Source: a virus. From it: a stretch of DNA of 33,929 nucleotides. Position 1 is the stretch's first letter, and each line of letters starts with the position of its first letter. Below the pieces are notes generated by a model. It had not been told where the DNA came from. It did no database searches and saw only the letters and a program-made list of their open reading frames with translations. The stretch spans positions 1-33,929 of the IMG/VR virus record IMGVR_UViG_3300028595_000040. One strand, 5' to 3'. Positions 1 to 33,929 of this stretch are shown here, piece after piece. The position numbers were made by a program, and so were the translations under genes.

Positions 1-692
1 GAAGCATCCGACCCCTCGGTGTAGGAGACGAGGTCGATCGTCGCCCCGCCGACGACGATCGCCTTGACGCCGTGGACCTGGCTATTGATGTCGTTCGCGA
101 CGGCTTCGACGGTCGCGTGCGCTGCGCCGTAGCTCACGGTCTGGGTGTCGGGGTCGGTGTCGGTGACGACGTCGAACCCGTGGCCGCTCGTGACGGGCAG
201 GCTGACCGCGCCGCCCGTGACCGATGCCGCGTTCCCCGTGAACGTCGCCGTTTCCGGCCCGCCGAGATCTTCGTCCACGTGGACGTCGAGCGTCTGACCC
301 GAGTCGAGGTTGAACGTCTCCTGCTGCGCGCTCGTCACCGAGCCCGCAGCGGCGGTCGCGTCCGTCCCCTGCAACATGACTTCAGCCGCGTCGCTCGTCT
401 TCGTCGCGGCATCGGTGATGTCGGTGTAGTGAACGGTGCGAACGACATACACGTAAGCGCCGGGGTCCTGACGGTAGATGCCGCGAACCGCCATCGGTAG
501 CTCGCCGTCCGTCGTGAACCCGCCGAAGATTCGAACGTACTCATCCCAGGACGTGATCAGCGTTGCGACGCCGACCGGTCCGCGCTCTGCGACGCCGACG
601 ACCGCGATCACCGCCGTGGAGACGGCTGGGATCGATCGGAGCTGGGGCTCCTCCTCGATGATGGCCGTCTTCGATGCGAGAAGCTCTGCCAT
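1..692 (-). CDS. Contractile tail sheath protein, N-terminal part (runs off the left edge)
   Basis: Sheath subunits polymerise around the tail tube and contract at injection, so this gene marks a myovirus-type tail. Reading leftward from ATG at 692, 230 codons are open to the window edge; the C-terminus is missing. The N-terminus has sheath-family features: a Glu-rich stretch followed by RSIPAVSTAVIAVVGVAERG (residues about 19-38), then a 'TSWDEYVRIFGG' segment (about 47-58) and 'YVYVVRTV' (about 79-86), which match the usual 'RGP...tSw.eF...FG...vvRv' layout. A GGAGG lies 6 nt before the ATG. The part after about residue 95 is Thr/Asp-rich and could be an inserted surface domain. The gene follows neck and tail-completion genes, the usual order. 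The family call rests on motif recognition. Confidence 0.82.
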   Translation of the reverse strand, partial: MAELLASKTAIIEEEPQLRSIPAVSTAVIAVVGVAERGPVGVATLITSWDEYVRIFGGFTTDGELPMAVRGIYRQDPGAYVYVVRTVHYTDITDAATKTSDAAEVMLQGTDATAAAGSVTSAQQETFNLDSGQTLDVHVDEDLGGPETATFTGNAASVTGGAVSLPVTSGHGFDVVTDTDPDTQTVSYGAAHATVEAVANDINSQVHGVKAIVVGGATIDLVSYTEGSDA

Positions 693-753
693 GTTGTTCC
701 TCCGATGCTGCGGCGCCGCGCGCCCTTGGTCTCGTCTTCCGAACCGACCTGGC

Positions 754-1113
754 CTAGCTCCTCACCCTGATCCAACCCGCGTCGAGCGCCGCCTTCACCT
801 CGGGACAGGCGAGCGCCGCCTTCGGGATGGCCGTTCGCTTGCGGTAACGGACGGTAAGGGTGGGGTTCATGCGCTTCATCCTGCGCTGGATTCTTCGTGT
901 CTTCCCGCCTTCGATCTGGCTGTAGACAGAGAACGCGATCTCCTGCTCGGTACACGAGCACGAACCCATCTTGGCACAGTAGATCTCGTGAGGCAGATTG
1001 AAGGTCTGCATTCGAGGCTCGCGGCCTTCGACGATGACGCGGTGCTGGTCTGCGGGCACCTCGACGGCAGGCGCCACGCGCTCACGCTTCGCGCTCGACT
1101 TCTTCCTCGCCAT
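754..1113 (-). CDS. Hypothetical 119-residue protein between neck and sheath genes
   Basis: I do not recognise a family. The protein is basic, begins MARKKSSAKRERV, has a 'CSCTEQE' Cys pair near residues 52-54 and another Cys near residue 103, and carries an Arg/Lys-rich middle (RRIQRRMKRM). A GAGGAGG sits 8 nt before the ATG, and the gene starts 3 nt after the stop of the preceding neck-type gene, so it is translated from the same message. Its place between the IPT/TIG neck protein and the sheath would suit a small tail terminator or connector, but that is inference from position only. No membrane segment or signal peptide is visible. Confidence 0.7.
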   Translation of the reverse strand: MARKKSSAKRERVAPAVEVPADQHRVIVEGREPRMQTFNLPHEIYCAKMGSCSCTEQEIAFSVYSQIEGGKTRRIQRRMKRMNPTLTVRYRKRTAIPKAALACPEVKAALDAGWIRVRS

Positions 1114-1116
1114 TTT

Positions 1117-2073
1117 TCAGACCTCCTCATGGGTGATGTCGACATCGGCTGGATCGTCGAGCACCCTGCCCCACTCTACCTGCGTGCCCTCGTCAGCGTC
1201 AATCGGCACGCCACGGATCAGGAACGTCGCCGTGAACGAGTACACGTCGTCGTTATTCGCGCCGCCAGACCTCGCCGGGCCGTTCGTCAAGAACATCTCG
1301 TACTCGACCATGCCCGCCGTTGGGTCTGTCGTGTCCCTGTCGACCTCGAGCCGCGGGTTGCGGCGAAAGAAGGTCAGAAACTCCTGGATCAGGTGGGACG
1401 ACTCGCCGATGCCGCGAGCAAACAACGTCGCCTGGAACGAGAGAATGTTGACGCGCGGCACGCGTTTCTTCTCGTACTCGAACCCGACGAGGTCCCGCGT
1501 CTCTTCGCGCTCGCTCGTGCGGTAGTACTTGTCTTCGGTAATGTCGGGACCGAACAGCGCGATGCCGGGGATCTTCGCGATCTCCACGATGTCGAGCACG
1601 TCCGACGTGTCGCCGTCAAAGTCGATCTGGGTCGCGTAAGCAATGTTGTCCAACACCTGTCGCCGCATCTCGCGATCGAGCGTGCGAAGGACGTGGCGCA
1701 GTGGGCCATCGTCAGCACGGGCCAGGTTCGGTCGTGCATAGGTGAACGCGTCGACGAACGTGTCCTCCTCGGGTCCGGTCAGGTTGCGGATCGTGACGTC
1801 GACCGACAGGCCGGGAGACGCGGACAACAACGACGGCTCGCCGCGATAGGCCGGCACAAGACAGGTGATCAACGAATCGTTCCAGACCTTGACCTCGTCA
1901 GCGAGCCGACCGTCAATCTCGACCTCGACGGTTTCCGGTGCAGAGCCGCCGACGTAACCTGTTGCCAGTGGCGGCGGCGGGAGCTCGAACCCGGATCCCT
2001 CGATTCTCACGAGGAACCTGCCACCGGGGTGTCCGGAGGACGGGGTGATGCTCGTCAAGGTTGGTGTCGCCAT
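1117..2073 (-). CDS. Neck/tail-associated structural protein with N-terminal IPT/TIG-like domain
   Basis: This is a 318-residue protein. Residues 1 to about 112 look like an IPT/TIG immunoglobulin-like fold: 'TPTLTSITPSSGHPGGRF', then 'IEGSGFE', a 'VKVWNDSLITCLVP' strand pair and a final 'VDVTIRN' strand. The rest (about 115-318) is unrecognised alpha/beta sequence, probably the structural core. The start at 2073 was chosen because the TIG domain begins there with MATPTL; longer upstream reading lacks sense and would run into the preceding gene. There is no clear Shine-Dalgarno, but CTGACT-N17-TACGCT lies in the 44-nt gap upstream and could be a weak promoter. Position between tail completion and sheath suggests a neck or tail terminator role, which is inferred. 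Confidence 0.75.
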   Translation of the reverse strand: MATPTLTSITPSSGHPGGRFLVRIEGSGFELPPPPLATGYVGGSAPETVEVEIDGRLADEVKVWNDSLITCLVPAYRGEPSLLSASPGLSVDVTIRNLTGPEEDTFVDAFTYARPNLARADDGPLRHVLRTLDREMRRQVLDNIAYATQIDFDGDTSDVLDIVEIAKIPGIALFGPDITEDKYYRTSEREETRDLVGFEYEKKRVPRVNILSFQATLFARGIGESSHLIQEFLTFFRRNPRLEVDRDTTDPTAGMVEYEMFLTNGPARSGGANNDDVYSFTATFLIRGVPIDADEGTQVEWGRVLDDPADVDITHEEV

Positions 2074-2117
2074 CGGTTCGCCGGTAGCGTACCACGCCGA
2101 GGCTGACGAGTCAGTTT

Positions 2118-2744
2118 TCAGACGCCGGGGAAGCCGATGTTGCGCAACGTGTCGCTCATGACATTCGACGCCACGTTGTCCTTCTCCTGGTCCCAGATCG
2201 GGACGATCCACGGTCGCGCAGGAATGCGCGTTACGAATGCGATCGTGTTCTCCCGCAACGGACGCATCCTGCCGCCCTGCGCCCTCACATGCCCGACCAT
2301 GATGTGGTTCCACCACCACCTCATGACCGGAGTTACCGGGATATAAATCGGCCCCGCGCCGAACTCGTGGATGGCGCCGATGTTCGCCATCGTCAGCTTG
2401 CCGTCCTTGCGCCTCCGCGTCGCCGTGCGATGGATGCCGACGAAGACCGTGTCCTCGTCCTCTTCAACGACCGAGTGTGAGTTGCGAAGATCGCCCGAGT
2501 CCATGAGGGGTCGGCGGTCGCCCTTGCCCTGCGCTCGCGAGAGGATCTGGGTGAACGTCGACAACGCCTTCCACTTCTTGCCTGGGGGGCCGCCTGCGTT
2601 GAACGAACGCACCATGATGCCGCGGAGCCGGTGTGCCTCTTTCAACGCGGCGCGTTTCTTCGCCGCGTGCCACCGCTGCACCGTGCCGAGACGGGAAAGC
2701 ATCCGACCGACCCCGCGCCAATCGCCTGTCATCCCAGACGCCAT
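2118..2744 (-). CDS. Tail completion / virion morphogenesis protein (Mu gpG or HK97 gp10-like)
   Basis: The 208-residue protein has the hallmarks of the phage virion morphogenesis family, which joins tail to head or finishes the tail end. It has a basic alpha-helical start (about 20-45), the 'FNAGGPPGKKWKALSTFT' segment (about 48-65), the very typical 'RPLMDSGDLRNSHSV' (about 78-92), then 'VFVGIHRTATRRR' and 'NIGAIHEFGAG' (about 121-131), and near the end 'IPARPWIVP'. In the family these correspond to the 'L..tG.L..S' strand and the 'a.iHe.G......iPaRpfl' region. The ATG at 2744 overlaps the stop of the upstream gene (TGATG), so translation is coupled. The neighbours are connector and neck genes, which fits. 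Confidence 0.8.
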   Translation of the reverse strand: MASGMTGDWRGVGRMLSRLGTVQRWHAAKKRAALKEAHRLRGIMVRSFNAGGPPGKKWKALSTFTQILSRAQGKGDRRPLMDSGDLRNSHSVVEEDEDTVFVGIHRTATRRRKDGKLTMANIGAIHEFGAGPIYIPVTPVMRWWWNHIMVGHVRAQGGRMRPLRENTIAFVTRIPARPWIVPIWDQEKDNVASNVMSDTLRNIGFPGV

Positions 2745-3244
2745 CAGGTGACCGCGCTCCGTTCCTCACAGGTCACGCGCAGAATGTTCCGCTTCGGCCG
2801 CGCCATCGAAATGCCCCAGCCCGAAGGGTCGGCCCTGGTGACATACAGACCGGGCGGCGTGCGAATCGTCTGCACCACGCCCTCGGTCATGTAGTCGCGA
2901 ATCGACACGAGGCGATCGCCGACATGGATCAACGCATCGCCGGTCGTGTCGTCGACGAGCGAGAGCAGCTCGAGGTCGCGAAAGTGGAAGTACATCACGA
3001 GGCTTGTCTGTGGGTTGTTGCCGAGGTCGTGACCTCGCAGCGCCTCCCAAGTTCGGCTCCCGATCTGGCAGGGGACAATGACAGCCGCGTGCTCTTGCCG
3101 TTGCGGCTCGCCGATGCCGTCGCCGTCCGTGTCGACCATGACGACCTCGCGGAAGTCGTCGTCGTAGTAGTTGCCAGACCGTGTCGACGTGGTATCGAGA
3201 CGGACGATCTCCGCCTTGAACTTCTGGATGAGCCGACCGCGCAT
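2744..3244 (-). CDS. Putative head-tail closure/joining protein
   Basis: The 166-residue beta-rich protein is encoded between the gp6-like connector and the tail-completion protein, which is where head-closure proteins of the SPP1 gp16/HK97 gp7 type normally lie. I do not see a diagnostic motif, so the role is inferred from position and size. The sequence has an Asp-rich loop 'VDTDGDGIGEP' (about 37-47) that resembles a calcium-binding loop. The start is either ATG at 3244 (TGATG overlap with the upstream stop) or GTG one codon earlier at 3247 (GTGA overlap). Both give the same protein apart from one residue. Confidence 0.66.
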   Translation of the reverse strand: MRGRLIQKFKAEIVRLDTTSTRSGNYYDDDFREVVMVDTDGDGIGEPQRQEHAAVIVPCQIGSRTWEALRGHDLGNNPQTSLVMYFHFRDLELLSLVDDTTGDALIHVGDRLVSIRDYMTEGVVQTIRTPPGLYVTRADPSGWGISMARPKRNILRVTCEERSAVT

Positions 3245-4281
3245 CACACGACCCCGATACTCGCGGGCGCTCGGAAGAGGTTGATGATGCCATCGATCTC
3301 AGGGTCGCCCGTGACATAGCCTTGCATCCCGAGCCTATCGAGCGAAGTCATCTTGTACGACTGATCGGCCGTCTTCTCCGATTCAAGACGCCAGAGGTCA
3401 CGCCACGACGCGCGGTCGTCGGGATTCGCGAGCGTCGACAGCTCGCGCACCGTGAGCAGCTTGCAAAGGTGCTCGATGAGCGGCGGCGTCACGCCCTCCG
3501 ACGTCGGAACCTGAGACCCGTCGCTCGTCTCGCCAGGCGTCTCGCCCGCGGCGAGTTCGGTGTACCCGAATCGACCGACGACCTCGATCGTCTGCGAACC
3601 GACGAGGAACACACCGTCGATCCGGCCCGGGTACTCGTAGCCCGTCACCCCCTCGAACTCGATGCGCGGTGCGTCCCGATCGTCGGGGTCTGTGAGTCCC
3701 TCGGTCAGGTGGCGGTTGAACACGAGCACGTCCGAAACGTCGATGGCGTCTCGTGTCATCGCAGAGCCGCGACCCGTGACGATGTTGACTTCGCTGAGCG
3801 AGATGATCGGGTGGTTCAGAAAGCAGACGCGCGTGTTCCGCGCTTTGACCCGGAACGTCCTGCTGCGCGCCTCGAACCAACGACCCGTCGCGGTCTCAAT
3901 GAACCTCGACGCGACCTCGATCGCCGCGTTCACCCTCGCGTCAGAAAAGACCGTGCTGGCGATGCCCTCATCTCGAATGTCTTGGATCGTGCAGTAGACG
4001 CCAACGCGCCCCGTGCCCTGCAACGGCTCCGACGCCGTGCCCTCGTTGCTCGTCGACGAGTTGAAGAACGCGAACTTGTACCAGTAGTCAGGGTCGCCTG
4101 CCGAGTCGATGTACTCATAGAGCGTCGTACCCGCGACGAGGTCGACGCGCGTACCGGGTACAGTGATTTCGGCGTAGACACCTTCCTTGCCCGTCGTGCT
4201 GCGGTAGACCTTGATCTGGTCGAACTCGAGCATGACGTTGTCGAGGTGGTCGACGACGATCTTGAGCTTGATGGCTGCCAC
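3244..4281 (-). CDS. Head-tail connector (gp6-like) with N-terminal fibronectin-III-like domain
   Basis: This is a 345-residue protein. Residues about 1-90 resemble an FN3-like beta sandwich: 'IKVYRSTTGKEGVY', then 'YEYIDSAGDPDYWYKFAFFN' and 'SEPLQG'. From about residue 95 the pattern is that of phage gp6-like connectors, with 'IQDIRDEG' and 'DARVNAAIEVASRFIETATGRWFEAR' cut across helices, then 'FLNHPIISLSEVNI' and a C-terminal helix ending in 'WRLESEKTADQSYKM'. Such adaptors form a ring under the portal. The usual family length is about 100-200 residues, so the extra N-terminal domain is an addition, perhaps exposed at the neck. The start is GTG at 4281 with GGAGG 6 nt upstream. It overlaps the next gene by a stop-start overlap. 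Confidence 0.78.
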   Translation of the reverse strand: MAAIKLKIVVDHLDNVMLEFDQIKVYRSTTGKEGVYAEITVPGTRVDLVAGTTLYEYIDSAGDPDYWYKFAFFNSSTSNEGTASEPLQGTGRVGVYCTIQDIRDEGIASTVFSDARVNAAIEVASRFIETATGRWFEARSRTFRVKARNTRVCFLNHPIISLSEVNIVTGRGSAMTRDAIDVSDVLVFNRHLTEGLTDPDDRDAPRIEFEGVTGYEYPGRIDGVFLVGSQTIEVVGRFGYTELAAGETPGETSDGSQVPTSEGVTPPLIEHLCKLLTVRELSTLANPDDRASWRDLWRLESEKTADQSYKMTSLDRLGMQGYVTGDPEIDGIINLFRAPASIGVV

Positions 4282-4282
4282 G

Positions 4283-4732
4283 CTAGACCTCCTCTGCCGA
4301 GATCGGCCTCGGGACCAAGTCTAGGGCCGCGCCGCCGCTGGGCACAAGGTCGAGGGCGACATGGCCGATCGGTGTTTCGCCGTCTGCGCTGAGATTCTCC
4401 GAGCCGAGACCATCGGGGACGAGGTCGAGTGCGGCGCCGTTTTCGGGGACGAGGTCGAGAGCCCAAAGACCGCGAGGTGGGACGGGGTACGACGACGCGG
4501 ACGATGGTGTCGTCCAGTACCAAACGTGGACGACGTCGCCCGCGATCGGAGCCTTGCGGAGCCGGAACGTGTTCCCGCCCGTTTCTGTCGGCCCGTCGTC
4601 AGCGTCGCGGTCGATCAGTTGTCCGTTGAGGTACGCCCAGAGCGAGCCGGGAATGTAGGCTGACGGCGTTGTGAAGTCGACGTTGACGCCGTCGATGTCC
4701 CCGCCCGCCTTGGCCTGCACTGGGTCGGTCAT
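4283..4732 (-). CDS. Small structural/adhesin-like protein with four ALDLVP repeats
   Basis: This is a 149-residue protein. Residues about 10-75 form a beta domain ('VNVDFTTPSAYIPGSLWAYL', 'NGQLIDRDADDGPTETGG', 'KAPIAGDVVHVWYW') that is clearly related to the whole of the neighbouring 79-residue protein and more loosely to the C-terminus of the 497-residue protein at 10452-11945. The C-terminal half is unusual: the hexapeptide ALDLVP occurs four times (about residues 90-95, 100-105, 125-130 and 135-140), in two closely spaced pairs. The start ATG overlaps the upstream stop (ATGA). It sits immediately before the connector gene. The function is unknown, but a virion part is likely. Confidence 0.72.
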   Translation of the reverse strand: MTDPVQAKAGGDIDGVNVDFTTPSAYIPGSLWAYLNGQLIDRDADDGPTETGGNTFRLRKAPIAGDVVHVWYWTTPSSASSYPVPPRGLWALDLVPENGAALDLVPDGLGSENLSADGETPIGHVALDLVPSGGAALDLVPRPISAEEV

Positions 4733-4968
4733 GCCTCAGTGTACCGCACCAAAACGACATCACCAGGGCGAGGGGCGACCTTCATTTCGAACGCGCCTGT
4801 GGCTGGCGACGTTTCGACCCAGCCATCGTCCGCGTCGGCGTCGTTCAGTATGCCGTTTGGAGACACCCAGAGCGTTCCTGGTTCATAGGGGGAAGAGACG
4901 GAGAAGGACACGTTGGCACCGTTGACGAACCCCGTCGCCCTCTCTCGCTGCTCGTCGCCGCTCGCCAT
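4729..4968 (-). CDS. Small beta-domain structural protein, paralogue of its neighbour
   Basis: The 79-residue protein consists of a single beta domain: 'GANVSFSVSSPYEPGTLWV', 'PNGILNDADADDGWVET' and 'APRPGDVVLVRYTEA'. It aligns along its length with residues about 10-75 of the next protein, so the pair arose by duplication. The pattern (a strand ending in NG-x-L, then a loop, then aP-x-x-GDVV-x-x-x-Y) is common in phage fibre and baseplate-associated proteins. No Shine-Dalgarno is visible, and only 34 nt separate this start from the divergent plus-strand gene at 5003. GATACACT ends a few bases upstream of the ATG and could be a -10 element giving a nearly leaderless message. That is a suggestion only. 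Confidence 0.7.
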   Translation of the reverse strand: MASGDEQRERATGFVNGANVSFSVSSPYEPGTLWVSPNGILNDADADDGWVETSPATGAFEMKVAPRPGDVVLVRYTEA

Positions 4969-5002
4969 GCCGCAAGTGTATCCCCGGTGCTACCATCGAG
5001 CC

Positions 5003-5536
5003 ATGTCGAACTCTGTATACGTCATCGGACTCGGGACGAACGAAAAGCTAACCAGTCGCCTTATCCGCCAGGTGACCCAGTCGCCAGGATCGATCGAGGT
5101 GCCGCGCTGGTCTCACACCTGGCTCGAATACTCGCACCCAGAACTCGGCGTCATGCGCGCGATACATGCGGACAGCGAAGGTGTGCGCGTTGAAAACGTC
5201 CTCGACGTGATCGCGCGATATCCCGAGCATCGGCGCATCGAGGTCCGCTGGGACCTGAAGCCCGGCCTGGTGCGAGCGATTGACGAGGTCGGTCGTCGGT
5301 ACGACTTCGACGGCGTCATCCTTCGCGGCCTAATTCTGTCCGTTCAGCGGTGGAGCGGTTGTGTCCTTTGGGTTCCAGAGGACGACCTGGACGAGTGGTT
5401 CTGCTCCGAGTTGGTGACGATGATCCTCGCCGAGTCTGCGTTCCCAGGTCACGAGCAAATGGTGCCGCACCTGACAACGCCGGACAAGGTCGAGTCCATC
5501 CTCGACGGTTCGAGGCATGTTCGAGATTTCGGCTAA
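5003..5536 (+). CDS. Permuted NlpC/P60 (YiiX-like) papain-fold protein, only plus-strand gene in the window
   Basis: This is a 177-residue protein. It shows the circularly permuted NlpC/P60 order: a His-bearing strand 'RWSHTWLEY' (His38), 'AIHADSEGVRVENVLDVI' (about 53-70), a 'YDFDG' motif (Tyr100-Asp101) and finally the Cys motif 'WFCSELV' (Cys134). In YiiX/YebB-type enzymes this order gives a Cys-His hydrolase acting on peptidoglycan peptides or acyl/amide bonds; the substrate here cannot be predicted. There is no signal peptide. The start ATG at 5003 begins the conserved part; longer readings run into the divergent gene. Its stop overlaps the stop of the opposing gene by 4 nt. Its reversed strand inside a late operon suggests an independently expressed accessory gene (moron) or a recent insertion. 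Confidence 0.8.
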   Translation: MSNSVYVIGLGTNEKLTSRLIRQVTQSPGSIEVPRWSHTWLEYSHPELGVMRAIHADSEGVRVENVLDVIARYPEHRRIEVRWDLKPGLVRAIDEVGRRYDFDGVILRGLILSVQRWSGCVLWVPEDDLDEWFCSELVTMILAESAFPGHEQMVPHLTTPDKVESILDGSRHVRDFG

Positions 5537-6540
5537 CCAGCCGTGGTGTGCTCGGTCACATAAAACGTGATGATCGCGTAGTCGCCCTTCATAGGCTCGT
5601 CGTAGTCGATCCGCAACCTCGCGCTCATTCCGAGGGCACTGACCAGCTCGGTGATCGCGGACACCTTGGCGTAGTCCCACTGCATCACGTTGACATCGTC
5701 GAGCAGACCGAACTCGTCGCCTCCGCACTTTTGGATCACGGGCAGCGCACCGTTCGCGCGAGCCACGAAGTCCATCAGGTTGTTGTATGTGATCTGGTTG
5801 ACGACCGTCTGCCCCACCAAGATTTCGAACAGCACGGGCGCGGTCATGATCGTGTTCACGCCGAACTGCAACTCGATGAGACGGATCACCGTTGACTTGC
5901 CTGGTGCCGGCGACATAGACCACGCCGACGATGTTGCCTTGCTGAAGTCGGCCGTGATCACGGCATCTGCCGGTACATCGCGATGGAAGACGACTTCGCC
6001 CTCCTCGTACCGCACGGCGAAATCCTGGTCCTGCTTCATGTACCCGACAGGCAACAACGGGGTATCCATGGTTGCCTCGATCCCGTCCTCGTAGACTCGA
6101 ACACGATACCCGTCGACATCGGGATGCTGTGCGCGCAACACCGACTCCTGCGACAGCTTCCCGTGCTCGGTGTCGATGACATTCTTGATGCCGAAGGAGA
6201 ACCGCGCCGGCACTATGCCGGGCTCGGTGAGGCGGATCAGCGTCTTCCCGGTGACGCGCTCGGAACCAGCGTGCCACGTCGTCTTGTCGGCGAGGTTCAA
6301 CGTGACGATCGTTCCCGGCATCGAATCGCCACCTGGCATCACGACCACATGGGTGTTGCCCTTACTGTCGAACGTCGGCTCGCCTCCCATGATTGACACG
6401 GTTGTTAGGGAGTCGAGGTTGACAGAGTGCGCGGAATCGTTTGGACACGTCGTCGGATCTGGTTCACCCTCCTCGAGTATCCACTTGACCCAATCGCCCT
6501 CGGTTTCGCACCAGAGCTTCTTTGTGATGTGTACGGTCAT
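5533..6540 (-). CDS. Predicted virion structural protein, 335 residues, unknown family
   Basis: I do not recognise the family. The N-terminus has a 'WCETEGDWVKWIL...CPNDSAH' segment: two Cys about 20 residues apart (Cys11 and Cys32), which could bind a metal. The middle is beta-rich with 'GYRVRVYEDGIEATMDTPLL' and a 'FAVRYEEGEVVFHRDVPADAVITADF' type strand pair resembling the surface domain in the small proteins at 4283-4968. The C-terminal third is mixed, ending in 'AIITFYVTEH'. ATGA coupling with the fibre-like protein upstream and a tail-to-tail stop overlap with the plus-strand gene fix its boundaries. A role with the fibre-like proteins is inferred from the overlap. Confidence 0.7.
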   Translation of the reverse strand: MTVHITKKLWCETEGDWVKWILEEGEPDPTTCPNDSAHSVNLDSLTTVSIMGGEPTFDSKGNTHVVVMPGGDSMPGTIVTLNLADKTTWHAGSERVTGKTLIRLTEPGIVPARFSFGIKNVIDTEHGKLSQESVLRAQHPDVDGYRVRVYEDGIEATMDTPLLPVGYMKQDQDFAVRYEEGEVVFHRDVPADAVITADFSKATSSAWSMSPAPGKSTVIRLIELQFGVNTIMTAPVLFEILVGQTVVNQITYNNLMDFVARANGALPVIQKCGGDEFGLLDDVNVMQWDYAKVSAITELVSALGMSARLRIDYDEPMKGDYAIITFYVTEHTTAG

Positions 6541-8195
6541 GCTGCCCTCGTCCTGAGAATCTCGATGCTGACGCCGTGGAACTCTGAACGCGAGCCACCA
6601 TCAAGCCGCCTGGCCTTGATCTCTACCACGATCCGTTTGCCGGGGAAGTCAGACAACGGCAGATCGGTCACGGTCTGTTGAACCAGACCATCGTCTTCCT
6701 CGTCGTCGCCGTTGAACACCACGCCGTCACCGATCCACTCGCGGTCTGTCATGTTGTATAGGCGAAGCTCGATCGTGTTGTTGTTGTAAAGGTCGACCAG
6801 GAACGTCAGGTTGTAGGTGGCATCGAACCCGTCCATGTCATACACGCTCGCATCGAACGCAAGGCACGCAACGCGCTGCCAGCCGTTGCCGCGTATACGG
6901 TCCCGCTCGTGGATCTCCTTGCTGTCCACGAATACCGCGCCAGACAGGAACGAGCATGGATGTCTATGGAACTGATCGTCCAGCTCGCTGCCATCGAGTA
7001 GCTTGATCACGCGTTCCTGCGTCACGACTGCGCTGGTCTGAACCATGAGCGGGAAGTGCTTTTCGTTGCCATGAACCGCCGTGTGCCCACCGCCAGGCAC
7101 CCAGTCCCACGGCGCCTGGGCCTTGTTCTGCCGATAGTCGGTGTCCTCGTCGTTGACGGTCAAAACCGAACCTTCGACAGGCACGGTGAATTCCCACGAC
7201 GTCCCGTTCCACTCGGCGATCTCGCCATGGTGCGCGGACCAAGCCCCTGCGGGTGTGTCGAACAGAAGATAGCGGTCCCCGACCGTGGGCGACGGGGGTG
7301 GTGTTGTCTCGTCCTTGTCCTTGACGGGGTACAGCCAGACCTTGCCCTCGGACGCGGCCTCGAGCGAGCTCTGTGTCACCAGCGGATTCTGCCCCGACGG
7401 GTTCTCCGATGCGTCCAGCGCGGCTTTCTGGTCTGCCGTAGGATCGTTGGCGTTGTCGTGGTGGTCCGTTGCTGTGGCACCACTTAGCGCCGAATGTGCG
7501 AGCCGCCCGGTGTGGTCACCGCCGTCGATGGCATGTCGTTGCGCGTGGTGATCGTCGGCGGTCTGGCCCGTGGTGGCCGAGTGCGACAACGAACCCGTGT
7601 GGGACGTGATGTCGTGGGCTTCTGGTGGACGGGGGTCCGACGCATCGTCGAGGTCGGCGTCGGACACCAGGGCGTTCAACTCGGCGAGCGTCGCCTCCGA
7701 GTGTGCGGCCCCTCCGAGAGAGTGCAGATCTGGCGGGGCCGTGACAGCGTGCCACCTGCCCTCGGCCTCGTCGAAGGTATAGAGGGTGCGATCGTCGCCG
7801 TCCTTGAGCACCGTTTCTTCGTCGCAGGGGTCGGCTGGAAACTCCGTCACGGTCGGAAGGCAGATGCCGCCACCACGAGCCCGGTCGAACCGATATTTCC
7901 CGGTGATGACCTTGTTGGAGTCATCTGAAATCTGCACCTGACGCGAGGCAGACGGTACGGGAGTGCCAGAGTGATCTGCTACCAGCCCGTCTAAGATTGC
8001 CTGGTCGTCAAGGGACAGGGCGTCTCGGAACCAGACGTCTACTGCCGATCCTGTCTTGTCGATGTGGGCGAGGGCAACGACGATAGCAGACGAGCGGATG
8101 TCCAGCTCAAACCGGCTGGCGTTGTACGCAGCCCCGAACTCGCCGGTAGCCCCGAACTCGCCGGTCTGGTACGTGTATTTCGTAGGGGTCGCCAT
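6537..8195 (-). CDS. Fibre-like protein with His-rich repeats and DUF2793-type domain
   Basis: This is a 552-residue protein. In order: an 18-bp tandem duplication giving TGEFGATGEFGA (residues 11-22); a segment with 'LSLDDQAILDGLVADHSGTP' (about 60-79) shared with the 201-residue neighbour; a His-rich linker (about 193-247) with repeated 'HSA..G.TA.DHH' units like those of trimeric phage fibres; a DUF2793-like domain (about 285-365; 'PTVGDRYLL', 'GEIAEWNGTSWEF') shared with the 379-residue protein; and a beta-sandwich-like C-terminus (about 400-552) that could bind a surface ligand. Proteins of this kind form receptor-binding or head fibres. It starts directly after the upstream stop and overlaps the downstream gene by ATGA. 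Confidence 0.78.
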   Translation of the reverse strand: MATPTKYTYQTGEFGATGEFGAAYNASRFELDIRSSAIVVALAHIDKTGSAVDVWFRDALSLDDQAILDGLVADHSGTPVPSASRQVQISDDSNKVITGKYRFDRARGGGICLPTVTEFPADPCDEETVLKDGDDRTLYTFDEAEGRWHAVTAPPDLHSLGGAAHSEATLAELNALVSDADLDDASDPRPPEAHDITSHTGSLSHSATTGQTADDHHAQRHAIDGGDHTGRLAHSALSGATATDHHDNANDPTADQKAALDASENPSGQNPLVTQSSLEAASEGKVWLYPVKDKDETTPPPSPTVGDRYLLFDTPAGAWSAHHGEIAEWNGTSWEFTVPVEGSVLTVNDEDTDYRQNKAQAPWDWVPGGGHTAVHGNEKHFPLMVQTSAVVTQERVIKLLDGSELDDQFHRHPCSFLSGAVFVDSKEIHERDRIRGNGWQRVACLAFDASVYDMDGFDATYNLTFLVDLYNNNTIELRLYNMTDREWIGDGVVFNGDDEEDDGLVQQTVTDLPLSDFPGKRIVVEIKARRLDGGSRSEFHGVSIEILRTRAA

Positions 8196-8801
8196 CTACT
8201 GCTCCCTAACCCAAGCGTAGGCAGATTCCACGATAGCGGAGCCGGAACCGCTGACCCGTCGCCACTGGATCTGCACCGTCCGAACGCCAGCCATCTGCTG
8301 TATCTTCCGCTCGGCGTGGATGGAGGACGCAGCGCCGTCAGTGTCGGCGAGATGCCGAACACGAGCGACCTCGTTCCCGCAGAACACAATACGCCCCTCG
8401 TACTCCGTATCGGCGTCGGTGCCACCGAACACCGCCTCCCCGTAGACAATGTAGTCACCGATGGGGAGGTCGATTGTCTGCATATTGATCTTGGTCTGCC
8501 AATCGGCAGATGTCGTTTCCTGCTGATCGGCGTCGCTCTCGAACCTCTCGAACAGCAGTGGTGTAGCCACATGGGCGGAAACGATGTCGTCGAGAGTCGA
8601 CTGGTCCTCAGTGGAGAGCGTGCCGTCGAACCACACCAGACACTTCTCCCTGGCGGGGTCTCCCAGCCACTTCGTGCTGACGTGGAGGAACCCGGCAGAG
8701 GAGATGTCACTCTCGCCGACCTCGGAATGCAACCTACCGGGCTCGACACCAGATGTGAAGTCTTCGAGGAGGTCGTACTGGTAGGCGACGTCTGCCATCA
8801 T
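8196..8801 (-). CDS. Fibre-associated protein, 201 residues
   Basis: Residues about 53-85 ('CLVWFDGTLSTEDQSTLDDI' followed by VSAHVATP) match residues about 52-80 of the 552-residue fibre-like protein next door, so both share a small N-terminal domain, probably an attachment or adaptor element. The remainder is beta-rich with no recognised motif and ends 'SAYAWVREQ'. The start is ATG at 8801 within an ATGA overlap; a second ATG follows directly. The shared domain and tight coupling suggest that it assembles with the neighbouring fibre-like proteins. No catalytic motif is visible. Confidence 0.7.
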   Translation of the reverse strand: MMADVAYQYDLLEDFTSGVEPGRLHSEVGESDISSAGFLHVSTKWLGDPAREKCLVWFDGTLSTEDQSTLDDIVSAHVATPLLFERFESDADQQETTSADWQTKINMQTIDLPIGDYIVYGEAVFGGTDADTEYEGRIVFCGNEVARVRHLADTDGAASSIHAERKIQQMAGVRTVQIQWRRVSGSGSAIVESAYAWVREQ

Positions 8802-9937
8802 GACACCTTCCAGATTTCGAGACGAGAGACGAAGATGTACGAGGTCTGGGAAGACACACTCGACCCGAACTCCAGGTCGATGTTCTTCGCCCCAGTGGTG
8901 AGAGTCACATAGGCAAACCCCGATGCAACCGCATACTGGTCGCCGAACTGATCCTTCGGCTCCTGCTGGTGGTAGTGAACCTGCGTCCCGTCAACGAGCA
9001 CGCGCGCCTTGAAGTCGTTTGAAACAGCGGAGTGTCGCCAGGTGTAATAGAAGCTGACGCGATAACGGCCCCCACTCAGAGCCCCGGTTGTCATCCTGTG
9101 CGCGAGGTCGAAACCAGTGGTCGTGGTACTCCTCGTCGTGGCGTCCTCGTCCTCATACAGATCCTCGAACCCTCCGCTCCCTGTAGGGTCTTCCGGTCCC
9201 CACTCCGACCCACGCCATGTGAGCACTTGACTCGCTGTAGGGGCGTCGGCGGATACATCCCGACCCTGAAGCTCGTCAGCGTTCTGGGCGTCGGCGAGCC
9301 TACCCGACAGGTCGGTGACGTCCATCTCATCGTCGCCACCTTCCTCATGGTTGGTCGCGTGGAGACCGACCTTCACCTCCAGGCTTTCGTCGCCACCATC
9401 GTTCTGCTCAGTGAGCGCGATCAACCGGCCAGCGACGAGCTTGCCATTCAAGTAGCCCGAAGTCGTGTCGTTCGAGCTGACCTTGACCTTCTCGTCACCC
9501 CCGGCCCCGCCGCTGTTCACAGCGGACCACGACCACGGCGCGGACTGCGCTGTCTGTTTGTATGGCTCCGACTCGTCTTCGACGTACACGACCATTCCGC
9601 GGAACGGCTCGGAGAAAACCCACGATGAGCCGTTCCACTGAGCGATCTGCCCGTCAGCAGCGGTCCAATCGCCGGTTGCGCTTGAGGGGATCAGGTAACG
9701 GTCGCCTGCGGTCGGTGACACTGGAGGCGTGGCGAGATCTTTGTCCATGACGGGGAACTGCCAGGGTTCAGTTCTGCCCGTACCGATGGCACGCGCGACG
9801 CCATCCACGAAATGACGCAGCCCCTTGCCTTGGACGCGTCGGGCAGCGCCCTCTTCCGTGGGCTCGGCCGCGAGGTTTTCAAATAGGACCTCTTCCTCTT
9901 CGCGCGCGCCGGGCTGTCTATCAGGCGGAATCGGCAT
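8798..9937 (-). CDS. Fibre-like protein with DUF2793-type domain
   Basis: This is a 379-residue protein. The N-terminus (1-50) is charged and probably an attachment region. Residues about 58-140 form a DUF2793-like domain: 'SPTAGDRYLIPSSATGDW', 'GQIAQWNGSSWVF', then 'YKQTAQSAPWSW'. It is clearly paralogous to the same region of the 552-residue protein. A linker with 'HATNHEEGGDDEMDVTDLSG' follows, and the C-terminal about 115 residues form a beta-sandwich-like domain ('RYRVSFYYTWRHS', 'FKARVLVDGTQVHYHQ') such as caps fibres. The gene overlaps the upstream coiled-coil gene by 17 nt with no clear Shine-Dalgarno, so translation is probably coupled. DUF2793 domains are known from phage and gene-transfer-agent fibre proteins. 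Confidence 0.78.
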   Translation of the reverse strand: MPIPPDRQPGAREEEEVLFENLAAEPTEEGAARRVQGKGLRHFVDGVARAIGTGRTEPWQFPVMDKDLATPPVSPTAGDRYLIPSSATGDWTAADGQIAQWNGSSWVFSEPFRGMVVYVEDESEPYKQTAQSAPWSWSAVNSGGAGGDEKVKVSSNDTTSGYLNGKLVAGRLIALTEQNDGGDESLEVKVGLHATNHEEGGDDEMDVTDLSGRLADAQNADELQGRDVSADAPTASQVLTWRGSEWGPEDPTGSGGFEDLYEDEDATTRSTTTTGFDLAHRMTTGALSGGRYRVSFYYTWRHSAVSNDFKARVLVDGTQVHYHQQEPKDQFGDQYAVASGFAYVTLTTGAKNIDLEFGSSVSSQTSYIFVSRLEIWKVS

Positions 9938-10421
9938 CGCCGGCCGTGTCCTCCTCGGGCGGCTCTCTCATCTTCCGAAGCTCGTCCTGTTGGTCCTGCG
10001 CAGCGGCGAATCGAACAGACTCGGCCTCGGCCGCTCGACCAAGGTTCCCGATGGTCTCGAGCTGGATCTGGAGAGCGCGTCCCTCACCCTCCAGTCGCAC
10101 CATCTCAGCCTCGACCGTGGCGCGGTACTTCTCGACCACGGCGTGCGCCTGTTGGATCACCTCGCGTCGGAGCTTGCCCTCATCGGGCTCCAGCTTCTCG
10201 GCTTCGACGGCCTGGCGTATCGGTACGATCATGGCGATCAGCAGAGCGCCGATCTCTTTCGACGCCTTCAGCCCGCCTCTCGTCTGCGATCGTCGCTCCC
10301 GTATGGATTGGAGCTGGTCGTTGACGCGACCCACCAGGGTTTCATAGGCAGCGAGCTTCCCTCGCAGGTTCGCGTCGTCGACCTCGTTCAGTTCACTCGC
10401 TCTCTTTCGCTTGCGTCCCAT
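9921..10421 (-). CDS. Coiled-coil structural protein, 166 residues
   Basis: The protein is almost wholly alpha-helical with heptad character from about residue 15 to 150 ('LAAYETLVGRVNDQLQSIRE', later 'MVRLEGEGRALQIQLETI'). It has a basic N-terminus (MGRKRKRASE) and an acidic C-terminus. There is no membrane segment. The ATG follows an AGGCAAGGCAAGGCACG leader, whose last bases (AGGCACG before ATGG) recur before the gene starting at 29435. Lying between the 497-residue structural protein and the fibre-like proteins, it might be a fibre chaperone or stalk; that is inference. I do not recognise a named family. Confidence 0.7.
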   Translation of the reverse strand: MGRKRKRASELNEVDDANLRGKLAAYETLVGRVNDQLQSIRERRSQTRGGLKASKEIGALLIAMIVPIRQAVEAEKLEPDEGKLRREVIQQAHAVVEKYRATVEAEMVRLEGEGRALQIQLETIGNLGRAAEAESVRFAAAQDQQDELRKMREPPEEDTAGDADSA

Positions 10422-10451
10422 CGTGCCTTGCCTTGCCTTTCAGACCCAGGA

Positions 10452-11945
10452 TCACTGCGTGAGCTGGATCGCCATGACCACGTCGCCCGACTTGACGCCG
10501 CGCGGGTAGTAGAACTTGACGTCGCCGCTCGCCGGGGTGTCGCCCTCGGCAACGGCGTGGGTCGTGCCGCCGTCCGTGCCGCCGAGTTGCAGGACGCCGT
10601 TGAGGAACAAGAACGTGTCGGGAGTGCCGTTCCAGTCGATGCTGTGCGGCGACGAGATGTCGAGGCCGCCTGCGCCACCGGGCACGTTGGCACCCGTCGC
10701 GTAGTTGGAACCGAGGACGGCGAAGCCGACCGTGATATCCACGCCTCCCACCGTCATCGCATAGGCGATGGCAGCGGCCACCGAAGCATGAGGACCACCG
10801 GTCAACGCACTGATCGCGCCGGCCGACGAGTCGTCCAGCGGCAGGGGCGTCGTCTCCCGAACGGTGGTGAACGTGATGTCGTCCGCGCCGTCGAGCACGA
10901 GATCACCCGACAGCGTTGCGACCTGCCCCGCCGCGCCGCCGACCTCGACGCCGTTCCACGTCGCCTTGTTCGTCCCGCCAGCGATGTCGCCGCTGTTGAT
11001 CGTGATCCCGCCGGGTGCGGTGATCTCCAGCTCGTCGCCTGCGGCCTCGGCGTGGACGTCGAGGATCTTCGCGGCGCCCGTCGAGTCGGAGATGTAGAAA
11101 TGCTTCGTGTCGGTCAGGCGGAAGTCGACGTCCGTGTTATCCACGGCGACCTGCGATCCGCCGTCGTAGGCCGTGTCCATCGTGACCGAAACACCGGCAG
11201 CGGCCACGTCGACCAGGACGGTGTCCTGAAGCCAGTCCTGCTCGTCCCAGAGCGAGAGGGATTCACGATCGCGATACGCGTAGTTGATCGTTTTCCCGGC
11301 GATGTCAGCGATCGGGCACGCCTCGAGGTCGGAGTAGGTCGAGTTCGGGCGCACGAAGGACAGCTGCCCCTGGTTGTTCGTGTCGTCCCACGCGCCGCCA
11401 TCTGTTGCGCCGTCCTCGCACTGGAGCAGCGCGTACACCTGGCGACCGCTGGACTCGATCGGGTCGCCCGTCGAGCCGTCCCAAACGGTGCAGAGGTTCT
11501 GTGGGTTGAGGTTGTTTTGACCGGCGATCTCGGTCAACGCGTGGCTCCCGACGTCGCCCGCGAGTTCGGCGGCGACCGCGCCCGAGGTCGTGCCGACGTT
11601 GGCGATCGGACGAGACGGGGTGTGGCTGGACGCCTGGGACAGCACCACGTAGTTCTGACCACCGGGCACCGTGATGTCGACGAACGCGCCGGCGCTGTGG
11701 TGCTGGATGCGGCGCAACGCCTTGACGTCGTCGAGCCACTTCTTGGCGGCCATGGCGGCGATCGTGAGGTCCGGTGCGTCGTGCCAGTTCGTCTCGCCGA
11801 GGATGTCGGCGAACTGCGAGCACATATAGTCGATCGTGTCCTGAAGATCGACCGCGCTGGCGTCGTGGCTCGCAGGCGACAACGTGTCGTCGATGCCGGC
11901 GCCGAGGGTGTGGATCTTGTCTTGTCGGATTCTGTGCAGCGTCAT
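10452..11945 (-). CDS. Large structural/fibre-like protein, 497 residues
   Basis: The N-terminus 'SPASHDASAVDLQDTIDYM' and the following helical region suit a short attachment or trimerisation part. Most of the rest is Gly/Asp/Thr-rich beta sequence ('VDITVPGGQNYVVL', 'GVSVTMDTAYDGG', 'ITAPGGITINSGDIAGG'). The last about 50 residues ('FLFLNGVLQLGG', 'KFYYPRGVKSGDVVMAIQL') repeat the beta-domain pattern of the two small proteins at 4283-4968. The start was moved to ATG at 11945, which has GGAGG 7 nt upstream; a TTG two codons earlier lies on top of the ribosome site. It is probably a virion appendage, and its place in the capsid-side gene block makes a head fibre as likely as a tail fibre. Confidence 0.72.
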   Translation of the reverse strand: MTLHRIRQDKIHTLGAGIDDTLSPASHDASAVDLQDTIDYMCSQFADILGETNWHDAPDLTIAAMAAKKWLDDVKALRRIQHHSAGAFVDITVPGGQNYVVLSQASSHTPSRPIANVGTTSGAVAAELAGDVGSHALTEIAGQNNLNPQNLCTVWDGSTGDPIESSGRQVYALLQCEDGATDGGAWDDTNNQGQLSFVRPNSTYSDLEACPIADIAGKTINYAYRDRESLSLWDEQDWLQDTVLVDVAAAGVSVTMDTAYDGGSQVAVDNTDVDFRLTDTKHFYISDSTGAAKILDVHAEAAGDELEITAPGGITINSGDIAGGTNKATWNGVEVGGAAGQVATLSGDLVLDGADDITFTTVRETTPLPLDDSSAGAISALTGGPHASVAAAIAYAMTVGGVDITVGFAVLGSNYATGANVPGGAGGLDISSPHSIDWNGTPDTFLFLNGVLQLGGTDGGTTHAVAEGDTPASGDVKFYYPRGVKSGDVVMAIQLTQ

Positions 11946-12002
11946 CGTCAAGCCTCCAGTGGGTGTTCGGTTTCTACTGGCCTGGCCTGCTGAGAGTGTA
12001 CC

Positions 12003-12671
12003 CTATTGGGTGACGGTGACGCTATCTCGCTTGGTCTCCCGCCTCTCCGCTCTGTTCAGGATCTCTTTGACGAGTGCCCTTTCCCTGGCCGTCAACGATC
12101 TGTCGTCAAGGGTGTCTTCGATGTCCGTTTCTGGCATTGCCTGCCTCACCTTGCCAGGTACGCCTCTGATCTCCGACAAGATCGCTTCGCGGTTCGCGTG
12201 CTGTGCCTTCTCGATGACATCGATCTCTCTCTCGTGGCGCGCTACGTCGCGCTTTGTCGACGCGTGGTCCGTCTGTAGCCCCGTGAGATCGCGCGCGCTG
12301 CCGACGGCCCAGCTCCCGCCTATGACGGCCGTCGTCACCACGAGACCCATCAACCACCACCGCCACTTCGACAGCCCCGCCAGCTCGCGCTCCATCGCCG
12401 TGATCTCGCCCTCGCGTTGGCAGATGTGGTCTGGTGCGTCCGCGTCCTCCAGGCGCCGCAGACGCGCCTTGTTGGTCTTCTGCTGCTCGTTGAGTTTTAG
12501 GACGCCATCGCGGGCTTCTGACGCAGCGGCAGCGACGGGCGGGAGCTGTTCCTCTTGGATCGAGGTCACGCGGCCTTCGATGCGACCGACAGCCCTGGTC
12601 AGCGCGTCGAGGTCTCGCGTCGGGATTGGTGTCTCTTGTGGTGCGGGGGGGTGGTTCGAGCGACTGGTCAC
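12003..12671 (-). CDS. Membrane-anchored coiled-coil protein, 222 residues
   Basis: The N-terminal half is a coiled coil (about 20-100; 'ALTRAVGRIEGRVTSIQEEQ'). It is followed by one clear transmembrane segment at about 103-125 ('WRWWLMGLVVTTAVIGGSWA') and a second helical region (about 130-215) with an acid-base pattern. The topology is coil-TM-coil without a signal peptide. XhlA-type and some holin-accessory proteins have a similar build but are shorter. The start is GTG at 12671 with GGAG 8 nt upstream. It sits between small capsid-side genes and the fibre-like gene, an unusual place for a membrane protein. Possibilities are a lysis accessory or a protein acting at the membrane during infection. 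Function unknown. Confidence 0.72.
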   Translation of the reverse strand: MTSRSNHPPAPQETPIPTRDLDALTRAVGRIEGRVTSIQEEQLPPVAAAASEARDGVLKLNEQQKTNKARLRRLEDADAPDHICQREGEITAMERELAGLSKWRWWLMGLVVTTAVIGGSWAVGSARDLTGLQTDHASTKRDVARHEREIDVIEKAQHANREAILSEIRGVPGKVRQAMPETDIEDTLDDRSLTARERALVKEILNRAERRETKRDSVTVTQ

Positions 12672-12733
12672 GGGTTCAACTCCCCGCCGAGCACAGCACC
12701 ATGCCAGCCACTCGGCGCTTTAGGTCGAGTGTA

Positions 12734-13009
12734 TCACCGGGCGGCTCTTGAAACAGCGCCCCGCATTCCGTTCGGACCGAAGCACATTTTCTTCAGTGCG
12801 CGCAACGCCGTGTCGAAGGCGTGGGCGTCTGAATTGATGAAGTCGAGCGCGAGACCATCGCACTCGTCCTCATCGTCTTGAAACACGAACCGGAACTCCT
12901 TGCGCCTTTCATGGGTCCGCTGAGCCGAGATGATCCGCTTGCCCTTCGCACGCATCCAAGCGGCGAGGCTCATGTCGGTGGTTTCCCAGACGCCGCGCTC
13001 GCCGTTCAC
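12734..13009 (-). CDS. Small hypothetical protein, 91 residues
   Basis: An alpha/beta protein with 'KRIISAQRTHERRKEFRFVF' followed by an acidic loop 'QDDEDECDGLALDF' and 'AFDTALRALKKM'. This order of a short strand, an Asp/Glu loop and a helix ending in 'ALR.LK' resembles the small phage domain DUF5659, but the match is weak. The GTG start lies in a GTGA overlap with the preceding gene; an internal ATG at 12973 (MSLAAWMRAK) is an alternative start. No catalytic residues are evident. Confidence 0.6.
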   Translation of the reverse strand: MNGERGVWETTDMSLAAWMRAKGKRIISAQRTHERRKEFRFVFQDDEDECDGLALDFINSDAHAFDTALRALKKMCFGPNGMRGAVSRAAR

Positions 13010-13527
13010 GACTTGCGCTTGCGGGAACGGCCCTTCGACCGTCTCGACTTGGGCTTGGGCTTCTCGTCGGGCTCGACGGCGGGCTCGACGGCGGGCTCGT
13101 CGTCTTCTGACGCATCGCCGCCGAGAGCCCGTGCGCTCGCCTCTTCCAGCGCGGCCCGACGACCAGCCGTGACCTCCTCGAGCGAGAGGTCGCCTCGTCC
13201 CGCCCCGCTCACCGGGACTTCTCGCGCCGTGTCGACGGACGGCTCGACGACGGCACGCATGGCCTCGCGCTCACGCTTCGCTGCAGCGTCGCGTTGTCGG
13301 GCCTCGGCCTCGGTGCAGATGTCGAAGACGGGAGGGGAGTTGGGGCGCTGTGGGATCTGCCGCGCTCGCGCGAGCTGGTCTGCGAGCGCCTTCGGCACTC
13401 TGTGCCAGACGCCCGCTTCGCGAAAGCGGTAGAACCTTCCTTCAAACCGCTGGGTGAAGTCTCGAACGAGGAAGCCGGACTTGTGATCTTCCGGCTTCAA
13501 CCTAACATACCTGACCTCGTCGCTCAC
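13006..13527 (-). CDS. Hypothetical capsid-side protein with charged tail, 173 residues
   Basis: Residues about 1-75 form a small folded part ('EVRYVRLKPEDHKSGFLVRD', 'GRFYRFREAGVWHRVPK'). The remainder is low-complexity: a Glu/Arg-rich helix, then the repeated 'PAVEPAVEPDEKPKPK' and a strongly basic end (KSRRSKGRSRKRKS) that could contact DNA or RNA. The start is GTG at 13527 with GGAGG 5 nt upstream. It comes two genes after the major capsid protein, where head-completion or decoration proteins are common. The role is not identified. Confidence 0.68.
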   Translation of the reverse strand: MSDEVRYVRLKPEDHKSGFLVRDFTQRFEGRFYRFREAGVWHRVPKALADQLARARQIPQRPNSPPVFDICTEAEARQRDAAAKREREAMRAVVEPSVDTAREVPVSGAGRGDLSLEEVTAGRRAALEEASARALGGDASEDDEPAVEPAVEPDEKPKPKSRRSKGRSRKRKS

Positions 13528-13576
13528 GGCGACCTCCTCTCAAGACAGAGCGTCGGCCCCCGATGAATCGAAACAC

Positions 13577-13591
13577 CTTCGCCGCGCGAAG
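13577..13591 (-). terminator. Hairpin in the 95-nt gap below the decoration-like gene
   Basis: CTTCGC-loop of 3-GCGAAG makes a perfect 6-bp stem. On the minus strand it is followed by GTGTTTCG, a weak U-rich tail. It may be an attenuator or a partial terminator between the high-expression capsid genes and the genes below. The loop is short and the tail is poor, so confidence is low. Confidence 0.35.
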
Positions 13592-13622
13592 CGAGCCGCG
13601 TGGAGGCCAGCCGCGGAAACGA

Positions 13623-13967
13623 CTACTCGAACGTGACGTCGCACTGCACGGTGTGTCCGCTCACGTCGTCCGTGGCGGTCGTTTCCGTACCGGGTGCGCC
13701 GTTGTCGTTGTCGTAAAACACGAGGCGGGCCGTGCCCGCGTCGTCTTCGATGCGAGCCCACCGCAGCTCGGCGCCGTTCCACGTCGGGACGTAGGGGCAG
13801 CCGATCACGGTGCAGTCGGGCAGGCTCGCGCTGACGTCCTCGCCGCCGGTCTCGTAGGACGCAGACCCGGTGACGTTGACGCGCGCCACGTTCAGTCGGG
13901 CAGAGGGCTGCCCGCGGTTCTCGTCGGTGACGCTGGGCGTCACGCTGTTGACTGTCGGGGTTCCCAT
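13623..13967 (-). CDS. Putative capsid decoration protein, 114 residues
   Basis: This small, beta-rich, acidic protein lies directly downstream of the major capsid gene. It begins 'GTPTVNSVTPSVTDENRGQP', and its strands include 'ARLNVARVNVTGSASY', 'LRWARIEDDAGTARLVFYDN' and 'HTVQCDVTFE'. Three Cys (two close together in 'DCTVIGCPYV', one near the C-terminus) could form a disulfide. No signal peptide. A GAGAGG lies just before the ATG. Position, size and beta content suit a decoration or head-stabilising protein, but no family motif is recognised, so the role is inferred. Confidence 0.68.
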   Translation of the reverse strand: MGTPTVNSVTPSVTDENRGQPSARLNVARVNVTGSASYETGGEDVSASLPDCTVIGCPYVPTWNGAELRWARIEDDAGTARLVFYDNDNGAPGTETTATDDVSGHTVQCDVTFE

Positions 13968-14028
13968 GGTTCCTCTCCTCTTCTCTCGATGCCCCTTGGT
14001 TCAGGTGCGTTTACGCGGCCCGACTGGG

Positions 14029-14964
14029 CTACGAGTTGAGGACGTCGTAAGCCTTGACGACCGCGGTCTCCTCGACGAACAGGACGTCGAACCAGAGTTC
14101 CACCACGATGATCATGACGCCCGCCGACACGTCCTTGCCGGTGTCGATGCGAACCTTCTTCCATACGCCGTAGTCGATGTTCTTCGGGTGGCACAGCAAG
14201 ACGTTCGTCTCGTCGACGCCCGAGAACCCGGTCTCCGGGAACAGGGTGTAGTCCTCGACGGGGATCTTGTGGTACTTCGGGACCCCGCCCTCCTGGTGCA
14301 TCTTGTCGCCGAGCATCGTCCCACGAGCCGAGAGGAACTTCGTGTAGTCGAGCTGGGCGTTGACCGAGGTCATGTACTCCATCTCGCTGATCTCGGAGAC
14401 GAACTCCTTGGGCAGCTGGCGGAGCATGGCGTCGAGCAGATCGTCGTCGACGCGAGCCGAGCCACCGTTGACGGTGTTCGTCGTCGCCTTGACGAGGATG
14501 CCGTTGAGCTGCGAGAGCAGCGGGTCTGCGGAACCGGTGTCGCCCTGGATGAGCACCTTTTCCGCGTCGCGGCCGACCGCCTCGGACAGGGTGTCCATGA
14601 TGGTCTGCTTGAGGTTGCCGCGTTCGATGCTCTGTTCGAGGACGGCATTGTTCAGCCGCACCTCGGCCTTGAACATCTTGGCGTCCCACTGGACCTTGCC
14701 GAGATCGGGCTTCGACCGCTGCGCCGCGGGCAGTGCCACGCCGGGGGTCCCGGGCTGAAGCACCTGGCCGGCGAAGCGGATCTTTTCGACGAGCTGGGTC
14801 GGCGAGTCGAGGGGGGTCAGCCCGATCTTCCCCGAGAGCTTCGGCTTACGGACCATGATCCGCATGAACTGCTTGGCCTGCGCCGGCTGAAGAAACCCGC
14901 CGTCGGTCGTCAGGTCTGAAAGCGCCAGGTCGGCCTTCGCCAGCAGACTCCTGTTCTCCATCAT
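14029..14964 (-). CDS. Major capsid protein (HK97 fold)
   Basis: The 311-residue protein forms the capsid shell. It starts with a helical arm ('AKADLALSDLTTDGGFLQPA', about 9-28) and an 'AKQFMRIMVRKPKLSGKIGL' stretch, typical of HK97-fold coat proteins that have no long delta domain. Further typical parts are 'RLNNAVLEQSIERGNLKQTI' (about 104-123), 'GRDAEKVLIQGDTGSADPLL' (about 131-150), and a C-terminal 'VLLCHPKNIDYGVWKKVRID' strand (about 256-275) ending in the P-domain-like 'DVLFVEETAVVKAYDVLN'. The ATG has AGGAGG 9 nt upstream. The order protease, scaffold, capsid supports the call. Confidence 0.9.
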   Translation of the reverse strand: MMENRSLLAKADLALSDLTTDGGFLQPAQAKQFMRIMVRKPKLSGKIGLTPLDSPTQLVEKIRFAGQVLQPGTPGVALPAAQRSKPDLGKVQWDAKMFKAEVRLNNAVLEQSIERGNLKQTIMDTLSEAVGRDAEKVLIQGDTGSADPLLSQLNGILVKATTNTVNGGSARVDDDLLDAMLRQLPKEFVSEISEMEYMTSVNAQLDYTKFLSARGTMLGDKMHQEGGVPKYHKIPVEDYTLFPETGFSGVDETNVLLCHPKNIDYGVWKKVRIDTGKDVSAGVMIIVVELWFDVLFVEETAVVKAYDVLNS

Positions 14965-15067
14965 TTGGTTCGCCTCCTGTTGCGCCGGCCTTGTTTCCCG
15001 GCGGAATCTTTTCTGCTCTCTCGACCTGGCCTTGCGGTATCCGACCGCCCGGGTCCTACACTACCAG

Positions 15068-15092
15068 AAAAACGAATCGAGGTGCTACCTCG
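15068..15092 (-). terminator. Rho-independent-type terminator overlapping the scaffold gene stop
   Basis: On the minus strand CGAGGT-AGC-ACCTCG forms a 6-bp stem with a 3-nt loop; after ATTCG comes a run of five T. The stop codon of the scaffold gene (TAG at 15085-15087) lies within the hairpin. It would cut or attenuate transcription between scaffold and capsid, so the capsid gene may have its own promoter in the gap. The short stem makes it a moderate call. Confidence 0.5.
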
Positions 15093-16374
15093 CTCGAAAC
15101 TCCTCGTTGAGGTCCAGCGGCCACGACACGTCGTCGTCGTCGTTCTGTACGACCATCGAAACGTCGGTCGCGACCTGCGAGTCCTGGGGCTGAGCCTTCA
15201 TATCTGCGAGCTGCGAGCGCACCGTCTCGAGGTCGGCCTCGGTCTTCGCCAGCTTCTCGCGAAGCTCGTCCGACTCGTCGCTCGACTTCTTCACCATGAG
15301 GTGTGGCATCTTCTCCAGTTCGCTCGCGGGCATGATCTCTTTGAAGAGACCGATGAGCGCCTTGAGCGCCTCCTGGAACCTCTTGCGACGCTTCGCCGCC
15401 ATCTTCGCGCCCGCCTTCGCCACGCCCGCCTTGTCCGCGTCGTCGTTCTCGGGCGCACCGCCGCTTTGCATCGAGTCGAGGATGGCGCGCAGCCGTTCGA
15501 GCCGCTGGTAGCTGTCCTCGTCGATGGGCTGGCCGGGCTTGATCTTCGCCATGACCACGCCGAGCGCCGCGTGCGCCTCCTTCAACGTCCCCGCGGCCTT
15601 CTCGGTCTCGGTCGTCTCGTCGTCGCTGTCGTCTTCGTCGCTGTCGGTCGGCTCGGTGTCGTCTTCGCTCTTCGCCGCTTTGGGCGAGGGGTACGCCGAC
15701 GCGGCGCCGTCGAATGCGGCCGCGAGCGATTCGAGCTCGCCGGTGATGTCGGCGGGCAGCATCGGCTGGCCTTCGGCCTCGCCCGTCTCCGCGTTCTTCA
15801 CCTTCGACAGGAGGGATTCGAGTCGCTTCGCGGCCTGTTCCGCGGCCTGCAGCGCCTTCGCCTTCGTCGCGGGCGCCATGTCGTCGCCCGCCTTCTCGAC
15901 GTCGTCCGCACCGTCGGCGGTCTGTTCGTCGGTGGGCTCGTCGTCGCCCTTCTTTTTCTCCGATGGGTACTTGGAGTTGATCGCGCGCAACATCGTGGCG
16001 CACGCCTTGAACTCGCCAGCGATCGGCATGGGGAGACCCTGCACTGACTCGTCCTCGTTCGCGGCCTTGATGCGCGCGGCGAGCTTGAGCGCCTTGCCGT
16101 GGGCTGCCTCGATGGCTGACACCACGGCCGTTTTGACGGCTTCGGGAATTGCCATCTTCTCGACGTCCTCGCTGCCGCCCGTGGTCATCGTGCCGTCCTC
16201 GTTCTCGAAAACCTCGGTCTCCATGTCGTCGTCTCCCTTTCTCACCAGCCAGCGTCGCTTGTTCGCGGCCCGGTTTACGAGGCTGACCTCATCGGACAGG
16301 ATGTCGAGCAACCTGTGCAGACCGTCCAGGTCGCCATTGCGCTCTTTCCCTTGCAGTGACATCGAACGCAGCAT
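15085..16374 (-). CDS. Capsid scaffold-like protein with internal repeats
   Basis: This is a 429-residue, acidic, largely helical protein encoded between the prohead protease and the capsid protein, the canonical place for a scaffold. Residues 20-47 ('LHRLLDILSDEVSLVNRAAN', then KRRWLVRK) carry the motif usually found at the end of XkdF proteases. Two clear repeats of about 80 residues follow (about 70-149 and 158-244), each ending in a YPS...EPTD linker, and a shorter third copy (about 262-310). A coiled coil lies at about 365-395. The C-terminus has 'DDVSWPLDLN', also present in the protein at 21053-21493. Starts are possible at 16374 or 16362; neither has a clear Shine-Dalgarno. It is expected to be cleaved by the protease, which is inference. 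Confidence 0.78.
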   Translation of the reverse strand: MLRSMSLQGKERNGDLDGLHRLLDILSDEVSLVNRAANKRRWLVRKGDDDMETEVFENEDGTMTTGGSEDVEKMAIPEAVKTAVVSAIEAAHGKALKLAARIKAANEDESVQGLPMPIAGEFKACATMLRAINSKYPSEKKKGDDEPTDEQTADGADDVEKAGDDMAPATKAKALQAAEQAAKRLESLLSKVKNAETGEAEGQPMLPADITGELESLAAAFDGAASAYPSPKAAKSEDDTEPTDSDEDDSDDETTETEKAAGTLKEAHAALGVVMAKIKPGQPIDEDSYQRLERLRAILDSMQSGGAPENDDADKAGVAKAGAKMAAKRRKRFQEALKALIGLFKEIMPASELEKMPHLMVKKSSDESDELREKLAKTEADLETVRSQLADMKAQPQDSQVATDVSMVVQNDDDDVSWPLDLNEEFRAR

Positions 16375-16396
16375 ACCACGAAGCCGGGACCTATTC

Positions 16397-19300
16397 TCAA
16401 CCCCTAGCTGAGACCCTCCGTGCCGAACCCCCGATACTGAGTCCCGACAGCTTGCCGTCCTTCACCTTCGCCCAGAGCGTCTCGTCCGCGATCCGAAGCC
16501 CGAGGAGCCACGTTCCTTCGCGAACATGCTGCACCTTCTCCGACCCCTTCGGTTTCTCTGAGTAGGTCGTGCCGTCTTCGGTGACCCAGAACTCGACGGG
16601 CGACAGGTACGATTCGAGGATCTTCACCTTGCCGTTGATCAGCGTGCGGTGCATGAACCCGATATTTCGGAAGTCCTCCATGAACCGATGGGCCGACTGG
16701 CGGATCTCGTCCCGCGAGTAGATGTCTCGCTGGGTGTCGGGGTCGAGCGGCGCGCCGTCGCGCCCGTCGTTCGGCTCGAGCACGACGCCCAGCACGTACT
16801 GCTCGTCCTTGGTCTTGACGATCGGGATCTCGTCTGCGGACTTCGCGAGCGTCTCTTCCAACGCGCCGTCGTCGTTCTTCTCGCGTCTCGTGTACGCCCC
16901 GCCCCTATTCGAGATCCTGCGAGAATCGAGTCCGACCATCGTCTCGAACAGCTTGGCGTCCATCTTCGCTGTGACCTTGTCGGCCCCTGCTTCGATCTCT
17001 TTCTGAATTCTCTTCGTCTGCGAATCGCCGAACAGCCGTTTGAACGCGCCCTCCCATGCCTTGTAGCCGGGCATTCCGCCGACCTTGAAGCACTTCAACA
17101 GGAAAAACCGATCGCGCACCACGATCGTCCCATTGCTCAAAACCTTCAGAGGCTCGGTGACGCAGGTCAACGGCTTGTCGCCGGTCTTGTGCAGTTTGCA
17201 CAGACCGTCCTCGTCCTGGCACGGGCAGTACCGACCGTCGCCGAGATCGATGGCGCCGTTCTTGATCGCGATGCCTCTTTTCCGCAGACGCTTCGCCTCG
17301 TCATCGGTGACAACAACCGTCGCCCCCTTGCCGCCTGGCTGGCAGCACTTCCCAGCGCAACCGTCATCCGAGCAGATCCAACCAGGGTCGCAGCCGTGCC
17401 ACGTGTTCTTGAATGTCTTGACCGAGATCGAGCACTCGACCATGCCATCGTCGCCTGGCTTCGCGTCTGCCTTGAACAGGTAGTGCTTCGTCACGACGCG
17501 TCGAAACGAGCCGTCGACCAGGCGCACGTTCTCCGGGGTGAAGAACGACGAGCCGACGAGCGCATCGCGCATCGCGCGCGCTTCGCGCTCTGTCTTCGCT
17601 TCCCAGAATCGATGCTCGCTCGGCGTCGCATCCATGAGCGACGTCGGCATCGCAGAGCGACCCAGCGGCGGCATCTCGCCCGTCTTGACTGCGTGCGTCT
17701 TCAAGACGCTGGGCAGGTACGACTTGCCGAGCCACGCCGTCCAGACCGTCTCGTCGCCAGACTCGACGGCGAGGCGCACATACAGAATGCCGCGCCACGT
17801 CTTGTCGCCGGTCAGGAAGTACTCGTGGAACTGCGGGAGTTGGAGTCCCCACTCGACCATCGGCCGCGCGACGGCGACCATGACGCCCTTCTCCCGAGAC
17901 GTCGCGCCGATCTCGCCCTCGCCGAAAACCTCGCCTTCGATGTCGAGCCACTCGGCGGGCTGGCGCTGTTTCTGGGTCACGCGCATCTTCGACGGGGCGA
18001 GGATCGGCTTCAGGTATCGGTTGCCGCGCTCTGCGTCATATCCCTGATAGAGCGCCCGTGCCTTGTCCATGCCGTCAACGTCTGGCACCTCACCCGGTCG
18101 CTGCGCAAACAACGTCCACCCGATCAGTGTCCCGTTGACCTTCATGCGGAGGTCGAGGTGCGCCGTTCGCCCCCTCGTATGCACCTGTACGACAGCGGGT
18201 CGCGGCCCTGTCTTCTCGGGCCATGTCAGCGTCGGGTTGTCCTGCTTGAACAGCGACGCGACCAGCTCTGCGCTCATCCTCACCATCTGACGTCGTTCGC
18301 TCGGCACCAGCGCGAGGTCGTACAACGGCACGTGGTCGGTGAACGGCCCGCCGAGGTCGTCTCGGTGGAACTCGACGCGTTTCGACAACGACGGCGGCAA
18401 CGCGCGACCGATGCGGAACTCGACGACCTTGCGCACCTCGTCACTGAGCGGCCCGTGCAACAAGACGTCGACGTCGCCGCGCGTCTTCGACTGGGTACAC
18501 GCACTGCCGACGACCGACACGGCGGGCGCACGCAGCACGATCGGCTTCTCGAACGACGGCAAGATGTCGTCGACGCCGACCGGGTCGGCCCCGCCGTTCG
18601 AACCAGGTCGCGTTTCGGCTGTCGCGCGGTCGCCAGCCTTGACCGCGTCTCGGTACAGCGTGGTCGTGTCGTCGACAACGAGCCCGCGTCGGTCCATCTC
18701 ATCCCAGACCCGCGTCGCCATCTTGACGACGTCGAGCCGGTCGTCCTCGTCGGCCGAGTCGTAGACCTCGCCGAGCTTCGACGCGGCCTCGACGAGTTCG
18801 CCGTCAGACGTCTCGCCGAACGCCGCCGGCAACACCTCTTCGGCATACGCGCGGCGCACCGACGCCTTGATCATCTCGAACACGAACTCAGGGTCATCGT
18901 CGCCCTTGCCGACCTTCGGGTCGAAGTTCGTAAAGATCGAAGCGACGACGAACTGCTCCTTGATATGGTTGTCCGTGCGGCGCCCATACCAGCCTTTCGG
19001 CCACCTGAAGTTCGTCTCGTGCCATCCCTTCATCCCGCGCAGCGGGTCGAGCGACTTGTGGCGCCCCTGGATCACGATGACGGCCTTGCCCTTGATGCCC
19101 TCGTAGACCTTCGCCTGCTCCTCGACGTCTCGCAGCGGCAGCTTGTAGAGGCCCGACTCCTCCGGGTACGGCGGGTCAATGAAGAACAAGGTGTCCGGTG
19201 AGTCGTACTTCGCGATCACCTTGCGGTAGTCGAGGTTCTCGACCTTGACGCCCTTCGTGCGAGCGCGGCACCGACGGATGCGATCGAACGGGCGCATCGT

Positions 19301-20965
19301 CGACCCCTCGGAGATCTCGTAGAACTGCCCGAGCCGGTTGATGCCCCACTTCGAGAACCGCCGCAGGTAGAGCTGACGATGTACCCACGCCAGCTCACCC
19401 GTCGGTGCGGGCGTCTTGACGATCTTGTGGAACGTCGTTTCGCGTCCGACCCAGTCGAAGTCGCGTTCGAGCTTTTCGAGCTGCGCGTCGGTCGCGTCAC
19501 GGCAGAACGTGTGGAGACGAACGATGTCGGGGTCGAGGTCGTTCAACACCTCCGTCTCAGCCTTGCGCTTGTGGCACCAGATCATCTCGCCGTTGCCGCA
19601 GAACACCTCCACGTATGTCTTGAAGGCGGAGGGGAACGTCGGGAGGATCTTCTCGGCGAACCTGCCGAGCATCCCGAACGTCTTGAACCAAGGCCACTTC
19701 GGCGTCTCGTCCGACGGCCCGTCTGCCTTCGTGAGCCCGACGTCCCACGCCGCCTTCCGCGCCTTTCCCGGTGGGTCGTAGTTCACGAACATTGATCCCC
19801 AGACCCACGGCTCTTTCGGACCGCGCGGGGTGTGGTACCACTTGCGGGGCCAGCGGAACTTGAACTCTCGCCAACCCTTCATCTCGATGAGTGGACGCAG
19901 CGACTCGCGGCTGCCTTCGATGATGATCATCGCCTGGCCTTTGAGTCGCTGGTAGTGGTCGGCCTGCTCGCCGAGGTCCGGCATCTTGAAGGGGTAGTAC
20001 CCCTGTTCTTCCGGGTACGGCGGGTCGATCTCCCAGAACGTGTCGGGCGCGTCGTACCGCTTGATCGCCTCGCGGTAGTCGCGGTTCGAGATCTCGACGC
20101 CTTGGAGCCTCGCCCTACACCGCCGAATGCGATTGAACGGCTGCATGGTGCCGCCCGACGAGAACTCGGCATAGCGCGGCTTCGCGCGACCGAACTTGCT
20201 GAACCGACGAATGTAGAGTTCACGGTGGAAGAACTCGAGGTCGCCCTTCGGCGTCTGCGCCTTCACGAGACGGTCGAACATGCCGGCGCTGCTCTGCCAT
20301 TCCATCTTGGCGAGCTTGGCGAGGTCGGCGTCGGTGAGCCCCTGGCAGATGCGGTGGAGCCGCACGATGTCCTTGTCCAGATCGTTGATGACCTCGCGCT
20401 GAGCACGTTTCGGATGACACCACAGCATCTCGACGTTGCCGCAGAACAGCTCGGCGTAGGTGCGCGGCGCCTCCTTGGGGAACAGGGGCATGATCGACTC
20501 ACCGAACGGCGTCAGGATGCCGAACGTGCGAAAGAACGGGTGGCCCGGCGTCTCGTCACTGGGCTTCACACCCGAGCCCTTCAAGACGTCGTCGAGGTCT
20601 CCGTCGACGAGCCACGGCTGAGACGCCTTCCGGATCTTCGTGACCGTGCCGCCGAGAGCCTCGACGATATGTTCGACCGCGGGCTCGACCGGGACCTCCT
20701 TGTTGCAGCTCAGCACGTCGAGCTGCGCCATCTCGTGCTCGGGCCAGGTGTGGATGGCGAGGTGCGACGTCGACAAGAGCAAAAGCGCCGTGACGCCCTG
20801 CGGCTCGAACTTGTGGACCGACTCGTCGAGAACCTGCGACTTCAAGATGCCCGCGGCCTCACGAAGGGCGACGAGGATGCGGTCCTTGTCGTCCAGCGCG
20901 TTGCCTGGCGCGTTGAACTCGACGTAACGATGGAAGGACAGCCCGTTCTCTTTCGATGCGACCAC
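16397..20965 (-). CDS. 1522-residue multi-enzyme protein: SpeD, two Dam MTases, NTase-like, LigD-PE-like, Cys cluster, XkdF prohead protease
   Basis: One open frame, GTG start with GGAGG 6 nt upstream. Domains: (1) class-1b AdoMet decarboxylase, residues 8-120, pyruvoyl Ser67, His72, Cys87; (2) D12/Dam methyltransferase 139-395 with motif I FCGNV (174-178) and DPPY 314-317; (3) second methyltransferase 423-685 with FCGNG (455-459) and DPPY 597-600; (4) nucleotidyltransferase-like, GS (820-821), D831-x-D833, D883; (5) LigD 3'-phosphoesterase-like about 922-1090 with H929, H936-x-D938-x-R940; (6) YkgJ-like Cys cluster 1192-1268; (7) XkdF (S78-type) prohead protease about 1380-1522 with His1439 and Ser1510 in LSGLSIGG. 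The scaffold and capsid genes follow. Usual XkdF proteases are far shorter. The protease is certain enough to name; roles of the other domains in the virion are inferred. No frameshift or intein is seen. Confidence 0.88.
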   Translation of the reverse strand: MVASKENGLSFHRYVEFNAPGNALDDKDRILVALREAAGILKSQVLDESVHKFEPQGVTALLLLSTSHLAIHTWPEHEMAQLDVLSCNKEVPVEPAVEHIVEALGGTVTKIRKASQPWLVDGDLDDVLKGSGVKPSDETPGHPFFRTFGILTPFGESIMPLFPKEAPRTYAELFCGNVEMLWCHPKRAQREVINDLDKDIVRLHRICQGLTDADLAKLAKMEWQSSAGMFDRLVKAQTPKGDLEFFHRELYIRRFSKFGRAKPRYAEFSSGGTMQPFNRIRRCRARLQGVEISNRDYREAIKRYDAPDTFWEIDPPYPEEQGYYPFKMPDLGEQADHYQRLKGQAMIIIEGSRESLRPLIEMKGWREFKFRWPRKWYHTPRGPKEPWVWGSMFVNYDPPGKARKAAWDVGLTKADGPSDETPKWPWFKTFGMLGRFAEKILPTFPSAFKTYVEVFCGNGEMIWCHKRKAETEVLNDLDPDIVRLHTFCRDATDAQLEKLERDFDWVGRETTFHKIVKTPAPTGELAWVHRQLYLRRFSKWGINRLGQFYEISEGSTMRPFDRIRRCRARTKGVKVENLDYRKVIAKYDSPDTLFFIDPPYPEESGLYKLPLRDVEEQAKVYEGIKGKAVIVIQGRHKSLDPLRGMKGWHETNFRWPKGWYGRRTDNHIKEQFVVASIFTNFDPKVGKGDDDPEFVFEMIKASVRRAYAEEVLPAAFGETSDGELVEAASKLGEVYDSADEDDRLDVVKMATRVWDEMDRRGLVVDDTTTLYRDAVKAGDRATAETRPGSNGGADPVGVDDILPSFEKPIVLRAPAVSVVGSACTQSKTRGDVDVLLHGPLSDEVRKVVEFRIGRALPPSLSKRVEFHRDDLGGPFTDHVPLYDLALVPSERRQMVRMSAELVASLFKQDNPTLTWPEKTGPRPAVVQVHTRGRTAHLDLRMKVNGTLIGWTLFAQRPGEVPDVDGMDKARALYQGYDAERGNRYLKPILAPSKMRVTQKQRQPAEWLDIEGEVFGEGEIGATSREKGVMVAVARPMVEWGLQLPQFHEYFLTGDKTWRGILYVRLAVESGDETVWTAWLGKSYLPSVLKTHAVKTGEMPPLGRSAMPTSLMDATPSEHRFWEAKTEREARAMRDALVGSSFFTPENVRLVDGSFRRVVTKHYLFKADAKPGDDGMVECSISVKTFKNTWHGCDPGWICSDDGCAGKCCQPGGKGATVVVTDDEAKRLRKRGIAIKNGAIDLGDGRYCPCQDEDGLCKLHKTGDKPLTCVTEPLKVLSNGTIVVRDRFFLLKCFKVGGMPGYKAWEGAFKRLFGDSQTKRIQKEIEAGADKVTAKMDAKLFETMVGLDSRRISNRGGAYTRREKNDDGALEETLAKSADEIPIVKTKDEQYVLGVVLEPNDGRDGAPLDPDTQRDIYSRDEIRQSAHRFMEDFRNIGFMHRTLINGKVKILESYLSPVEFWVTEDGTTYSEKPKGSEKVQHVREGTWLLGLRIADETLWAKVKDGKLSGLSIGGSARRVSARG

Positions 20966-21052
20966 GACGAACCTCCCGCGCCTCGTCTCTCTCTTGAAGC
21001 GCGGCGTCTATCGAGGCGCTCGTGGTGCGACGGGCGCGCTGTGGTCGTGGTG

Positions 21053-21493
21053 CTACAGGCCAGCGGGGTCGGGACCCCAGTCGACGCGGTCGTCCTCGTT
21101 GTCGGCATTGAGGTCGTGACCCCACGCCACGTCGTCGGCTTTCGCCGTGGACTCACGGTCGGACACGTCGCCCGACAGACGCCCCTTGATCGCGTCCATC
21201 GACTTCGACACCGGCATGGAGGCGGCGCCCGGTGCGTCGCTTCGGGCCTGCTCGAGCAGGCCCGCCGGCACGTCCACCGTCTCGTATTCAGCATCGCTCT
21301 CGGCCCAGTCGGACAGAGCCTTGGTGATGTGGTAGGCGCGAGCGAACAGACCCCGCACCTCGTCGTCGGTCAGCCCGTCATCGGTCGCGGCCTTCGCCAA
21401 CGTCGACGACACGAGGCCGAGCGCCTCGGGCACGTCGACCGTCTCGGTCTTTTCTGCGTCGCTGAACATCTCGTCGATTCGGTCCAGGCTCAT
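21053..21493 (-). CDS. Hypothetical protein with ETVDVP repeats and DDVAWxxDLN motif, 146 residues
   Basis: An acidic helical protein, unrecognised. It contains the hexapeptide ETVDVP twice (residues 17-22 and 71-76), each opening a helical segment. Near the C-terminus 'ADDVAWGHDLN' (about 119-129) resembles the C-terminal 'DDVSWPLDLN' of the scaffold protein. The start ATG at 21493 overlaps the upstream stop (ATGA). It is encoded just before the protease polyprotein, so it may be an internal head protein or a second scaffold part. The shared motif could be a head-targeting or protease-recognition element. Both ideas are inference. Confidence 0.68.
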   Translation of the reverse strand: MSLDRIDEMFSDAEKTETVDVPEALGLVSSTLAKAATDDGLTDDEVRGLFARAYHITKALSDWAESDAEYETVDVPAGLLEQARSDAPGAASMPVSKSMDAIKGRLSGDVSDRESTAKADDVAWGHDLNADNEDDRVDWGPDPAGL

Positions 21494-21888
21494 TGCTCGC
21501 CCCTTCCCGGGATGATGATGGGCGACGATTCGCCCGATCGCGACAGCGCCGAGAGTCGTCGTTCTCTCTCGACCCTGCCCGCCGCTTCGGCACCCCACAT
21601 GGCGCTGCCGTCGGCGCCAATCATGATCTTTGCCCAATCGGGTATCGGTTCGAGCCCGTCCAGGCCGCGAACCAGGAACGCCGGGAGATGGTCGAGCGCG
21701 CGTTGTCCCGTCCAGCCGCTCTCGTTCACGAGAGTCAGATAGACGTCCTTCGCCAGCTCGACACGTCTCAGCACCTCGCGCCTCGTGATGTTCCCGCTGG
21801 GCATCGGGCGCGAATCGAAGCTCGCTTCGATCACGTTGGTGATCGCTGTGAGGGTCTCGGTGCTCATGTTGCTCGACGTCGCCGACAT
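21490..21888 (-). CDS. Hypothetical protein, 132 residues, first gene below the long non-coding region
   Basis: Mostly helical, with 'LTAITNVIEASFDSRPMPSG' at about 13-32, 'LRRVELAKDVYLTLVNESGW' at about 40-59, then 'GLEPIPDWAKIMIGADGSAM'. No family recognised. The start at 21888 has GGAGA 4 nt upstream and lies below a good promoter candidate (21904-21933), so this gene probably opens the transcript that runs into the protease, scaffold and capsid genes. A second ATG at 21867 is a weaker start. The position between MuF and the protease genes suggests a head-related role. Confidence 0.66.
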   Translation of the reverse strand: MSATSSNMSTETLTAITNVIEASFDSRPMPSGNITRREVLRRVELAKDVYLTLVNESGWTGQRALDHLPAFLVRGLDGLEPIPDWAKIMIGADGSAMWGAEAAGRVERERRLSALSRSGESSPIIIPGRGEQ

Positions 21889-21903
21889 GGTCTCTCCACT
21901 CGC

Positions 21904-21933
21904 ATCCTAGGCGAAAGCGCGCCGCGTTGGCAA
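21904..21933 (-). promoter_or_regulatory. Sigma70-like promoter for the capsid gene block
   Basis: On the minus strand TTGCCA (21933-21928), an 18-nt spacer and TAGGAT (21909-21904) precede the ATG at 21888. The hexamers match the consensus at 4 of 6 positions each. It is the only good match between the non-coding region and the capsid block. Confidence 0.45.
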
Positions 21934-22064
21934 GCACCGACCGACGCTTCCAGACGCGTGCCGGCGACGGATCGCCGCGTCGCTCGGCACAATGAACCGC
22001 CGTTCATTCCTGCACACGTCATGACCGGCCGCCGTACAGCCAGAGAGCCGCCGACTCCCATTCC

Positions 22065-22189
22065 GTCAATGACTGGTGCGGTTTCGTGTTTGGCTCGATG
22101 AAACAAAGGCTTTCGCAGGACTCCAGATCCGTCAAGCCATTGCTTGATATCCTGCATCCCGTTCACACGAAACCGCACCAGTCATTGAC
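22065..22189. repeat. Perfect 25-bp inverted repeat enclosing a nested stem-loop
   Basis: The left arm at 22065-22089 begins GTCAATGACTGG; the right arm at 22165-22189 is its exact reverse complement over 25 bp. The 75-nt interior contains a second pair GCAGGA/TCCTGC (22115-22120 with 22150-22155) and inside it a third, TCAAGC-CATT-GCTTGA (22132-22147). The whole could fold as a three-tier cruciform or RNA. No target duplication flanks it. Confidence 0.85.
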
Positions 22190-22205
22190 CGGGTTTTTCA
22201 ACCCG
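22190..22205. repeat. Small perfect hairpin next to the inverted repeat
   Basis: CGGGTT-TTTC-AACCCG, a 6-bp stem with a 4-nt loop, begins at the base after the right arm of the 25-bp repeat. No T-run follows on either strand, so it is not a convincing terminator. Confidence 0.6.
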
Positions 22206-22259
22206 CGCTGGTTCTTCGGAAACCTGCCTGGAATACGAGGGCACACTGGGTCCCTTCCG

Positions 22260-22281
22260 CGCACCAGAATCGATCCTGGCG
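22260..22281 (+). promoter_or_regulatory. Dyad element CGCACCAG-N8-CTGGCG, copy 1
   Basis: Imperfect inverted repeat CCAG/CTGG with an 8-bp spacer and conserved flanks. Found three times in the window, each in a gene-free stretch and each with exactly N8. TAATCT follows 14 nt later, so it may overlap a plus-strand promoter. A regulator-binding site is a reasonable guess. Confidence 0.5.
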
Positions 22282-22620
22282 CAAATGGCGACGTGTAATC
22301 TTTTGCGCACACCTGGGGATCGCGGAAACACGGTGACGCAGCGCGTAAAGTGCGGGTCCTCGTTGTCACGCTACGCAGCGCGTCACGAAAAACCGGACAC
22401 CTCCTCTGTCACCGAGCGTCGACGAAACATCGTGTTTTCTCGTGCCGAATGCACATTGGAAACACGCCGTCAACCACTGGCCGAGCCAATCGCCAGTTCG
22501 GCACCCACGAAACGCGTCGAAAACGTGTGGTCCGAGACGTGTCTGTCCATGGGCGCAGAGATGCGTTCCGTCAACACATGCTGCGACATCGTGTGCAACG
22601 TGCGACGGCGTAACGACGGC

Positions 22621-22756
22621 GCGCCCACCCTCGCACACTGCGCACACCGTGTGATCGTGTATCTCTCGAACGCCCAGCTGCGCACACCTCGCACACCTCG
22701 AAACAATGTCGCAGCGTCGCGCACACCGACGCCCATCTGCGCACACCTCGCACACC
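22621..22756. repeat. GCACAC-rich tandem repeats
   Basis: A 28-nt unit occurs at 22670-22697 and 22729-22756 with one mismatch (period 59 nt), and a diverged copy lies at 22621-22648. Each begins GCCCA and carries two GCACAC hexamers. GCACAC is also scattered through 22241-23100, about a dozen times on this strand and only twice as GTGTGC. Confidence 0.7.
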
Positions 22757-22962
22757 ATGTGTCCCCGCGCCCACCGACAGACAGCCGCACGCACCGCACG
22801 ACATGAGCGTCGGTGTGCGACACGAGATGACGACGCGCACACCGACAGACGCCGCATGACGTGTCGTGCCTCGTGCGTCACGCTGACGAAGCCGACGACA
22901 CGGTCACACGAGACGCACACCAGAACGACGCGGAACACGCGCATCGACGAATCCCGCGTTAT

Positions 22963-23082
22963 TCATTGACCGTTTCGGATTGCATGATTGCTGCGACGAG
23001 GTTGCGTCTGGAACGCGTCGAAGATACCGACGCACATTGCTATTCCCCTCGTCCGTTCCGCGCACCAGGCGCCATTCTGGCG
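22963..23082 (+). repeat. Direct-repeat block, right copy
   Basis: Starts with TCATTGACCG (22963-22972) and ends with TTCCGCGCACCAG-N8-CTGGCG (ends 23082), matching the landmarks of the block at 22182-22281. The spacing between landmarks is about 20 nt longer here. Confidence 0.5.
23061..23082 (+). promoter_or_regulatory. Dyad element CGCACCAG-N8-CTGGCG, copy 2
   Basis: Same half-sites and spacing as copy 1, and the 5' flank TCC-TTCCG is also shared. It lies 35 bp upstream of the -35 hexamer of the candidate RNA promoter at 23117. Confidence 0.5.
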
Positions 23083-23116
23083 AAATGCGGATTCCGCACA
23101 CTTCGACGGGATCTCG

Positions 23117-23146
23117 TTGACCGCGCTCGCCGTGACGGGATATCCT
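23117..23146 (+). promoter_or_regulatory. Sigma70-like promoter on the plus strand
   Basis: TTGACC (23117-23122), an 18-nt spacer and TATCCT (23141-23146). The expected start is near 23151-23153, at the foot of the first hairpin of the candidate RNA. No reading frame of note follows before the terminator. Confidence 0.5.
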
Positions 23147-23150
23147 CGAC

Positions 23151-23211
23151 GGGTCCTCCGTCAGGACACCCTTGACCCCGCGATGGCTCGCCACCTCGCG
23201 GGGTCTCTTTT
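23151..23211 (+). ncRNA. Candidate 61-nt small RNA
   Basis: It has a promoter immediately upstream, and two hairpins fill its length: GGGTCCT paired with AGGACACCC (2-nt bulge, 5-nt loop, 23151-23171) and the terminator stem. It matches no RNA family I know. The 3' end meets the stop codon of the converging MuF gene, so it could also act as an antisense or transcriptional roadblock at that end. Confidence 0.42.
23174..23211 (+). terminator. Strong rho-independent terminator, plus strand
   Basis: GACCCCGCG (23174-23182) pairs perfectly with CGCGGGGTC (23197-23205) across a 14-nt loop and is followed by TCTTTT. On the minus strand there is no T-run after the stem, so it is oriented for plus-strand transcription although the adjacent genes are on the minus strand. 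Confidence 0.7.
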
Positions 23212-24520
23212 ATGCGGGCGTCGTCGTCGTTCGGCAGCGGTGGTGATACGGGGGCAGGCCGATCGCCGCAGACACGAGATCAGACGCGCTCATTCCGCGG
23301 CTGAAGCTCGACGTGATGTTGCGACCAGGCGCCGCGCCAGAAGATCGCTGGTCAATGCGCGCGACCGTCGCGAGCAAGCCGTCGAGGCGAGGCACGGTGA
23401 GGCGGTCGCCATCGTCACGGATGAACGGCTGGTGAACCATCACGCCTTCGGGATTCGGGTCGGCGAGTGAACGCTCGAACGCCTGCATACTCGGCCCTAC
23501 CGGCAGGATCTTCTGGTGCAGGAACTCGCACTGGTGCGTGGTGCGGTCATCGAGCACTGCCTCGATGCGAAAGAACTCGATCCCCGCTGCGCGATAGCTC
23601 GCGCCCATCGAATACGACCGAGCACGCGCGACACTGTTCGCCGCCACCGTCTCGTAGTAGCCGCGCATTCTCAGCCCGCCCGTGGTCAGCCGTTCGAGGT
23701 CGTTCGCGATCTCGCGACGCCCCGCGCCGCGTTCGACGCCAGCCGCGATGATCGACCGCGCCTGCGCGCTGAGCGACTGAGAGACCGCGCCGTACTCGTT
23801 GCGCACGAAGAACGAATGATGGCGCGAGAGGAGGTCGGCGACGCGGCGGTCTTGAAGCTGAAACCCCGTCCCGAGCGCCTGCCGCAACTGTGGCAACCGA
23901 GAGACTCGCTCTCCCGTCGAGCTGACGACACGGCGCAACGTGCGATCGATCTCGACACGTTGGAGGTCCATCATGCGACCTGGCGGGCCGGCGATCGTCG
24001 TGCGGTAGCCGAGCAGCGCGCGGTCGAGCTGTTGCGGCGTCACGCCTCGAAAGTCGATCGCGAGGTGTTCGAGCGCCTCGGTGCCCATCGCCGCGAGGTC
24101 GGCACGAGATACGCGCAGAATGTTCCCGGCCATCGACTCGGCCCACGACTCGAACGCCTCGGGCGTCAACGGGTCGGCCTTCAACGTCGCGACCCGACCC
24201 ACGGCCTCGAACACCGGAAGATCGTGAGCCGTCATGCCGACCTGGCGAGCAACGATGACGGGGTCGCCCGTCGTCTTCGCGAGACCGACCGCTCGTGCTC
24301 CCGCGCTCTCTGCCGAACCGCGATGACGCACGACCCGTGCTGCGCCGTCGAACACTGCGACGCACAACCACTGCGACGAGCCACCTTTCCGTAGCCGATG
24401 GGAGCCGCCCGATGTCGCGTCTTCGATGTCGCCGCCCACGATGCGAAACGGCGCAAGCGTGAACATCTGCCGCCCCTCGGGACGGAACCACTCGCATCGT
24501 CCGACGCGCGAGACGTTCAC
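23210..24520 (-). CDS. Minor head protein, MuF/SPP1 gp7 type
   Basis: This is a 436-residue protein. The C-terminal half is a MuF domain: 'SAQARSIIAAGVERGAGRRE' and 'IANDLE', then 'GYYETVAANSVARARSY', the metal-site-like 'DDRTTHQCEFLHQKI' (about 324-338; Cys331, His334) and the closing 'LPPYHHRCRTT' (His426, His427, Cys429), which is diagnostic. Such proteins sit inside the head near the portal and are needed for assembly or DNA ejection. The N-terminal 200 residues are not recognised. The true start is GTG at 24520, 4 nt after the portal stop. The order portal, MuF supports the call. It is followed not by the protease but by the long gene-free region. Confidence 0.86.
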   Translation of the reverse strand: MNVSRVGRCEWFRPEGRQMFTLAPFRIVGGDIEDATSGGSHRLRKGGSSQWLCVAVFDGAARVVRHRGSAESAGARAVGLAKTTGDPVIVARQVGMTAHDLPVFEAVGRVATLKADPLTPEAFESWAESMAGNILRVSRADLAAMGTEALEHLAIDFRGVTPQQLDRALLGYRTTIAGPPGRMMDLQRVEIDRTLRRVVSSTGERVSRLPQLRQALGTGFQLQDRRVADLLSRHHSFFVRNEYGAVSQSLSAQARSIIAAGVERGAGRREIANDLERLTTGGLRMRGYYETVAANSVARARSYSMGASYRAAGIEFFRIEAVLDDRTTHQCEFLHQKILPVGPSMQAFERSLADPNPEGVMVHQPFIRDDGDRLTVPRLDGLLATVARIDQRSSGAAPGRNITSSFSRGMSASDLVSAAIGLPPYHHRCRTTTTPA

Positions 24521-24524
24521 GGCG

Positions 24525-26336
24525 TCACCGCGCTTCGGTCTCGAACAGTGAGTCGAACTCGGCTTGAGGCAGGGTGATCTTGACGACGTCGGCTGCCTTC
24601 TCTTCGTCGTCCGACCCTTCGTCGGACCTGTCGTCGGTTTCGACGTCTTCGGGCAGCGGCTCGGGCTCCAACCCGGCCAGGGCGTACTTGAGCGGCATTC
24701 GAGCCCACGGCGCATCAAACGGCGGCATCTCGATCCCGAGCACGGTCGACATGCGGCGACGCGCCTCGTTCGGCGACATGATGCCTTCCAGCAGCTTCGT
24801 CACGAACTCAACCAACGTCTCGTTGTCGACCGATTCCGGCGCGTTCAGACGAAACCGCCAGAGCATGACGCCCATGTCGGTCAACAGCGTGCGGTCGATG
24901 TCGAACTCGAAATCGCGCCGCTCGGGCGCAAAGACCAACTGCTCTGTCGCGTCTCGCGCGATCTTCGCCGTGGCCCTGTTCAAGCTCTCGGTGTCGCCGC
25001 GCAACATCGGCGGAATTCGGAACGACTGTCCCAGCTCGTTGCGGTTCTCCTTGGCGTAGCCCTGCCACAACGCGTCCTTGAAGATCGCATCGGTGAGCGG
25101 CTTCAGTTCGATCTTGACCTTGTCCTGTGACGGGAGCCCCGCCGCGCCAGCCGAGCCCGTGGACTCGGCCTGGATGACGATCACCTTGTGGAAGTTCTCG
25201 ACGCCACGGATCTCGTGGAGGAGCATTGACTCGAGTTTCTCTCGAGTCCCCGCAGCGAGCTTCCCTCCCGAGACCATGATCACCATCGGCGGGATCGCCT
25301 TCGACCGGAAGAAAAGAAGGTTGACCTCGGCCTGCTCGCGCGAGCCGATGACACCAGGGACGCAGCCCGACCAGCGGATCGTGCCGTACACGTCCGACTC
25401 GGACGAATCGAGGTTGAACCAGACCACCTCGGTCGCCGGCATCGAGCCTTTCTCTTCTCTCGCCAGCGTCTTTTCGTCCTCGTAGTACTTCCCGGTCTCC
25501 GACGACATGACCCGCCGGTCGCCGAACTCCTTGAAGTACCGGCGACGCGACTCGTAGACCTGGACGTACCTTCGGAATCCGACGTTCTCCTCGACCTCTC
25601 GAAACGAGATGTCCGTCGCCCTTACCCGACACTTCGTCTTGACGGGCTTGCCGAGCTTCAACGCGCGAAACGTCCACGACGGCGCATGGGTCAGCCGCAC
25701 CACGTTGCCGTTGCGGTCCCTGCGAGCCTCCCAGACGCCCCAGCCCGTCCCCTCCTTGTCGCCTTGCATCTTGCGAGAAAGGCGAGAGAAGGAAACGGTC
25801 CGCGATGCGTTGCGGAAGAACGCGTCGAGGCGCGCTTTCTCGCGCCGCGCCTGCGTGCGCAACGACTCGATCCGCTGTTTGACCTCGTCGTCGGTCGGTT
25901 CGTTGATGTCGCTCGTCTCTTCGCCTTCGTTCGTCGTTCGTTCGGCCTCGTACTCGCGTTCGAGAAGCATCGCAGCACGAACACGATCGGCAGCATCCGA
26001 CGCGTCGAGATCGATGACGGGCTCGAACCAGTAGCCGAAGCCGTGGACGTTGACGGCCATGGCGTCGATGAGTGGTCGCAACGTCGGCGACATACCGACG
26101 AGGCGGGTCAACGACAGGGGGTCGAGCGGAGGTTCGAGAGCGCCGGCACGGTTGAAGACCGTCGACATCGACTCGGCCATGTCGAGCAGGTTCGATCGTT
26201 GGACGTCGGCGTTCTCGTCGCCTGCGCCCAACAGTTTCTTCCTGATCGCCACGGGCAACGGGACGACGTCGGCCTTGACCGAATCGTCTTCACCCGCCGC
26301 ATCGAGCGGCGCGGTCATGTCGTCGGTAGCCGACAT
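24525..26336 (-). CDS. Portal protein (PBSX-type phage portal family)
   Basis: This 603-residue protein forms the dodecameric DNA channel at one capsid vertex. Family features include 'DPLSLTRLVGMSPTLRPLID' (about 73-92), 'VNVHGFGYWFEPVID', 'EVVWFNLDSSESDVYGTIRW' (about 295-314), 'AEVNLLFFRSKAIPPMVIMV', 'FKDALWQGYAKENRNELGQS' and 'FRIPPMLRGDTESLNRATAK', the last being the usual portal wing/stem pattern. Start at ATG 26336 (TAATG overlap with the upstream stop; GGAG 3 nt and GAGG 9 nt upstream) is preferred to ATG 26345, which sits too close to the GAGG. The C-terminus is acidic ('DVETDDRSDEGSDDEEK') and may reach into the head. Confidence 0.88.
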   Translation of the reverse strand: MSATDDMTAPLDAAGEDDSVKADVVPLPVAIRKKLLGAGDENADVQRSNLLDMAESMSTVFNRAGALEPPLDPLSLTRLVGMSPTLRPLIDAMAVNVHGFGYWFEPVIDLDASDAADRVRAAMLLEREYEAERTTNEGEETSDINEPTDDEVKQRIESLRTQARREKARLDAFFRNASRTVSFSRLSRKMQGDKEGTGWGVWEARRDRNGNVVRLTHAPSWTFRALKLGKPVKTKCRVRATDISFREVEENVGFRRYVQVYESRRRYFKEFGDRRVMSSETGKYYEDEKTLAREEKGSMPATEVVWFNLDSSESDVYGTIRWSGCVPGVIGSREQAEVNLLFFRSKAIPPMVIMVSGGKLAAGTREKLESMLLHEIRGVENFHKVIVIQAESTGSAGAAGLPSQDKVKIELKPLTDAIFKDALWQGYAKENRNELGQSFRIPPMLRGDTESLNRATAKIARDATEQLVFAPERRDFEFDIDRTLLTDMGVMLWRFRLNAPESVDNETLVEFVTKLLEGIMSPNEARRRMSTVLGIEMPPFDAPWARMPLKYALAGLEPEPLPEDVETDDRSDEGSDDEEKAADVVKITLPQAEFDSLFETEAR

Positions 26337-26620
26337 TAGCTCCATGCCTCGATGTCTACGGTCTCCCCGCCCGCCGCCGACTGCAGAAAGATCCTCGACC
26401 GTCCAGACGTCTCGACCGTGCCCGCGTCAGGCAGTGTCGCCGTCGACGGTCCGACACGGGCAGAGATGGTCGGCGTGGTCTCCTTGCCGTCGAAGCTGAC
26501 CTCGATCGGCCCGTCTCCCGCAGTGGTCAGACGAACGCGCCAGCCGCGCGGCACGAATCCACAGTCCCAGCCGTTTCCCCATGCCGCGGGCACGGTTACG
26601 CGGTTCGAGTACGTCGACAT
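26336..26620 (-). CDS. Small hypothetical beta-rich protein, 94 residues
   Basis: Predicted all-beta: 'NRVTVPAAWGNGWDCGFVPR', 'WRVRLTTAGDGPIEVSFDGK', 'SRIFLQSAAGGETVDIEAWS'. It resembles small phage proteins that decorate or plug the virion, but no family is recognised. GGAGG lies 8 nt before the ATG. Its stop overlaps the portal start (TAATG), so the two are translationally coupled, which suggests a head role rather than lysis. Confidence 0.68.
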   Translation of the reverse strand: MSTYSNRVTVPAAWGNGWDCGFVPRGWRVRLTTAGDGPIEVSFDGKETTPTISARVGPSTATLPDAGTVETSGRSRIFLQSAAGGETVDIEAWS

Positions 26621-26623
26621 GGT

Positions 26624-26833
26624 TCACCCCTCCAGTGCGATGCGTCGCGCCTCGGCCTCGGCCGCGAGCAGCTCGGCCTTGAGCGCGAGCGGTTCGGGCC
26701 ACGTCTCGGCCAGTCTGCGCACCTCGTCGACGTCGCCTCGTGAGACGGCGTCGAACACCTGCCGCGCAACACCGGAACCGATGTCGAGCAGCATATCGAG
26801 CACCTCGCGGCTCAGCTTCTTGCCCTTGCTCAT
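26624..26833 (-). CDS. Small helical hypothetical protein, 69 residues
   Basis: Entirely helical with heptad-like spacing ('EVLDMLLDIGSGVARQVFDA', 'LALKAELLAAEAEARRIALE'). No membrane segment or motif. ATGA overlap with the membrane-anchored gene upstream, and 3 nt before the next gene. Function unknown. Confidence 0.6.
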   Translation of the reverse strand: MSKGKKLSREVLDMLLDIGSGVARQVFDAVSRGDVDEVRRLAETWPEPLALKAELLAAEAEARRIALEG

Positions 26834-27438
26834 GACTCACCTCTCGTCGCGAGTTGGACACTGATCGAACAGACCACGTCAGCGCGCAGAAGGATCGCGC
26901 GCCACGGCTCGGGCACTTCGATTTCGACCGCCTCCAAGAGTCCGATGACGGCCTCGACCGTCTCTCGTAGAGGTCGACAGATGCGCGCGTCCCAGTCTGG
27001 CGGTTGCTCACCCGACGAACGCCACCCGTCGTTCGCAGCCTCCCACACCTCGAGGAAGTCATGGGCCGATGACAGAGCGTCGAGCAGATCGAACCAGCCG
27101 CTCATCTCGTCGCGCAACAGTTCGGCGAAGCAGTCCTGTCGTCGTTCCGCCGCCTGGTCTGTGGTCTCGCCTTCGCCCGGTACGAGCGACGGGCACTCGC
27201 TCGCGGCTCGCTCTCGTACCCGTTCGAGCGCACCGTCGCGCACCTGTCGCGCGGCCTTCGCCGCCGCGTGGTCGACGTGCGACAACGCCTGCGCCGTCTC
27301 GATGAGGACCGTTTGGCTGCGCTCGACGGGCGGCGCACCGCACCCCGTGCCCACCGCTGCGAAGCCCGCGGTCAGAATGAATGCCATGGCGAGAATGAAC
27401 CCGCCGACGAAGAACCCGTCCCGCTCTCGATACGTCAC
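26830..27438 (-). CDS. Membrane-anchored, possibly spanin-like protein, 202 residues
   Basis: The N-terminus has a positive start and a hydrophobic segment (about 10-30, 'FFVGGFILAMAFILTAGFAA') followed by 'VGTGCGAPP'. Cys33 could be a lipidation site, although the -3 residue is Gly rather than the usual Leu. The rest is soluble and helical with 'AAAKAARQVRDGALERVRER' and four further Cys. One anchored N-terminus with a long periplasmic helix, directly below a holin-like gene (GTGA overlap), fits an o-spanin-like or i-spanin-like lysis protein. No partner is embedded in another frame that I can support. Call moderate. Confidence 0.6.
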   Translation of the reverse strand: MTYRERDGFFVGGFILAMAFILTAGFAAVGTGCGAPPVERSQTVLIETAQALSHVDHAAAKAARQVRDGALERVRERAASECPSLVPGEGETTDQAAERRQDCFAELLRDEMSGWFDLLDALSSAHDFLEVWEAANDGWRSSGEQPPDWDARICRPLRETVEAVIGLLEAVEIEVPEPWRAILLRADVVCSISVQLATRGES

Positions 27439-27725
27439 GCCACACCTCCGTCTTCGTTCGTCTCGTCTTCGGGCTCGGGCTCGGGCTCGCTCGGCTGTTC
27501 CGTTCGCCCGAAGAACTTACCGACGATCGCCGCTACGTCCGTTGTCGTGTGAGCACCGACATTGATGCCGAGCATCGAGAGGATCACCGTGATCGCTTCG
27601 CCGCTCGTGAACTGCATCGTCCCCGTCAGCGCCAGCGCGAGGAACGCACCGACAGCCAGTACCGCATACCAGAACTTCCGACTCGTCCAGAACGGACCCT
27701 CTTGCTTCGTCGCCTGCTCGGCCAT
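27435..27725 (-). CDS. Holin-like membrane protein, 96 residues
   Basis: One strong transmembrane helix (about 19-36, 'WYAVLAVGAFLALALTG') and a second, weaker hydrophobic stretch (about 42-58, 'GEAITVILSMLGINVG'), with a basic N-terminus and a strongly acidic, Pro/Glu-rich C-terminus (about 77-96). Size, two hydrophobic segments and a charged tail are typical of holins, which open the inner membrane for the endolysin. The ATG at 27725 has GAGGAGG 7 nt upstream. It overlaps the spanin-like gene. No sequence family is recognised. Confidence 0.65.
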   Translation of the reverse strand: MAEQATKQEGPFWTSRKFWYAVLAVGAFLALALTGTMQFTSGEAITVILSMLGINVGAHTTTDVAAIVGKFFGRTEQPSEPEPEPEDETNEDGGVA

Positions 27726-27801
27726 CACGAACCTCCTCGGATCTGAACCAGGGTTCCCAAGCCATGACGAGAGCCAGACTAGCACGAGGGGCGGCACGTC
27801 G

Positions 27802-28014
27802 TCACCGAACCAGCCGAAGGTACGGGCGCTCGGCAGCGCGCAACGCGTCGCCCGCGTCCATCGTGCAGACGATCTCGCACGGCCCGTCCGTCTCGTCTGC
27901 AAGCGCCCGCAACTCGCCCGCGACGTACACCCGCCAGTCCTCGTCATCGCCCCAGTTGACGAGCGTCTCGGCAATGGCGCGCAACTGCGTCGCCAGCTCC
28001 GGGTTCGACTTCAC
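27802..28014 (-). CDS. Small hypothetical protein, 70 residues
   Basis: Helical at the start ('PELATQLRAIAETLVNWGDD'), then 'DWRVYVAGELRALADETDGP' and 'YLRLVR'. The GTG start at 28014 has GAGG 5 nt upstream and follows the upstream stop by 2 nt. No family recognised. A 76-nt gap with no gene separates it from the holin-like gene. Confidence 0.58.
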   Translation of the reverse strand: MKSNPELATQLRAIAETLVNWGDDEDWRVYVAGELRALADETDGPCEIVCTMDAGDALRAAERPYLRLVR

Positions 28015-28016
28015 GG

Positions 28017-28244
28017 CTACCTCACCCGGTTGATCGGAACGACGTCTGCCATGTTCGTCCCCGCGTTCGATCTGAACGACACGTCAGCGCCATCCGTCGT
28101 TACGAAGTCGACGCGCCAGTCCCAAGCCTTCGGACCTTCCAAGCCGTCGCCGAGCATCATCGCAGCCCACGCCAGCCCGGTGCGGTCCAGTTCCTCGGCG
28201 AGAAGCTGGACAAGATGTCGGGCGCGCGGTGTCAGTTCGTCCAC
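28017..28244 (-). CDS. Small hypothetical protein, 75 residues
   Basis: Helical N-terminus 'ARHLVQLLAEELDRTGLAWA' and a beta C-terminus 'WRVDFVTTDGADVSFRSNAG'. The GTG start at 28244 overlaps the upstream gene by 13 nt; an ATG at 28301 would add 19 residues but needs a longer overlap. No family recognised. Confidence 0.55.
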   Translation of the reverse strand: MDELTPRARHLVQLLAEELDRTGLAWAAMMLGDGLEGPKAWDWRVDFVTTDGADVSFRSNAGTNMADVVPINRVR

Positions 28245-28426
28245 GGCTCGGCCTTCGGCATCTCGCGTAAGTGGTCGCCGCTGCCGTCGTGCTCGTCGCA
28301 CAGGAACGGACCATCGGGCAATCGAGGATCGAGCGGGTCAAGCCAGAAACTCCAGCCACACCCCGGATGCTGACACTCGACTTCGACCTTGCCTCGCGGC
28401 CTGAGATCGTCTCGCTCTTTCGTCAT
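28232..28426 (-). CDS. Small Cys/His protein, likely zinc-binding, 64 residues
   Basis: Cys18 and Cys23 ('ECQHPGCGW') and 'CDEH' (Cys43, His46) form a C-x4-C...C-x2-H pattern like a small zinc knuckle. The ATG lies in an ATGA overlap with the upstream gene. Such small zinc proteins are common between phage structural genes; the role is unknown. Confidence 0.62.
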   Translation of the reverse strand: MTKERDDLRPRGKVEVECQHPGCGWSFWLDPLDPRLPDGPFLCDEHDGSGDHLREMPKAEPWTN

Positions 28427-28620
28427 GATGCACGCCTCGCCCGTCGTTCTTCTCGATGTCGCATCGCGCCGAGCTTCCTCTCGGCTTCGTCGAGGTCGTA
28501 CAGCGCATCGACGAGCTTCTGACCCGGTGCGCCCGGGTGGTCTCGCCACCATCGCGCGTGGTCGATGACGGCCTGCCGAAGATGCTCGACGCGTTCCTCC
28601 TGTTCTTCGATCTCGGTCAC
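28423..28620 (-). CDS. Small helical protein, 65 residues
   Basis: Mainly one long amphipathic helix ('EQEERVEHLRQAVIDHARWW', 'QKLVDALYDLDEAERKLGAM') with a basic C-terminus. The GTG start was chosen because it lies in a GTGA overlap with the endolysin-like gene; a longer ATG start would run deep into that gene. Function unknown. Confidence 0.6.
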   Translation of the reverse strand: MTEIEEQEERVEHLRQAVIDHARWWRDHPGAPGQKLVDALYDLDEAERKLGAMRHREERRARRAS

Positions 28621-29435
28621 GGCGTGACCCCGAAGAACGCGCGCACCTCGTCGCCCCGTGCGCCCTTCTCCAGCATCCACTTCAGCGACCAGATCCACGA
28701 CGAGGTCACGCCGAGCGCCAGCGTCTCAATGAAAGCGAACCGCATCACATGGCGCGCGCCGAGCGCGGGCGTCTGTCCCGACGCGGGCCGGGCGGCCCAG
28801 TAACACCCGTTGCCCATGATGAGGTCGGCATCGGGATTGAGGTCGTGCCACGTCTTGAACCCGACGTCCTGCTGCGGGCCAGGGAACGTCGACCGCTTGT
28901 GCGACCAGTGCGCGTCCTTCGTCGGCTTCCAGAACGAGTAACACTGCGGCACGTTGAACTTCGCGCGACGAGCCAGTGGGTGGACGGCGCTCGGCGCCTT
29001 GCCGATGCTCGAACAGCCCCAGGTTCGGTCCTTCAGGTAGTCGTCGACGAGGTCGGCCGCGTCTTCGGGATTGACACCGTGCGAGCGATACCAGTTCTCC
29101 TCGGCGTCGAGCAGGATCGCCACGGTCGGGTTCGTGACGGTTCGCATCACCGCGCACATATCGCGAATCGACGCACCGTTGCGAACGGCCCACGGCATGA
29201 CCACGGGTTCGAGCCCCGCGTCCCGGCACGCCGCGACCCGTTCCTCGATGCGGTTCGCGGAGTACGTCGGCTCCCACGCCGTGTTCTTCTTTCGCGTCAC
29301 TCCGATAATGATGTCGTTGAACTTGAGGTCCTCCGCCACGAACCGGAGCTCCTCGTCGGTGGGTAGTTTCCAATCTGCGAACACGCCCAGCCGCTCGAAT
29401 GAGAGCAGCGAAACGTCCATTGCCTTGCCTTCCAT
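28617..29435 (-). CDS. TIM-barrel hydrolase-like protein, candidate endolysin, 272 residues
   Basis: Alternating beta strands and helices suggest a TIM barrel: 'FNDIIIGVTRKK', 'CRDAGLEPVVMPWAVRNG', 'VAILLDAEENW', 'PQCYSFWKP'. The 'LLDAEE' strand (about 110-116), with an Asp-x-Glu pair, resembles the catalytic strand of GH25 lysozymes, and 'MDVSLLSF' at the start resembles their first strand. The nearby holin-like and anchored genes support a lysis role. The match is not good enough to name a GH family, and a non-lytic hydrolase or a virion protein is possible. The ATG at 29435 has GGAGG 9 nt upstream. Confidence 0.55.
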   Translation of the reverse strand: MEGKAMDVSLLSFERLGVFADWKLPTDEELRFVAEDLKFNDIIIGVTRKKNTAWEPTYSANRIEERVAACRDAGLEPVVMPWAVRNGASIRDMCAVMRTVTNPTVAILLDAEENWYRSHGVNPEDAADLVDDYLKDRTWGCSSIGKAPSAVHPLARRAKFNVPQCYSFWKPTKDAHWSHKRSTFPGPQQDVGFKTWHDLNPDADLIMGNGCYWAARPASGQTPALGARHVMRFAFIETLALGVTSSWIWSLKWMLEKGARGDEVRAFFGVTP

Positions 29436-29580
29436 CGTGCCTGACCTCCGGGTGGTATCATGCCCTCATGTCCGACCGTCTGTCGACCATGAGACCGTGA
29501 CCGAGTTGTCCGTACCGTGGCTCGGCGGTCGGCTCGGTCAAGAGTCGGGCAAGCTCGAACCTGCCTGAACGAGACTCTGA

Positions 29581-30063
29581 TCAGTCGAAGGTGATCGCGA
29601 CGACCGCGGGAGCGGCAAGCGACAGGTCGTCCGCGGAGTCGTGCAGCGGACGGACGACGAGGTACACGGTCTTGCCCGAGGCGCCCGCGACGTCAGTCAC
29701 CGACAGCTCGGCCGCGCCCGCTGCGCTCGTGGTGAAGACGAGACGGCCGCGAGCGGTCGGGCTCACCTCGGCCCCGTCGCCCGTCTCGGCGATCGTGAAC
29801 GCGGCGGTGCTGACCTCCATCGTGGTGTCGTCGAGTGCCTCGGCGAGGTACTGACGCGCAGCGGCGAGGCCCGCGACTGCGACGGGGATCACGTCGGCGA
29901 CTTCGGCACCGGGCGTCAGCGTCGGCGCGAGCGTGCCCGCGTCGAGCAGGGTCTTGACCTCGCGCAGGAACGCCGCGAGCGTCGGCCCGCCCTCGGCCTC
30001 CTGAGCCTGGGTCAGATTGCGATGGCCGTCGAAGTGACTGACCGGAATCGAAGAGAGCGCCAC
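29581..30063 (-). CDS. Predicted structural protein, 160 residues
   Basis: A helical first part ('ALSSIPVSHFDGHRNLTQAQ', 'AAFLREVKTLLDAGT') is followed by a beta-sandwich-like region ('ARGRLVFTTSAAGAAELSVT', 'KTVYLVVRPLHDSADD'). The start is GTG at 30063 with AGGAGG 6 nt upstream. It directly follows the large terminase. A hairpin pairing AGAGTC with GACTCT lies just past the stop, without a T-run. The Ala/Thr-rich beta domain suggests a virion surface protein; not identified further. Confidence 0.66.
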   Translation of the reverse strand: MALSSIPVSHFDGHRNLTQAQEAEGGPTLAAFLREVKTLLDAGTLAPTLTPGAEVADVIPVAVAGLAAARQYLAEALDDTTMEVSTAAFTIAETGDGAEVSPTARGRLVFTTSAAGAAELSVTDVAGASGKTVYLVVRPLHDSADDLSLAAPAVVAITFD

Positions 30064-30101
30064 TGTTCACCTCCTGGGTTCATGGGAAACTGACCCGTCG
30101 A

Positions 30102-31733
30102 CTATGCCGCGCGCAACCACTCGCGGTCAAGGCGACCGAACGACACACCGTTCCCTCCCTGCTCGCTGTCAGGTATAAGGCTCTGCCGTTCTCTCGTGTC
30201 ACCGATGACCGACACGTCGACGTCGACCCCCGGTCCGTCGTCGTCACCGCCGAACGCCTGGGCTAGATTCAGCGCGTACACATAGGCGTCGACCATGTCG
30301 TCGTTCGCCGACAGCGGGAACTCGGTCAGCTCGCCGATGAGGTCGCCGTGCTCGTCGGGGTTGTAAAGGCGACCTGGTTCGAGCGTCGGGTTGAACACGA
30401 CCTGCCCGCGCTCCATGAGCGGCGTGATGTTCATGAGGCGAATCGACTTGGCGAGGTGGGGTCGCATCGGCAAGACGGAGAGCAGAGTCGTCGCGTCGAG
30501 GTACTGAGAGAGCGACTTCATGTTCTCCTGCTCGAGCCCGATCATCTGCGGCATCCACCGACGCGCCACCGATTCGATGGCCTCGGCGCGGGCGAGGAAC
30601 GTCAGCTTCGCATGCCATGATTCGAGGACGTACACAGTCGCCGTCGCTGGGTCGACGCCGACGACGACGCACGCGAAGTAGTCCTTCGACGTGCCCGACG
30701 AGACATCGAACGCGGCAAAGACGCGCAACGACGCGAGGTCTGGCGGCTTGACCCAGTACCCGATCCAATCCGAGTTGATCACGGTGATGTCGCCCGACAG
30801 CGCGATGAGCCTGAACCCCCTGTCGTACTCGAGCTGGCCGATCTTCATGCGTCGACGTTCGAGGGCTTCGCGCGGCCACTTCTCGGACCAGATCGGGGCG
30901 AAGTGGTCGCCCTGTTCACCGACGGCGTATCGGAGGTGTCGGTAGGTCGGGTTCGCGCGGATCTTATGGGTAAGGTCCGCAACGTGCCACGGCGTCGCGT
31001 TGTAAATCGACTGGGCGTTCGGTTCGAGCAGGTTCGACCAGTCGGCATCCCACGCCGTCTTTACCGTCTCGCGGAGCTTCGGCAGCTCCAGCGCGTTGCG
31101 CCGGTCCACCACGTCGTCGGCGAGCAGGAGGTCGGCACGACCGCCCGTCGCAGTCGACAGGACGCCGAGCGCCTCGATTGAAGCGTCGCGCGAGATATAT
31201 GAGCGGTCGACGACGATCTTGTGTTTGGTCCAGTCGCCCCGGCGCGCCGGCTTCAACCACGGGAACACGGCCTGGACGCGATCGTTCTGTTCGAGGTGTT
31301 GGGTGATCGCGAAGAGACGCTCGATCGCCTTGCTGTCCGACGCACAGACGATCTTGATCCGCATGTTCGGATTGTTGCCGAGCCGCCAGATCGCGTGCGC
31401 CTCGAGTTGTGTCGTCTTGCCGTGGTCGCGGGGGAACTCGTTGACACAGTCCTCGCCGCTCGCCATCGCGGCCTGTAGCTCCCGGTGGATATCGGCCTGC
31501 CGCAGGCGAGCGCCGGTCTCCGAGTCGTGGAAGCAGAACTCGACGAACCGGTTTGGATCTTCGCGGGCCTGCCGCACCTCGGACGTGAACCTCGCCTTGG
31601 CGCGCTTCAACAGGTGGTCGCGCTTGTTGCCCTTCGGCCCCTCGGCCCACCGTTGCTTACGCTCTCGACGACGCGCGGCATTGACCCGTGCAGCTTCGCG
31701 CCGAGCGTCAGTGGATGGTGCGCCCTTCGGCAT
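30102..31733 (-). CDS. terL: Terminase large subunit
   Basis: This 543-residue protein packages DNA. ATPase part: a Walker-A-like 'FPRDHGKTT' (about 100-108, a variant with Asp-His before GK), Walker B 'LLLADD' (202-207) and coupling region 'SIYNATPW'. RNase-H-fold nuclease part: 'FAAFDVSSGTSKDYFA' (Asp343), 'MIGLEQENMKS' (Glu401 or Glu403) and the closing 'SANDDMVDAYVYAL' (Asp478, Asp479, Asp482). All three acidic clusters are present, so the enzyme should be active. The N-terminus is highly basic. It overlaps the small subunit by 26 nt, and the start ATG at 31733 lacks a clear Shine-Dalgarno, so it is probably coupled. Confidence 0.93.
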   Translation of the reverse strand: MPKGAPSTDARREAARVNAARRRERKQRWAEGPKGNKRDHLLKRAKARFTSEVRQAREDPNRFVEFCFHDSETGARLRQADIHRELQAAMASGEDCVNEFPRDHGKTTQLEAHAIWRLGNNPNMRIKIVCASDSKAIERLFAITQHLEQNDRVQAVFPWLKPARRGDWTKHKIVVDRSYISRDASIEALGVLSTATGGRADLLLADDVVDRRNALELPKLRETVKTAWDADWSNLLEPNAQSIYNATPWHVADLTHKIRANPTYRHLRYAVGEQGDHFAPIWSEKWPREALERRRMKIGQLEYDRGFRLIALSGDITVINSDWIGYWVKPPDLASLRVFAAFDVSSGTSKDYFACVVVGVDPATATVYVLESWHAKLTFLARAEAIESVARRWMPQMIGLEQENMKSLSQYLDATTLLSVLPMRPHLAKSIRLMNITPLMERGQVVFNPTLEPGRLYNPDEHGDLIGELTEFPLSANDDMVDAYVYALNLAQAFGGDDDGPGVDVDVSVIGDTRERQSLIPDSEQGGNGVSFGRLDREWLRAA

Positions 31734-32268
31734 CGTCGCGCACCGGCTCCTCCCCCGTCTTGATGAAACGCTCCAGCTCTGCGTCCGACCACTTGTCCAT
31801 CTCGTGATGGACCGTTACGTCGTGCCGCTCTGGCGCGTACACACCTTCGACCTTGTGCAGCTCGCGCAGCACGTTGACGACGTCGGAATGGTTGGGCGTC
31901 TGCCCGTTGACGCCCCGAAAGAGCTTCGTGAGGTACTTGCGGAGCCGCTGACTCGCCTCGTCTCGCAGAATGGCCCGGTCCTCGATGCGCTCCTTCGCCC
32001 ACTGCTCGCGGACCCTCTTCACATAGGTCCGCATCGTGCGAGCCGCGACACGAGGGAAGCCCTCGGCGACCAGGTGCTCAATGAGCCCGTTGGTGGTGAA
32101 GATGCCGTCCTGCATCGCGGCCTCGATAACCTCGAGTCTGCGGTACACCTCGGCCTGCGGGATAGAGTTCGGACCCCCTCGTTTTCCTTTGGGTTTGTTA
32201 CGGTTCGCTTTGGCCCGGCCCGCCTTGGGCGTCCGGATTGGGTTCACGGATGTGTTCTTTTTCGGCAC
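31708..32268 (-). CDS. Terminase small subunit-like DNA-binding protein
   Basis: This is a 186-residue protein. A basic, disordered N-terminus (1-35, Lys/Arg/Asn-rich) precedes a helix-turn-helix-like region (about 40-90: 'VYRRLEVIEAAMQDGIFTTN', 'VAARTMRTYVKRVREQW'). A helical oligomerisation part follows and an acidic C-terminus ('WSDAELERFIKTGEEP'). This order fits small terminases, which recognise the packaging site. Position just before the large subunit is decisive. The start is GTG at 32268, preceded by a repeated AGGTCAGGC leader. Confidence 0.78.
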   Translation of the reverse strand: MPKKNTSVNPIRTPKAGRAKANRNKPKGKRGGPNSIPQAEVYRRLEVIEAAMQDGIFTTNGLIEHLVAEGFPRVAARTMRTYVKRVREQWAKERIEDRAILRDEASQRLRKYLTKLFRGVNGQTPNHSDVVNVLRELHKVEGVYAPERHDVTVHHEMDKWSDAELERFIKTGEEPVRDDAEGRTIH

Positions 32269-32305
32269 CTTGCCTGACCTCGCCTGACCTATGTACTACG
32301 TCATG

Positions 32306-32335
32306 ACGATACCACGTCGAGGTGTCCGCGAGCAA
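32306..32335 (-). promoter_or_regulatory. Sigma70-like promoter for terminase genes
   Basis: TTGCTC (32335-32330), an 18-nt spacer and TATCGT (32311-32306) on the minus strand, 38 nt before the terminase small subunit start. It shares the N18 spacing with the other two promoters proposed in this window. Confidence 0.42.
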
Positions 32336-32374
32336 AAGGGGTTGTTGGTGTACCCCAGGAACAGGGCGTGGTCG

Positions 32375-32396
32375 CGCCAGGTTCGCGCCTGGTGCG
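32375..32396 (-). promoter_or_regulatory. Dyad element CGCACCAG-N8-CTGGCG, copy 3
   Basis: On the minus strand the half-sites are identical to the two copies in the 22-23 kb region and the spacer is again 8 nt. It lies about 40 bp upstream of the -35 hexamer of the terminase promoter candidate, a typical place for an operator or activator site. Confidence 0.5.
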
Positions 32397-32574
32397 AGGG
32401 GCGGGCTCGGACAATGTCTGATACGACCTGGACGATCCGACGCACCAGGCGACGAACCAGACGATTCCGATGGAACAGGGGTGCGGGACGGCCTCGTGAC
32501 GCGAGGGTTGACGACGCGAGGCCGCCCCGCTGACAGGTGTGGGATTCCAAGCGTGGCAGGGTTGGCGAAAGGGG

Positions 32575-32847
32575 TCAACCTTCGTCGGTGTCGGATTCTT
32601 GTGAGAGGTTGCAGTCTCTTGGTTGGACGCCCATGAGCACGGCGATCTCGTCAAGGGACTCGATGCCCGGTCCCTCGTAGGTGAAGAGAGACGCACCGCA
32701 CAGAGCGCAGGTGTAGAGGGCGCCGGTCAGAGCGAGGGGGCTCGACACGAAGCCGCAGCACCGACACTTGATGCGGCACACGGCGACGCGTCGTTCTTTC
32801 GGCTTGACCTTGGGCTCGCCGCGCTTCCGTCTCTTACGCCCAGCCAT
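32575..32847 (-). CDS. Zinc-ribbon-like protein, 90 residues
   Basis: A very basic N-terminus (MAGRKRRKRGEPKVKPKERR) is followed by 'CRIKCRCCGF' (Cys24, 28, 30, 31) and 'YTCALCGAS' (Cys47, Cys50). Two CxxC knuckles about 15 residues apart make a zinc ribbon. The C-terminus is acidic. Such proteins often bind DNA or act as transcription factors in phages; the exact role is unknown. The ATG at 32847 shares a base with the upstream stop (TGATG). A longer frame starting at 32931 is less likely. Confidence 0.7.
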   Translation of the reverse strand: MAGRKRRKRGEPKVKPKERRVAVCRIKCRCCGFVSSPLALTGALYTCALCGASLFTYEGPGIESLDEIAVLMGVQPRDCNLSQESDTDEG

Positions 32848-33080
32848 CACCCGCCCTCTTTCATCTTGCGCCCCTCGCCGATCCCCGGTCGCTGAACGGC
32901 GCAATAGTCGTCGAACTTCGTCACGGGCCATCGAGCGGGGCCGACCTCGTCGGTGTGTCCCGATGGTAGGGACGAGGTGTCGGTCATGGCCGTTGGTGGT
33001 CCCCCTCGACAGATGCCGACGTGACCGTCACCGAGCGGCACCCAGAACCTACATGATTCGCACGACCACGCCCTTATCAT
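32847..33080 (-). CDS. Small four-Cys protein, 77 residues
   Basis: 'CESCRFWVPL' (Cys7, Cys10), 'GICRGGPP' (Cys24) and 'FDDYC' (Cys60) form the pattern C-x2-C-x-x-W...G-x-C-R-x-x-P-P...W-P...d-x-x-C that recurs in small phage proteins. Zinc or an iron-sulfur cluster would fit four Cys. ATGA overlap with the upstream gene and TGATG with the downstream one. Function unknown. Confidence 0.7.
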   Translation of the reverse strand: MIRAWSCESCRFWVPLGDGHVGICRGGPPTAMTDTSSLPSGHTDEVGPARWPVTKFDDYCAVQRPGIGEGRKMKEGG

Positions 33081-33904
33081 TCGTCCTCCCCGTCATCTCG
33101 CGAACGCATCGCATCGAGCGCCGCCCTCTCGCTCGTCCCGATGGTCTGGCCGAGCAGTTCGTCCTTGTGCGCGTGGCAGAGATGCACGTCACCGAAGAAC
33201 AGCGGCGCCGACGCGAGGTCGTTCAACGCGTCGGCGATTCCGACCCTCATGGTGTGCGGTGCCGCGCGGACGCACCCCTCGGCCTGGCAGACCGGCGCTG
33301 TGAGCTTGAGCGCGGGCTTGGCCTTGTCGCCGCACCACGACAGACGGTTGCGGACCCGGTTGCGGACCGCCTCCACGATGGTGTCTTCGGTGTGTCCTGG
33401 CTCCCCTATGATCCGAGCGACGTCCTGAACCGCTTGGTGCAGATTGTGTCGCTCGGCCAACAACGTCTCGACGCGACCCTTGAGCGTCCCGTCGCCACCT
33501 GCCCCGATCATCTCGCACGCCTCGGCAATCTCGTCGCGCAAGTCGCCGACTGCACGATCAGCACGATCAGCCTCTTCGATGGCCCGTGCCGCGATCTCCC
33601 GTGGCGACAGGTCGCGATCGATGTTGAACGCCTGCGATAACGCATCGAGGACCGAGTCGAGCACGGCCTCCGACCGCTCGGCGCTTTCGATCATCGCGAC
33701 CGCGCGCCCGTGTTGCTCGCGCGCGTTCTTCTCTGCGTCGTCGAGCGCGCGTTCGAGCTTGCCCAGCGCCGCCTCGTGGTCGAGCGCGGCTCGGTGCGCC
33801 TCGTCGACGAGACGTTCCGCTCTCGTGTCTGCGACACGTAGAGCGAACTCGAGCTGTCGGATTCGCCGTCTCGCGTCTGCGAGACCTATCAGCTCGCGAA
33901 TCAT
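33077..33904 (-). CDS. Coiled-coil hypothetical protein, 275 residues
   Basis: Helical and coiled-coil through most of its length (about 10-170; 'ADARRRIRQLEFALRVADTR', 'DHEAALGKLERALDDAEKNA', 'RADRAVGDLRDEIAEACEMI'). Then comes a segment with 'CQAEGCVRAAPH' and 'VHLCHAHKDE', where two Cys, a Cys and two His could bind zinc. The C-terminus is acidic. The ATG at 33904 overlaps an upstream stop. No family recognised. It might be an early regulatory or structural protein. Confidence 0.66.
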   Translation of the reverse strand: MIRELIGLADARRRIRQLEFALRVADTRAERLVDEAHRAALDHEAALGKLERALDDAEKNAREQHGRAVAMIESAERSEAVLDSVLDALSQAFNIDRDLSPREIAARAIEEADRADRAVGDLRDEIAEACEMIGAGGDGTLKGRVETLLAERHNLHQAVQDVARIIGEPGHTEDTIVEAVRNRVRNRLSWCGDKAKPALKLTAPVCQAEGCVRAAPHTMRVGIADALNDLASAPLFFGDVHLCHAHKDELLGQTIGTSERAALDAMRSRDDGEDE

Positions 33905-33929
33905 GACGCCGCCTCCAACTCGTCTTGGA
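33901..33929 (-). CDS. C-terminal end of an upstream gene (runs off the right edge)
   Basis: The last codons read Q-D-E-L-E-A-A-S-stop on the minus strand, with the stop overlapping the next start as ATGA, as for most gene pairs here. Too little is present to identify it. Confidence 0.4.

Follow-up and report, generated by a model that had tools for sequence, protein, structure and literature searches.

Polyvalent proteins, in the accessible part of their 2017 description, are large multi-domain phage proteins that are predicted to be packaged and injected; in one sub-class they bear an assemblin-like peptidase, which always lies at the C-terminus and probably processes them (Iyer et al. 2017, PMC5512222). 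The same text recounts that phage P1 carries the methylase DarB in its virion, where it shields incoming DNA, and that P1 DdrB is proteolytically processed (PMC5512222). Like the proteins covered by that text, the one described here strings several disparate enzyme domains along a single chain in a portal–terminase phage. It is encoded in a stretch of 33,929 nucleotides, positions 1 to 33,929 of IMG/VR virus record IMGVR_UViG_3300028595_000040 (hereafter the window), and runs from a SpeD module through two methyltransferases, a nucleotidyltransferase (NTase), a phosphoesterase (PE) and a Cys-rich segment to a prohead protease (Table 1). We regard as the probable reading that this polyprotein, from a tailed virus, is self-processing cargo, which would be packaged, cut and delivered, and would then protect or repair incoming DNA or counter defence.

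The initial annotation had read the fusion as a single 1522-residue frame, giving no strand; the frame is indeed single and lies on the minus strand. Its GTG start follows the ribosome-binding site by 6 nt, and GC3 stays between 0.80 and 0.91 along the whole gene. A codon score, trained on the genes for capsid, portal and terminase and taken per 100-codon block, is above zero in frame in every block and below zero in both other frames. Because the coding signal is uniform, there is no sign of a frameshift or of joined neighbouring genes; the frame is one gene and no accidental run. Single-sequence scans with the whole protein and with its second methyltransferase returned no close relatives.

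Table 1. Modules of the fusion protein and head genes around it, with window coordinates
Feature	Position	Strand	Basis or remark
Whole fusion gene, 1522 aa	16397..20965	(-)	Single open frame, GTG start, GGGAGG upstream
SpeD module, residues 1-118	20612..20965	(-)	PF02675 4.7e-25; PDB 1tlu 1.7e-13; Ser67, His72, Cys87 conserved
D12/Dam-type methyltransferase 1, residues 137-400, DPPY at 314	19766..20557	(-)	Pfam PF02086
D12/Dam-type methyltransferase 2, residues 419-685, DPPY at 597	18911..19711	(-)	PF02086 2.1e-17
Helical segment, residues 691-790	18596..18895	(-)	Similar segment precedes NTase in relatives
Minimal Pol-beta/MNT-type nucleotidyltransferase, residues 795-920, GS...DVD	18206..18583	(-)	Motif conservation, Foldseek
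LigD 3'-phosphoesterase-fold domain, residues 924-1146, HLDLR at 936	17528..18196	(-)	Structure prediction; weak PF13298
Cys-rich segment, residues 1186-1296	17078..17410	(-)	Position of second phosphoesterase domain of relatives
XkdF-type (S78_2) prohead protease, residues 1377-1522	16397..16837	(-)	PF14550 6.9e-21; His and Ser invariant
Terminase large subunit	30102..31733	(-)	phrog_38 1.9e-66
Portal protein	24525..26345	(-)	phrog_12 6.7e-30
MuF-type minor head protein	23210..24718	(-)	True start probably within frame
Small acidic protein directly upstream of fusion	21053..21496	(-)	Start is an interpretive reading
Scaffold-like protein, 429 aa	15085..16374	(-)	phrog_3017, phrog_13975
Major capsid protein	14029..14964	(-)	phrog_1623 8e-71

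The Pfam match to SpeD covers residues 19-114, and in an alignment with the T. maritima enzyme the module keeps the pyruvoyl Ser67, His72 and Cys87, all residues of class 1b AdoMet decarboxylases. We predict an enzyme of the AdoMet decarboxylase type, with a fold and motif that do not by themselves fix AdoMet as the substrate. Both methyltransferases match PF02086 and carry DPPY, as D12/Dam N6-adenine methyltransferases do. They share 52% identity with each other but no more than about 38% with the best matches found elsewhere, and the pair therefore looks like a lineage-specific duplication. Profiles and conserved motifs thus agree with the initial annotation on SpeD and on the two Dam-type enzymes. 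No SpeD fusion outside the window was found among the relatives examined; in the related virus of the L038 record SpeD is a free-standing gene (G015:C1:22921-23268), so it also occurs unfused in the group.

Residues 691-1522 were modelled with AlphaFold2 at a mean pLDDT of 66. The NTase segment has no Pfam match, and a profile search gave DNA polymerase beta matches that were all sub-threshold; its G..DxD motif, however, is invariant across 22 aligned sequences, and its predicted structure finds MNT antitoxins in Foldseek with a probability of 0.95 but an E-value of 0.2. A minimal NTase fold with hG[GS]...DxD places it in the Pol-beta superfamily, so that the original call of an NTase-like domain stands by motif and fold and not by Pfam. 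Much the same is true of the proposed LigD-PE-like domain. The seven best PDB matches to its model are all LigD 3'-phosphoesterases (Foldseek, E 4e-6 to 7e-4), and its pLDDT is mostly 75-94 with short weak stretches; because its score against PF13298 (LigD_N), 12.6 bits, lies below the curated cut-off of 31.1, we file it as a divergent homologue by fold and not as a standard LigD_N member. The Cys cluster is real, but the segment has sub-threshold matches only (DUF7210, 7e-4; DUF3109, 0.02) and low model confidence. PF03692 (CxxCxxCC) was considered as its identity and gave no match. The XkdF-type protease is secure: PF14550 aligns with residues 1384-1517 at 75 bits against a cut-off of 24, and the catalytic His (FMHR, 1437-1440) and Ser (LSIGG, 1509-1513) do not vary across 14 aligned sequences, deposited phages among them.

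In order of transcription, the head genes of the window are terminase, portal, MuF, small genes, the fusion, the scaffold-like protein and capsid, which agrees with the earlier placement of the fusion just above scaffold and capsid. The scaffold-like protein has at its N terminus an element, SLVNRAANKRRW, resembling the one before the protease in canonical XkdF proteins. It is as if an ordinary protease–scaffold gene had been split and its protease half then joined to cargo. The small acidic protein and the scaffold-like protein have similar C-terminal motifs (DDVAWGHDLN and DDDVSWPLDLN, respectively), which may form a tail that binds capsid or scaffold.

Searching with an NTase–PE profile recovered 31 viral loci and, at that strictness, none in 84,980 species genomes, although both domains are present in the Myxococcales MAG locus L131, which came to light later by way of its protease. 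The larger of these relatives are proteins of up to 2226 aa that comprise NTase, PE, a second PE, ligase, sometimes a D12 methyltransferase, and a C-terminal XkdF protease; by profile the second PE is a LigD phosphoesterase (PDB 3p43, E 7e-7). In other NTase–PE relatives the cargo order differs, and the protease is of the S78 type, encoded by the gene that follows or, in L030, fused to the cargo. An ATP-dependent DNA ligase is present in 14 of 17 NTase–PE records and absent from the window; the suggestion that the protein repairs DNA ends therefore has good support in the family and less in the window. Additional modules include PNK 3'-phosphatase and 2H domains in L012 and L037 and a metallo-beta-lactamase fold in L035; L028 has a weak match to pyrimidine-dimer glycosylase. 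Ligase motif I reads KxNG in place of KxDG in one sub-clade (L007, L014, L016, L017, L023), and the ligase of L022 is reduced to a remnant.

LAGLIDADG or intein matches occur in two of these cargo proteins, by the ligase in L038:5647-10851 and between the PE pieces in L035:7582-13236. In the 838-aa portal gene product of L023:2-2515, two portal-like parts are separated by about 250 unmatched residues, which may be an intein or an inserted domain. The first 320 or so residues encoded from L017:5782 onward have no Pfam match; this part contains DSGAYSD, and we take it to recall a 7-deazaguanine/queuine transglycosylase-type protein.

A profile built from the closest proteases picked up 56 loci in bacterial genomes and 242 viral ones; of the latter, the best 80 were used. 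Extensions in front of the protease are the rule: among 71 dereplicated XkdF proteins with an intact start, from viruses and proviruses, 68 have at least 150 aa N-terminal of it. A single methyltransferase precedes the protease in 27 of these proteins, two in nine and three in five; six carry NTase-PE-PE-ligase, several others a PE and one a 2H domain, and in nine the extension has no assigned domain. A methyltransferase–protease fusion in a Myxococcus provirus is 450 aa long. Within the best 80 of the 242 viral loci, a capsid gene lies downstream in all 59 with more than 2.5 kb of downstream sequence, and a portal, MuF or terminase gene lies upstream in all 40 with more than 3 kb upstream. 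L115:1162-5625 places four D12 methyltransferase stretches and a Tad3-like Thoeris inhibitor (PF25185, 1.8e-8) before the prohead protease, and L110, whose start is cut, is a second Tad3-like fusion. In L097:3928-5319 a 2H phosphoesterase (PF13563, 3e-10), which could act on nucleotide immune signals, stands ahead of the XkdF protease, and inorganic pyrophosphatase is fused to it C-terminally in L116:2881-6825 and N-terminally in L174:2206 onward. L131 encodes a 2122-aa protein with the order MT-MT-NTase-PE-MT-PE-ligase-XkdF (MT, methyltransferase). The exact domain order of the window protein did not recur among these relatives, but this kind of protein is widespread.

Most of the hosts named are Myxococcota, among them isolates of Myxococcus xanthus, Corallococcus and Citreicoccus, and from these relatives our guess for the host of the window virus is Myxococcota or a neighbouring lineage. 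The head genes nearest to those of the window are in L051 and L047 (capsid identity 57% and 54%), and the fusions of both carry other cargo; cargo thus turns over faster than head genes. Every cargo module has a dN/dS of 0.005-0.17 across three pairs of relatives, on a par with the value for the protease or lower. In the pairs tested, the cargo enzymes are maintained by purifying selection.

Prohead proteases work inside proheads, and an N-terminal part fused to one should therefore enter too. On the cargo model, the C-terminal XkdF protease would enter the prohead for maturation, carrying the N-terminal enzymes with it, and would there free itself and probably also the modules. These would remain part of the virion and be delivered to the next cell along with the DNA. 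In that cell, the two Dam-type methyltransferases would protect the arriving DNA against restriction. Damaged or nicked ends would be tidied by the NTase and the LigD-type phosphoesterase and, in the relatives, sealed by the DNA ligase. SpeD would first cut itself, forming the pyruvoyl group at Ser67, before taking AdoMet or a basic amino acid as its substrate. Its role might be to make a polyamine precursor, to reduce AdoMet as a counter to AdoMet-dependent restriction or to decarboxylate another substrate. Phage T3 lowers AdoMet against such restriction using a different enzyme; depletion by SpeD is hard to reconcile with the adjoining modules, since these require AdoMet. A cargo of 1522 residues occupies room in the capsid, so its copy number would have to be low.

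Comparison of the genes favours packaged cargo, by the constant position in the head operon, the exchange of modules, the counter-defence and repair content, and selection. Specifically, the protease stays C-terminal while the modules in front of it are exchanged among relatives, and proteases of the S78 family are likewise fused to the same cargo (L030) or lie directly behind it. The repertoire is coherent (D12 methyltransferases, PE, NTase, ligase, PNK 3'-phosphatase, 2H, Tad3 and the weak glycosylase match), and protection from restriction, end repair and a Thoeris inhibitor are the first needs of an incoming genome. P1 DarB and DdrB, together with the C-terminal assemblin-like peptidases of polyvalent proteins, offer precedents (PMC5512222), and the NTase-ligase-PE protein of ANMV-1, beside a portal-like gene, fits the same picture. 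For the cleavage step, K-[AS]-[DE] occurs in linkers of the window protein at 413 and 1165, with KSA at 1375, and in capsid N termini such as SLLAKADLAL. As a shared cleavage motif between modules, however, K[AS][DE] was negative in 17 family proteins under a crude definition of linkers: 6 of 36 occurrences fell in non-conserved stretches against an expected 17% of length, no better than scrambled motifs. K[STR]IPL[LI]K, conserved just before the protease core in many family members, may lie near a cut site or may simply be the first strand. Cargo with a separate S78 protease gene has no obvious packaging tag, which counts against the cargo model.

The best-surviving alternative, which we nevertheless think unlikely, is that the enzymes act in the producing cell or at packaging, methylating and repairing progeny DNA on its way into the prohead, after which they leave with the scaffold, degraded or expelled; on this view the fusion brings them to the site of packaging. 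Gene context and selection data fit it too (methyltransferase action before packaging would also explain the purifying selection), and prohead proteases usually degrade scaffold. Its difficulty lies in the Tad3 fusions of L115 and L110 and the 2H fusion of L097, whose products are expected to act early on host immune signals and would make little sense at packaging. We give less credence still to a plain gene fusion whose products the protease releases in the cytoplasm, as ordinary late enzymes and no parts of the virion. No packaging signal was identified, and fusion could serve co-expression alone; set against this are the activity of prohead proteases inside proheads and the fact that the cargo keeps to the head operon even when its protease is separate or belongs to another family, which co-expression would not need. 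It is highly improbable that the N-terminal modules are enzymes that have worn out and persist as structural filler or internal scaffold: the KxNG sub-clade and the L022 remnant would suit such decay, but the low dN/dS in each module tested and the retained DPPY, HxD and GxDxD motifs speak against it. An assembly or sequencing artefact, which the initial annotation had raised and which a single metagenomic record with a module order found nowhere else might invite, has a negligible chance, given the uniform coding signal and the numerous independent relatives that show joins of this kind, among them Myxococcus and Corallococcus isolate genomes.

The packaged-cargo reading may extend beyond the window. 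We put at about even the chance that the prohead protease acts as an exchangeable carrier of cargo throughout a large group of tailed viruses, mostly associated with Myxococcota. Anything joined to its N-terminal side would then be packed into the capsid, released and delivered, and the MuF–scaffold region would be a slot for anti-defence and DNA-repair enzymes, in which modules of unknown function are candidate new anti-defence proteins. Because Tad3-like and methyltransferase fusions share this slot, the unassigned modules are good candidates for anti-defence or genome-repair functions. If this is true, SpeD, a polyamine-type enzyme, is what the window contributes to the repertoire of the slot, and virion-delivered effectors could be sought by a simple rule, namely by looking at what is fused ahead of the prohead protease. 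Such fusions also point to a natural tag by which enzymes might be loaded into capsids, and they raise the question of whether tailed viruses repair their DNA ends with imported enzymes before gene expression.

Several known systems share parts of this arrangement. Internal proteins of phage T4 are processed, reside inside the virion and are ejected with the DNA; the likeness is one of analogy. Bacterial and archaeal LigD end-joining enzymes combine a 3'-phosphoesterase and nucleotidyl transfer in one chain, as here, and have a ligase, as do the window's relatives. The polymerase of LigD, however, is primase-type, whereas the NTase of the window is of the Pol-beta/MNT type and is accompanied by no ligase. 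ANMV-1 AJP62006, labelled 'ATP-dependent DNA ligase', has an NTase and a PE homologous to those of the window and lies in the head region next to a portal-like gene, but its ligase stands between the two and it has no protease, SpeD or methyltransferase.

The XkdF/PBSX-type proteases of deposited phages belong to the same family and occupy the same place before scaffold and capsid, but those examined are short and carry no recognised enzyme cargo (PaP1, 156 aa; RHph_TM16, 210; PBP180, 363; HCTV-2, 533). 'DNA methyltransferase' annotations in Pakpunavirus were set aside as evidence of fusion, the PaP1 protein being 156 aa and protease only. This XkdF protease (L003:4923-5393, PaP1 gp048) and those of other Pakpunavirus probably received the label from methyltransferase–protease fusions. 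Among 50,697 phage records, no place covered at least 80% of the M. xanthus AM003 methyltransferase–protease fusion. The unnamed PHROGs family phrog_13242 matches the window in three stretches, and relatives without a methyltransferase match it only at the protease; it therefore most likely spans methyltransferase and protease, so that uncommented examples are already in databases. The literature searched, which largely excluded subscription papers, yielded no description of prohead-protease fusions with this cargo. The earlier statement that no described protein has this order holds for the exact order, found nowhere else, but not for the kind of protein, which is widespread; the SpeD-containing order appears unique so far.

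The closest likeness is to the polyvalent proteins. As far as the accessible text of their description goes, they share DNA methylases, Pol-beta NTases and 2H domains with the fusion family (PMC5512222); the XkdF protease is C-terminal and may belong with their assemblin-like peptidases. In that text the commonest peptidase is of the zincin type, which Pfam does not report in the window protein, and most of the Pol-beta NTases are from conjugative elements of firmicutes; it never uses the word decarboxylase, the ligases mentioned in its body are RNA ligases, and a LigD phosphoesterase or DNA-ligase kit was not encountered (PMC5512222). P1 DarB is there a methylase–helicase and DdrB has a zincin peptidase, neither being described in the accessible text as a prohead-protease fusion. 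The general idea, polyvalent proteins with an assemblin-like peptidase as their C-terminal part, was published in 2017 (PMC5512222), and, judged against the accessible part of that description, the fusion family is an unusually systematic form of the polyvalent-type theme.
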